Below, piece after piece: positions 1-64,000 of a stretch of 64,000 bases of DNA. Made by a program: the position numbers and the translations under genes. Numbering within the stretch: the stretch's first letter is position 1; each line of letters opens with the position of its first letter. The stretch lies in the NCBI GenBank assembly GCA_949130485.1, contig OX422185.1, positions 6,487,127-6,551,126 on the forward strand, in the 5' to 3' direction. Under the pieces are notes generated by a model. That model had not been told where the DNA came from. It saw only the letters and a list, made by a program, of their open reading frames with translations, and searched no databases. The DNA is from Agelas oroides (lineage: Eukaryota > Porifera > Demospongiae > Agelasida > Agelasidae).

Positions 1-1649
1 GGCACCGCCCCCCCTACGTCCACCTCGCATCCACCTGACGTCATTCACGTGACAAGTGTTCCCAGGCCTTCCCCGTTTTTCGCGCTCTTCCGCCTCCGTG
101 TATTATATTGAACGCAAACCAAAGAACAAAAACGGGGTGGGCCTGGGAACGACTAAGACTAAGACTTCTGCTGTGTAACTTAAGAACGTAGTACACGTAC
201 TTATTATATGGTATCACTATTTCAAGCACCAGGCCAGAAGTTATACACACGTTTGAAATGTAGCGTAGGATCAAAATGAATTAGCGTACTGAGCACATTT
301 AGGCGCACGTAAATTTGGAATGGTAAGGTCGATTCAAAAGTAAACGTATCATTGTGATCAGCGACAAAGTGCTCTTTGCTGGTATAATAATCTCATTTTC
401 GATTAAGTATGACATGAGCACCCACCCAGGAGCAAGCTTTGCATGGACTTTTGAAAGCACAGCGCTATGGATAAGCTTTTTTCCTACTGTATTCACCTGT
501 TTTATGTCCGTGACACAGTAGGCGTGTCCCTTAATCAGTCCACACTCCAGAACACCTTCCGGTGAGTCCCCCTCAGAGAGCTAAGAGAGGGGGAGAATGG
601 AGAAAATGGAGAGGAGAGGTGGGGAGTAATAATGGTAGAGGGGGACACGGAATATATGGATAAGAGACTGGGGAAAGGGGGTAGGCTTCACAAGCAGGCA
701 CCTCACTCCATACTGCAAGAGGAAACTTAGGAGGAGAGCCTGGGAACAAGGCTAGCGTACAGGGTAGGTGGGAGGAGGGGAGAGGTGATGGGCGAGGGAC
801 CAGGAAGATAGGAATAGGGAAGGGGAGAGGTACGTAACAGGTGAGTGGATAAGGGGAGGACGAGAGAGGTAATGGTCAAGATCACAGGGGAGATGAGGGA
901 GGAGGAGGAGGAGGGCAAGACGCAAGAGATAATGAGTGAGGGGACGGAGGAGATGGGGAGAGGAGAGAGGAATAGTACAATGAAGTGTGTATCCTCAACT
1001 CACTGAGATGGCACAGCTGATAAATGCACTGCGTTCATGTGCCTTCTCCATTTTCTGCAGTGGAGAAAATAAACCCATCATGTGGTTGTTCCATAGCCTC
1101 GTTCCCAAGCCTTTGTCCATTCGTTGCTTGCAGTACAAACTGGCTGTGCAAATTTCGTACTGCAAGCAACAAACACGTGAAGGCCTGGGAATGAGGCTGG
1201 TTCCATATAATATCTACCCCAGATATTTCAGTGTATCATCCTTCGGCATTCTATCTTTGTGGGGCGAGAATGAGCAAATAGCTGCCTAAAAAGAGAATTT
1301 CAAAGTCTAACAGTCAGAGGCAATCCTAACCAGAGATAGATGATCACACATGCAGACATTACAGCCGTTTGTCCAACAAGGGCAGTTTCTTTCGCTTCAC
1401 TTGAAGTCTCCTCCCCAGGCCTTACAATCAAGTCTCCTCCTCACATTATGTGAACATGGAAGCTTAGGGATGGCCCCAGGCCTTACAATCAGCAGGTTCA
1501 CCAGCATCAAGCTGCCATACTTGAGCAGGTCTCACTCATAGAGGCCTCCATCTCGCTCATTTGCATGTGCTGAGCTTGGAAGCTCTACTCACACTGTAGA
1601 TGGCTGTTTTTGTACAGCTGTCTTCCAGAGTGCCATAATAGGATCACTT
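1..1649. other. No recognisable exon; purine-rich and repeat-derived DNA
   Basis: No protein family could be recognised on either strand. 560-970 is strongly purine-biased (GGGGAGAGG-type runs) and yields only low-complexity reading frames. Pieces of the recurrent CCTGGGAACGAGGCT-type repeat occur near 130-150, 737-757 and 1094-1198. The 3' part of the calpain gene should lie on this side, but no His/Asn catalytic exon is visible, so it probably continues beyond the window. Confidence 0.5.
1094..1198. repeat. Foldback MITE, TAGCCTCGTTCCCAGGCC-type family
   Basis: The sequence starts TAGCCTCGTTCCCAAGCC and ends with the near inverted complement GGCCTGGGAATGAGGCT. Inner arms GTTGCTTGCAGTAC and GTACTGCAAGCAAC extend the hairpin. 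It belongs to the same family as the copies at 6317-6369 and 11808-11895. No clean target duplication was found at this copy. Confidence 0.7.
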
Positions 1650-1685
1650 TATGAAAGCTCCCTCCTCAAATGACATCATGCTCAC

Positions 1686-2298
1686 TTTACGAGTTACGTT
1701 GATGAACTTAACCTTAAACAGTTGCTTTCTCTTTTCTTCATCAGTTGAGTACCCACCATCTCGTAACTCAATGGGCTCATTCACACCCCCAGTGAAGTCT
1801 ACCATGGCATCTCCTGTCAGACCTCCACTCAATGCTTCATAACATCCTGCTAGCCTTAGGGAGGGAGGGAGGGAGGGAGGGAGGGAGGGAGGGAGGGAGG
1901 GAGGGAGGGAGGGAGGGAGGGAGGGAGGGAGGGAGGGAGGGAGGGAGGGAGGGAGGGAGGGAGGGAGGGAGGGAGGGAGGGAGGGAGGGAGGGAGAGTAG
2001 GTGGGTAGTAGGAGGAAACGAGGAAGGAAGGAGGGTGGGTGGGTGGGGGGGGGGGGGGTTGGGGGAGGGAATGTTGGTATTTGTAGGTGGGAGGAAGAGA
2101 GGGAGAGAGCTCACTTGGCATAAGCCTTCTCTAGCAAAGCACTCCAGAACTCGTTCTTGCTTTTACTCTTCATGTACACTAGCTCTCCATCCTTGGTAGG
2201 CAGGTAGTCGTCAATGACCACATCCACCCACTCTCCTAGCCGCCAGAAGTGGAAGTGAAAGATACCAGCATAGTGCTCTGGATGGTCGTCATCCCAGT

Positions 2299-2345
<47 letters not shown>

Positions 2346-2460
2346 ATGTGTAGATGTGCATGTGTGTGTGCATGTATAGATATGCATTGTGTGTGTGTTG
2401 TGTGTGTGTGTGTGTGCGTGTGTGTGTGCATGTGAGTGTGTGTGCGCGTGTATGTGTGCA

Positions 2461-2498
<38 letters not shown>

Positions 2499-4568
2499 AG
2501 TGGATCAAAAATGCACCTATTAACATTTTGTTGCTTGAATCTTTGCAATAGTTAATGATCCTTGAGATGGGTACCATGGAAACCTATTGGGAGGTTTTCT
2601 GAAGGTATGCCTGGCACAAATTCAGGATATTCTATATTGTTGACATTCAATGCTTCAGGGCCATAGGAAGAGGTCCAGCCACCCGACCAAGCACCAACTC
2701 ACCCAGAGAAAGTTTGAGAAACTATCGTGCGACAAAAACATCATCATCATGTGCTCTTGGGTTAAGGCACTGAAGACAGAAACTTAGTAACTCTGACAGC
2801 AACCCGTTATATCACCACTGAAATTTAAGCAGCAGTTTTTGCCTCAGAATGGCCTCAGAAGCGCTTCTTGTTTGTATGAGGACATGCTCCTAGACCACTA
2901 CATGACTGTGCTTCTCACGCTAACTGTATGGGAGTCTCTGGACTGCTTGATCATTCAAAGATTGTTTCCTATGGGCTGTTGTTGGCTTCTGTGTGCATAT
3001 TAAAAGCCAAAAGATGACCTCAATCCCAGCTAGGTGTCATAGTCAGGCGACATGGGCGTGTTTCCCACCTCAGGTGCTGCCTGAGTACAAAGCTGGGATA
3101 TGCCACACCTCCAGATATTTATCTGAAGTCTAAGTATGTCACTGCGCAACCTTCCCTCTGCTCTAGTAACGCAACCTTCCCTCTGCTCTAGTAACGCAAC
3201 CTTCCCTCTGCTCTAGTAACGCAACCTTCCCTCTGCTCTAGTAACGCAACCTTCCCTCTGCTCTAGTAACGCAACCTTCCCTCTGCTCTAGTAACGCAAC
3301 CTTCCCTCTGCTCTAGTAACGCAACCTTCCCTCTGCTCTAGTAACGCAACCTTCCCTCTGCTCTAGTAACGCAACCTTCCCTCTGCTCCAGTAACGCAAC
3401 CAACAAAAGCTTTTGGTATAGGCCTGGGAATATATGAGTAATACACAAGGTAGAATTACATATCTATGGTACTTGGTAACAATTTTAAGAGCAATATTAA
3501 ATATTCGGACGTTTTGATGCCGGTTTTATCACCATGTATGACGCCATCATTCATTTGATGACATCATTATCATGGTGCACTCACCTGATGCTTCCATTGT
3601 GGCACCACTTTATCCCAGAGCTTCTTCTCCAAGGCAAGGGCCGAGCAGGCAGCCACGAACCAGCAGTTGCCCAGCGCTCCCTGGTTGAGGTCTGTGCTGC
3701 TCAGTCCCTCAACTACCAAGTGAGGATTGTCACACAGCTCCTGGTAAGGGAGGGAGGGAGGGGAGTGATATTGGGACGGAGAGAGGAAAGAGAGACAGAG
3801 GAGAAAAGGGAGGACAAGGGGTTATATATCATAGCAGGTACTGCCCTTGCTCAGAACAAGAGTGGGCTATGTAACTCAGTGCAGTGCTATTTACCAAGAA
3901 CATATGTTACTGGACATTTCTACTCGTTACCAGATGTGAAACAAGCCATTCTGGTTTGGAACCCTTCAGTTATGATTCACTGCCCTGAATTCCTTTTAAC
4001 CCCCCTCCATCTCTCGCCACCTTCTTTCCCCCTCTGCCACTCCTTCCACTCTCCCTCCATCCTTACTTCTGTCACGCTCTCCCCCACCTTCCATACCACG
4101 ATTCCTCCCTCCATTCATTTCTCTCCCCCCACCTCTCCTCTCTCTGTCACTCCATTCTTGGAAAGAGGAGGGAGGATAAGTGGGTGGGGGGGGAGGGAAC
4201 AAAGGAGGAAGGGGTGTAGGGAAGGAGAGAGTGAAGAAGGGGATTGGGGGAGGAGTGGAGGGAGAGATATGGATGGAAAGAAAGGATCCCTTTCCCCTAC
4301 CCTCCCCCCCCCCCCCCCTCCTTCCTTTTCATCCTTCTCACCCTTCCTTCCTTCGCTTTCTTTTCTCCTTCCCTCCATCCCACATTCCCTCCTCCCTCTT
4401 CCTATTCCTCACCCGAGGTCTCTTCCACACAATGTCATACTTGTCAGTCCCACTCCGGAACAGCGACTGGGAACTTGGTGGGAACTCAGGGTCTGTGAAC
4501 AACTCTCCCCTCTGCTGATGATCACGCTTCAGCTTAGAGTAGTTCTGGTTGCGGTAATGACGCACCAT
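1686..4568 (-). CDS. Calpain-5-like cysteine protease, 5' part of gene (4 exons)
   Basis: Exons by GT/AG and phase: 4568-4413, 3740-3585, 2299-2115 and 1854-1686, about 222 codons. Calpains are calcium-dependent cytosolic cysteine proteases. Exon 1 has the N-terminal [15 protein letters not shown] and YDIVWKRP motifs. Exon 2 carries the catalytic cysteine in [15 protein letters not shown]. Exon 3 has [20 protein letters not shown] and [14 protein letters not shown]. Exon 4 has GCYEALSGG and DFTGG, the start of core subdomain PC2. The motif wording is closest to calpain-5/6 (TRA-3 type), which is family knowledge applied by eye. ATG at 4568 gives a plausible start ([10 protein letters not shown]). 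The last donor could be 1686 (AAA|GTGAGC, stronger) or about 1713. The His and Asn catalytic residues, and the C2-like domains expected in calpain-5, are not in the window. Introns contain (GGGA)n, (TG)n and a 25-bp minisatellite. Confidence 0.88.
1858..1995. repeat. (GGGA)n tetranucleotide tract, ~34 units
   Basis: Uninterrupted AGGG units fill nearly the whole calpain intron between exons 3 and 4 and start three bases from the acceptor. The plus strand is G-rich, so the gene's transcript carries CCCT repeats. Reading frames through it (poly Ser/Leu/Pro) are artefacts. It could form G-quadruplex on the template strand. Confidence 0.95.
2301..2499. repeat. (TG)n microsatellite, interrupted
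   Basis: Two long TG runs (about 2301-2344 and 2400-2498) are separated by imperfect TG/CATG sequence. They lie directly upstream (minus strand) of calpain exon 3, so the acceptor is preceded by a CA repeat rather than a usual pyrimidine tract. Confidence 0.95.
3145..3401. repeat. 25-bp minisatellite, 10 full copies
   Basis: Head-to-tail 25-bp units begin CGCAACCTTCCCTCTG at 3145, 3170, 3195 and so on to 3370, followed by a 7-bp partial unit. Units are nearly identical; the last has a T-to-C change. There are no spacers. It lies in calpain intron 2. Confidence 0.97.
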
Positions 4569-4770
4569 CGCTCACCACTGCTGTGTCTGCATGAGTAACA
4601 TATTAAATTATTATATGGATATAATAGGATCCTTAATTGTTAGGCTTTTAGCAGAATCATTCACAGCACCATTTAGATCACTTCATACATGCTGCCCTTA
4701 CCAGTTACCGACCTGGCTTCTCATTAAACATTTCAACTTGAGTATAGCCAAAGCTTTCTTTTACGTAGGA

Positions 4771-4894
4771 CATTCCAGTGTAACTGATGAGGCTTGGTAT
4801 GAAGTGTGTCCTGCACAGCGGATGACTTCATACATTCCAGTGTAACTGATGAGGCTTGGTATGAAGTGTGTCCTACACAGCGGATGACTTCATA
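4771..4894. repeat. 62-bp tandem duplication
   Basis: Two adjacent copies start CATTCCAGTGTAACTGATGA at 4771 and 4833 and differ at one visible base. It lies upstream of the calpain start, with no coding evidence. Confidence 0.9.
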
Positions 4895-5210
4895 CAACAT
4901 AAGTCTAAACATGTCTTTTAACAAGATTAGGTACACAGGTGCGTTCATGTTACTGTGGATTGCAGTTCGGTTTGAATATCATATTCTGTGGGTTTTCCCC
5001 AGCGTAATCAACATCGTATAGTTTGCCTGGGACCTCCCTTGCAAACCCACGGTAATATACCCCAGTGAGAGTGAGGAGTACACAGTTATCTGAAGAAAGG
5101 AGGCATGCATGCAAACTCACCCACTGCTAAGGACACATTTCAGCCAACACAGAAACCTCTTGTAATTACCCCTTCCAAGAAATTATTAGTGAAGATAAAA
5201 AGCTTACAAT

Positions 5211-5290
5211 ATAACCCGTTACCCAGGCAACATCTACGAATGTTGCCCATATCTCTCTTGTACAGTGATGCTGCCTAGGTAACAGGTTAT
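5211..5290. repeat. Small foldback element
   Basis: ATAACCCGTTACCCAGGCA at 5211 is inverted as TGCCTAGGTAACAGGTTAT ending at 5290. The arms are about 23 bp around a 34-bp centre. This is a MITE-like hairpin of unknown family. Confidence 0.75.
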
Positions 5291-5325
5291 ATAATAGTTA
5301 CATCCCTCCCTGGGGTGTGGTCTTG

Positions 5326-5360
5326 CACATTGGTGTCAGGCTACGCCTGACACCAATGTG
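5326..5360. repeat. Perfect 16-bp-arm hairpin
   Basis: CACATTGGTGTCAGGC is followed by a 3-nt loop and its exact complement GCCTGACACCAATGTG. Flanking GTGGT/ACCAC extend it imperfectly. Confidence 0.85.
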
Positions 5361-5459
5361 TAAAACAACCACCCCCTATTACATACAGCAACTAACAGTC
5401 AAACACATATACGTAGTAATTACCTCAAAGAACCAACAGTAATAATGATAGGCACTAGT

Positions 5460-5970
5460 TTAACCCTTTAACCACTGATCACACTGTTTGGTGCTGTCTG
5501 ACTGTGACTGCATGTTATCAGTTGGCGCAATCCGTTTTGAAGATAGTTTTTGTGCTAGCAAAAAGGTGGGATAGGGGGAGGTGGGCGGGCACATTCAAGA
5601 CATGCCGTGCATATGGTGGCTGGCTTAGCTGGCTGTAGAATGGCCTTGGTGCACTGGCTGGACCATTTCACACCTTGTTAGCACAAATGGGTGCAGAAAC
5701 CACTCCTCTCCCCTTGTAGGGGAACCATTTCCAGATCTGTAGGCAGCTTTTAGTCAGGCGGAGCACTCGCTGGTTGGAGAGCCCTAACCATTGAAAGCTT
5801 GCTAATGAGTGGGTGTGGTTAAGGTCATGAACCCACAGAGAATGTGTCAAAGAAGCTTTGGCTCAAGTTTCCAGCACTAGCTCTAAGCAGAAGTGAAAAT
5901 ACGGACCAAAGAAGGCATCCACAGCCTAAAATAGACCTCCAGCAATAGCCTACGGTGGTTAAAGGGTTAA
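5460..5970. mobile_element. piggyBac-like MITE (TTAA target)
   Basis: The 511-bp element is bounded by TTAACCCTTTAACCAC (5460-5475) and its exact inverse GTGGTTAAAGGGTTAA (5955-5970). TTAA at each edge followed by CCCTTT is the hallmark of piggyBac-superfamily ends. There is no transposase ORF, so it is non-autonomous. A related element with CCCTTTACCGACCGT ends lies at 53978-54568. Confidence 0.75.
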
Positions 5971-6316
5971 GAGCTATTCTTCAATTATGTGGACTCGCCC
6001 ACTTTCTTGCATCTAATGTTGTTTCATAGATAAAATGTGCCTAGGTGAATCCATGCAACAACACAGTAATTTAGTCTTGGCTGTTACTATCAAACATATG
6101 TATAATTATGCAGAAGCCACACATATTTAAGTTCACCACAAAATTTTTGCCAAGTACAAATTTGGACATAATGCATGTTTGTAGTAATGGTCTAGCCACC
6201 CTTCCTAGGCCTTCTCCACTTCTAGTATTTGATCGCTTCCAGTATACAAATACGAAGGGAGGAGGCCTCATCCCCATGCCTTCACCTTCGGTACTTGCAT
6301 ACAGCTAGGAAGCGAT

Positions 6317-6369
6317 TAGCCTCGTACCCAGGCCGATTTCTCCTCCCATGCGGCCTGGGTACGAGGCTA
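6317..6369. mobile_element. 53-bp foldback MITE with 9-bp target duplication
   Basis: It runs from TAGCCTCGTACCCAGGCC to GGCCTGGGTACGAGGCTA. It is flanked by direct repeats GGAAGCGAT at 6308-6316 and 6370-6378. A looser outer inverted repeat (TATTTGATCGCTTCC near 6225-6240 against GGAAGCGATCAAATA at 6370-6384) suggests it landed in an older foldback. Confidence 0.8.
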
Positions 6370-6403
6370 GGAAGCGATCAAATAAGACCTGGGAACGAGG
6401 TTA

Positions 6404-7310
6404 ATAATGATCAATACCAGCCAGTTGATCCAAGGGAACAAGAAAATGGACTTAAATGTAGCATCCAGCATGAAGAACAGCAAAGACAATAACTAGTAGT
6501 CACTATTTCACAAGCTATTTAGATCCTCCACAATGAATACCATGGGTTTCGATCAACAAATCATAACAGCCTCCTAGGTAAGTGGCAGCAGCAGCACTAG
6601 TTTCAGCCCTACAATAACAGGCCTTAAAAAACTGATTCCTCTCCTCTCCTATTATTACAAAAAGTTGAGTTATAAACAAGACTACTTTTTCACATGGACA
6701 AAGCTTAGATCATAAGATTACCTCAGATGTGCCAGGGTAGCTGCATTGTGTATGAAAGTAGCAAGACCAGTAATCTATCCCTAACTTCTCAAGAGTTAGT
6801 ATAAAAAGAACTGTGCAGGACTTAGGGAGCAATGAGCCTAAACTGGCAGGAATACAAGGCGCTAGCCTTTGTATTTAACGCCACTCTATTTGTTGCACGT
6901 TAGTTACTCATCTGGGACTTTCGCAGAAATCCATGCAGGCCGGCGCCCCATTACACAATATTCATTTAACACAAAATGTTCCGCTCCTGTACTAAGAGGC
7001 AACACTCCCCATGAAAGAGCCAAAAAATGTAGTGTAGAATGTGTGCCAAATATAATACAGAAGCAGGAGGGAGTTATTCATCGTTTTATTAAAAGAAAAC
7101 AATGACAATCATGGTTCAGCTTAAAACTGTCCACAAAATATGGCACTTGACATGGCCATATTGACACCAACGAACTAAACTGCACAAGGTGTTACGAATT
7201 GTGGCAGAAGCATATGGGCAGAGACAAGAAACTAATAATCTAGTTTGTTTGGCCTCATTACTTGGAAACAGACAACTGATCCATATTGCTAGCAACAAAG
7301 GTGAAGGCTG
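6404..7310. other. No gene recognised
   Basis: Only short reading frames without family resemblance are present on either strand, and no clear repeat structure was noticed. Confidence 0.4.
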
Positions 7311-7982
7311 TTAAGGCCACTATTCGTTGCATATTAATTTATTCATCCCTGCCAAAGTTCCCACATGCTTTTTTGAAACCCATTATTGCGTACTTTCTGA
7401 TCTCTTGCTCTGCACGTGCATCGACATTGCCAATTTAGGGCCCAATTGTTGACTATAAGTTTCTCATCAGCCGCCCACATGGATTTTCTGCGATAGGGTT
7501 TATCAACGTTATTTTTATCTTCATATACTAATGACGTATAGTAATGAACCGGATAAGCATAGCGATGAACGCAACACTAACAAGCATGTCTTTCTACTGC
7601 ACAGCTTCCAAAAGAACCTTCTGCAATGGCGTATGACAAGCGCTGATCCTCCTGGCATCATGTTTGTTGGGTTCTTTCTTGAGAAATATCTGCTGGCTAT
7701 TGCTAAATACATAATGGTAATACCCGCCCACCCGCCCTCATTGTGTGAAGGGGAAGCACCTGATGAGAAATCAACGAATTGGGTTCTTATGTCAGTTTGT
7801 AACTACTCAGTGCCTCCTTCCCATGCGCTGATGTTGATTTTCGTGCTTCTTTTGCAGGAAGTGCAGACTTATGAGCCCAGGAGCTGAACTCTTTGTGGTT
7901 GAATAATAACGTTATAATGGTAATGGTTGCCCGCCCACATGGAATTTAAGAGAAAACTAATATGCAACAAATAGCGGCCTAA
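7311..7982. mobile_element. Non-autonomous DNA transposon, ~670 bp
   Basis: Left end TTAAGGCCACTATTCGTTGC (continuing ATATTA) is inverted at the right end as TAATATGCAACAAATAGCGG followed by CCTAA, an imperfect TIR of about 26 bp. CGCCCACATGGA occurs near both ends. A 118-codon frame (7531-7887, +) inside has no recognisable domain. No target duplication was identified and the superfamily is unknown. Confidence 0.65.
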
Positions 7983-8779
7983 ACTTGATGATAAAACCAT
8001 GCATGCAATGGCAAGTGTAGGGATGGATACGTTCACCGGCTGTTTCAAAATATCACAGTCTGATGCTTCACTGAGAGTTCAATGTAGTGATTAGCAGTGT
8101 TGGGTACCTGTTGAAGTGCAGCATTGAACTGCTCTTGTTCGAGTGAAAATTACTCAGATCGTTATGACGCACGAACGCAGACCCCACGCAGCTAGTGTTT
8201 CAGTTGTACCAAACATGGCTGTGTACGTAGCTAGCCATTCACTAGCTCACCTTCACGCTTCACCCGATTGTTGACTTTTACCGTACTCGCATCAAGGGTG
8301 TGGCGGCGCGGACACTTAGCGGCTAGCTATTAGTAAACTTTGACCTCCAGTGCATAATTACTTCACGAAATTCTGTTCCCAGTATACGACTTGGAATCTG
8401 ACCATAACCACTGTCTGCGGCCAGTGCATATCCTGGTATATCATGCATAAGTGAACTTCTGTTTTGGACAAGTCAGGGTGCTGGGCTATTATGTATAATA
8501 CAATCATTCATCTAGCTGCTTAACAATCTACTCTATGGAGTCGATCTGTCCATCCATTAATCCATCCATTCATTCATCTATATCTGACTGTCCATCCATC
8601 CATCTGTACATCCATCAGAGACTGTGCAAAAGGCTATCAAGACTTAGCTATAGTTACGAATACATTCACATGGTATATATTATAAAGTTAATGCAAAGTA
8701 TGGTTTTTCCAGCGTTGGAAGAAATTAGCAGTACTAAAAAAGCCTAGCAAAAAGCAGAACATTACGCTAATGGGAAAAC
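7983..8779. other. No gene recognised
   Basis: Intergenic between the transposon and the 3' end of the GH123-like gene. A short CATC-rich patch at 8548-8615 is the only visible feature. Confidence 0.4.
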
Positions 8780-10462
8780 TTAATGTACATGTTTGGCTTG
8801 TATCATTGATGCAGCTAGTACCCTCTGTTTTTCCAGAAGGATTGGATCCAAGGTGTAGTCCGTTGGAGAGCGCACAAGAGGTTGGACTATCGGCCCCACT
8901 TTATCCAAGTCCAACATTCGGAATAGCTCAGCATCCTCAAAACCATCCCGGAGATTGTGCAGCCTAATAGTTGGAATAGGGCCAGTTGAACTTGGATAGA
9001 CAAAGTTACCATCACCATTTGCAAATATGTCAGTCCTTGGAAGCCAGATATAGTTGGCAGGATCAAAGTCAGTGCGAGCAGTGCTATTAATTCTCTCCAT
9101 GGGGGAGCTGGAAGGGGGGTGTCTTTGCCACATTACATCAGAGTAGTACAGCCACCCTCCGACTTGATGAGCACTGGCCAGCCAGAAGAGTAGCCTAGCC
9201 ATTATGAGAGGCCTCTCAATGAAGGTGTTCAGGTACTCAGTACCTGAAGGTTCGATACAGTGATACCACCACTGCTGCTTGCCTGCTGCAGTCCACACAG
9301 AAGCTTCAGTTTCATTGTAGAACTCGTACTGTAACACCCAGACATCTAGAGGAAGATCAGTCGAAGGGAGCCAGTTGAGAGTTGCCACTGTGCGTAGTTG
9401 AGGCCACTTTTCTTTAATAGCTCCATAGATCTTTCTTACACTTTCCTCACATGATGCAGGTGCCTCATCGAATCCGTAGACAAACATGTTCCCAAGAAGT
9501 CCCTCCTTCTCGTAGTCACTCACAACAGGAGTCAGTATATCGAGGGCTTTCTTGACCATATTGTCAGTAAAGTTAATGCATGCTCCTTTGACTCGTCTGC
9601 TAGACTCTCCAATACCAGCAGCTCCATAGACGTCATACAGACTCAGCCACTGTATACCTTTACTGGCCAAGTAGGCTGCAAGGCTCACATTGGTTGGTAC
9701 ACCTGTGTAGAGGTAATTGCCACCAACTCTCTGGTCAGTCAACAAGTCGTAGAATTTGAACTTTACTGTGCTTGATTCCTTGCCATAAACAGTTTCCAAA
9801 CTGCCAGGTGCAAAGTTAAATATGGCTGGAAACTTGGAACGATTTAAAGGTGGTAGAGTTATGTTCCAGACAGTCAGGTCAATACTGACGTTCTGCACTA
9901 GTGTTTCATCATTTGGTAGTCCTATCACAAGGGTAACATTGCCTTTGTATTCACCACTAGGGAGGCTGTAGGGCACTTGAATGTTGATCCATATTGGTTG
10001 TGTAATGCCAGACTCCAGTAAAATAGCACCGTTCTGACTCCCGGTAAGGGGAGTGAGAAGCGGATCCGGCCTCCACCCTCCACCAGAGTCAAGATACCTT
10101 GTCGTATGGTTGCAGTTGACGTACCCAACCTGCCACCAGGAAATCACATCTAGATCTCGTAATATCTCACCACTTTCACGAACCAGAATATTTGTAATCA
10201 GGGAGAAGGCGGCAGTGAGGTTGTATTTTGCAGGCCAGGACTCTAAGTCAAGAAGTATTTGCTTGCTCTCCTGCTCTCCAATCATAGCATGCCAGACTAT
10301 CTTGTTACTTGCGACGCTCTCCATTGTCTTGCAGGTCTCGTTCTGGCGTACGTGGACAGTGGAGGGCACCACGCACCATTCTGGAAAGGACGAAAGGCCG
10401 AAAGCCGACGTAGAGGCGAACACAAGGAGCGCCGTGTATGCAAGAAACATGCTGATGCTCAT
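8780..10462 (-). CDS. Secreted GH123/DUF4091-like glycoside hydrolase homologue
   Basis: A 560-residue frame without introns. The first in-frame ATG is at 10462; codons upstream are open but have no ATG. A signal peptide is clear (MSISMFLAYTALLVFASTS, cleavage near residue 22). About ten N-x-S/T sequons support an extracellular or lysosomal product. Residues ~120-200 look like a beta-sandwich N domain. The middle has a barrel-like segment with FVYGFDEAP; the adjacent Asp332-Glu333 pair is where GH123 beta-N-acetylgalactosaminidases keep their catalytic acid pair. The C-terminus (FANGDGNFVYPSS, IRLHNLRDGFEDAELF) matches the DUF4091 signature. Substrate is inferred only (GalNAc glycoconjugates). 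It lies about 470 bp downstream of the TRPA1-like gene on the same strand. Lack of introns contrasts with its neighbours and could mean retroposition or ancient bacterial transfer. Confidence 0.85.
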   Translation of the reverse strand: MSISMFLAYTALLVFASTSAFGLSSFPEWCVVPSTVHVRQNETCKTMESVASNKIVWHAMIGEQESKQILLDLESWPAKYNLTAAFSLITNILVRESGEILRDLDVISWWQVGYVNCNHTTRYLDSGGGWRPDPLLTPLTGSQNGAILLESGITQPIWINIQVPYSLPSGEYKGNVTLVIGLPNDETLVQNVSIDLTVWNITLPPLNRSKFPAIFNFAPGSLETVYGKESSTVKFKFYDLLTDQRVGGNYLYTGVPTNVSLAAYLASKGIQWLSLYDVYGAAGIGESSRRVKGACINFTDNMVKKALDILTPVVSDYEKEGLLGNMFVYGFDEAPASCEESVRKIYGAIKEKWPQLRTVATLNWLPSTDLPLDVWVLQYEFYNETEASVWTAAGKQQWWYHCIEPSGTEYLNTFIERPLIMARLLFWLASAHQVGGWLYYSDVMWQRHPPSSSPMERINSTARTDFDPANYIWLPRTDIFANGDGNFVYPSSTGPIPTIRLHNLRDGFEDAELFRMLDLDKVGPIVQPLVRSPTDYTLDPILLEKQRVLAASMIQAKHVH

Positions 10463-10760
10463 CGAAAACAAAGGTAGACAATTATTAAGGTTCACCTTTG
10501 CCACCTGGGTTCATCGTTGGTTTTGATCGTCATCGTGTATATTGGTCGTATGATCGCCTGATCGCCCTGATGTGGCCAGCGGTAGCCTCGCCTCTGGCCT
10601 CGTCCCCGGCGCGCGCGAAAACGCCGGGTACCAGCTAGGCTACACCAGCGGAGGTGGTTAGTGATGTTGGCTGACCACGCCCACCATCTGAGACGGCATC
10701 TCCATGCCATGCATGCAAGCTCCACGTGAAAACCTTGAGACATACGCGGTGCATAAACTG
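10463..10760 (-). promoter_or_regulatory. GC-rich putative promoter/5' UTR of the GH123-like gene
   Basis: 10560-10640 is distinctly GC-rich with GGCGCGCGCG, unlike the AT-rich surroundings, and CCACGTG (E-box) lies near 10721. Location between the TRPA1-like stop (10935) and the ATG at 10462 fits a promoter. No TATA box was seen. Confidence 0.3.
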
Positions 10761-10934
10761 CATGTAATACTTAGTAAGTCATCACTCAAAAATGTGATCA
10801 CATTTTAAAATAAGTATATAGCTGTATATCAATGAAAATAATTTACAGCAATAATCACAGCCATTCATGATAGCATAACAAATAACTGCTGCAGTGTTCA
10901 GGTAATGGTACGGACACTCAATTAAGTACAGTAA

Positions 10935-13900
10935 TTAATCTTGAGTCACTGGATCTGATTCAATTCCATGTTTTTGGGCAAGTTTCAAGATCACTTTCTC
11001 TTGGCGGCGGCTGTTACTGCACAGCTCCAAAACAGCTTGTTTCATCTCATTGTTCTGTTCACAGAGACAAGAAACAAGTTTTTTCATTTCTTTGTTCTCC
11101 CTGGAGAGCTTAGAGACAGACATCTCCAGTTCATTTATGGCTTCTTTCATTGTTTCTTGTTTATGATCCCGGAGAGTGCCTTTGCCAAGGCTTCGAATCA
11201 CTTCTCTAACTTCTGCATCATCCTGGCATTGTTTTCGGGCACACTTCCTTTCTTGCGATCTCTGAAATGGAAAGTAATAGACCAGATGCAGGCTACAAAC
11301 AGAAATCTCGACATAAATAATATATGCAGTTACTGGGGGATATAATAAACAAAACCTGCTTGAGATAGCTATACTAAAAGCACCAAGATGCCTACCTCCA
11401 CCACAGCAATGAACTCTTCGCCAGAAGTATACTTTTGTCCCCATAGCTGCAACTTTTGCCACACACTCAGATCATGGTACACCCAAAAACTTTCTGTGTT
11501 GTTGGTACACAGTAAGTCGTGTAGTTTTTTAGGAAGGTACTTATGGAACTGATCTCTGAAACCTTCTATAGTTAGGATGAAATCCACCTGAATATCCATG
11601 AGAAATTAAAAGAAAAGTGTATAATACAGTGTTTCTTTTCTACACCATTCAGTAGAGTGTACCAACCTTCAGTGAAATTCGCCTTAGTTCAGCTTCTTCC
11701 TGGATCTCCTTGACGTCACCAACTGCCAAACCAGTCTGTGGGAAAATGAAGTAACAACACTGACTTATACCCAGACATCTAAGTTTTCTTCACTTGTAGT
11801 CAGGAGGTAGCCCCGTTCCCAGGCCCTGCCCAGCTTTCCGTCACTTGCAGTACTGAAAGCGACAGAAACCTGGGCGGGGCCTGGGAACGAGGCTAGTCAG
11901 GAGGCTAGCTGAGACAACTGTTAAGTCAGAAACCAACCAGCAGATTTGTCAACAATACTGGAACCAGAACCAGGAATACGATCCACAACAGGAAGGAGAC
12001 TGAGGGATATGCTATATCTGGCAGACCCAGATCTCCAGGTTGTTGGCGAAAGGTAGTGTCAAAGTCAAATTCCCCTGCAGACATGGTCATTGTTTTGATC
12101 AGTGCTCGTGCTGGGGTGCCAAATGGAGTTCGCTGTAAGTAGGAGATGGACAGGTTATTAAGCACTTAATATACATACATCAAAATGTAGATAGTGTATG
12201 CAGAAGAAGGAAGGCTACCATGATATCGGGCAGATGAAATAGCATGTAGAATGCAAGGCCAAATGAAGTAATCAGCAAAAGTGACAGAACGATTGTTTTC
12301 ACAAACGTCTTGAAGATGCTGGTGAACATAACAACATAGATTCCAGCTCCGGGCAACTTGTCAACAAAAAGGGTTAAGATGATCCATCCAAGAAATACAG
12401 AGACTGTTCCAAACTCCCATTGCCTTTCATGAGGGCACAAGCACGGATTGGAATATACCCACACAAAGTTCAATGTGCAGAAGTAAAGGGTAAGCTCCAT
12501 CCAGTTGATCCAGTGCTTAAAGTAGGCATGTCTGAGTCTCATAAACTGAAAAAGCTCAAGAATAATTCTGATGCAAGTTAGCAGTAGGACAATAATAGAT
12601 GCTCCATAGACAAACCGGTAATTCTGCACACTGAGACCTAAATGATCAACAAGAGCAAATACGGTATAAATACATAATCACACCTTCTTCATATCCTTGC
12701 TATCCCCCCACCCACCCACCCAGGCTTTATCTGATTTCAGACCTTGTTCCACCACTTTTTACTAGTTTGTTGCTTGATATCAAAGCATAGCAGAGATACT
12801 ACACTTCAGATGTAAAATCTATACTGCACTGAGTACATGACTAACTCTGCATGAAGGTTATTTGGTTACTTCCATTTAAGGAATTTTGTGGTATTAAGGT
12901 GCATCATCCACTTCTCTCATACCAACACTTGGATATCCAGAAGCTGCTTCTTTCAGTCATTTTGTACATCAAATAATATTTGCCTCTTCAATTTGGTAAG
13001 TATTCAAGATGGCAGCCCAAAAGTAATCAGCTGATAAACGAAGAGGAAGGTTATCTGTTACTATCTTGAGCTCAGAAAAAACCTGCCAACATTTTGACTG
13101 AATGTTCCAGTTGTCATCAGGGCGAAAGTGAAGAAGTGTAAACATTAGAGCCATGCACTACCACGGATAGACATCATTGGAGGTCAAAGGTCGGTGAGGA
13201 TTGCTCTTCCCTCCCTGCCTCCTCATCACAGCAGTCCAGTAACCAGCAACTTCCAGTTGGTTGAAGCACTCCTCTGAGGGTGTCATCTGGATATGCAGGG
13301 CCTCCTTCACCAACAGCCATGGTCCAGCACTGTTGTTTCCTCCCAGCTATTTTCCAAGCTCTACAGATAACTTTCCACTTCGTTCATGCAGGAGCCAACT
13401 GAGAAGCCACTTAAAGTTAATCAGCTGATAGCTCACATCTTCAGATGCTCAAGCAGTAGCAAGCAGATATTGAATCCCCATAGTTCAGCTGCCAGATGGT
13501 TCATTAGCACCCTCTGACAAAAAAAGTTTATCACCACACTAGCACTACATACAACACTGCTATTGCTAGCAACAAAATTCCATTTTAGGTTACTGGTTGA
13601 GTAGGCAAAATGACACCATTTGCATAGTAGTAGCTAGGCAAAATTGCACGGATTCTTTCCTGAAAGCCTTTGTGTGGCCATGGTGCCTGGTAAATCACAT
13701 GAAGCAGAATGTCACACATGGTTTCACCATTTTGAGACAGCTTAACTACAAACATTATATACCTTCACAGTCATCAGGTCCAGTTCCGTTAAAGGTACCA
13801 CTGAGGACTTTCACACCTGAAAAAATATAATAGTTAGCCATACAGGATATTGAATGTAATATCAGGTTGTGCATGACATACTTTACTGCGTTTCCCAATT

Positions 13901-14750
13901 AATCACAGGAGATGGATCACTCAAGTAAAAACACAATATTTTAGTCTTTTACAGGGTTTCAGTGAAACTCACATGTGGGATGCAAAGGATCAAGTACTAC
14001 CAGTGCATAAGCCGTCAGGAAGATGAGAAAGATGGCATAGAATGACAGATTGCAGAGGTACACAAATCGTCCATACTTCTTCCATTTTAGTTTAATGAGG
14101 CTGGAAACAACTGGGTGCTTTAGTAGATTAAGCCGTCCATGTTTCACCTGCAAATACACAATACACTAATACCTTGGGCCACTGTACAAAGTATGATGCA
14201 TCACATTGGTAGACAATAGCACAACATTCCTCTGCAGTAAAGTTTTACAAAGTGACAGCAAAGTTCTAAGACTGTGAGAGCAAGTTAGACTGCATTTATA
14301 CTGTTGCATGCGCAATCTGTAGATAACTCTACAGGTTCTATAGGTTCAGCTAACAGTTGTGCTGTACATTATGTATCTACGTGGGATAAAGTGATAGCAT
14401 GCAAACTAGGGGCTTCCTGGAGCTTTCTTCCCTGACCGAATGCAGCATAAGCAACATTTATGGGCAAAGTGAAAATAAGACAGGACATGCAATTGAACAC
14501 ACAACCATCAAAGGAGTATGCTTGTCCTATCCAGCACAAGAGGTGGTGGACAGCTATCTATGCATTGAATGCTAATGTACAGAAACTTCACAAAGTTGGC
14601 CTCTTCATACAGCTCATGCATGCTTGCATTGTTGTGAGCTACAGATTCAAATTCAGCAGGGCACAAGGATTTTGTTGCTTGAACTTAACTAGGTGAGTTG
14701 GTACACCAAATGATGCTCAGTTTGTAGGTTCTGTGCATATCAATGAAGGA

Positions 14751-14781
<31 letters not shown>

Positions 14782-17700
14782 GGGGGAAGGGGACTGGGTG
14801 CAAGTCTAGAGCAAAGTACACAACAGGTTTGTCTTCCATTTCATTGATTTGCTTGAGTACAGATACACTACAATAAATTACAGGCAATGCTACTGAGGTC
14901 TAGCATGTTTTATCCTGATGGCAAGATCTCTACAGAGAACCTATGGTTTGTTTTTGTAGTATAGCTTGTTCTTCTGAGCATCATTGGTCTTGTGTCCTAA
15001 TACACTCACTCAGTCTGAGTGCTTTAGTCAGTGTGGCTGAAAAGCAAGAAAATCAAGACCAGCAACCAGCAGCAAACCAATGACCTCTCATGCTGCCACA
15101 TGACCATACCTTGAGGCATAACACTGAGTTGCCTGTACCATAATGTCTTATCTCTGTTTCTTTGTATGGTGTTCAGCTATCTGTGTGAAGTCTTCTCTTC
15201 CACTGTGTTTGGCTGCCTGTGTCAAGAATTCACCTTGCTCTTTCTCATGCTTTTATTTTGAAGAGATGGCCAGCACCAATTAAGGCATAAGAGACCAGTG
15301 GAAAGCCAGCATTTGCTGGAGATTGAACCTAGGTACCTTGACTTTGAGCTGCCAATGCATTCACCACTGAGCTACAGCTGCATGCAACCACCAACTGCTC
15401 TAAAAACATAATTTTACTTTCTACAGGATTCTGTGTTTGTTGTCTTAACAATTTGAACACTGTAGGTGCCCCACTTGTTCAAATAGTGAACCTGTGATAG
15501 GATGGCGTAATGCATGTTGCTGAATCAACTTACCATCGCTGATAGTGGATGTGTATGCTCTTCAGAAGGAGAAATTCTGTGGTGAGATGAACAACTAGTC
15601 ATATCTAAAATCAAACATACTGAACCGCTCCTAGCTACTACAAGTTTGCAGGTACTGGACAATAACGTGTGCAATACACAATGGACTAATACTGTTATAG
15701 GAATTAAGAAATGCAGAAGTGATCAAGTGGAAAGTAGGAATCAAGAGTGTAAAGCTACAATAGCTACATGCAGTCGGAGAGATGTCCAGGATTGAAAGAT
15801 GTATTTTATTTGCAGAGTTGAATGGCGAAAAATACATTGAGATCCAGCCAGGATTCGAACCTGGGTCCTCTGAATTCCAGTCAGATGCTCTTACCAACTG
15901 AGCCACTGGAGCTCTGGCATTGGAGCAGAGGATAGATGGCATTATTCCATAGACGCTGTTCGATTCTCAGGCTGGATCTTTCTTAGGCTAACTCTGCATG
16001 ATTAGTACCGAGGTACTTTGCTGCCACCAGCGAACTGGGTAATAGCAGCAGCCACTTTGTATGTGCCGTCAGAACCCCCAATTATAGGACAGTGTCTATG
16101 GATAAATGCCATCTATCCTCTGCTCCAAATGCCAGAGCTCCAGTGGCTCAGTTGGTAAGAGCATCTGACAGGAATTCAGGTTCAAATCCTGGCTGGATCT
16201 CAATGTCCAGGATTGCCATCAAAGGCTGAGTAGTGCCTTTGATCTCCTTTTGTTCTTTCTTTGTTCTCTAATCCTAACCCCAATCCTAACCCCACCCCCT
16301 AACAATGCACTGTAGGCAAACCTGGACATGTATAGAGATGCAGGGCTGATCACCTACTGCATAAGTTCTTCTTACCTAACCATTTCTTGAATGAACTCGT
16401 AATTGAAAGTAAAGAACTGGTCCTTCTTCTGTGTCTGATCACTGTCAAGGAAACCTGCTTCTTCATCTTGATTCAACTGTGGAGACTTAGAGGAGGTTGG
16501 AAGCTAGTAATTATTGATGCGCACGGGATAGCAATTAGTGCTACGTGATAACGTAATCATACGAGCTGCTATTGAGGCCCATAGTGAAATGTGAAATCAA
16601 TGGCGCCCTCGCTTGTTTGGAACGAAACTTGCTCTGTGGACACCGCCAGGTGAGCTCTAGATCGCCCGCTATAATCCTTCATTATAAGTGAAGCATTCGA
16701 GCGGTTCCTTGGGACTCCCCTCAGACTACTCTGCCCATCATCAAATGCCACAGCTGGTGATCTAGCTTTCACATGGCAGTATCTACTGAGCAAGTTTCGT
16801 TCCGAGAAAGCAAGGGCGCCGTAGCGTAAATCGATTTCACATTTCAGTATGGGCCTCAATGGCAGCCCATATGATTACGTCATCACGTAGCACTAATTGC
16901 TATCCCGCGCACATTACTAATTACTAGCTCCCAACCTCCTCTGGTGGAGACTGAAACACAGATGGCCTCTGCTTTTCCTTTTTAATACAACGGTTCAGAG
17001 CTTCTTCAGCCACATCTGCAGAAACATGAAATACCACTAGGGAGATGCTTGATCATTGTGGGGCAAGCCTGAGCGAGCTGCTGATTTCATACTTTGTCAT
17101 GGCACACAGACCATGCATGCAGCATTAGCAGCAGGGTTTGTCAGTCAGAGCAGCTACACAGGCATGGGCTGAACTTTACACTCAAATCATGAACTGAAAA
17201 CCTGCCCTATATACAAGCATCGTTCATGCATGTCTGTGACTGAGCAGCCTGCCTTCACAGGTAGCCATGCACACTTCAATTTCAGTTGTCTTCGCTCCCA
17301 GTCTCTTTCATGCCAAACATTACAGTCTGGCAGTAGCCCTTCACTCTCACTCTCGCTAAGCTGGCATGTGGCCATGGACACAAAATTCAACCTTCGAGAA
17401 ACATTTGCTCATTTACGGTGAGTGGCTGGTCCAAGCAAGCAAGCAAGCATACACACACACGTGTGCAAAGCAGTCATGCTAGTGTGGGGCTCACTCAGGC
17501 TCACCCCAAATAGGATCTACACCAATAATCAGGTCTACGAGATGATTGTGTATAAGAGATCGACTTACTTGGCAACCTAGTAACCAGTTTCTGCATTACT
17601 GATGAAGACAGAACGGTATTCCACTGACTGCTATGCACAAGTACCATTGCAGCTTTACTGTAGACAAAAATAACGTCATTTACAGAATCTGATAATGTTT

Positions 17701-20700
17701 TCGCTTATGCATGCACAATTCCTACACCTGTTTCCCTCGTCAGCAGCAAGTAACAGACAGTTCACCATATTTGGAACAACTTCTTCATCTACTTGGAATG
17801 TTGCTTTCTTCACTTTCTGTTGTCTACCATACATGACCTTTGCCCCTTTCTCCACTAGAGCAGCAACGATGCTGATGTTAGCCTTCTTCTCAATCGCCAA
17901 AACAAGAGGGGTTTTCTGAAAAGAAAGATCAGCTTATTCAGATTTGTGATTGATTTCAGAATTAGTGGTCAATTTGTAGCCTTACTAGATTACATAAGTT
18001 CATGATACCTCATGGAGCATTTCAAGACACGTAAGACAGCTTAGCTACATAGAACCCCACACACAGTTAAAAAGACATTCTTCATATTAACCCACGGCAG
18101 TATCAATATGGGGTTTGGAGCAATGACAGACGATTTTCAACCAGGGGGATTTACTGCAGTTAAAAACAAATACACACGGCGTCAGGCAGCCATGTGCGAA
18201 TACACGTAGCTAAGACCCTACTGCATTTGTTTTACCTACTAGTAGTTCTTATGCGCATGCGCAGTAGGTCTGCTGAAACTTATCGCTGAACTTTGCACAG
18301 GTTTTGTTATGCAGTTAGTCGTGATGTAGATACAGCATATTGAGAGAAAAGAGAACCACCATGATATTAGTACATATGGAAATGTTGGAGTACATTTCGT
18401 CTGCTTCACACAAAAGGTGTTATCACCATGTCAGCCACCGTAGTTGCTATGCAGGGCCTTCACGGATGGCAGAGACCACCTTCCGAACAATACCGGTAGA
18501 TTCTGCCTTCCAAATGGTGGAGACTGCCTTCTGAATGATCTAGACCTCCTTCCAAATGGCACCCGTTTGCGTTGCGTGTGAGAGATCGCCTTACTATTGT
18601 CTATAGTATATCGAGCAATTTTGGCAATAATAATGCTTCATAGGCATGTATACTATTCGTCTGAAAACTTTTTTACCACACTTAGTGACATGCCCTCCAG
18701 TGAGTACACCACCACTCCCCTAGCACACAGTGTTGAGAGTCAACAGAGAAGTGCTAATAATGAGCCGTTCATTTATAAGACACCATACATGTCGACAGCA
18801 TGCAGGGATGCCAGTCTCAGTGAGGAGCCAATTAACCAGCCACTGGTAATTTTTACATTAACTGCTTCTGTTCAAAATAGTTTTCAGAAGAGGTCTTACA
18901 ATACATACATCAGTTTTTCTGGATAACTTACCCCATTAGTATCCATACTATCAATATTTACTCGAGCATCAAGCAACAATTTTACCACAGGATACGAACC
19001 ACCGCTAGCAGCAGCATGAAGGGGTGTTTGGTCCATCTCACAATTCCTTGAGTTTAAGAGAAATGTACCAAATCAAAACAAGACTGGAAGACTGAGGGAA
19101 TGTGAATGTGTACGTAGGCAATTGATTGTCAACATTACTTTTGACTGCTGCATGGCATTGCAGCTTTCCATGCGTTAACAGAACAGGAAATGCTCGGAAA
19201 TAGTTGCTATGGAATGCAAAGAAGCAATCCGAAGTAATTTTTACTAAGCAATCAATTGGCTACATACATGTATGCATTTCCTCAGTCTTTCATGGATGTT
19301 AGGGATATCTACAGTGTCAATCAAGAGCGCATGATGACGTCATTTTTTATTGCGGAGGGAAGAGGAAGAGCGTGTAACTTCCTATTCTGGCCGTGGTGAA
19401 AGCAGAATCCTTCGCGTGTACTATAAATAGCACATCCAGTCCAGTTTTAGCTAGTGTGCGGGTGAAGGGTGAGTAAAAGTAGCTGCAAAACAAACGAGTT
19501 AGAGGCTTATCGGTTGGATAAGGACCACGCGTTACCCAAGAAGACGCTCAAGAGTTTGACTAAAAGGCTACGCGGCCCTCTTCGACTGTCAGGCGTGGAT
19601 AGCATCGTAACACAAAGTTCCTCGAGTCCGACAACCGTTCCTGTGTAGGTAGAACTTGCCAGGTAAGCTTGGAGCGTTCACATCTTGTTGACTATGAGGG
19701 TAACACTGCGTTGTGAGGTCGTAGATCGTGGAACTGCGAACTTGTGCGAAGGTGTGTTCTATTTTTAGTACATGCGGGAGATTCTGCCTGTTTCGAATTT
19801 TTGCCAGTTACACGCTCTTCCTCCTCCCTCCGCAATAAAAAATGACGTCATCATGGGCTCTTGTGTCAATATAGTGTTGTCTACACTCACGTGGAATCAA
19901 GATCAACGCCAGCTTTGATAAACACTTTAACAACATCCTCATGGCCTCCTCTACAAGCCAAGTGTAGTGGAGTTGGGGAGGATCTTTCACAGTCCTTGAC
20001 AGCACTATCCTGGCAGCTGAGTAGCTCCTGAACAACACTAGAAGAAGCATTAGGTATATGCTCTAGTAGCAAAGTGCACATTAGAAGAAAAGTAAAGTGG
20101 AGATCAACTCAAGGTTCCTGGCTTACGCTTTCAGTGCTCTGACCCTGAGCTATGATGACCAGGTTACACCAGCTTACACAATCTTTACACATACTTGCAC
20201 TGAGGGATTTCAGTCTTACATCAGGCTGCTACCTTTATCTTATTTCATGAAATGGGTTACAGGCAAGATGCTCTAAAGCGAATTGCACAGTAGTTAGCTG
20301 ATATCACTTTGTACTTACTGTGCATGTCCATTTTCAGCAGCGACATGTATTGGAAACATATTTTTCTTGTCCTTGATGTTTGGTACCACTCCAATTTGAA
20401 TGAAAACTTTAACAGCAGAAAGGCATCCTCTCTTGGCAGCAATGTGCAGTGGTGTCTCTCCATTACAGTCTTGAGCATTGCATATTCTTTCACCACATTT
20501 ACCTGAAGAAAACGCCTAAGGAAGAAGCCTATAGATGAGAAACCACCTCCAAAGTGTAAAGAAAACATCTACAATGCATAACATCAAGGTATAAATTCTT
20601 ATGGTAGGTGCACCATGGCAAATACACACTCAGGTTTGATGTTCATTGTTTCCTCTGGCCTCTCACAAAGTAGTCCACCCTCGAGGTCAAGTATCCAAGG

Positions 20701-23700
20701 AACTATTTTACTTTGCTCTTTGCCAGCTTGTTGCTAGTTATTTGTGTACTCTGACCACACCCCTTTTTCAGCTGCTGCTAACTTGTTTGGCTATTTGCTT
20801 GTTTGGCTCTAATTGCTTGTATGATCTCATTTTCACACTTAGATCATTCCTCAATTGCTACTATAGTAGACCCTTGCTAATATTTGGTACTAATAGCTTT
20901 TAAAAAAAAGTTCAGATTATTGAATCTGTTTGGATTAGTAAGATAATGAATGGAAGTGGTTGCAACTTTGTGCAATTTCTATTTAATGCACAGAAAAATA
21001 GCCATGAATATCGTATTTTGGGTATTCCGGTTCAGATTATAGTGAGCGTCTATTGTAAAGGCAAATCTTTGTTTGTGTATTCCTGTTTGTGTACTACTGT
21101 TTCATTTTCATCTACAGTTGTTTCATCTACTCAAAGTTTTGCTTCCCTTCTCATTATGCGATATTAAACCTTGGTTTCTATAATCAGGAGCTTATGTGTA
21201 CCACAAAGGAGTCACTTTGGTTTGTGGGGCCAGACGCGTTGCCATACACTTTCCACCTTCACCTTCCATTGCCAGAAATGCAACGACACGGACTTCGCAC
21301 TCTTTGGAAACGTCTGTTACATTTCCGTTACACGTACTTCAAGTTTTACTACGGGAGCCTACGGCGGTTCAAACTCTAACTTTAGTAACGAGCTTACCTT
21401 GTCCGTAAATGTGTTGTTAACGATATATTCGCCTTCTGCTATCTCTCTACTAGCCACAGATACCTACAGCGCTGGCTCCTGAAGGTCACAGAATTTGCCA
21501 TTCGTGATAGTATTTCTACCGTATTTTCACACATTGAAGTGTGAAAAAATAGGCATTTGAAATTTTCTGAAATAAAAATATACACTTTTGCAGTTCATTT
21601 TTGATTGGTTAACGATATACTTCACTTATTTTTGATGTCCTCTGCCCGACTGGCCGTAAAATTTTTGCAGATTTTGTTCACAGAATTTGCCAAATCGGTA
21701 CAAAATAGGTACAAAATGTACGCTAGCATATACAATTACGGATAATTGCAAATACGGTACAACGTAAACTTCCGCGTTTTACTTATAACTCCGTACGCTA
21801 CGGAAATAACGTCGTGACCGCCGCGCTATTCAAATTTCTGGCAATGATTATACAGTCTGGAATAGCACGTGAACATTATAAGTCCTCAGCCAGTCTACAT
21901 TACACCCAAAGCAATATCGTGAACTCTGGTTATTAGGCACACCTTGCTATTCGGCGCATATTATTTATTAGGCACATGCTTCTTACTGGTGTACGGCATC
22001 ATCACATGTGCATTAAATAGAGTAGACAATGGCAGAAAGAAATTGAGTGAAAACTATGGTATCAAGAAAATGCAGTACACTCGATAGTCATCCTGAAGTC
22101 AAAGAAGAGCTACACAACACTTCTGGTTAACAAAAAGTTACAACCCACATCTATCATGGCTTACGAGACTACTATTGACATTTAAAATTTCTCCTGTACG
22201 ACATGTGGAGCCTGGCGAGTACCGCCGTAAAATCCGAAGAGCTCACCCTCCTCAATAGTGCTGCGTATACCGTGACAGTCATGGCGGCCTGTATGGCATG
22301 GCTTTCATTGCATTCCTTATTTAGCGCATATCCTCTATTAGGCGCATATTTGCTTACCACTTACACATCCGCTTATTAACCAGAGTCTACTGTATCTTAA
22401 ATAACTCCAATATCCAGTGTGATGATGGGAACTATTGACTAACTATTATTCATTGTCAATTAACTGTTATAATATTATTCATGGTTGTGCACGTGTGCAG
22501 TGATCATTATGATTTATAATATATATGTGAGACGAGCCACGTTATCTCTGGGTGACCATTACATGGTGTCAGAGGTGGGATGGAACAACTTCAGCAACCA
22601 GAGGCACTTGTACTACACGGAAACCTCGCCGAGAACTGGCGGAGATGGAAACAACGCTTCACGATATACATGACGGCCACGGGCAAGACAGCCGCCAGTG
22701 ATGAGGTCAAGTCCGCCATTTTCCTTCACCTCGCGGGGCCCGACGCCCTGGACGTATTCAACACGCTAACCTTCGAGAACGAAGGCGACGCCCAGAAGCT
22801 AGACAAGCTACTAGAGAAGTTTGAAGCTTACTGCATCCCACGAAAGAACATCACATGGGAACGACACGTGTTCAATACACGGAACCAAAAACCAGGTGAA
22901 ACCATTGACGAATACGTAACAGATCTACGTAGCAAAGCCAAGACATGTGAGTTCGGGGACCTCACCGAAAGCCTAGTAAGAGACCGCCTCGTGTGCGGTA
23001 TCATCAACGACAAAACAAGGTCTCGTTTACTCAAGAAAGCAGACCTGACACTGGCAGGAGCCCTAGATATATGCCATGCTGACGAGGCCACGTCCACCCA
23101 GATGAAACTAATGTCGGCAACAATTCAACACACAACAACCGATACTGATGACAAAGAAGTAGAGCTCGTAAAGAGGACGCAACGCCGAACCGCCAACAAA
23201 CCACACCCACAAGCAGAACCAACCAAATCAACACAATGTGGCTACTGCAGTGGGCGGCACCACCCTCAACAAGGATGTCCCGCCTATGGAGTGAACTGTC
23301 GCAAATGTGGCCGTCGAAATCATTTCGCCAAAGTATGCCGATCGAAAACACAAGCCAGGCCCCCACAAGTACAAGAGCTCAACCAAGATGAGTCAAGTGA
23401 AGACGACATGCTAATTGCCACCGTCGAAGGAAAGAACAAAAAGGACTGGAATGTCACCGTCAAAATAAACTCCCACAACGCCAGGTTCAAGATCGACACC
23501 GGTGCTCAGTGCAATGTAATGTCATCAAAAACCTACCACCATCTGAGCCAACAATCACTACACAGCTCCAAATCCAGACTCGTCGCATTCGGAGGACACA
23601 GACTCAACTCCATTGGCAGGACCACCCTGCTGTGCGAATACAAAGGCAAGTACTGGCCAGTTGAATTCGAAGTCATTAGCAACGTGTCTGACATACTCGG

Positions 23701-26700
23701 CCTCAACACCTGCATAGAGATGCAGCTGATAAAACGCATAGAAGCGCTAACAAACGACGCACTGAACCAATACGCCGACATCTTCCACGGCCTTGGTTGC
23801 ATCACCGAAGTTACACACCACATTGAACTGGACCCGAACTGCAAACCTGTAATCCACCCACCGCGAAAAGTCCCAGTAACAATACGGTCAAAAGTGAAGA
23901 AGGAGCTAGAACGCATGGAACGCTTGGAAGTGATTGAACGAGTGTATGAACCCACTGACTGGGTCAACTCCATGGTGACCGTCATAAAGAAGAATGGACA
24001 ACTCCGCATCTGCATCGACCCCCGTGACCTAAACAGAGCCATCAAACGTGAGTACTACCAGTCGAAGAGATAGCGGCTCAAATGCCCAACGCCAAATTCT
24101 TCTCAGTTCTCGATGCCAGTTCCGGATTCTGGCAGGTCAAACTGGACCGTGAAAGCTGCAAACTATGCACATTCAACACCCCATTTGGTCGATATATGTT
24201 CAAAAGACTACCCTTTGGCATCTGCTCAGCACAAGACATCTTCCAAACCATTATGTCCGAGATATTCGAGGACATCAAAGGAGTCGAAGTTGTCGTAGAC
24301 GACATACTTGTATGGGGAGCCAGTGAGGAAGAACACAACACCAGACTAGAGAAAGTCCTCCAATGTGCCCAATCACGAAACCTCAAACTGAACAAGGATA
24401 AAAGCCAGATCAAACGGAAGGAAATCAGCTATATTGGCCACACCCTCAGTGAGCAAGGAATCAAACCTGACCCCAAAAAGGTCCAAGCCATCAGAGACAT
24501 GAGAAGCCCCACAAACAAGGAGGAGCTCCAAAGATTCCTAGGTATGGCAACTTATCTCTCAAAGTTCATCCCCAACTACTCCGAAATCTCAGCTCCCCTC
24601 AGGGTCCTTCTTGAGAAGAACACTGAATGGCATTGGGACACACAGCAAATGCAAGCCCTCAACCAACTGAAGGACATGGCGACAAACCACCCAACTCTCA
24701 AGTACTTTGACCCATTGAAACCAACCACAATCTCTGTTGATGCCAGCTCAAAGGGTATGGGCGCAGTCCTACTCCAAGATGACCACCCCATAGCGTACGC
24801 CTCCAAGTCTCTCACACCAGCACAGCAGAATTATGCACAAATAGAAAAAGAAATGCTCGCCATCGTATTCGGATGCCACAAATTTCACGACTACATATAT
24901 GGATTACCTCACGTTTCCGTCGAGACGGACCACAAACCTCTTGAGTCTATCCTACGCAAACCCATACATGCTGCACCCGCCCGTCTCCAACGAATGATCA
25001 TGTCTATTCAAAGATATGCTATACAGGTCTCATATAAACCCGGCAAGGAGTTACTTGTCGCTGACACTCTCTCCAGATCACCACTCCCGGACCTGGCAGA
25101 TGAATTAGAGTACCAAGAGTACGACATCAACATCCTCCATACCCTACCCATCACTGAAGCCAAACTGGAAGAATTCAAACAGAGCACAAAGGCAGACCCA
25201 GCACTCACCGATCTCGTACACACTGTCCAGAATGGATGGCCAGCAAAGAAATCGAATGTTCCAATTGGAGCTCAACCCTTTTGGAACTACCGCGACGAGG
25301 TCACTTACCACCACGGCATCCTTTTCAAAGGAAATAGAGTCATCGTACCTGCCTCCATGCGTACAACCCTGCTGAAACTCGTACACGCTTCACATCTCGG
25401 AGTTGACAGATGCAAACGACGAGCACGAGATGTTATCTTCTGGCCCGGAATGAATGCAGAGATCGAAGACCTCATCAACAATTGCACTACTTGCTCCACC
25501 TACAAGCGGAACAATCCTAGGGAGCCCCTTCTACCTCATTCCGTACCGGAAAGGCCATGGGAGAAAGTTGGAATAGACCTCTGTGAGTTCGAGGGGCAGC
25601 ACTATCTCATCATGGTGGATTACTACTCCAACTTCATCGAAGCAGACAGACTAAAGCAAACCACTAGCGAACACGTGATTGAAATTTGCAAGTCCCAATT
25701 CGCAAGACATGGAATACCAAATACACTCGTATCAGACAACGGCCCTCAGTTCTCCAGCCACCAATTCGATCAGTTCTCGATACAGTACCAGTTTGATCAC
25801 CAGCCTAGCAGCCCACACTACCCCCAATCAAACGGGAAAGTTGAAAAAGCTGTTCAAACTGTCAAGAACCTTCTCCGCAAATCCCAAGCTGGAAAATGTG
25901 ACTTCCAGCTCGCCTTGCTTGAGTTTCGCAACACACCAACTAACAGCCTGCTAGGATCCCCTGCACAAAGGTTAATGGGAAGATGCACCCGAACCCTGCT
26001 ACCTACCGCACACAAACTTCTCCTTCCAAAAACTATTCCTCCGTCGCAAGTACAGTCAGAGCTTACCAAACAACAGGCCGACCAAAAGTATCACTACGAT
26101 AAGCACTCTCAGCCACTCATGCCACTAAAAAAAGGAGACACAGTGAGCTTTCAAAAAGGTCGCTTGTGGCTGCCAGCCACGATCTTGGCCAATACCAAAT
26201 TTCCCAGATCATACCTGATCACCACTCCAGATGGCCAGACGTACCGTAGAAACCGTCGACACCTCCGACCCACACGTACACATAGCAAACGTCAGACCGA
26301 ACCAGGCTTAGATGATGGTGGATCAAGCGACGAGGAAGAGGAGGGACATGAACAAGAGCAAGAGCAGACCCAAGAGGAAAGCACTAACCAAGAACACGGA
26401 CCAGCACCCCCAGTTACACTGCGTCGATCACAACGGAAAACTGCACGTCCATGCAGCTATGCCAGTCTGTACACCCGCATCTCTGACATTACTTCCCTGG
26501 AAGGGAGATGTGATGATGGGAACTATTGACTAACTATTATTCATTGTCAATTAACTGTTATAATATTATTCATGGTTGTGCACGTGTGCAGTGATCATTA
26601 TGATTTATAATATATATGTGAGACGAGCCACGTTATCTCTGGGTGACCATTACATCCAGAAACTGGTGAATGCCATCCTGTACCTAAGACATGAATAAAA

Positions 26701-27897
26701 CTTTCCTCCACTGTGGAAATGTGGTGCTACTCCAACTCTGAACCAGACTGGAGTGTAGCTACATGAGGTGGGCATACCTGTAGTAAACGTAACTTGATAT
26801 CTCTGCAGCTATGCCCTCAACCAATTTTCTCATTGGATACATGCCCACAACAGATAGACACCCATCTCTCTTACCGCTATCACCACAACAGCTGTGTAAA
26901 CCACTTGGAGAGGGCACTACCATACATATGCATGAAATGTCTTACCTTCACAAGGGTCATATTTTCTTTCTCAGTTGCAAGATGTAAAGGATTCTTGTGA
27001 TCTAAGTCCACAACATCAAGTGATGCTCCTGACTCCATCAGAGTCAGAGCCGCTTGAACCTGACCACTTACAATGGCTAGTAGGAGAGGAGTCTGCTGTG
27101 CATCATTACAAGCCTCCATATTTGCATCGCTATAGAAAGCAAAACGTCACTTGCATGTATCACCATTCTTATACACACGTTAGCCTTCACATAATTATAG
27201 CAATACTTACTTCTTCAGCAGCATGCTTATCACATCAATGCAGTTGGATTTGGCAGCATAATGCAGAGGTGTCTGACGATGCATATCTGATAGATTTAGG
27301 CCATGGGAAAGGAAGAGACATCATGCGGTTAAAACAATAGACTAAGCTAGAATAGTTCCGACCTTCAGCTGACAGAACTGCAGCCTTGTTGTCATCAGAG
27401 ACTTTTCTCACTATCAGATCCACAATGTGAACATTGCCATTCATGCAAGCTAGATGGAGTGGTGTCAGGGACTCCTTCCTACCAACACAGACATCACATT
27501 CTGCATGTTGTGAGAAACAATGTACATAAAATTTTTCAGACATCACATTCTGCATGTTGTGAGAAACAATGTACATAAAATTTTTCAGACATCACATTCT
27601 GCATGTTGTGAGAAACAATGTACTTAAAAAATTTTCCTGGGAGCCTGTAAACACTTTGTGAAGCTCAAACTCTGTGGGGTAAGTGAACGCAGATACTTGC
27701 AAAACCTCAACCTCACCTGCTCCACTGCTCTCAATCAACACTTCCATAATCTCTGTGTAGTTACACTGTGCAGCATAATGAGCTGCTGTCATCCCACTTT
27801 CATCTGCCTCATTGAGAAGTTGATGCTTCTGGTCTGGGTGATCCTCTAGCCAGTTAATCCACGCTCTAATAACTTCCACTTCCCCTGTTTGTGCAGC
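10935..27897 (-). CDS. TRPA1-like ankyrin-repeat cation channel (multi-exon)
   Basis: Exons from GT/AG sites and phase: 27897-27717, 27500-27363, 27286-27211, 27129-26946, (gap), 20502-20319, 20037-19891, 19036-18932, 17915-17728, 17657-17569, 17015-16936, 16476-16376, 15576-15534, 14147-13973, 13816-13763, 12637-12219, 12132-11938, 11735-11667, 11587-11396, 11261-10935. The N-terminus is a stack of ankyrin repeats (GMTAAHYAAQ, LTPLHLACMNGN, QTPLHYAAKSN, GETPLHIAAKRG, PTPLHLACRGGH, QTPLHAAASGG). Pre-S1 HPLSAMVKHGRLNLLKHP and the TRP-like helix after S6 (LAVGDVKEIQEEAELRR) identify TRPA rather than TRPN or other ankyrin TRPs. Such channels sit in the plasma membrane as chemo/thermosensors. Exon 26946 ends in phase 0 while 20502 begins in phase 1, so at least one exon between them is unidentified. 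The true N-terminus is probably upstream of 27897. Confidence 0.85.
11396..14147 (-). CDS. TRPA1-like channel: S1-S6, pore and TRP-domain exons
   Basis: This is the membrane part of the gene above. Exon 14147-13973 has S1 (LSFYAIFLIFLTAYALVVL). Exon 13816-13763 encodes a short S1-S2 loop with an NGT sequon and a Cys. Exon 12637-12219 holds S2 (ASIIVLLLTCIRIILELF), S3, S4 (VFLGWIILTLFVDKLPGAGI) and S5 (VLSLLLITSFGLAFYMLF). Exon 12132-11938 holds the pore helix and filter region (MSAGEFDFD, with Glu near where vertebrate TRPA1 has its filter Asp) and S6 (VFLVLVPVLLTNLL). Exon 11735-11667 is the strongly TRPA-like GLAVGDVKEIQ segment. Exon 11587-11396 has FRDQFHKYLPKKL. The last exon (11261-10935) adds a coiled coil, as TRPA1 channels use for tetramerisation. 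Confidence 0.87.
11808..11895. mobile_element. 88-bp foldback MITE with 9-bp target duplication
   Basis: It begins TAGCCCCGTTCCCAGGCC and ends GGCCTGGGAACGAGGCTA, flanked by GTCAGGAGG at 11799-11807 and 11896-11904. It sits in the intron between the S6 exon and the TRP-domain exon. The 9-bp duplication points to Mutator-like (MULE) mobilisation. Confidence 0.88.
12960..13335 (-). pseudogene. Unidentified decayed coding fragment in a TRPA intron
   Basis: About 115 codons stay open in one minus frame except for a single TAG (near 13163), with protein-like composition (MTPSEECFNQLEVAGYWTAV, then FRPDDNWNIQSKCWQVF). It does not match TRPA, and the flanking TRPA exons join in phase without it. 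It may be a mobile-element or gene fragment; family not recognised. Confidence 0.3.
14752..14780. repeat. Poly-G run (29 G)
   Basis: An uninterrupted G tract in a TRPA intron, followed by CGGGGGAAGGGG. Its length is likely unstable and assembly-sensitive. Confidence 0.95.
15290..15385 (-). repeat. tRNA-derived SINE-like sequence
   Basis: On the minus strand there is an A-box-like GTAGCTCAGTGGTGAATGC and, about 30 nt on, a B-box-like GGTTCAATCTCC. Together they resemble a tRNA D-arm and T-arm. No terminal tail was delimited. It is probably a decayed SINE head. Confidence 0.5.
15796..16203. mobile_element. Foldback element with tRNA-like sequence in both arms
   Basis: The left arm (about 15834-15960) carries a tRNA-like unit on the minus strand. 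It has the D-arm GCTCAGTTGGTAAGAGC, a 5-bp anticodon stem TCTGA/TCAGA with loop CTGGAAT (anticodon GGA), and the T-arm CAGGTTCGAATCCTG. The right arm (about 16085-16203) is its inverted copy on the plus strand, with a short deletion after the anticodon stem and a T-loop change. The sequences between (ATAGATGGCATT / AATGCCATCTAT) continue the inverted repeat. A 13-bp direct repeat ATGTCCAGGATTG flanks the element (about 15783-15795 and 16203-16215). The acceptor stem has a mismatch and there is no long variable arm as expected for tRNA-Ser, so neither half is called a functional tRNA gene. It lies in a TRPA intron. Confidence 0.7.
16488..16943. mobile_element. Foldback MITE forming a TRPA intron, 9-bp target duplication
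   Basis: The 456-bp element has long imperfect inverted arms of roughly 200 bp, beginning AGAGGAGGTTGGAAGCTAGT on the left; the right end reads ACTAGCTCCCAACCTCCTCT. GTGGAGACT flanks it at 16479-16487 and 16944-16952. On the gene strand the donor (after 16936) lies inside the terminal repeat, and the acceptor AG (16478-16477) directly adjoins the target duplication. The intron (16935-16477) is therefore essentially the element. Removing the element plus one duplication restores a continuous frame (VFQSPQLNQDEE); the spliced form reads VFQSPPEELNQDEE. Confidence 0.85.
17056..17510. mobile_element. MITE-like element with GTGGGGC...TGAG ends
   Basis: Left TTGTGGGGCAAGCCTGAGCG matches the inverted right end (GCTCACTCAGGCTCACCCCA). 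Similar GTGTGGGGCT...CTCAGGCT sequence recurs near 33819 and a related hairpin is at 62994-63058. It lies in the TRPA intron 17016-17568. Confidence 0.55.
18252..18263. promoter_or_regulatory. Perfect NRF1-type palindrome
   Basis: TGCGCATGCGCA matches the NRF1 consensus exactly. It lies inside a TRPA intron, so relevance is uncertain; it could mark an internal promoter or be chance. Confidence 0.3.
19322..19863. mobile_element. hAT-like non-autonomous element with internal TATA box
   Basis: Inverted ends of about 60 bp start CAAGAGC and contain ATGATGACGTCATTTTTTAT followed by TGCGGAGGGA. TGTCAAT flanks at 19315-19321 and 19864-19870, a 7-8-bp duplication as for hAT. The centre has a consensus TATA box (CTATAAATAG, 19431-19440) and, about 220 bp on, a strong splice donor (CCAG|GTAAGC, GT at 19663), both on the plus strand. 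There is no transposase ORF. It lies in the TRPA intron between exons 20037-19891 and 19036-18932. Confidence 0.75.
20095..20165 (-). repeat. Possible tRNA-derived SINE remnant
   Basis: The minus strand shows TAGCTCAGGGTCAGAGC (A-box-like) followed by a weak B-box-like GAGTTGATCTCC. Structure is poor. Confidence 0.3.
20503..22412. other. TRPA intron DNA left of the gypsy element; no exon recognised
   Basis: A missing TRPA ankyrin exon (phase 0 to phase 1) could be here or in 26660-26945, but no ankyrin motif was visible. A pogo/Tigger-like end TAGTAGACCCTTGCTAAT is at 20867, and a pogo-like element occupies 21918-22394. Confidence 0.4.
21918..22394. mobile_element. pogo/Tigger-like MITE
   Basis: The right end reads inverted as CAGTAGACTCTGGTTAATAA, resembling the CAGTAGAACCTC.. 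ends typical of the pogo/Tigger group. The left end GAACTCTGGTTATTAGGC is its partner. Subterminal GCGCATAT.. repeats occur on both sides. There is no transposase ORF. Confidence 0.55.
22418..22563 (+). repeat. 5' LTR of gypsy element
   Basis: 146 bp, starts TGTGATGATG and ends CCATTACA, matching the 3' copy over its whole length by eye. Short LTRs of this size occur in some metazoan gypsy lineages. Confidence 0.95.
22564..22580 (+). other. Primer-binding site candidate
   Basis: TGGTGTCAGAGGTGGGA directly follows the LTR. It resembles the complement of a tRNA-Leu 3' end (TGGTGTCAGGAGTGGG) with one difference; tRNA assignment is inferred. Confidence 0.6.
22580..24073 (+). CDS. Gag, protease and start of reverse transcriptase (gypsy)
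   Basis: A 497-codon frame. The N-terminal ~200 residues are a retrotransposon gag/capsid region (WRRWKQRFTIYMTATG). Two zinc knuckles follow, CGYCSGRHH.. from residue ~220 and a canonical CRKCGRRNHFAKVC from ~240. The aspartic protease motif is FKIDTGAQCNVM (Asp306). The RT start has RICIDPRDLNRAIKRE. The frame ends at TAG 24071-24073, a few codons into conserved RT, where one base appears missing near 24056-24062. Gag and pol seem to share one frame without a programmed shift. Confidence 0.9.
   Translation: MEQLQQPEALVLHGNLAENWRRWKQRFTIYMTATGKTAASDEVKSAIFLHLAGPDALDVFNTLTFENEGDAQKLDKLLEKFEAYCIPRKNITWERHVFNTRNQKPGETIDEYVTDLRSKAKTCEFGDLTESLVRDRLVCGIINDKTRSRLLKKADLTLAGALDICHADEATSTQMKLMSATIQHTTTDTDDKEVELVKRTQRRTANKPHPQAEPTKSTQCGYCSGRHHPQQGCPAYGVNCRKCGRRNHFAKVCRSKTQARPPQVQELNQDESSEDDMLIATVEGKNKKDWNVTVKINSHNARFKIDTGAQCNVMSSKTYHHLSQQSLHSSKSRLVAFGGHRLNSIGRTTLLCEYKGKYWPVEFEVISNVSDILGLNTCIEMQLIKRIEALTNDALNQYADIFHGLGCITEVTHHIELDPNCKPVIHPPRKVPVTIRSKVKKELERMERLEVIERVYEPTDWVNSMVTVIKKNGQLRICIDPRDLNRAIKREYYQSKR
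24082..26529 (+). CDS. Reverse transcriptase, RNase H and integrase (gypsy)
   Basis: The frame resumes immediately after the upstream stop with RT motif FFSVLDASSGFWQVKL, then VVVDDILVWG (catalytic VDD near residue 73; most gypsy elements have YxDD). RNase H follows with SVDASSKGMGAVLLQ. The integrase zinc finger has HASHLGVDRC..CTTCSTYK. The DDE core has Asp499, Asp552 and Glu588 (35 residues between the last two). No chromodomain was recognised in the basic/acidic tail. The original product is presumably one gag-pol polyprotein; the ATG at 24082 is probably not a natural start. Confidence 0.92.
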   Translation: MPNAKFFSVLDASSGFWQVKLDRESCKLCTFNTPFGRYMFKRLPFGICSAQDIFQTIMSEIFEDIKGVEVVVDDILVWGASEEEHNTRLEKVLQCAQSRNLKLNKDKSQIKRKEISYIGHTLSEQGIKPDPKKVQAIRDMRSPTNKEELQRFLGMATYLSKFIPNYSEISAPLRVLLEKNTEWHWDTQQMQALNQLKDMATNHPTLKYFDPLKPTTISVDASSKGMGAVLLQDDHPIAYASKSLTPAQQNYAQIEKEMLAIVFGCHKFHDYIYGLPHVSVETDHKPLESILRKPIHAAPARLQRMIMSIQRYAIQVSYKPGKELLVADTLSRSPLPDLADELEYQEYDINILHTLPITEAKLEEFKQSTKADPALTDLVHTVQNGWPAKKSNVPIGAQPFWNYRDEVTYHHGILFKGNRVIVPASMRTTLLKLVHASHLGVDRCKRRARDVIFWPGMNAEIEDLINNCTTCSTYKRNNPREPLLPHSVPERPWEKVGIDLCEFEGQHYLIMVDYYSNFIEADRLKQTTSEHVIEICKSQFARHGIPNTLVSDNGPQFSSHQFDQFSIQYQFDHQPSSPHYPQSNGKVEKAVQTVKNLLRKSQAGKCDFQLALLEFRNTPTNSLLGSPAQRLMGRCTRTLLPTAHKLLLPKTIPPSQVQSELTKQQADQKYHYDKHSQPLMPLKKGDTVSFQKGRLWLPATILANTKFPRSYLITTPDGQTYRRNRRHLRPTRTHSKRQTEPGLDDGGSSDEEEEGHEQEQEQTQEESTNQEHGPAPPVTLRRSQRKTARPCSYASLYTRISDITSLEGRCDDGNY
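26509..26654 (+). repeat. 3' LTR of gypsy element
   Basis: Sequence matches the 5' LTR. It is preceded by the purine-rich GGAAGGGAGA (polypurine tract candidate), and the gag-pol stop falls inside it. Confidence 0.95.
26660..26945. other. TRPA intron DNA right of the gypsy element
   Basis: No ankyrin motif was found on the minus strand. It is one of two places where the phase-required missing exon could lie. Confidence 0.4.
27488..27634. repeat. 49-bp tandem triplication over a splice acceptor
   Basis: Copies start at 27488, 27537 and 27586 (CAGACATCACATTCTGCATG...). Each carries on the minus strand the acceptor ACATGCAG|AATGTGATG. Only the copy nearest the exon (acceptor after 27501) keeps the ankyrin frame; use of the other two would read into a TGA. 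Confidence 0.92.
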
Positions 27898-28698
27898 CTA
27901 ATCAATTTGAAGAAGGTGCCTCTTAAATTAGAATATTACTTCAATTAACAGAATCAAATATCAGCACTACAAGCCTTCTTTCAATGACTAGAGCAGCAAC
28001 TGAAGCTACCTATTACAACACATTGTCCTTCAAGGTGTATACAAGATAAGGCCAATTAAAGCAATTTAATTTCATGTTTCTCATTGTCAGAATTCAATGC
28101 GGGAGGGTTGGTTATATACAAATACAGTATTATAAACATAGCATGTGACCTTGCATGCTCTTCGAATTGGATTGTGTGCATGCAAAGAAATCATTATTTC
28201 AGGCACTCGAGAGTTGCGTAAAGTTATTTCAGGTGCTCGAGATTTCATCAGTTGTCCTATAATGAGTCACCACCAACAATGAAGATGCAACTGAACAACC
28301 TGGAGTAAAGTTGTCTTTCTGAAAACGCATGGAAACGTATGGTATAAGCCGATGTTCTTCTGACACTAGAAACATATTTTCAGTTGAATCTCTGCATACT
28401 AATTTCACTATGACACTATCTGTCACCCTACCTCCTGTTCTGCCAACCATAGTACCTTCTCTCATAGAAATTCGATGTCAGCTTAGCAAATGAAATATAG
28501 ACAGCCAAAAATTTGATGCAATACACTGCGAGTCACTACTATTATGGTTCTGCTTCTGTCCCCAAAATGGTCTCAGAAGCAATCTCAGAGCATCTAATTT
28601 CTAAAAATTTCCTGGGGGAACATGCCCCCAGACCACCCTAGTCTTGCATGCTTATGCATGCAATCCCCATCTCTCAGTCACCCCAGCGCAGCTGATAT
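27898..28698. other. No exon recognised; repeat-derived DNA
   Basis: The upstream TRPA exons should lie here or beyond, but no ankyrin motif was found. 28574-28660 holds a CAGAAGCAATCTCAGAG..CCTGGGGG..CATGCCCCCAG module shared with 32068-32150. Confidence 0.4.
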
Positions 28699-28707
28699 GG
28701 CCTGGTA

Positions 28708-29472
28708 TAGTCTCGGAACCAGACCCTCGCACGCGGAGGAGGAGGAGGGTCTGGTAAACTTGCATACATACAAATTTGAAGTCCGCGGAATTTCGGCGGG
28801 ATGAATCTGATTGGTTGATGACTGTGTAATTACATTTCTGCCCACAAAGGCACGTGTTCGTGTAATAACTTGATAGATGGACCAGCGATTGATACAAGAA
28901 TCGAAGCGACCATCGTTCAACAAGCTTAGATATTCTCCAGCGAATCTTGAGCAGCTGGAAAGCTGATATGAAAGGGATAGAAGTCTTCGGTTTCACTACC
29001 CGAGCAGTGGAACTGTGAAAGTCACTCTGCTATGGTAGTCTACGTTCATCGGCAAATTTTGGCGTATGGAAGTCACGGAGGCAGACGTAAGTCCATCGTA
29101 GTTATTGTAAGCCCTCTAGAGGCGCTCGTGCTTGATGTAGCTGAAGCATTCACGGCAATTGATACAAGTCACGCAAATTTCGTTATCCAACACCACAGTT
29201 CTGGGCTGCCCTGCTATTCGCTGTTTAAATTGCCTGCCAAAAGTAGCAGTGGCGCTCTCCAAGGTACTATCAAACGGTCGGTTTGTTACTAGTATCTTCA
29301 CTGGCAGCGACAGTCTACAGTAGCTAATTGAGCACATGCATATTTGCACCCAATCAACACCTTCAATTATTGCATAGGAAGCCTGTAAGGAGGCCATATC
29401 CCATAAAGAGTTTATGTATGCAAGTTTACCAGACCCTCCTTCTCCACGTGCGAGGGTCTGGCTCCGAGACTA
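28708..29472. mobile_element. MULE-like non-autonomous element, 9-bp target duplication
   Basis: The 765-bp element has inverted ends of about 60 bp (TAGTCTCGGAACCAGACCCT left; rightmost bases CCGAGACTA), flanked by GGCCTGGTA at 28699-28707 and 29473-29481. A 9-bp duplication fits Mutator-like transposition. Internal frames up to about 110 codons have no convincing homology. Confidence 0.85.
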
Positions 29473-29481
29473 GGCCTGGTA

Positions 29482-30119
29482 TTGCCTGAAACGTGCCCTG
29501 CACAGTGGGTGACCTTATACATAGCATCCAGGGGGGATTTTAGGGAAATGTAGTTTGTTCATTGCTCATGACATGCACATCAGACATTCATGTAACCCCC
29601 CCCCCTCTGAAAATCCTGGCTACGGGCCTGAGATGGATGTTCAGTTGCTTACCAACAAACAGGACGGTTACAACTTACACCCATGTCCCTATACTGGATC
29701 TAGTATTAAAAAGCCCAGTTTATGAGTAAATTGTCGGTTTTTAGGTAGTGCCTAGCTATTACAGTAATGAAGTCGACATCCTGAACTTAGTACAGTAATA
29801 TACCTTTTGTAAACTGATGTGTCTTTCTGGTTGCTGAAAGTTATTTTGACCACCCTCTTCCCCTCCAAAAGCTGCAAGTTCCATAATTCCGACAGTACTC
29901 TGAGACCGAGGCCGGCGAGGGTATGGCTAGGATCGTGGCCACGTGGCCGTGGGTAATGACGTCATAGACTCAAGTGTAGCTCATGACCTCGTGGCGTCCT
30001 GGCCTGAAGGAAGGTCGACCGCGCCTATCCTAAACGCAAACAGCGTCTCACACACTGCAGGACTTTGCCATTGTGGTGTTATCTAAGCAAACTGTAAGTT
30101 ATGCCCCCTAACATCCACG
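29482..30119. other. No gene; GC-rich patch with CRE-like site
   Basis: 29895-30070 is GC-richer than its surroundings and contains TGACGTCA (CRE consensus) near 29958; a donor-like ACT|GTAAGT follows near 30092. It may be a promoter of the downstream repeat or of an unidentified transcript; no coding support. Confidence 0.3.
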
Positions 30120-31770
30120 GGTAACTCTAAACACTGGACCCGGGGGACCCAAGGACCCTTGGACTCAGAGCTTTGAGGGCTGTGTTGCACTGCTATAATT
30201 ATTGCAGAAATGCAACTATAGGCAGTTTGTACCTATGTTTAAAGCTCAAACTCCTTGCTATCATAATTTTGTCTTGTATGATGTCACTATGCACAGCAAT
30301 TCAAAATGGCATTTCAGATAATACTATTTCACACTACCAGGGTAGTTTGCTTTACCAGCACTATCAGTCTCACAAACCAGACTCATACATGTAAAGCAAG
30401 AGAGGCCAGTGTCAAGAAACTAGAAATCAGTGAGCGTCTCCTTTGACCCCAGGACGTCTGTTTGTAGCTAGTTGCTTGTAGCAGATAATGTAAAGTACCA
30501 CCATCTATTGTGAGTATTGTCTTGTGTGTATAGCAACATGTCTCATATGCTTATAGTGCCATGGCCCTGTGAGTTTGGGCTTATAACATTGGCACAGATT
30601 GCTTGCAGTTCCATTTATTATTTTATTTTATTAGTTTTTTCTATAACAATTTTTGTGCTAGTCACAAAGGATACATGAATAGCTATTAAAGCTAATCAAG
30701 CATGCACCCTGTACTCCTTAGCTATTTCTTAGTCCGTGCAGCAATAGGAGTCCACTGCTGTGTACTTCGTGTTTTAACGCTGAGACCAGGCTGCATGTCT
30801 TCATCAAAAGAGAATGTAACAACTGCATAGCTGGGAATCAGATTATCAAGATCCTGGTGAGAGCCACTGGAGTCACTAGGGTCACTTTGATTTGCATGTC
30901 GTAGGCGAGCTTCTGGGGGAAATCTGCGCAGGAACAATTCTGGAAGATGGAGCGTTTTTTCTTTCTACCTACAACCGGTGTCCATCCTGCTAAACCATTC
31001 TCATCAGTGTAGGAAACACCATGGACATCGTCTTTCTTCTCATAGGTGACTTCATCACAGTTCTGCAAATCAGTAAGTGGTGAAGTGTTGATGGTCTGAG
31101 GATTACCATGCTGAGGAGTTACAGTGGTAGTTGTAAGGTTCTCTGAGACCTCAGCAGGCTGGCTAATTTCTGCAGAATTCTCACATAGTATTGGCTGCTG
31201 GGCATTAATTGGAGTTTCAGGTTGGTTAGCAGCTGTAGCAGTGGCAGTGGCAGTGGACGTTACTGATGTAGTTCTAAGTACCTTAGTGTTCTTTCTGGCC
31301 TTTTTATCATCCTTTCTCACCGTTTTTACAGCTTTTCCCTTCCTTTTCCCCCGTTTGGAGGTCCTAGTATCTGAAGGCCAAAATAGGCTGACTGCCGAGA
31401 AACCACTCCCGGATGACCTTGCTGTCCACAAAGCATCTGCCAGTTTCAGGCCAGATTGTTGAAGCTGGAGACTGAGTGAGACAGGAAGTCCCAGCCTACA
31501 TAGGGCAGCAAAACTCTTTCTCCAGAACGACTACTTTGATACTGTCAGCCATTTTTATTTCTTTTTTTTTTTTATGTCAGTATAGCTGAAGAGCAGCACA
31601 GATGCCAAACCTCCAGTTCCTCAGTTCTCTGATCCTCAGGTTTTTGGGTCCCCAGGTCCTTGGGTCCCCAGGTCCAGTGTTTATTGTGTTCCTACATTAT
31701 GCACACTTAACAGTTTGACACTAAGGTCACCGCAATTCTGCTCCACTTTTCTTTTACTAAAAAAATGACC
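30120..31770 (-). mobile_element. Composite repeat; longer copy of the 42.0-42.8 kb repeat
   Basis: 30140-30620 and 31570-31770 each align with parts of 42020-42790 (shared GGCTGTGTTGCACTGC, CTGTTTGTAGCTAGTTGCTT, TCCAGTGTTTATTGTGTTCC). The 30.6-31.55 kb segment with the decayed ORF is absent from the second copy. This suggests a retro- or DNA element with an internally deleted relative. Element ends were not determined. Confidence 0.5.
30722..31552 (-). pseudogene. Decayed ORF1-like protein of a mobile element
   Basis: Starts at ATG 31552 (MADSIKVVVLE), then shifts frame into RKSFAALCRLGLPVSL and KLADALWTARSSGSGF. It continues through a basic Lys/Arg-rich stretch and Thr/Ala-rich region to GWTPVVGRKKKR. 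A second shift in an A-rich run near 30955 leads into PELFLRRFPPEARLRHANQ and a stop at 30722. At least two frameshifts make it non-functional as read. Composition and context suggest a retroelement ORF1 or a transposon accessory protein; family not recognised. Confidence 0.5.
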
Positions 31771-31809
31771 CCGCAAAAGCATACTTGTTTCAGCCAACAC
31801 TGTGGACAT

Positions 31810-32244
31810 CAGGGTTTCATACAGAGGGGGGGGGGGGCCCTGGAATTTTCCCCCCCCCCAGAAATCTTGAAATTGAGTATGGTTATTATTGTTGCAGGGG
31901 AGGAGCCTGGGTACCAGGCTATTCACCAAACATGAGTCACCTACTTGAGATTTAAAGAGGTTGTGGTTAGACCATGTTTCAATGGTACCATCAATATTAG
32001 CTATTTAATTTTACATGTTGCTGGACATAAGTATGTGTCATCAAAATGTTGTTTGGAAAGTTTGTCCCAGATTGCGTCAGAAGCAATCTGAGAGGATCTA
32101 AATTCAAAATTTCCTGGGGGAGCATGCCCCCAGACCCCCCTAGTAGGTACGCACGCTTATGCGTGCGTATGCTTTCGCACGCTACTATCATCCTGCTACC
32201 ATCCTCTTTTCCCCCCCCAACTCAAAATCCTGTATGAAACCCTG
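31810..32244. mobile_element. 435-bp DNA element with empty site elsewhere in window
   Basis: Ends CAGGGTTTCATACAG and CTGTATGAAACCCTG are exact inverse repeats, flanked by GACAT at 31805-31809 and 32245-32249. The same host repeat at 43650-43830 lacks the element (an uninterrupted ..CACTGTGGGACATACTG..), giving the unoccupied site. Inside it carries a MITE-type GAGCCTGGGTACCAGGCT and the CCTGGGGG..CATGCCCCCAG hairpin. Confidence 0.85.
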
Positions 32245-32249
32245 GACAT

Positions 32250-33377
32250 ACTGTTGCAAGAGGCTTTGTGTGTACAAACAACTGAAAAGAGATCAAAACT
32301 ACACAAGTAAACTTACAAACTCACTGGCCCATGACAAGCCTCGTTCCCACCCTTTCACCAGAGCTATCATTGCTTGCTGTGCACTGTACTACTGATACCA
32401 GTGCAAGTGACGTAGTCTCACAAGCCGACTCAACAGACAGGCTATTGTGTCATAAAGTCACCTTTCTTTTGCGATCATAGTGGCTAGTTGTTTCACTCGC
32501 TAATGTTGCAAGTAGCACTTAACTGATAAGTCTAGTAAATGACTGTTGATGTACAGAGGTTTTCAGGTTGTTTGTCAAACTGTAAAGCTACAAGTGCAAA
32601 GTCCACTTTTGTAAAATACCGTAAAGTATAAGTACCCATCAATTACAAGTACCCTATGAATATGTGGGCGGAGTTTTATCGAGGACTAAACGTAGATAGC
32701 AGCACAAGCAGGCTTTGCTGAACAGTGTTAAATCTGATTAGTGGTTACAATAAACTCGGGAGCATAAGTACCGGTACTTCTATTTCAAAATTGCGCATTT
32801 TAGAGGCACCGATAACATGGGGTACTTATAATCATGGGGTACCATACCATGGGGTTAAATATACAGCAGTGCTAAGGCAGCCGTCGTGATGCCATGGTAC
32901 CGACAGGCTACAGCTAACAATTTAATTAGTGGTTAAACTGGACTTTGCATATGGCGCTTGTGTAGTTTGACAAGCAACCTGAAAACCTCTGTATCTACTG
33001 TCTAAAAAATAGTGTCAAATGTCATTGTGATTAGCAAATAAATTCTGAACAAAATCTTTTTTGCAAAATCCACAAGTTGAAAATCCTTATTGTAACATGT
33101 ATAAGCCTTTTGTATCTGGAGTTTCAGCTGCCATTAGTTCATTTTGCTGTAATTAACCTTTATTCAGTTTCGTTGGGGCACCAACCTTTTGTGCTCACAG
33201 GTATTTTTCTGCTGTTACATAGCTTCTCTCTCACGGGTGGTTTGAGCAGCACGTCTAGCACAATCCCTATTCCTCCATTTCTGAACCGTTTGCTCTTTAC
33301 TTCTGCTGTCTCTCTCACTCGTTTCTGCATCTTCACTTGTCTTCAATGGTTTGAGAGCTCTTCCGGAAGTATTCGGT
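32250..33377. other. No gene; repeat with AAGTACCC motifs
   Basis: 32618-32860 contains GTATAAGTACCCATCAATTA and related AAGTACC/GGTACTT motifs that recur near 35130. One 111-codon frame (33077-33412, +) is hydrophobic and Ser/Leu-rich without homology I can name. Confidence 0.4.
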
Positions 33378-33510
33378 ACATCCATGTTCTAAACTCTGTA
33401 GAAAACCTCTGAAGTGGGATGCTGAAGGGTTCAAACAACAAAGTAGAGCTTGGCTGCTTACAGAACACAGAAAGCAACAGAAATTCTGCTTCATGGTTTG
33501 ATGTGTGTCG
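33378..33510. repeat. Left edge of duplicated receptor block (copy A)
   Basis: Near-identical to 37754-37905 (ACATCCATGTTCTAAACTCT onward). With the receptor copies at 34094 and 38790 it marks a segmental duplication of several hundred bases to about 2 kb. Copy A and copy B differ by insertions between this edge and the receptor. Confidence 0.8.
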
Positions 33511-34093
33511 ACTTCCCTCTGCTATTTCTCCAAGATGTCTCAAGTGTGAGGACTATGCATGGCAAGCCATGACAACCTCTTCTCTACAACCACGACAACG
33601 TCCTCTAAGATAGCACTGACAGTAGAGTGACAAACCTCCTTTAGGTACTTGTACATCCATGGTTTGTGTGTTGTGATCTGAAACTTCACTGGCAAAAGGC
33701 TTAGTTATATATCTATGGTTCAATGCTGCAGTGCATTGCTTGCTCATGCTTGCCCCCACAATGTTAGATCCACATTCACCTAGCATATATAGAGAAAATC
33801 CACAGTTGAACTCTCTAGTGTGGGGCTGGCTCAGGCTTGCTCTAATAATTGTGAAATAACCTTTCAGTGGCTCTTCTTAGTTGGCTCCTGCATAGATAGA
33901 GAAGAAGGTTCACTGTTACCAACTTGAAATCAGCAAACTTTTGCAACTGAATACTTCTTTCGTCACTTTCACCTCAATGATGACTGAAGTATCCTGTATG
34001 ATTTTACAGTGTAAATACTTTTTCATCATCATTTCGTCATTGATTTTCTTCCGCAGCTGACGAATACAAACGAAAAGAAGACTTGCCAGTTTT

Positions 34094-35068
34094 ATGTCAA
34101 TAAACATGAATTTTACCTCGCAGAATGCGACCAACACAACTGCAGTTTTCAGCTGTATCATGTCAGATTTAAGTCGGTCAACAATTACCAATGACTCTGC
34201 CTGGTCTCTCAGCAACAATCTGCTTTTTGACACCCCACTAGTAGCTACAGTGAAACTTCTTGTATTCTTGCTAACATTCATTACAAGTTTGCTGGTGGTC
34301 TCATTCAGCTACACACAAAGGCAGAATCCATCTGCAGCTTTTGTAGTCAATATGGCTATTGCAGATATCTTGTATTCAGTGACATTATTGATTTTTGCTA
34401 TTTCTCCTGAAATGGTACAGAGATTTGCCTTTGGTGGGAATGATTCTGCTCGTTGTGGAGTCTGTGCTTTTGCAGGGTTTCTCTTGATTTTCTTCAGTTC
34501 TGTTTCTTTGCACACATATGCTGTTTACATTGCTCAGAGGGTACATTTTCTGGTGTATGTCTGGAGGACAGGATGGTGGAGAAAAAAGTGGACGAAGACA
34601 GTCTTGATCTTTTTAGTGTGGTTTGTTTCATTTTGGATTGCAATCCCCCCTGTTATGGGATTTGGACAGCAGCATTTTGATCGTGATTTTGGTGCCTGCA
34701 TTCCACGACTGGATGGTATGAGCATGAATGGAATTCAAAATCGTTCTTATGTGGGGTTTCTTTTCATTGAAGCTCTCATTTTTATGGGTTTCATTCTTGT
34801 TGGCAATATATTAACAATGAGGTCACTTGTAAAACATTCAACACACTCCAGAAATAGATCTGATCGTCAGCGCATGATAGAAACATTGCTTACACTCCTT
34901 TCTTCCATATTTCCCTGGATTCCGATTGCTATCATCACAATTGTTATCATTGCTGTACCTCCTAGTTCATTGTCCAAAGAGGTGTACACAATTTGTTGGA
35001 TTTTTTACTTTAGTAACCCTGTATTTCGTATCCCTGAGTATACTTTGTTCCTGAAATTGGAATTTTGA
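34094..35068 (+). CDS. Divergent rhodopsin-like 7TM receptor (intact copy)
   Basis: Intronless, 324 residues; ATG at 34094 is the first in frame. The N-tail has several N-x-S/T sequons. TMs are approximately 48-73, 81-104, 121-148, 168-191, 219-244, 262-289 and 297-319. Class-A traits: NMAIAD in TM2 (Asn86, Asp91), a TM3 Cys (121/124) and ECL2 Cys202 likely disulphide-bonded, Trp in TM4, and NP near the end of TM7 followed by PEY. Departures: AQR instead of DRY after TM3, FPWIP rather than CWxP in TM6, and a very short C-tail. Ligand unknown. The plasma-membrane receptor role is inferred. A frameshifted paralogue lies 4.7 kb downstream. Confidence 0.75.
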   Translation: MSINMNFTSQNATNTTAVFSCIMSDLSRSTITNDSAWSLSNNLLFDTPLVATVKLLVFLLTFITSLLVVSFSYTQRQNPSAAFVVNMAIADILYSVTLLIFAISPEMVQRFAFGGNDSARCGVCAFAGFLLIFFSSVSLHTYAVYIAQRVHFLVYVWRTGWWRKKWTKTVLIFLVWFVSFWIAIPPVMGFGQQHFDRDFGACIPRLDGMSMNGIQNRSYVGFLFIEALIFMGFILVGNILTMRSLVKHSTHSRNRSDRQRMIETLLTLLSSIFPWIPIAIITIVIIAVPPSSLSKEVYTICWIFYFSNPVFRIPEYTLFLKLEF

Positions 35069-35179
35069 AACTTTTTGTCATGTTTGCAATGTTAAATCAC
35101 CTTGATTATCGTTTTACAGTACCGTAAACTCAGGAGTATAAGTACCCATCAATTACAAGTATATATCCTATCAGAGAGT

Positions 35180-35420
35180 CAGTAGACCCTCTATGTAGGG
35201 ATGGCGTGGATGTGCAATAACTATATGCAATACTTAAGCAAAAGGCGTATAACTTCATGCACCACAAATACGCTAAAACCTTATTTAAGTGCCCAGCCTT
35301 CCTCTTTGAGTACCTTTATGATCAGCAAGACTCATATAGTTGCCCAAAAGCCTCGCGAAAGACAGCTAAATGCAAAAGTGTGCGGTAGCGAAAGTACCAT
35401 TTTTGTTATTCTTTCTTTCA
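35180..35420. repeat. Inverted repeat, left copy
   Basis: This segment (GCAATACTTAAGCAAAAGGC ... AAAAGTGTG) is present as imperfect reverse complement at 40860-41095. The pair brackets the helicase pseudogene and the second receptor copy. The element itself is unidentified. Confidence 0.75.
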
Positions 35421-36085
35421 TAGGTGTGCAGGATTGGATAAATATACGATGTTATACCACAAATATACGAATAACTGTATAACGTCATTTCTGACTGAGT
35501 ATACGGTCATTAGACAAAACCAGTATATAGACAAGGTTGACATTATACAGTTTTATATAACATGCAAATGTTATGTCACTGGAGTGTAGCTAACTCATCA
35601 AGCATCCTCTCACATGCACATTGGTAACCATTTTAAAGTGTTTATTTTTGTTTGTTTTTTAAAGTCAAAATTAATGTGTGCAAATACAAGACCTGCTGCA
35701 TGCAATCAAAATGTGCCAGGAGTAAAGGTAAAGGTTTGATTTAGATTCGTGCTGGCTCTACACGAATCAAGGGGGAAAAAACCAGAGCAAAAACCTTTTT
35801 TGGTGGGAAAAAAGCTCATGGAGAAAAATTAAAACTGGAAAATTTCTACAGTACTAAAAAGAGTCTGTTCTGTTCTTCAGCATCGTTTCAGGTCCTTGTT
35901 CATGATGTTATCTGATATTAATTTTGGTAAGGGACAATATAAGTGTTGGGGTGGTAGGAGAGCAGTTTAAGCAGACTTGTGCCTCCTAACTGGTGAGACT
36001 GTTAACACTAAATAATACTGAGGATATGTAGATGTAGTGGAGGAGGTCTCCCAGTAGTATAACCAGGTAACAATGCAGGTGTCAT
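35421..36085. other. No gene recognised
   Basis: AT-rich DNA between the inverted repeat and the helicase remnant. GATTCGTG/CACGAATC near 35742-35767 is a short hairpin. Confidence 0.35.
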
Positions 36086-37985
36086 CTAGTAGAGTAAGTG
36101 TAGACGCAGTGGAAATGTCATCCAGTCTGGCATCCTGTATAGTTCATCTGGTAGTGGAGGTTTGGAGAGAGGAAGGCTACGAACAGGCTGCAACATTGGC
36201 ATTGTGGTGGGATTATGTGTGACATGCTGACAAAGCTTAAGAAGGGAAGCTGGTGTGTTCCATTGAGCAAAGCCTAGCATCTTCAACCTTACGTTCTGTT
36301 AGCCGCATGCTCTTTGCAAAGCTTGTAAGGCGCTGGTAAGCAAATGGAGGGTCACACATTATGTCTGAGAGGTGATGCACACATGGACATGCAACAAATG
36401 TGAGACCTGCACTAACTCCTTTCAATGTCAACAACTACTTTATCCAGGGTAAGCCCCCGAGCCTTGTGTATCGTGGTTGCCCAAGCAAGTTTGAGGGGGA
36501 TCTGTAGCCGTGGACATGCACTACCACCTTGTATCCAAGTACATCGTTGAAGGAAAATTGGAACACTTCTGTCATGCAAAGTTGGCCCTTAGTATTTATC
36601 AAACTTCACCATCACAGCCACAGGAGGACCTCCACTCTGGTAACAAATGTACTTGACTGTTCCCACTGCTTCTTTTACAAGGTCAGCATCAGTCCATAGA
36701 TTAGAGTTGACCATAACCCTGCCACCATGAGCAAGGCTGATGACTGGTTCAAGTCCTGAAGCATCTTTTGAAGATGCTTTGCTGGCATTTGGACCAGTGT
36801 GAACAGCTTTGTGGTGGCAATAGGCTCTCCAGCGTTACAAAGCTTGGCAACATTGTAGTCAGCAACAGCTTGTACTGTGGGGTGCAAGTGAAGGGCATCA
36901 CCAAAAGCAACACTGTCCACCCGAGAACGACAACATGTCATCATCTGTCCTGTTGCAAAACCTCGTTAACATTACTGCCTTGGCAAACAATTGGTATGTG
37001 GTATGCCCAAGATCAGTAATGGCTGACCTAGGTACAGCAGAGTAGAGGGAAAGGTTCACGATGGGAGGGAGCTGGCCAAAATCACCCACATGCAAACAGA
37101 AGCACCCTCCCTGAACCTTAGCAGCACAATGTGGAAAAGCCAGACGGAGCCACTGGTCAACCTGTCCAAAGAGTTTCCTACCTAACATGGACATCTCATC
37201 AATGATGAGGTAGTCCACTCCACTAAAACTTTGTTGGAGTTGCTGAAGCTGTTCACCTTCCAATTCCTTGAACTCTCCACGTATTGGCAGATGTAAGAGA
37301 GGATGCATTGTGAAATCTCCTACATTGAAAGCTGCTACCCCTGTTGGTGCTGTAACACACAAGCGGTCTAAAAGAAGTGCCTTCAGCAGTAAATGAGAAA
37401 TTACTTACCTGTACCTGCTGTTCAAGAAACAATCATCCGCAAAGGCTCGGGATTTTCTGATTGCATGTGACTACAAACTTCATCGTACACTGCTTGCATT
37501 GCAAGCGCGTTCAGGATCAGCAGAGAATGTGGCCACTTGTAGCTAACTGAGTATTCTCCTTTTTTGGGGGGGCATGTGCGACAAAACGTGGCACCTCTTC
37601 TAAATTAGGATAAAGCTGTGCTGCAGCTGTCCAGTCTGTGGACTGCTGTGTTTCCTCCTGTTCCTCAGCTGACTGCTGCAGGTTACGTAGAACAGAGGAG
37701 CATCCACTCTTCCCTGGCTTGGTTGTGTTCGCCCTCCTGCAACAACAAGTTAAACATCCATGTTCTAAACTCTGTAGAAAACCTCTGAAGTGGGATGCTG
37801 AAGGGTTCAAACAACAAAGTAGAGCTTGGCTGCTTACAGAAGGGAGCAGACTTTCTGCTTCATGGTTTGATGTGTGGTGACGTCCCTCTGCTATTTCATG
37901 AAACCAACTTCCAACTGACAATTGTTTTTCTGCATGTACAATCACGAAATACAAGAGCACACAAGATACTCTCATTGCAGAAGCA
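36086..37985 (-). pseudogene. Decayed PIF1-like helicase (Helitron-type or cellular copy)
   Basis: Pieces of one SF1 helicase occur in order in different frames. EPLRMIV followed by TAGTG (Walker A) near 37405-37450 has a TGA where a Gly is expected. CVTAPTGVAAFNV, VDYLIIDEMSML (Walker B) and LHVGDFGQLPPIV are continuous at 36945-37362. ALHLHPTVQAVADYN lies near 36850-36930, and SFAKSMRLTERKVEDARLCS near 36240-36330. The N-terminal part (37517-37985) has TDWTAAAQLYPNLEEVPRF. PIF1-like helicases of this type are common in Helitrons and in invertebrate repeats, but no Rep domain is visible. Several frameshifts and stops make it inactive. Confidence 0.75.
37754..37905. repeat. Left edge of duplicated receptor block (copy B)
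   Basis: Counterpart of 33378-33510; overlaps the upstream part of the helicase remnant. Confidence 0.8.
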
Positions 37986-38652
37986 GTGGCGGATGTAGAA
38001 ATGTAGAAAGGGGGGGTTCAGTCACCGGCGCGCTTCGCGCGGCGGAAATTTTTGGGTTGCCACACCCACTTTCGGTCACGTGAACGCATTTATAGCTGGA
38101 AGGCCAAACCGAGGGGTCCGTCACAAAAGAAATCTCGTACACTGTCCGACAGTGTTGTTTTAGTTAACTATAACTTTAACTAAATACATTTTAGTATGGC
38201 CTTTTTAAAATCAAGTTAACCAAAACTACAACTAACTAAAATTTTTGCTATGCTGGGAACTATAACTAGAATATCCAAGAACATACAAGAAGAAACCTGT
38301 CGGCAGAAATCCAAACTGAAATCCAGAAATCCACTGTGAAATCCAGAAATCCACTCTGAAATCCGAAATCCACGTGAAATCCAGTGGATTTCGAAATCTC
38401 GTACGCCGAGGCGCGCCGTGGCGGACCCCTCGGGCCGAGCTGAATATCTCGAAGCAACTCTAGGCCTAGTCAAACGTCTGGAGATCAGTAAGGAACTGAT
38501 ACGTGAGTGTGTAACTGTGCCTGATTGTTGTTACTGCATGCCACTGCTGCCACTGCTGCATAATCATTTGATGGACTCGTTATGTACGCAAAATACATTA
38601 CTAGCCGCCAAAGGGATTTGCACCCCCCTTACCCCCCCTAAATCCGCCACTG
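37984..38652. mobile_element. Non-autonomous DNA element, CAGTGGCGGAT ends
   Basis: Left CAGTGGCGGATGTAG and right CTAAATCCGCCACTG are inverted; AGAAG flanks both sides. CAGTGGCGGAT-type ends are widespread among animal MITEs. The centre contains AAATCCAGAAATCCACT tandem repeats and a GC-rich CGCGCTTCGCGCGG stem. It is inserted in the duplicated receptor block of copy B only. Confidence 0.75.
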
Positions 38653-38789
38653 AGAAGGGTGGGTCAGGGAGGAGGGGGGAATAATGAAATGACATTGTTC
38701 TTTTGCACACTACTATACAGCACTTCCAGTGATTTTTGATTTTCTTCTGCAGCTGACGAATACGAATGAAAAGAAGACTTGCCAGTTTT

Positions 38790-39763
38790 ATGTCAATAAA
38801 CATGACTTCTACTTCACAGAATGCAACCAACACAACTGCAGACTTCAGCTGTATGATCTCAGATTTAAGTCAGTCAACAATTACCAATGACTCTGTCTGG
38901 TCTCTCAGCAACAATCTGCTTTTTGACACTCCACTAGTAGCCACAGTGAAACTTCTTGTATTCTTGCTAACATTCATTACAAGTTTGCTGGTGGTCTCAT
39001 TCAGCTACAAGCAAGGGCGGAAGTCACAAAAAGCCTTTGCAGTCAACATGGCTATCGCAGATATCTTATATTCAGTGTCATTATTGATTTTTGCTATTTC
39101 TCCTGAAATGGTACGAAAATTTGCCTTTGGTGGAAATGATTCTGCTCGTTGTGGAGTCTGTGCTTTTGCAGGGTTTCTCTTGATTTTCTTCAGTTCTGTT
39201 TCTTTGCATACATATGCTGTTTTATTGCTCAGAGGGTACATTCTGTCATGTGTATTTTGAGGACAGGATGGTGGAACAAAAAGAAGACTAAAGCAGTTTT
39301 AATCTTTTTAGTGTGGTTTTTTTCCTTTTGGATTGCAATCCCCCCTGTTATGGGATTTGGACAGCAGCATTTTGATCGTGATTTTGGTGCCTGCATTCCA
39401 CAACTTGATGGCATGAGCATGACTGGAATTCAGAATCGTTCTTATGTTGGGTTTCTTTTCATTGAAGCTCTCATTTGTATGGGTTTCATTCTTGTTGGCA
39501 ATATATTAACAATGAGGTCACTTGTAAAACATACAACACGTTTCAGCAATAGATCTGGACGTCAGCGCATGATAGAGACATTGCTTACACTTCTTTCTTC
39601 CATAATTCCATGGATTCCAATTGCTATCATTACAATTGTTATCATTGCTGTACCTCCTAGTTCATTATCCAAAGAGGCGTACATAAGTTGTTGGCTTTGT
39701 TACATTAGCAACCCTGTGTTTCGTATTCCTGAATATGCTGTGTTTCTGCGCTTGCACTTTTGA
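38790..39763 (+). pseudogene. 7TM receptor paralogue with one frameshift
   Basis: A close copy of the receptor at 34094-35068 in sequence and spacing; the equivalent ATG is 38790, with an extra in-frame ATG at 38766. A single-base loss at about 39219-39224, just after TM3 (SLHTYAV), shifts the frame, which is then open in the second frame to the stop at 39763 through TM4-TM7. The body is otherwise well conserved, so it is either a very recent pseudogene or an assembly error. Confidence 0.75.
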
Positions 39764-40859
39764 AATGTTTTCTTAGTATTACAATGTTGCAATGTTCAAA
39801 TTAACCTCTGATTACTGTATTACAGTGTTATTGGTATAAGTTGTGATGTGTGCTTTTTTGTGTGGATAGTATATACTAAGAGGTGCAACTTAACCACAGA
39901 CATCAGAGTCATCATTCGCTATGGACATCATCACAGCACAAAAGGAGAAAGCTCTCATCTTGCAGGGGTGCAAATTCACCCTTAACTGTTACTAAGATAG
40001 CAAATAAAGAGTGGTATATTTTGATGAGAATGAATAAATGGGAAGTTTAGACCACATGGCCAGCACACTCACTATGCCCACAGGGGCTCCAGAACCAATA
40101 ATCACCAACATGAAGAGAAAATAGTAATTCAAGATGAACTGAAGAAAAAGTGACACATATACTAGACGCTGTGTTGTTGCTTTTGATTAATACTGGTACA
40201 GCTCTAATATATATATATGTAACCTTGGCACATGACTTGAAGCGATAAAAACTGGACAGTGGGAAGGCCTGATTAGTTTGTAGCTTCTGGTGTCCAGTCT
40301 AAAATAATCGAGTCCATAGTCCAGTCAATAGTCCAGTCCAGATTCCAGAGTCCAGGTTTTGTACCTAGCTACCCGTGAAAGATCATACCAAGGTTTAAGT
40401 ACACTCCATCACTGAGATGATCCTATCTTTGACAAGCAGTAGATTGAGTATCAGTCCATGCAACTTGCTGCCGTGCATTCATTCTATTGGGATCATGGGA
40501 TAGGGTGTGGTTTAGAGCTGGGTTAGGTATAAATTCTGTATGCAAATTTTTATCTGATGCACCCTTTTTTAGGCTTTGTCTCTACACGAAGTTCAAATTG
40601 GCAAACTGTGAATGCATGAGTGACTGGAGTTGAACCGGCCTTTGAATCTTGAAGCAAACTGGGAGATGGCTCTATAATTTTAGAGTATCTGACTTAAACT
40701 GCCACTGCTGAAGCAGCCAGACACATGTCGAATACAGTAGAAGCATTTACAAGGTAAGCACTATTAACATGGGTGTACGGAAACCTGGAACGCCGGAACA
40801 CCCGAAACAGCAGGAATGGCCGGAATAAACGGAATTAGGAGAAAATTAACAAGAAAGGA
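39764..40859. other. No gene recognised
   Basis: Contains a GTCCAGTC-rich patch (40294-40350) and a CGGAA-rich patch (40785-40840) only. Confidence 0.4.
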
Positions 40860-41095
40860 AGAATAACAAAAATGGCACTTTTGCTACCACACACTTTTGC
40901 ATTTAGCTGTCTTCCACAAGGCTTTTGGGCAACTATATGAATCTTGCTGATCATAAAGGCGCTCAAAGGGAAAAGCTTGGCACTTTAACAAGCTTTTAGC
41001 GTATTTGTAGTGAAGTTATACAGCTTTTGCTTAAGTATTGCATATATTACGCGTCCATGTCATCCCTACAGAGAGTCTACCAACTCGCATGTTAA
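40860..41095. repeat. Inverted repeat, right copy
   Basis: Imperfect reverse complement of 35180-35420 (CACACTTTTGCATTTAGCTG onward, ending near CCCTACAGAGAGTCTACC). Confidence 0.75.
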
Positions 41096-42019
41096 TATTA
41101 GTACTGCATGCAACCCTACTTTTCCTCCTACTTCTCTTGTCAACACAAACTTAACCAATGATTTTGTAGCAAGTACAAGACATTGGGAATATTGATTTAC
41201 AATCAACAGCACCTTCCGTTATACTTCAGGAGTTCCAACTTGTATCAGAACACTTAGCGGTCACTTGCATAATATTGACTACTAATTCAGACTGCCCCAA
41301 ACCAACCCCATATGGCGAAAAAACTGATCATTTAGACCAACATTGGTTGAAAGAGGAATAGACCTAAAATAATCTCTTCTGCTGTTATAATCTGTAGTAC
41401 CAGTGAAATCAAAAGCTGTGACACCTATACTCTGTAGCATACCTCTCTATACTTTGACATCAAAATAGGCAGTGGTATGTGAATGGTCTTCAGAAGGAGT
41501 TTAGAAGTTATTGGAATAAAAACATACACCATTCAATTTACATATCATGGACTTGGCATATAAGAAGCACCATCTGTAACTGCATGCATGACAAACTAGA
41601 TAGATAGAGCTACCCAGATAAAATCATGCTCTTGCATCTATCACAAACAATTAAGCTAAGTTCACTTAAAAGTATGTACAGCAATCAAAACTTGGTTTAA
41701 CTACCATTAACAGTTTTGTATGGCACCATTATGTGATTTGTTTCATATATACAGTCTCAGACCACGTTGCTCACAAATTGTGAACTGTTCCAGGACACTT
41801 TATATGCTTGGTCCGAGACCCTTGGACACACTATGTAATCAGTACCAGGCCCCATTGGACACATTGTCGGTCCCAGACCACATTGGACACATTATCAGTC
41901 CCAGACCACATTGGGCACATTGTGTTTTGTCCAAGACTCTCTTGGGCATATTAATTTCTGGCCATTATTTACCCCTCCAACATAATTGCTCTTCCAAGGG
42001 TGGTGTATGCTTATTAAAT
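41096..42019. other. No gene; short tandem repeat at 41855-41935
   Basis: About three degenerate ~28-bp units containing CCCAGACCACATTGGACACA occur at 41855-41935. Nothing else recognised. Confidence 0.5.
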
Positions 42020-42790
42020 GGAATCGGTCAAGGACCCTTGGACCCACAGCTCTGAGGGCTGTGTTGCACTGCAGCTGTTATTACAGAAATGCAACTAGAG
42101 GCAGTCTGTACCTGTGTTTAAAAGCCGAAACACATCACTATCATTTGTCTTGTATGACGTCACTATGCAGACTATACTATTTCAGTTTGCTTTACCACTA
42201 TCAGTCTCACAAACCAGACTCATACACATAAAATCTGGTGTTAACTGTTAAGAGACTAGAAGTCAATGCTTAATATGCATGTCACCTTTGACCCCAGCAC
42301 CTCTGTTTGTAGCTAGTTGCTTGTGAAAACGATAGACATGGGGCATGGCTTCCCTTCCAGAGGGCAAAAGTTGGGGTCTGTGCAGCTGTGTGCTAAATGC
42401 AGGCAAGTAAGTGCTACATCGAGTCCTTACAATAAGATAAAAAGAAGCTGCTTCTCTCAAGGTGAAAGGTCCACTGTACAACTGCCACTTGATTGCGAGT
42501 TTGCCGTCCGGTAGTAGGCTGCTTAATTGACATTTGGGAACCATCTATAGCAGATGATGTGCAGTACCACCATCCGTTGTGAGTATTGTCTTGGGCTTAT
42601 AGCATTGGCACTGATTGCTTGCAGTCCCATTTATGTCACTACAGCTGAAGAGCAGCATAGACACCAAAGTTCCAGTTCCTCAGTTGTCTAATCCTTAGGT
42701 TTTTGGGTCCCCAGGTCCAGTGTTTATTGTGTTCCTACATTATGCGTACTTAACAGTCAATTTGACACTAAGATCATTGCAATTCTAGCG
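42020..42790. repeat. Internally deleted copy of the 30.1-31.8 kb repeat
   Basis: Aligns with 30140-30620 and 31570-31770 but lacks the ORF1-like segment. It contains a private insertion at about 42325-42550. Confidence 0.7.
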
Positions 42791-44340
42791 ATCTGCTCAC
42801 CTTGTTCCAAATTACAGAGCTGGGGGGAGCAGACATTTATTGATGAGGCTCCCTCCAAATTCTATCCAACCTTGAATGTAGAATCAGAAACAGAAAGTGT
42901 GGCTTGCATAGAACGATACAAATTCCACCTGCAATCATTCATGAGCTGAAAATGCGTCCCATTTCTCTCCATTAGGCTCTCTCCAGATGGCTTATCCACG
43001 AGTTAAGAACACGTATTCTGTTTTTAAGTTTAACAAATGCTTTCTCGCCTCAGACTAGGCTACCCTCAAGCTCTGCACGTTCTGCCATTCACATGATTTT
43101 ATGTCTACACTCTATTAAAATGCAACCTGTTGATTTCTGCCTTGGCTATGGGCAGCTGGGACACATTCCCTTCCCTTGCATTATTACACCAGTCTCATCC
43201 CCAGACCATTTTTTGCAGGCTACCCTGCCACGTTGATGAAAGCACAAAAGTGCAAAATCCTCAACGCATTGGATTGTTATTGATTATTGGTACATTTAAT
43301 TTAGTTAGCGGTAGCTATTAAGTTTGCATGTTTCAGTGAGGATGCTATTCAGTTGAAATTCAGTACGTACTGCACCTACCTATACCCTGTAGCACATTAA
43401 CTACACAGTGTAAGAGGGTATTACTTTTCTAAGCCGAAGAGCTACAGTTAACTAACACACTGCACTATATGGCAGAGTAGTTTGAGGGAGAGGAGGCAGA
43501 GAAGGTATAAGAGGAAAGGAGGGATTGATAAGAGTTACAGCTTTCATTCACAATAAGTTATGATTATGGTGATCAACAATCATTTGTTTGCAAGGTTTTC
43601 AAAAGCACTTTCTGGTTCTTACTCTTCTTCTTAACTGGCAGTTTCGTTGTGAAATGACCCCGCAAAAGCATGCTTGTTTCAGCCAACACTGTGGGACATA
43701 CTGTTGCAAGAGGCTTTGTGTGTACAAACAACTGAAAAGAGATCAAAACTACCTACACAAGTAAACTTACAAACTCACTGACCCATGACTAGCCTCGTTC
43801 CCACCCTTCCACCAGAGCTATCATCGCAATAAATGTGCACTCTGCAAAAACAACTTGGTTGTTTTAACGACAGAGTGGCTACCTTGTACTTTGGTATAAA
43901 GACTAATTGCATAAGGCAACCCGAGAGGCAGCTGTTGCAGTTCATCTTACAACCACAATACACTGACAACCTAATTAACTGTGAAGGAGTCATTACAAAT
44001 GCACTTCAAAGTTGCAGTAAGGAACTTCCGAGTTCCTTAGTTGCATGTTTGTGGGCAGACTTTCAAGAAAACCTATTTGGTAGCATTCCTTAGTCACACT
44101 GATGTAACTGAGACAACCTACAAATGTGGTTGAAGTAACCCAAGTGTTTTTATTGCACACTGCAAAACAAATAATATTGGTTGTGTTGACCACAGACTGG
44201 TTCCCGGATTGCAGACTAGCTAGAGAGCTGACGGTGGTTATGAGAGGTTTATTTTTGGTATTACCAGTATAGACTAATTGCATAGTGCAGGTGATTCCCT
44301 CACAGGTGTTCTGAGGGTTGTCAGTGTGTTGTGGTTGAAA
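42791..44340. other. No gene; repeat copy including an empty target site
   Basis: 43650-43830 matches 31760-31809 joined directly to 32245-32370, the unoccupied version of the 31810-32244 insertion site. No exon recognised. Confidence 0.6.
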
Positions 44341-44341
44341 A

Positions 44342-44383
44342 ATGAACTGGACAGCTGCCTCTAGAGGCAGCTGTCCAGTTCAT
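44342..44383. repeat. Perfect 42-bp palindrome without loop
   Basis: Arms ATGAACTGGACAGCTGCCTCT and the exact complement meet at CTCT|AGAG. A related single arm (GAGGCAGCTGTTGCAGTTCA) is at about 43923-43945. Confidence 0.95.
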
Positions 44384-44436
44384 CTTACCTCCAGGGGCAG
44401 ATGTGTAAGATCAAAGAAGCAACAAACCTCAAAACT

Positions 44437-44550
44437 AGAACTGTCTTGTGGCCTACAAATACTGTAAAACAGTTTGGGTGCTGGTAACACAAGGGAGAGA
44501 TGAGGCTCTACTGCATTAACTGCAACCAGCTCATCTGCCAAGAGGGTTGC
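44437..44550 (+). pseudogene. Rearranged fragment of a TRIM-NHL gene
   Basis: 44495-44550 translates to MRLYCINCNQLICQEGC, close to the B-box MKLYCIDCNQLICQGC of the TRIM gene at 48265-48320. 44437-44470 matches the antisense strand of the same gene near 48390-48425. The two pieces are thus in opposite orientation, a scrambled remnant. Confidence 0.6.
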
Positions 44551-45157
44551 GCAGCAAATGAAAGTGTCATGGGTTACCCATGGGCCTGTTATGTAATATT
44601 TGGACCCCCGAAATATTTGTTCCCTGCATGGAAAGAATCAAATAAATCACCCCCCTTAAAATATGGGTTCCCCCTTCCTTGTGAAGTTTGCGCTTCGTTG
44701 TCAGCAGCAGAAAGATGGCTCCAGGAACATTCTTAAAATTGCTCGCTAGAACGCTAGGTGTCATAATATTCCCGGATGAATTCAAATGACGAAAGCATTG
44801 TGCAGCATTTTGGATTGACCAGATTTTGGAGCTATAGCTGTCGATTATGCAGTACGCTGCAACTATCCGCTATGTTATTAACAGAGAAAAAGAGAGCTGT
44901 GAGAAGAAGAGCTTCAACCCTCTAGTTGACAAGGGGGAAGTGAAGAAGGGGTGCCAGATGAAAATTGCAACCGCCCACGGTTGTAGACCAGCGACAGATC
45001 CTAGAGTCATGCCACTATAGATCCCACATCCGAACATTTTGGCACGACTAAACAGGTGCGAGCAATTTTACTGGTGGTGAATGTCTAAGCAAGTGAAGTA
45101 GTTCTCTACCTTTCAATTGAGATTTTTCATCGTCGTCGTCGTCATCAACCGGAATTT

Positions 45158-45196
45158 GACCATTCTGGAGATATCCCCTATATCTCCAGAATGGTC
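45158..45196. repeat. 17-bp perfect stem, 5-nt loop
   Basis: GACCATTCTGGAGATAT, loop CCCCT, then the exact complement. TCTCCAGAATGG-like sequence partly recurs near 45313. Confidence 0.9.
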
Positions 45197-45803
45197 TACG
45201 GAAACACTATCAGACTTGCAGACATGAAAGCTCTAGCTAATACAACAGTGTACAAACTGTATCGGTAGCCCAAGGGAAACAGATGCAACAGTGAGATATC
45301 CGTAAAACACGGATTTCTCCAGAACGGTAGCCACAACAGCTATCAAACTTATGGGTATGACAGTTCCACCTGTGAGCAACCAATGGCAGACAAATTGCAA
45401 CTGAACCGTAAGACAAACAAGAGTGTACAAAAGCGGCCATTCTAACTTTCTGAAAGATTGTGATAGAAATTCCAGACACTGTAACTAAACTTAATTTTGT
45501 GTTTTGTTGAAATCTCGAATTCACAGAAGTGAAAGCTTCTAGATTGTTTATTCTCTTTTGTGGAAATTTTGAGAAGTGGGCATGCATCAAAGTAGTTTCA
45601 ATTTGCTGTTCCAAAAGGACAGAAACAGGGTGCCTTTAACAAATGTTACTCCAGTTTTGTTGATTTCCAGTTTTGCAGAACAGCAACCCCAGAGATGCCA
45701 TGTGGTAAGATACCAGTTTTGTTGATTCTAGTTTTTGCAGAACAGCAACTGCAGACAGCAATTTTGCTGTTTTGCAGATTTCTGCAAGCTTGCAACATTC
45801 GCT

Positions 45804-45841
45804 CTACAGCTGTGATGTCATCTCTGACATCACAGCTGTAG
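45804..45841. repeat. 17-bp perfect stem, 4-nt loop
   Basis: CTACAGCTGTGATGTCA, loop TCTC, exact complement. The stem contains a near-CRE TGATGTCA. Confidence 0.9.
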
Positions 45842-45907
45842 CAGCCCCACCAATATGTTCTACATACACTATTAATTCTACACTAAGCTCCAGATGGTGT
45901 GAAAGCA

Positions 45908-45960
45908 CTAGTCTCATGCCCAGCTCACATGTGCCTACCGAAGTTTGAGCATGAGACTAG
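45908..45960. repeat. Foldback CTAGTCTCATGC...GCATGAGACTAG
   Basis: 12-bp perfect arms around a 29-nt centre; the ends resemble TAGTCTCG-type MITEs (28708, 51441). Confidence 0.75.
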
Positions 45961-46649
45961 CATGAAAGTACTGGATTGCACTTGAACCCTTTATTGGGAG
46001 GGTGGGGGGGGGGGGGGGTGGCGGCTGTTATAGCTATGATGTCAGATTTGGAAACTTACAGAATCTGCAAAACAGAGCAACTGCTGTCTCTTTCTGTAAA
46101 TCAGGAAATCAAAACTGGAACCTTATATCTGAAGTTTCCATTTCTACAAAACTGGAAATTCAACAAAATGGAACTTCACCACATGGCATCTCTAGATTTG
46201 CTGTTTTGCAAAAACAGGAAATCAGCAAAACTGGAAACGCCTTACCACACGGCATCTCTGGAGTTGCTGTTCTTCTGGACCAGCATATTGCTAAAACTGT
46301 GTGATTCATGCCCAATTCAAAGTACAACTGTCCATGCATGTAATACGTTCCTTTACTTGTCACTCAGATAACAAATGGCTAGTCCAAATAACAATTCCTT
46401 TCTTACAGTGACTATTATTATGAGCTAGACTGCTAATCCTTCGGTCAAGCATAATTGTATTATGGCATACACAAAACATTTATATTTACACATCTATACA
46501 TAGTGCCAGCATCACAAACAAACCCAACCACATAATACAATGGCAGGTTTATACCAAAAGAGTGCACAAATTCATCATGCAGAAGTGTTGAACTTTATAA
46601 GACAATTATGTACAAAAGTGACTGTTATTGTCAGTCACCGTTATGATAG

Positions 46650-48810
46650 CTAAAACACTTGAGTACGATTATTGTAGCAATCACAAACAAACACAAAGCC
46701 ATCCTGATCTATAGCTATGCCATAAGGAATCTTTAGTTCACCTCTGCCAGGTCCAAACCTCCCAAAGGAGTGGACAAACTCACCACACGTGTGGAACACA
46801 GAAACACAACTGTTATGCCACTCAGTTATGTACACAAAGTCCCCACTAACGCAGAGCCCTCTTGGACAACCAAGTTCATCCTTGCCCTGCCCTCTTTGGC
46901 CAAAATGACGCAGGTATTGGCCATCCTCACTGAACACCAGGACCTTGTTTTTGTTTTCGTCAAGTACATAAATGTATCCATGGCGGTCAATGTCTATATC
47001 AACTGGGTCTTTGAGCTGGCCTGGACCACTACCCGTGAAAGATCGGACAAAGTTCAAGTTTGTGTCAAGTACCTGTACTCTGCCATTGTCCCTGTCACAC
47101 ACGTAAACTTGGTTGTTATGGTATCTGACACCCCATGGGTGTTCAAACTGTCCATTAAGTCTTCCTTTTCTCCCAACTGACTTGACCTCACCATACTTGT
47201 TGAACTTCTGCACACTGTGACCACTAGTTACGTACACATTGCCTTCGCTGTCTGTTGCAATGCCAGTGGGGTCTTCATCCCAAAATGGTGGTTTTCCCCT
47301 GGATCCTATGGTCAGAACTCTCTGACCCTGGGAATCAAGCACTGTGTATCGTTCATCTTCAGTCACAAACAGTTTTCCCTTGTCACCAACTGCAATGTAG
47401 TAGGGCTTCACTCCCTCAATGACTCTCACTGAAGTGCCCAGCTGAGTTGGAGGATACTTCACAAAAACTTGGAATGTTCCACTCTGAATGTTGTCAACTT
47501 GGACTGTCAGCTGATGGCGGCCTCTGGTGGTAGGAATATAGGAAAGTTCATAAGTGAAAGGAGACTGTCTCGTTACTGTAGCCTGGACAATTGAGGCGTC
47601 CACCGATGACTTCAGCTCAGCTGATACCTGATGTTGGATAGAAGGATGTGAGTCAAGTGTGTGTACCGTAAACCTAGCAACTTCCTTTGTGGTTGCAAAC
47701 TTGAGACCTGGGCCATTAACTTCAGCCACAGAACTTTTTTTACAAAGCTCTGCAAGACTGGTGGGAGGCGGAACTGCTACAAATGTATCAGCTACTTCCT
47801 TCGGACTCAACTTCATATCATGGTACTTCCTGGTGACTTGCTGGACCCTGCTGGTCATCTGCTGCTCCATGGAGATAAACTCCTCATCACTCGCGTTCTC
47901 TGCTGTCCTCTGTACAAATTCTGTGAGGCTATTGATTGTGGCCTGTGCCAGTTGGAGGTCCTCTTGTTGTCTATCCAATGTGTCCACCTTCCTCTCTACC
48001 ACCTCTTGTGTCTGCTGCAACAAAACTTCTTGACGATCACTGAGAACAGTCTGAAGCTCTTTGAATAAAAGGGTGATGGTCGTAGCAATGTCTTTCCCCT
48101 GGTCTCTGATCTCTTTCTTGCTGTCTTCTAACTTTGCTATGGCTGTAGTGATACCGTTATGGATATCATGGAGGGGCACCAATCTGGACAGAATCTCCTC
48201 TCTTGATGCATCAGCCACGCCCCTTACTGAGTTGCACGTATGACCGGCATGCTCCAACCGTGTGCACCCTTGGCAGATGAGCTGATTACAGTCAATACAG
48301 TAGAGCTTCATCTCTCCCTTGTGTTGCCGGCATGTAGTGGTTGGAGGTTGCCTTTTGTGAAGACGATTTAGTGACCCCTCTCTCATCTCGGAGACCAGAA
48401 CTGTCTCATGGCCTGCAAATGCACTCATTGTCTTGTGGGCATTGTCACAGCTGGCACAGATGAACATGCTACAGGTATGGCAGAAGGAGATTGCCTTCGC
48501 GTCACTGGAGCAGCTTTGACAAGCTATATCATTGCTCTCAGCTGTTCCCAAGATTTTGTATACTTCAATCAGTCCATTGATGAAGAACACAGTGGGGAGT
48601 GAGCTGGGGTTATTTCCAGGCACAGCAACAACACTACGGCACTGAGGACACACTACTTCCTGGTCTCTCTTCTGTCGCTGTAGCAACTGCTGGATGCATC
48701 TGTGACAGTAAGCATGGAGGCAGGAGAGGGCCTTGGGCTCTTGGTATGTCTCCAAACAGATGGAACACTGTACCTGTTTCTCTAACAGCTTCAGGGTCTC
48801 TGTGAGATTC
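46650..48810 (-). CDS. TRIM-NHL protein (RING, two B-boxes, coiled coil, filamin, NHL)
   Basis: One long exon of about 720 codons; the acceptor TTTTATCAG|GAATCTC sets its 5' edge at 48810. No in-frame ATG precedes the RING, so a short upstream exon with the start is missing. Domains in order: RING C3HC4 (CSICLE..CLHAYCHRC..CPQC, ~48640-48770); B-box 1 (CQSC..CHTC..CASC) and B-box 2 (CRQH..LYCIDCNQLICQGC..HAGH, ~48240-48560); a long coiled coil (~47800-48230); a filamin-type Ig domain (~47450-47740); and a six-blade NHL propeller to the stop (PWGVRYHNNQVYVCD, PYGIAIDQDGFVFVCDC). This matches TRIM2/3/71-type E3 ubiquitin ligases, where RING recruits E2 and NHL binds RNA or protein. Zinc ligands all appear present, so it should be active. 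Cytoplasmic location is inferred. Confidence 0.92.
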
Positions 48811-50099
48811 CTGATAAAACGAAGACCACACAGCACAGTAACATGCTGAAGCTGGTTAAGACTCAGCAAAAATGGGCTGTAACTTGCTGGGGGATTTAGG
48901 ATAGGGCCTAGATTCCCCCCTCCCAACTCCCCTCCCCCCAACCTCACTTGACTTTGGTATTACCTTGCCCCCTCAAAGTCACAGAGCAATGGTGTAAAGC
49001 AGCTACCATGAGACACCACTCCACACATGGATGACAAAGGTAACTTTATTGAAACACAGTGGGGTGCCATAAGAGCCATTCCAGCCTGCTATCTTTTTGT
49101 GTTCAGTACCGAAACATGCTGATAAAATATGCTAGTTCTCCAGTCCCCCTACTCCCCCCCCCCCCCCCCCCTCCATCCCTCTTCCCAGCGAATGGGAGCA
49201 TGGAAAATTTAGATTGCTATGCCCAGAGATGATTTCTAAAGCAAAATGCATTCCACAAAGTTATTATGTAATTTGAACACTTGGGTAATAACCCCTTTAA
49301 GTGGTTACTCCAGTTTACAGCAAAGAAGCCACAGGAACTATTCTAGGTATCTCTGATCTTATCTTATGACTGTAGTAACTGTTGTTATCGTAATTGGCAG
49401 ACACAATGAAGTATTGCTACTCCATCAACTCCAAAATCAAACTCAGTAAGTTCACCTTAGTCATTTAGATTGTAAGACTGAGTTCACCTATCATGCCTAA
49501 ATAGCAACAAAAGCATGAGGTCCAGAAGCATGACACCATAACTCCATGCAGACCTCTCAAGATCAGTAGCCTCACTTGAGTGAGACTTTATCTGAAATTA
49601 GTGAGACCCTGTCAAACGTGTACTGAGACAAATATCATCAGTCATAGTCAAGGTGCATGGTGCTTCTTTGCACTTACTCATTAGCCACCAAACCGTTCAG
49701 TCAGGGACGGGGAACGAGACTACAAAGGGCGTGTCTGCCAGTATGGGCTTGCGAATGAGACTATGAGAGGCATTTCTGCCATTACGTGCCTGTTTACAAG
49801 ATGCACATGTGTCTCCCCTTATGAGCCTGGGAACAAGGTTAGCAAAACAGGATGTGGCTAGAGAGCTGAATATAAGCGGATCTGCTTGAAGTTGCGGGAG
49901 ATTTGCTTGTATGTGTGAGCATGAAACGACACGTAAATGTGTCTCACTCACAATGCATAAGACTTGAAAGGTTTGTAATTCTATGGGCAGCCAGCTTATT
50001 TCCTTCCATATAGACTCGGCAGATGAAAGACTAATTGAAGAAGCTGTTCTGCAGTGCCAGTCTACTTAGCCACCAGAAGCATTGGTCATTAGGCTTCCT
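48811..50099. other. Upstream region of TRIM gene; no exon found
   Basis: The first TRIM exon or promoter should be here but no start could be fixed. A poly-C tract lies at 49153-49170 and GGGAACGAGACTA / GAGCCTGGGAACAAGG MITE-family fragments at 49708-49840. Confidence 0.4.
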
Positions 50100-50840
50100 T
50101 TCACAAGATCAATTGTCACCAGATCAATTCTCATGAGATCAACTTACCACGAGATCAGCTCTCACAAGATCAATTTGCCATGAGAATGATGAGATCAACT
50201 CAATTTTTGATGTTGAAAAAAACATCATTTTGACAAGATATTTTGATGTTGTTGATATATTTTTGACTTTGTTGAACTAGTACAAAACCAACATACCAGC
50301 ATCATGCAATTGCTGTCATAATGTTCAACAAATCTCTGCTTGTCAAATGATGCTTATATAATGAAGCTGTGTGGCTACAGCATTCAGTGCAACCATGGCA
50401 GAGTTCATTGAAACCCACAGAGGAGGACAGGCAATACTTTATACAAAGGGTACAAAGATTCGCAAAAGGAAAGAAGGGGAAACGTTTTGGAGATGCAAGC
50501 TTCACAAGGCTGGGTGCAAAGGAAGAGCTACATGTACATCTGGTGGTGAGGCTGTTGATGTCACGTGCACTGAACACAATCATCCAATATGTAGATCAGG
50601 CATCAAATAAGGCCAAGAAGCTGGTGTCCTCCACAATGAAGGAACAATACAGCCTTAGTAAAAAAACAAAAACATATGTACTTGACCTAAACTCCAGTTT
50701 GATCTTTTTATGGCATCTGGAAAATCACTAATTTCTTTCAGCATAAAATTAATGTTGAGTTGATCTCGTGGCAAAATGATCTCATGAGAGTTAATCTTGT
50801 GGCAATTGATCTCATGAGAATTGATCTTGTGACACCGAGT
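50100..50840. mobile_element. MULE-type derivative with repeat-built inverted ends
   Basis: Both ends consist of degenerate 16-18-bp units (GATCAATTCTCATGA, GATCAACTTACCACGA) in inverse orientation: 50110-50200 on the left, 50755-50835 on the right (GATCTCATGAGAATTGATCT). The internal FLYWCH ORF fits Mutator-like elements. No transposase is present. Confidence 0.7.
50395..50610 (+). CDS. FLYWCH-type zinc-finger peptide of a MULE derivative
   Basis: 71 codons from ATG 50395. The frame has F-I-E-T-H-R-G-G-Q, L-Y-T-K-G, then FWRCKLHKAGCKGRATC and CTEHNHP. This is the F/L-Y-W-C..C..H-x-H layout of FLYWCH zinc fingers, which commonly sit at the N-terminus of MULE transposases and some domesticated genes. 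Here the transposase part is missing and the frame stops 7 codons after the HNH. It may act as a DNA-binding peptide or be a remnant. An upstream in-frame GTG at 50371 is not considered a start. Confidence 0.75.
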   Translation: MAEFIETHRGGQAILYTKGTKIRKRKEGETFWRCKLHKAGCKGRATCTSGGEAVDVTCTEHNHPICRSGIK

Positions 50841-52474
50841 TGGTCAGTAGATCGAACCACTGCTTCAAAACAAAAACAGGAAGGCTTTAACAAAATCATG
50901 GATTCACAATTGATGTTTACACACCACTGCATGTGGCAGATCAGTTAGTTATAAGGAGGATGAAAATACGCCATGACAACACACAAAGCTGCACCAGGAC
51001 CTCATAGCCGACTCAGGGTGAGGTGTTGCCTGGCTGATGGGGAGGGAACAAAGCATAATGATTTGTGCAGCCCTGTAATATAGCATTATGTTTCCCCTCC
51101 GCTACTACTTAGCACATCGGAAACTACTCTAATGCGACAGTTAACCCACCACACTGACAACAGGCCATTTACCTACAGAGAGTTGTACGAAGTTTACATT
51201 CACTGACCAACGTTAAATAACGCTGCGTGACTAGCTAAGACAGAACCCTCATCTATTTTCTCACCTACCTCTTCCGCGCGGGAAAATTAGCCATTTCAGT
51301 ATTGCTATATACTTCAAGTCGCCTGATCGGAACAGGTTAGGATTCTAGTGCCCAAAATGCCTTAGAATCAAATATTTCCTTGGGGGTATGCCCCCAGAAC
51401 GCCGCATACATTACTCACCGCCCCCAATCTTACACCACTGTAGTCTCGTACCCAGACCCCCTCCTCCACTATACCACCTCAGTATTGGTATTGGATTGAA
51501 TGGGGGGGGGGGTGGGGAGTCTGGGTTCGAGACTACCACTGTAGGTGAACATCAAATTACAACAACTTCCATTCGAAAAGAGCATGAAATGGTAATTATG
51601 ATTGTACTGCTACTCGTCTAGCTACATGTCCAGAACCATGGCCGATCTTGATCTGTGGTTGCTTCGGTGTTAAGTGTACTAATAGTCAATGATCTACTAC
51701 GTATCTCCTAAAAATGCCCTACTAGGTTGGCTCTGAACTGCAGCCAGTGTGAAGCCTGCTACAGCTAAGTCCTTAACACGTACAATTGAAGGGCTGAGAA
51801 GCATAGTGGTCTAACCTACAAATGTTGAGTTAGCCCCCCCTAACATGGAAATACTCTTAAAATGCATTTCAGAAGATGCTGAACATTTAGGAATTTGAAA
51901 TTTCTGACCACATGTTCATATGGTATGTACGTTTTTTATTGCATATTTGCACAATTCATGCCATTTCCAGTACTTCATTTTGGGTTAGACCACTATGCTT
52001 CTCAGCCCTTCAATTGTCATGCATCTTCAATTGGTCATCAAGGTCAACATGGTTGGGAACAGCTCCTTGAGTAAGACAGATGAAACACCCCGGGAAGATC
52101 TTTCTTCCTAAAAAGGGGGATTAGTTAGTTAACCATGGGCTGCATGTGCCCAGCTAAGTTCACACCAAACCTGAGCTAAGTGGTTATTATGGAGCAGGCC
52201 ACCAAGCAACAATGTTTGGTGGCCTCAGCAAGTACACAGCAGGTTAATGGTAAAATAACAAGATTCAATGAATCGTACAAAGGAGGGTAGACGTAACAGA
52301 TGAGCAAAAAAGGGGGGGAAGTCAGAAGCATATATTATAAACTTGATTGTGGATATACGCACACAGATAACAGTATGAATCATCATGCAACTCAATATAT
52401 ACACTAAACAATAGTACAGAGCAAAACTCGGGTATGTACACTTATTTGCAGCCAATGAGTTATCTTATGATAAG
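50841..52474. other. No gene; MITE fragments
   Basis: CCTTGGGGG..ATGCCCCCAG hairpin at 51376-51396 (family of 28.6 and 32.1 kb) and a foldback at 51441-51535. GAAGCATAGTGGTCTAACC (51798-51816) is inverted at 51984-52003, suggesting another small foldback (51780-52018). Confidence 0.5.
51441..51535. mobile_element. 95-bp foldback MITE, TAGTCTCG ends
   Basis: TAGTCTCGTACCCAGACCCC to GGAGTCTGGGTTCGAGACTA, flanked by CCACTG on both sides. Same end type as the MULE-like element at 28708-29472. Confidence 0.75.
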
Positions 52475-55227
52475 TCAGTGAGGTGAAGAAGAATCAGAAC
52501 TGTTTCGGGAAAGCTTTTCAAAGGATTGTACAACAGCTTCTACCATTGGTTCACTTTCTAGATGTCGTAATACTGGTGATACTTTCACACTATCAGAAAT
52601 TTTGAGGTGCCTATTCACTTCGACATCTACATCTTTGGACTTAGCAAGTTCTCTGGATTTGCAATCTAATAATCCTTTCCCTTGGCACTGAGCAATCTCA
52701 CTTCTTTGCAATTCAAGCACCATTTCTCCTTTTTGATTTGTATCTCCACCTGATGCTACAGCACCAGTTCCTGCTAACTCATTTGCCATCTCATACTCTC
52801 CCACTTCTTGTACTCCTTGTATAGCTGGTGACATCTTTTTGTTTCTACCCTTCATGTGTCTAGGAGCTGGAAGTTTCAGGATAAATGGTGATGAGCCAGT
52901 TGCTTTGCTCGCCTCAGGGGTGCTTTCAGCACTCGATCCACTGCTGCTGGCTATTCCCTGTATGTTCTTGGAGAGTGTCTCTTGCTCAAGTGTCGGCAAA
53001 AACTGGTTTATATCGATTGTCTCCCTTTCAGAGTGAAGACTGACCAATTCCTTCTCAAATTCAACAAGCTGTCCCATAAAGTTTAAGTTTGGAGATATAG
53101 CTGGGCGTTTCTCTTTCACAAACTGATATGCAGCATGCATGGACAAGCCAAAGTGATACATGAGATAGGCGATAGTGAGCGTAACAGATCGTGAGATTCC
53201 AGCCATGCAGTGGATAAGGACATTTGTATTGGCCTGCCGAGCTTCCTCTGTGAATGGTACACAGAACAGTAAGTACATAAGAAATTATTAATTCACAGAC
53301 AATATTACTATTACTTGGGATATTATATTGCGCGCACAAGCTACAGCACATAGTGCGATATGCCAATACATTGAGGATTTGCTGTAGATCAGGAAATTAT
53401 AAATTAATGGTGGCATATAAATAATTTCAGCATTCAAACTGATATGAAAAGATGGAATATTAACACTAAATCTAACTTTTTCAGTCGCTACAAACAGGGG
53501 TACATGTAGTAGTTCCTATGACTATATAGCATCATGGGAGGCCTGAGGGTATTTGGTTCTAATGTTAGGACAGTAGTCAATAACAAAACCATTAACGTAC
53601 CAACAAACTTGAATGCATCAAAGAAGTGGACAGACAGTTTCTGTGAGCCAGTGTCAGCCACAGAAATCCTTTTGTACACCAAGCTTTCCTTCTCGAAGCG
53701 GTTGGGACATTTTGGAGTGACATTAAGAACATACTTGATCTTAAAGTCACAAATCACCTAGGGACAGAACATACATGGTTATATGACAAAGACATGCAAC
53801 CATGAGTTATGTATGAGCCTGATGGAGGTGCTTAAAATGGTAGGTTGATTTAACCAAAGTTGGATTACTTCAGTTGCAGAGCCTTGGCCTCACACCATTT
53901 GCTTGTATAATGCCCAATGTTGAAACAAGTCATGGATACATTGTGCATTGTCTGTTATGTGGCAAGCAGCTGTTACATTAACCCTTTACCGACCGTAACA
54001 CGTGATTCCAATGTTACATAATAAACCGTAATAATTATGAGTGGAATGGTTCAGAGAACGTGTTGCGTATTCCGTTTTATATCTCCAATTCTAAAACAGC
54101 TACAAACTTCTGGTAAAAAAGCAATGGAGTACCTTAGGCTTTGCCCTGTAGTTTTGAAGCTTGTCACTAAAGCAGAACCTGTGAAATAAACTGGAAGTTG
54201 TCACACCGGAAGTCGCGACTTTTGATCTGTTCCGGTACTTATAACTTGGCAGTACAATTTATGTCTGGTTGGAAATCTGCATGGAAGTTAGAGCATTCTT
54301 TTAGCTCTACGCTGCTTTTATTTCATCTTCATAGCTTGTGTACTTCTCAAGATCGGTCGCGATAAACTCGGCCCTGTCGATTGCGATAGAGTCTTGCGCC
54401 CCGTAACGTTCAACTTCCGGCTCATACGTTGTCTATTTGCAATCCCATTGTGCACGTTTAGCTTCCGGTGGGTGAAATGAATATGGTTAATAGCGTAGAT
54501 AGTCCCTAATAAATCGCTACGCTCGAAGAAAACTCCAAAAGTACCCATGACGGTCGGTAAAGAGTTAACATAATGTGTTAAAGATATACGAAACTGTTAT
54601 ATAAAAAATCCATAACCCAACTTATTAGTGTCAGGCTTGCCCCCAATATATCCTGAGTTACACACCTTGCCTAGCAAGTACAAAACAATCACTAGCAATC
54701 TATCTTACTAAGGTGAGAGGTAGACCATGGGCTAGAACTAGATGAGGCCAAACTGCAACTGAGATAATTTGTCTTGGGTTTATGGATTTTGTTATTCGGT
54801 GTTACAGCAGAAAGTGAACTATTTCAGATTACAAACAGATACGCCTAACCATAAAACAAATCATCATCACACTGCATGAAGCTCTGGACGCATAAGATAT
54901 TAAGCTCTTGATGAGAATAATAAGTTCAGCAGCTTTGGAAGTGCCATAGTGTGTGGAACACTACTGAGAGCCTACAAGCACTGTATGGTCTTTTCATATC
55001 GATCAACATTGTAGATAAAAAGTAGGAGGATGTGAGGTATGCATGAAACTTAGGACACCAGTCAAATACCAGTCAGAATGGCAGCCATCTGTGCATATAT
55101 CCTGTGGCGCCACTATCACTATATCTCACCTCCCAGCATTTGGCATCCTTCTCACTACCCAGCACCAGGTAGGAGAGCACATGAACAGGGGGAGCAGTCT
55201 GCCAGTCCAATGCCTGCTCCCGGTAGC
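52475..55227 (-). CDS. Dual-specificity phosphatase (MKP-like), 3' part of gene
   Basis: Exons 55227-55130, 53757-53601 and 53247-52475 join in phase (1, 0, 1). The catalytic domain starts with [17 protein letters not shown] and continues [18 protein letters not shown]. The general acid Asp is in ISVADTGSQ. The signature loop is HCMAGISRS (catalytic Cys, codon 53219-53217), followed by [28 protein letters not shown] and FEKEL. This layout is that of DUSP MAP-kinase phosphatases, which remove phosphate from Thr and Tyr of MAPKs. A Ser-rich, likely disordered tail of about 170 residues ends at 52475. The expected N-terminal rhodanese-like MAPK-binding domain was not located upstream; an exon ending in phase 1 is required there. 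A piggyBac-like MITE sits in the intron 53758-55129. Confidence 0.88.
53978..54568. mobile_element. piggyBac-like MITE in DUSP intron
   Basis: TTAACCCTTTACCGACCGT (53978) and ACGGTCGGTAAAGAGTTAA (ends 54568), so TTAA at both edges and a 15-bp TIR with one mismatch. 591 bp, no transposase. Similar design to 5460-5970 but a different subfamily. Confidence 0.78.
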
Positions 55228-56998
55228 CTGGAAGAGAAACGTAGGATACTGAAAGAGGTACGTACGTACATATGGCAGTTTGAGGAGGGGAACTCTTCTA
55301 CTTATTATTTGTATACCCTATCCACAATGGTGAACACATGGTATGAATGTCCAGTAACAGAAGTTGACCACAAACTGTAGCCAGCTCTCTGGGAATGCTA
55401 ACATTCATGCGAGATTGTACATGTATACAGTAAAACTCAAACAAAATACACAGACAGGATGTAGTAAAATGCTCTGATGCACTTGATCAACTGCCAGTGA
55501 TTTAATCAATGTGTTTGGCACATAATCAATATGTAAAAATGTCTCACATGCCAAATTGACCATATCCAGATAACGTGCAGCCGCCACAAATCACAGGTAA
55601 CAACCTCACTAGCCTTCTTGCCATGCAGGACTACCCTGCTCGTAGGATTTTCACATTGAAGGAATACAAAAATATACTGAAGAAAAACAATAAACAGCTG
55701 CCATGTTGGATTTACAATGAGATGGTAGGTTCTATATGGCGATCTCAGCGAATGCAAAGAGTATTTAGAATGCTTCCAGTATGTGTTGAAATACCACCAC
55801 TCTGTAAGTTTAAAGAGCTAAAAGAAGCTTACCTGTGAGGCCAGTTCATTTTCAATTCATACTGCATTTACCTGCCATGTATAAAGCTGTACTCCAAGAT
55901 GGCAGCACAAGTTTTAGTATACGGATGTGTACGGTTTGATGACAAAACTGAAAAGCCTCTATTGTATATTTTTTTTAGTTTATGTACACTCAAAAGTGGA
56001 AGAGTTGAAAACATAGAAGAATTGAGAGTATCAATCTGGTGAATGACCTCAACTGGATGCGAGGTGAATGTGAAGGGAAAGAGGATGGAAGCAGGCTAGA
56101 ACTGCAGGCTCACTTTGTCCACCTCACATCCACATGATACCATTTCTGTGATTAATGATCTCAGGACTTCCTTGACACTTGTTCACTTCTGTATACCGGG
56201 TAAGCGTGCAAATGGTTCCAGGTTACAGACCACATTCTCTGATGGTAGCTAGATCCCATCAAACTATGGTACAAGTTCCTACCTTCATTGTCAAGGGATA
56301 AAGATTCCCTCATAATATCAAATGCTTATTAAGTGCTTGGTCGTATTGGCTTCACACATGTATGCTATATTATAATTTCATTAAGCAAATTTTCTTAAAC
56401 CAAAGCAGCAACAGTCAACACCAGGAACGTCTGCATAACATCATTCTCAACATTAACAGTGAATGTCTGAACATCAAACTTTAGAAGCACAATATGAATC
56501 TCAAATGGCTCATCACATTGTTCACCTCTTCAACTAAATGTAGGCTAGGTCACTTTATTGCACGCTAATGTATGTATGCACTGATTCATGAGGACACATT
56601 ATGCACTCAATACCTCAACTTCAGCCCCATGCCCATGTCTGAGACATGGGAATGCGGTTCCTTATCTACTACCTGCACTGGAGAGCCCCCTGAGGACTGG
56701 CACCAGACTGGAGGTAGGCATGTCTCCGTTCCATTCCAGCCAAATGGTACCCTGAGTGTCCTAACCTGGGGGCCCCAGGTTCAACTGAGGGCTATGAGTT
56801 TAGCTCATCTTGAAGTTCTGGGTGATTCTCTCCCAGATTCTTCGCCAATGGCTTACCTGATAAACTTATGCTTATCGATTAGCAAGTCATATTTGACAAT
56901 TGGCTGTGGGATGTGGCTTGACTGCTGGTCAGAGCATCAGGGGTCTTGTTGCTGTCTAGTTAACTGTGTAGCATTGTCTGGTTCTTTGTTTGCTATTG
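55228..56998. other. DUSP upstream intron/5' region; no exon assigned
   Basis: An 87-codon plus-strand frame (55575-55838) has natural-looking composition but no known family. A good minus-strand donor (CACAG|GTAAGC near 55835) could belong to an upstream DUSP exon. Confidence 0.35.
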
Positions 56999-57472
56999 CC
57001 TAATTTCTTGTCTTGAGTCATGTCGTGTCTGCTGTATAATTCCTTGGGTAATTGTTGTTTCATTGTTGTCTGTTCTGTTGTTTGGTCTTGTCTGATTGTT
57101 GCCTGGTTTCCGTCTCATTGCTGTCTAATTAATGGGTTCCTGTCTAATTGTTGTGTTGTATGACTGTTCTCTGGTTTGTGTCTGACTAGCTGTTGTCTGG
57201 TTCATGCAATGCCTAATTCCTTGTCTTGAGTCATGTCATGTCTGCTGTATACTTCCTTGGGTAATTGTTGTTTCATTGTTGTCTGTTCTGTTGTTTGGTC
57301 TTGTCTGATTGTTGTTGTTTGGTCTTGTCTGATTGTTGTTGTTTGGTCTTGTCTGATTGCTGCCTGGTTTCCGTCTCACTGCTGTCTGTTAACTGGTTCC
57401 TGTCTAATTGTTGTGTTGTATGACTGTTCTCTGGTTTGTGTCTGACTACCTGTTGTCTGGGTTCATGCAATG
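56999..57472. repeat. ~210-bp tandem duplication, TTGTTGTCTG-rich
   Basis: The TCTTGTCTTGAGTCATGTC.. block at about 57004 recurs at about 57221. The second copy has an inner triplication of a ~26-bp TTGTTTGGTCTTGTCTGATT unit. The minus-strand SDKTKQQQ frame is a repeat artefact. Confidence 0.85.
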
Positions 57473-57958
57473 CCTAATTCCATATGTGCTGTTGATTCTG
57501 GTCGATCATCTGATTGTTTATCAGATCTTGTATGTTACTCTGAATTGCTTGATTCTAGTTCTCATGTGAGACTGGTCTGATTCTTGTTTCATTGTTGCAT
57601 GTCTGGTTTGTGTGATGTCAATTCCATGTGTGCTGTCCAGCATGATCATCTGATGTTTTATCAGTCTGGATCTTGCCTGTTTATTGCAGCGTCCTTTTGT
57701 TGTATTCCTCGTGATTTGTTCTCATGTTCTTTGTGTTGAATGTAGGTCTGGTTCTGGAGTAACTTTGGCCAAATTGTAGTGAATACATTCCACACAAACG
57801 TAGCTGTCATTCACCAAGTTCCATTCCTGATCTCAGTGCACTTCTTCTTTCTGTGTGCAAACTGTATAAGTTAGACTGGAAATTATTAATCACATGCTCA
57901 CAGCAATCAACCACTATGATAAGCTATACATCAAAGGATAACATAAAAAGCTGACATC
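57473..57958. other. No gene recognised
   Basis: Continuation of T/G-rich diverged repeat sequence; no coding signal. Confidence 0.4.
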
Positions 57959-58297
57959 ATGCTCGTTGCACATACACGGATCATCATTGGCATTGTTGGA
58001 TTGATGGATTCTTTTCTTGAAGAGCAAGTGTCACAACACTGTACATCTCTGCGTTCAGTTGGTGTGGTTGCAGCAGTAGCCTCCAGCAAAAGCGAAGTCT
58101 GCAATCCAGTCTACATAATTACTGGTGATGGAGATGAGGAAATCACAATAGTTTCTACGCACTACAAGTCAAACTCACTTTTCAAGCCACCTCGGTGCTT
58201 TTATACGCGTCTTCAAGTTCTAGATGCAATGCATATACTTTCCATGCACTTAAATCCAGTTCAGATGCAATTCTCATACTTTCAAATTCCAGTTTGA
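57959..58297 (+). CDS. Hypothetical ORF, 112 codons
   Basis: ATG at 57959; the first ~85 residues look protein-like (IIIGIVGLMDSFLEEQV, GDGDEEITIVSTHYKS) but match no family I know. The end runs into the 45-bp minisatellite, so its stop is within repeat DNA. It could be an exon or remnant of a longer gene. Confidence 0.25.
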   Translation: MLVAHTRIIIGIVGLMDSFLEEQVSQHCTSLRSVGVVAAVASSKSEVCNPVYIITGDGDEEITIVSTHYKSNSLFKPPRCFYTRLQVLDAMHILSMHLNPVQMQFSYFQIPV

Positions 58298-58790
58298 TAC
58301 ACTTCAGGTGTAATGTGGATACTTTCCATGCAGTCTTCGCACTTGAAATTCCAGTTCCATGCATTTCGGTGCCATGCACACCAAATTCCAGTTCCATGCA
58401 TTTCAGTGCATATCTTCCATGCACATCAAATTCCAGTTCCATGCATTTCAGTGCAAATCTTCCATCCACATCAAATTCCAGTTCCATGCATTTCAGTGCA
58501 AATCTTCCATGCACATCAAATTCCAGTTCCATGCATTTCAGTGCAAATCTTCCATGCACCTCATATTCCAGTTCCATGCATATCTTCCATGCACCTCATA
58601 TTCCAGTTCCATGCATTTCAGTGCATATCTTTCTTGCACATTAAATTCTAGTTCCATGCAGTCCTGTCCATAATTCCATGCAGCACATCAAACTCCAGTT
58701 CCATGCATTTCAGATGGCATGTGTGTTCCATGCATTTCAGATGGCATGTGTGTTCCATGCATTTTAGATAAGCATGCAAGTTCTATGCAT
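58280..58790. repeat. 45-bp minisatellite, open in several frames
   Basis: Units built on CCAGTTCCATGCATTTCAGT plus GCAAATCTTCCATGCACATC, period 45 bp (15 codons), about seven recognisable copies, more degenerate at the edges. Because the unit has no stop, three plus frames and one minus frame stay open, yielding spurious ORFs of 104-149 codons. Confidence 0.9.
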
Positions 58791-58825
58791 TTCTGGTGAA
58801 GCACCACTTGATATCAGCGTTGGGA

Positions 58826-59245
58826 ATGCATGACGATGATTTGTTAGCACTTGCAAACAATTCATGCAGGTTCCATGCAGTGCACAAGTTCAATTCAAGG
58901 TCATTTGCTCATTTTAGTAGAGCCATTTCTTGCAATATCAAGCATGCAATCATGCAAGGATGGGCAGTTGTGCAGTTTGATGGTACAAGCAATGGGTACG
59001 TGCACATACAAGCTCAGCTATGTGTAAGTGCCGTCGTGAAACAAGTACAAAACTGCACTCACAATTCATGCAGCTGTGAAGTGAAAACATACCCTGAGCC
59101 TCATGACATGGTGCACACAGTGACCCCATGCTCAGCTGACGGTTGCAGTGGTTACAATACACAAGTGCTAAGCTATGCCAAGATGAGGCGGGACATTGTA
59201 GCAAAAGGTTATGCTCTAATGACATTCCAAAGGAAATCAGCATGA
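58826..59245 (+). CDS. Hypothetical ORF, 139 codons, Cys/His-rich
   Basis: ATG at 58826. Contains CTHNSCSCEVKTYPEPHDM and VTPCSADGCSGYNTQ, with spaced Cys/His that could bind metal. Family not recognised; may be part of a mobile element together with the ORF at 57959 on the other side of the minisatellite. Confidence 0.3.
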   Translation: MHDDDLLALANNSCRFHAVHKFNSRSFAHFSRAISCNIKHAIMQGWAVVQFDGTSNGYVHIQAQLCVSAVVKQVQNCTHNSCSCEVKTYPEPHDMVHTVTPCSADGCSGYNTQVLSYAKMRRDIVAKGYALMTFQRKSA

Positions 59246-60824
59246 GTGAAGCAGCAAGAAGCATCAGAAGACAATATCATGACGTCTAAAATTTCTGATA
59301 AATCTGAAACCATCTGGCTATTCAAAATTGCCTCTTGTAATTCACTTTACACTTAGAGCGGCAACTCCCACATTTGAAAGGCTCGGTAAAGCATGAGAGG
59401 CAATTTAGACTAGCCAGATGGTGTCAACTTTGTTGAAAACTTGGGCACCTCGATTTCGCCTACAGACACTCCTTGTAGCATGCGTTCAGGATTGTTGGCC
59501 TATGAATGTCATTAGATCACAATTTTTCACTGGGACATGACGTCATGTCCTGCCTCCTCTGACTTGTGCCTGGAATAGAATACCCGAGCCACCAAAAGAG
59601 CAGTCCATCCCATACGTATACACCATACTTTTCAGTTACAACCACCATCAACAGTTTCGGTTTTGCAACCATAAAAATAGAAAATGTGGGATTGTGTCCC
59701 CAGCAGAAAGATGTCTGACATGATAATTAACAGACTTAGGAGCTGAAAACAATCATTCATCAAGCGGTATAAACACTAACCCTGATCTCCGAGAGAAATT
59801 CACTTGAAAGCTGAAGAAGCCATTGTATGCCATTATAAGTACATCAAGGGCACGTGATCAGACAGAGATTTAGCTGCATGGTCACATGATCAATATACAT
59901 GTAATCATACGGTCACATGACCACCACCAAATCTTTGGTGGACACAGAGTATGATATGGTTGTAGCTGTAAGTATGGCGCTCCTGGGAATGACTCTCACA
60001 AATGGCATGTTAGTCAGAATCCTGATGGCTCACCAGGGGTGCTTGCTCTTGGCGTTGGCAAGCAAGACTTCTTGATGCTGGGAACACTGACCTCGCACAG
60101 ACTGGGATGTAACACACCAAACTCGTTCAACCCACCTGCAGTGAGGCAATGGAATCTAACACACAGACACAGACTCGAGGTGCATGCTAGATGATACCCA
60201 CATACTTTCATTTTGAAACTGCACAGTCAGACAGACATTTTGTGATACGGAGACAATTATCAGCTAGAAATGAAGTCATATTTTTTTGTTTTGAGGCAAA
60301 GAAGAGGACAGAAAAAAGCCAGCAGTCATTGGGAATCAAATCTCGAGTGGTTCCCCTTATTCTCAGAATGAGGAAAACTACTCAACATGGGTTCTCTGCT
60401 GACAGAGAGTATTTTCTGGTCAACCAGTAACTGAGTTCTGATGGTACATAATAAGTGACTGCCGGGTTTGTGACTGGAAAAACTTTGGAGACAGTTACAG
60501 GATACATTCTGTACTTAGAACAATGCTGCCTGGAATAGAACTATCTGCTGGAATGAGCACTAACAAGTGAAACATAAACACACAGAGACAGGTTGCTGTG
60601 TCACTGAGTAAACTTACATTGTTAGTGTGGCTAGTGTCAAATACAACTGTGCTGACTTTGCATACTCCGAGCAAATACTACTAAGATGGCTACCACCAAG
60701 GGCGTATAAAGCCGCCAAAGGTGGCAAGAGGGCATGCAACTTCCCATAGTCTATGTATAGACAGCACAGTGCTGAATGTTACTAAAAATAACGTTTCCAG
60801 TTATGAAAAATCGTGCACACAGTC
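59246..60824. other. No gene; one foldback
   Basis: A foldback at 59309-59422 has ACCATCTGGCTATTCAAAAT inverted at the right end (TTTAGACTAGCCAGATGGT). No further structure or homology was seen. Confidence 0.5.
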
Positions 60825-62408
60825 GTTAGGCCAGCGGTCCAGATAATTGGATTTTAAAGCAAGAACAGGAAGTGCCCGGGAGGCTTCATTCCAACATGTA
60901 ATTAGCATGCCGTTTACTTCCTGCCTTTTCTAAGAGCCAGCTCCCTCCAGCCATGGTAGATTCAAGCCGAACTTGTGCCTGTTTTTATGGAATGGTACCT
61001 GTACTTTGCAGAAATCCACTTTTGTTCGGCGTCGGGTGAAGCTAGGCAGCATACGAGTGGCTTCTATCAACACTGTCACGTGCGACTCGCGACACCCCCG
61101 CACTAAAATTTGGAACATTTTGTTTCGCCTGGACCGTTCTGGACGACCTATATATCGGTAGGACAAGGAGTCCTAGTCCTAGGAGTCAAAGGCCATTACG
61201 AGTAACTGTGAGTTCTAAAAACTAGTTCCCAGGCTTGGTCACATAACTAACATGCAACAAACCAGCTGGGGAACAAGCTTTGTAGAAGCTACACAGCTTA
61301 TAGCTTTTATTGAACTTGTTTTTAGAACTCACAGTTGTTCATAGAGGCCTTCGAAGGACCCCTTCCTGTCACAGTGAGCAGCAACCAGCGCTGTGACCAT
61401 CAACAACGGGACCGTCTCGAGCGCCCGTTGAACCGAAAGACCCACGGCTATGTAAAAGCCTCGGTAGAAGCTACACTTATTGTAGCCTACAAGCTAGCTC
61501 GTGAACGGTAAAACAGCGGATCCGTAAGTCCCAGCAACATCCACAACTCCAACAACGACTGTCTAGCAGTTTACAGCAGATTGCAAAAGTCTTGCAACAA
61601 GCATAGCTGACAGTGGAAAACCACAATTGATTTACTGTGTTTGAACCAAGAGGAAGGGCACGCTGAGGCGGGAAAGATAATTAGATTCATATGTGGTAAC
61701 TCAATTGTGGTTTTCCACAGTTCAGTTTGCTTGTTGCAAGACTTTTGCAATCTGCTGTACAATACTGGGAATATTTCGAGTCAGAGTGCGTGGGCAATAA
61801 TTCAATTATCAAAACCACGCACAAAACCACGCACAGTACATCATGGGGCACATGATCAAATCTTCCAGGCTCTCTCCCCGTTTTTCTGCACGGGGAGGAG
61901 CCTGGATACGAGGCTATACATCGGCAGATAGCCTAAAGACAACTACACAAAATATGTGAAAATGGGCCGTTTCCACTGTAAACTTTTTGCACTACCCGAG
62001 CGACAAAAAAGTCTAAAATTTTGCGTTCACGTGGCTGTTGATAGACTGAGTGGCAGTCTGACACGAGCTCAGGGAGCTGAAAGAAGCGAAAGACTGTCGA
62101 TACAAGTTGAAACAAACGAAAGGTAGGTAACAGCAGGGTAAAACAGTGTGGGCAATAGCATAACTCTACCGTGTGGCTCGTACGCCGCCTAGCCTCACCC
62201 GATGCTGAACAAAAGTGGATTTCTGCAAAGTACAGGTGCCATTCTATAAAAACGGGCGCAAGTTCAGCTTGAATCTACCATGGCTGGAGGGAGCTAGCTC
62301 TTAGAAAGGCAGGAAGTAAGCAGCATGCTAATTACACGTTGGAATGAAGCCTCCCGGGCACTTCCTGTTCTTGCTTTAAAATCCAACTATCTGGACCGCT
62401 GGCCTAAC
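60825..62408. mobile_element. 1.58-kb element with ~240-bp terminal inverted repeats
   Basis: Left arm 60825-61070 starts GTTAGGCCAGCGGTCCAGAT; the right arm 62170-62408 ends TCTGGACCGCTGGCCTAAC. Identity between arms is high with small indels. There is no convincing transposase ORF. Nested inverted repeats lie inside: 61204-61336 (AACTGTGAGTTCTAAAAAC arms) and 61572-61759. No target duplication was found. Confidence 0.8.
61572..61759. repeat. Nested foldback within the long-TIR element
   Basis: TACAGCAGATTGCAAAAGTC is inverted exactly at the right end, and inner GTGGAAAACCACAATTGA arms continue the stem. Confidence 0.85.
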
Positions 62409-64000
62409 AACTGCACAGTAAGATTACTGATGTTCAACAGAAAGCCTTCCTGCAGCAAGACGACAATATCAGTACTTAGGAAGCGCCATCCAAGTGAAGG
62501 AAGACCGTCTCTTCCAGATAACTCACCAACCAGGGTAGCGGGCCAAATTCAGCACATGTATCATCGGATGCAACTCAAACATTCGCCGCTCTCAACAACA
62601 GCTCAACAAATGCCACCCCTATCATTCTCTATGGCACCCTCTGTATTCAAGAAATTTTCAATTTCCAGTTCACACGCTAAGTCTCCATAAAAGACGAACA
62701 CTGCAGATGGGACCTCAGTCATTCTAGCAAAAAACCTTGGCATGAGTATTACGCAATGCACTTACTGGAAATACATTTAATAGCCCAAAATAGGTCCATG
62801 GCTGATGAATAAAAACTGGCTCCTCAAAGATGGGGGTGGAATTATTTGAGGCCAGCCTCACACTCAACTAGTCTAGCCCTAGATAAGCCTGAAGTGATTC
62901 TACAATGCCTCTCGTCACCCGCCAGCTTATTCACTGGTAGCAAACCATGCTCTCCTTTGTTAGTCCCACCTCTTTCGCCAAACGCATGTTAAAGTGGGGC
63001 TCACGTGTTTCATAGATGAATGAATATCTGATACCGCTATGAAGGACATGAGCCCCACCCTTAATGGAAGTTCAGCAGTACAACACTTCAAACACTGCAA
63101 TGCAATTGACTTATGCAACTGAAATTTCTACATGAGACTGCCACATGTATGTTTACTTCCAACTGTTATAATACATTCAAAGTACAACATAACATCAGTT
63201 CCTTGTTGGAGGTGCTCCACTGTACATATGTTCACAGTATATCAACATGGGTTTTGTGCAAGCAAAACATACCCTCTGTACTAGGTTTAACATAACAAAG
63301 ATCAGCAACAATTATGTCATCATGACATCACCACATATACAGTAGGCATCAGTAAAACGATTCCATACCATAGTCATAGTATGTGTGTAATACAGAGCTA
63401 ACTGCAGCATAATCATAGCAGTCCTGTACTAAAAACTAGTACTGTTATTACAAAGCGTAGTATACGGCATAGCCTCGTGTAGTGTTACAGGATGTACAAT
63501 TGTTCTTTTAGTGAGAATAAGTTAGAGGTAGTGTCTACTGTGCATCGCTGCTGACGGCATGCACGAGCAATGGCAAACACTATCATTATCAGTACCAGTT
63601 TCCTGGTGTACCACCTTTCTCAGGATTGTCATGCATGTTACCTTCTGTTCTTTGAAAGTTTGATCGGGTCTGCTCTTCATGAAACTCACACTAATCCACT
63701 TTGAGAAAGATAAAACTGCGATGCTTCGACTCAACGTCAGCCTTTGATCGACACATGGCTATTTATATACCATAATGAAAGCATAACGTATTACACTACT
63801 ACGCACTCACCACATGAATCATTGCGTAAATTGCATGTACTTATCACTCTACACTAGTGCTCATAGTACGACTATGGTGCAAAATTGATATCTACTGTAA
63901 ATACCGTAGTCTGGCGAAAGAGCACCCATGGGCGGAGCACCTCACAAGTCCGCTAAAGAGGGGGTGGGCGATCTTTCGAGTGTTTAGCATTTAACCACAA
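62409..64000. other. No gene; foldback at 62994-63058
   Basis: GTGGGGCTCACGTGTTTCAT is inverted at 63037-63058 (ATGAAGGACATGAGCCCCAC). A minus-strand TATAAATAG near 63760 precedes an ATG (about 63755), but the reading frame is short. An ACCGTA..GCACCC repeat begins near 63904 and runs off the window. Confidence 0.4.

Follow-up and report, generated by a model that had tools for sequence, protein, structure and literature searches.

The locus described here raises the question of what becomes of a coding exon once a transposon has landed in it. Within the 64,000-nucleotide stretch of DNA analysed (the window), a MITE has almost certainly inserted into a coding exon of a TRPA1-like gene. From the gene model, the splice signals and a comparison with paralogues, we consider it likely that the MITE, having hit the linker exon, is now removed from the pre-mRNA as a new GT-AG intron.

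The gene lies on the minus strand, from about 27.9 to 10.9 kb of the window, and encodes ankyrin repeats followed by an ion-transport domain, the arrangement by which it was classed as TRPA1-like. A protein database search returned 29 matches with 25-44% identity and none above 44%, the best named relatives being TRPA1 homologues from three sponges, Geodia barretti, Amphimedon queenslandica and Dysidea avara; on these matches, the host is probably a demosponge. In a PDB search, NOMPC and ankyrins ranked above TRPA1 because of the ankyrin repeats. The Ion_trans family was matched with 25.8 bits against a cut-off of 25, and the remaining pieces of the gene gave no Pfam match. The exons, of which the first six were rebuilt from splice borders and homology and are bordered by GT-AG, are as follows.

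17728..17915, minus strand: ankyrin-repeat exon, from the gene model and homology.
17569..17657, minus strand: exon before the split exon, by eye resembling the ...LIRKMP segment of sponge TRPA1 proteins.
16936..17015, minus strand: upstream half of the split exon (VAEEALNRC...VFQSPPEE), its final 8 nt MITE-derived.
16376..16476, minus strand: downstream half of the split exon (LNQDEE...FNYEFIQEMV), with donor AG|GTAAGA.
15534..15576, minus strand: next downstream exon, ISPSEEHTHPLSAM.
13973..14147, minus strand: first transmembrane exon, matching sponge TRPA1 in tblastn, with an apparent GTGAGT donor identified by eye.
12216..12623, minus strand: transmembrane exon with the Ion_trans match, ends approximate.
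11971..12135, minus strand: pore-region exon, ends approximate, by itself without a Pfam match.

Once 16477-16935 is left out, the six exons from 17915 to about 13973 form one continuous reading frame free of stops, giving the translation ...VTRLPNVAEEALNRCIKKEKQRPSVFQSPPEE/LNQDEEAGFLDSDQTQKKDQFFTFNYEFIQEMVRISPSEEHTHPLSAMVKHGRLNLLKHP..., in which the slash marks the site of the predicted MITE intron. A tentative small exon near 14996 was discarded for want of a donor, and 15534-15576 was used instead. The intron between exons 16376-16476 and 15534-15576 contains a palindrome at 15834-16206, composed of two head-to-head tRNA-Ser-like sequences, in which ARAGORN calls one tRNA with anticodon GGA. 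Of 664 first-look candidates for this palindrome genome-wide, 40 were scored; most of these span roughly half its length and a few almost the whole. The palindrome therefore resembles a tRNA-derived SINE, copies of which are sometimes arranged as inverted pairs.

The inserted element, its duplicated target site and the intron predicted from them are the following.

16488..16943: foldback MITE of 456 bp, palindromic, with terminal inverted repeat (TIR) consensus CAGAGGAGGTTGGAAGCTAGTAATTA.
16479..16487: target-site duplication (TSD), copy 1, GTGGAGACT, inside the predicted intron and beside its acceptor.
16944..16952: target-site duplication, copy 2, GTGGAGACT, 9/9 identical to copy 1, remaining coding (QSP).
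16477..16935, minus strand: predicted new intron of 459 nt, phase 0, GT-AG, with donor G at 16935 and acceptor AG at 16478-16477.
16486..16487, minus strand: alternative in-frame acceptor AG within the TSD, which would give an intron at 16486-16935 and add 15 nt.

The sequence at 16488-16943 is short, shows no sign of coding, carries TIRs, is flanked by TSDs and has many copies in the genome, and is thus a MITE. Its foldback arms match at 90% between 16489-16601 and 16830-16942, and at 80% between 16602-16670 and 16752-16820; on the plus strand its left end reads TAGAGG, compared with CAGAGG in the family. When folded as RNA, the minus strand of 16477-16943 reached -311 kcal/mol, whereas shuffled sequences averaged -135 (z -32) and 0/100 of them folded as well. 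The coordinates that the preliminary description gave for the intron, the foldback element and the 9-bp repeat all hold on re-reading, and its placement of a MITE in a TRPA1-like coding exon is corroborated by the perfect 9-bp TSD at the family's ends and by the gene model. Removal of the element and one TSD copy does, as it had reported, restore one open exon; this reads ...VFQSPQLNQDEE..., is 6 nt shorter than the spliced form and leaves no intron residue.

Such clean flanks argue against the explanation that the MITE entered or adjoined an older intron, in which case no intron would have been gained. A copy of the same family elsewhere in the genome, at locus L037, does apparently lie in an intron, which counts in favour of that explanation; paralogues of the gene speak against it as well. 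The host genome (259 Mb, 141 contigs) gave 53 TRPA-like matches in tblastn, most of them to the first-membrane (TM1) exon. This TRPA-like family is large and occupies contigs C10, C2, C12, C8 and C6, with many members clustered on C10, C2 and C12. Twenty loci were fetched, of which three were the focal gene itself and 17 were paralogues. The homologous linker exon was found by tblastn in 10 of these 17, and none was found by it in the other 7. The matches are individually weak (E 6.6e-4 to 2.8) and were accepted because they have in common the pattern DVAE..RC..NYEFLED and the acceptor, an AG present in 10/10 at the phase-1 position of the focal gene. In all ten, the frame is open through the MITE site and no intron occurs there, so the intron at 16477-16935 was probably gained. 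Two of the exons (L064 and L065) are identical in this part and two (L054 and L055) nearly so, leaving about 8 of the 10 distinct. With these exons intron-less at the site, the explanation by an older intron is very improbable and already largely refuted. A paralogous empty site at the DNA level was not found among the 40 of 100 candidates that were scored; in the same set, the joined flanks matched only the focal locus, besides short repeats at the flank ends. A protein search with the linker exon likewise returned the focal locus only, which says little since this search also misses the known paralogue exons.

On the minus strand, the predicted intron has its donor, GAG|GTTGGG, at 16935, while its acceptor, CCACAG|, runs to 16477. 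Compared with the empty site, this splice would add 6 nt and change QSPQLNQDEE to QSPPEELNQDEE; the alternative acceptor would give QSPPEESPQLNQDEE, in frame and with five additional codons. The preliminary description had put the donor inside the terminal repeat with a net gain of six bases in frame, and the gene model agrees with this, the splice at 16935/16477 being itself a prediction. Donors were scored in bits with a donor-site matrix. The MITE donor scores -0.09 bits, while the five GTs in the exon half, which are all the other GTs before the in-frame stop, score -6.1 or lower. As the only one of these sites that is not strongly disfavoured, GAG|GTTGGG was counted in favour of splicing. 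It is weaker than four native donors of the gene (0.72 to 6.53 bits), and its score is equalled or exceeded by 12% of the 1,462 GTs across the 21-kb region. A competing GT at 16924 scores -0.61 bits and would shift the frame.

This weakness of the donor bears on a different reading, which holds that the insertion is a recent exonic MITE that is spliced poorly or not at all, so that the channel is truncated before the membrane domain. The foldback structure is consistent with it, as the hairpin pairs the MITE donor with the pyrimidine tract and could hide both; splicing may therefore need U1 to be bound before the second arm is made. Retention of the element would have an immediate effect, as was claimed at the outset, with the reading ...PPEEVGS followed by a stop. 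Under truncation, the downstream exons would be intact because of the insertion's youth or because of buffering by many paralogues. The 53 tblastn matches to the TRPA-like family are in keeping with such buffering, and the strictly private substitutions in the focal copy, 4 of 456, with a recent insertion. The focal copy has, on the other hand, a terminal branch of 0.0375 in a FastTree tree, which is compatible with an insertion that is not very young; the copy differs from the 40-copy consensus by 7.5%, within a sample range of 5.6-17%. The in-frame pairing of donor and acceptor, with two acceptors that both keep the frame, also speaks against truncation. None of the exons read shows frame damage, and those downstream keep open frames with homology to sponge TRPA1. 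For 894 nt downstream, the simulated chance of no stop ranged from 0.29 (at 3.75% decay) to 0.75 (at 0.9%) for substitutions alone; indels would lower it, and the open downstream exons support function only moderately. Overall, we regard truncation as unlikely.

We prefer removal of the insertion by splicing, for which the following course of events can be proposed. A member of an abundant family of non-autonomous DNA transposons, the MITE entered the linker exon that separates the ankyrin repeats from the first membrane helix, and 9 bp of target were duplicated in the process, as the two flanking copies show. The insertion would then leave the pre-mRNA as a GT-AG intron, with the donor supplied by the 5' terminal repeat (CAGAGGAG|GTTGGG) and the pyrimidine tract by the 3' terminal repeat (CCAACCTCCTCT). 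The AG would come from the host, either inside the TSD (AAG) or just beyond it (CAG), and both positions would keep the frame. Eight MITE bases would be kept in the mRNA, for a net gain of two codons (five with the alternative acceptor) in a linker of variable length.

The family to which the MITE belongs is abundant. Its terminal repeat CAGAGGAGGTTGGAAGCTRRTAATTA has 676 matches genome-wide (339+337) at up to 2 mismatches, compared with 0+0 for a reversed-pattern control, an abundance that chance does not account for. A BLAST search with the element gave 632 first-look candidates, of which 40 were scored, including the focal copy; the other 39 were fetched and 10 more were read via 110-bp flanks, making 49 copies read. 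An 8-9-bp TSD with at most 2 mismatches is present at the ends of 26 of the 39 fetched copies (17 exact 9-mers and one exact 8-mer), and an exact 9-mer in 8 of the 10 flank-read copies. The remaining 13 fetched copies have no TSD by this criterion, and a looser one suggests offset repeats in a few of them. The exact 9-bp TSDs of other copies have their own sequences, which differ from copy to copy.

Splice signals recur within the family. In the 26 copies with a located TSD, a GT occupies the place of the donor in 47 of 52 ends, and the full GAGGTTGG is present in 42 of 52. This built-in donor, together with the 676 terminal repeats, raises the possibility that the MITE family is a true introner, with copies kept as introns in many genes, an explanation that is compatible with a single gain at the focal site. 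With a donor in nearly all terminal repeats and a pyrimidine tract at the opposite end, exonic insertions of such a sponge introner would become introns either way round, roughly a third of them frame-neutral by chance, and several genes would be affected. A first AG lies within 25 nt in 45 of 52 copy-orientations, and in 17 of these 45 the change in length would be divisible by three, close to the third that chance alone would give.

What would distinguish an introner is further exonic insertions, and no clear second one was seen among the 36 other copies tested of the 49 read, in a screen that is weak. The spanning-frame test covered 26 of the 39 fetched copies and the 10 flank-read copies. 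Spanning frames of at least 40 codons numbered 45, in 21 of the 26 copies; the frame at the focal site has 70 codons, as is also found in 3 of the 10 flank-read copies. Of 20 frames from 20 copies searched against Pfam, one gave a match above the cut-off, a ZIP-transporter exon (L037); the screen is weak because the joined focal exons also give no Pfam match. We consider a family-wide introner unlikely, and describe one intron gain rather than a demonstrated introner family. A genome check for further MITE-bounded introns had been suggested in the preliminary description; the donors do recur at the ends of copies, but the 36 copies offered no clear case in this weak screen. Two loci deserve mention in their own right. 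At L037, the MITE starts 31 nt past the apparent CTG|GTAAGC donor of the ZIP zinc-transporter exon. At L041, the MITE lies inside a 130-codon frame that is open in the empty-site reading; Pfam gave only a sub-threshold match to DIRP, and from its motif the frame is presumably that of a LINE reverse transcriptase.

Introns derived from transposons have precedents, one of which is reportedly the maize Dissociation element described by Giroux et al. in 1994. A 2012 review tabulates 35 introns made by transposon insertion in Oryza, Drosophila, Oikopleura and Zea (PMC3443670). The single cases in Drosophila and Oikopleura resemble the present one in that an insertion in a gene is taken out as an intron, exactly or almost exactly (PMC3443670). 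They and the maize case differ in host and probably in transposon family, and the present case is known from DNA alone. A 2022 survey of 3,325 genomes found introners in 175; where animals and land plants are concerned, only two groups had them, both of them animals (PMC9860276). As predicted here, the introners of Micromonas, Aureococcus, copepods and others are non-autonomous elements that constitute the whole intron; for introners, donors carried by the element, acceptors co-opted from the host and the addition of codons have all been described, and the families in the survey comprise 5 to over 2,000 copies, in contrast to the one predicted intron here (PMC9860276). Neither 'sponge' nor 'Porifera' occurs in its main text, and among the open-licence papers searched none appeared to report a sponge introner. 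The locus had been presented as a metazoan case, which holds for a sponge host; it is not the first, given the Drosophila and Oikopleura introns (PMC3443670) and the animal introners (PMC9860276). The mechanism by which a transposon makes an intron is already known, and this is a new, well-resolved instance of it. Since the element, its TSD and the intron-less paralogues come together at one place, both the direction of the gain and its mechanism can be read from the DNA. Well-documented cases of this kind help to show the origin of new introns. Two questions follow directly, namely whether introns arise in this genome from the hundreds of MITEs that have splice signals built in, and how the spliceosome handles a donor and a pyrimidine tract that are paired in one long hairpin.

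MULE transposons make target-site duplications of 8 to 11 bp, and the MITE family is within this range, with exact 9-bp duplications in 17/39 and 8/10 copies. MULE MITEs and the focal family thus have 9-bp TSDs and terminal inverted repeats in common. A search for the MULE domain PF10551 gave 119 matches (150 of 194 candidates scored), 66 of them on contigs C1-C3, on which the 100 listed of the 676 TIR places lie. When these 66 were compared with the 100 places, no MULE transposase was near a terminal repeat, the closest pair being 19.3 kb apart. The earlier MULE-type label, for which the 9-bp duplication was the sole ground, is not supported.

Longer elements between two TIRs were also considered. 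One of these, L068 (4.4 kb, 9-bp TSD CTCATACAC), was rejected as an autonomous parent of the family. Its interior encodes a THAP-DDE transposase, a YqaJ nuclease, a SAP-domain protein and a fourth frame without a Pfam family; the domains matched are THAP, HTH_Tnp_4, DDE_Tnp_4, YqaJ and SAP, and the THAP-HTH-DDE frame is open over 451 codons. The part at 452-4363 runs from GGCC to GGCC, has GGCCGATTTGCACTATA inverted repeats, is flanked by AT and occupies the A|AT|T site of the MITE consensus. As these inner borders have their own repeats and an AT duplication, L068 is an ISL2EU element nested in an ordinary MITE. It fits the definition of ISL2EU, with an AT duplication and ends starting with GG, as given in PMC4482050. 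The MITE itself, with CAGAGG ends and 9-bp duplications, does not; the ISL2EU element, of the PHIS superfamily (PMC4482050), lies inside one copy of the MITE and is not the parent of the MITE. PHIS elements are stated to be absent in sponges (PMC4482050), and the ISL2EU element in L068 would conflict with this statement should the host be a sponge.

Among the other sampled TIR pairs, one has ACGTGCACG twice and one has a 9-mer with 2 mismatches; one further pair was rejected as not being a true pair. At C2:12460130-12466559, two intact terminal repeats of this family enclose 6.4 kb and are accompanied by an 8-bp TSD, TAACCAAC. No MULE-domain or ISL2EU match was found in this interior, and the element is a candidate for a long or autonomous form of the MITE family.
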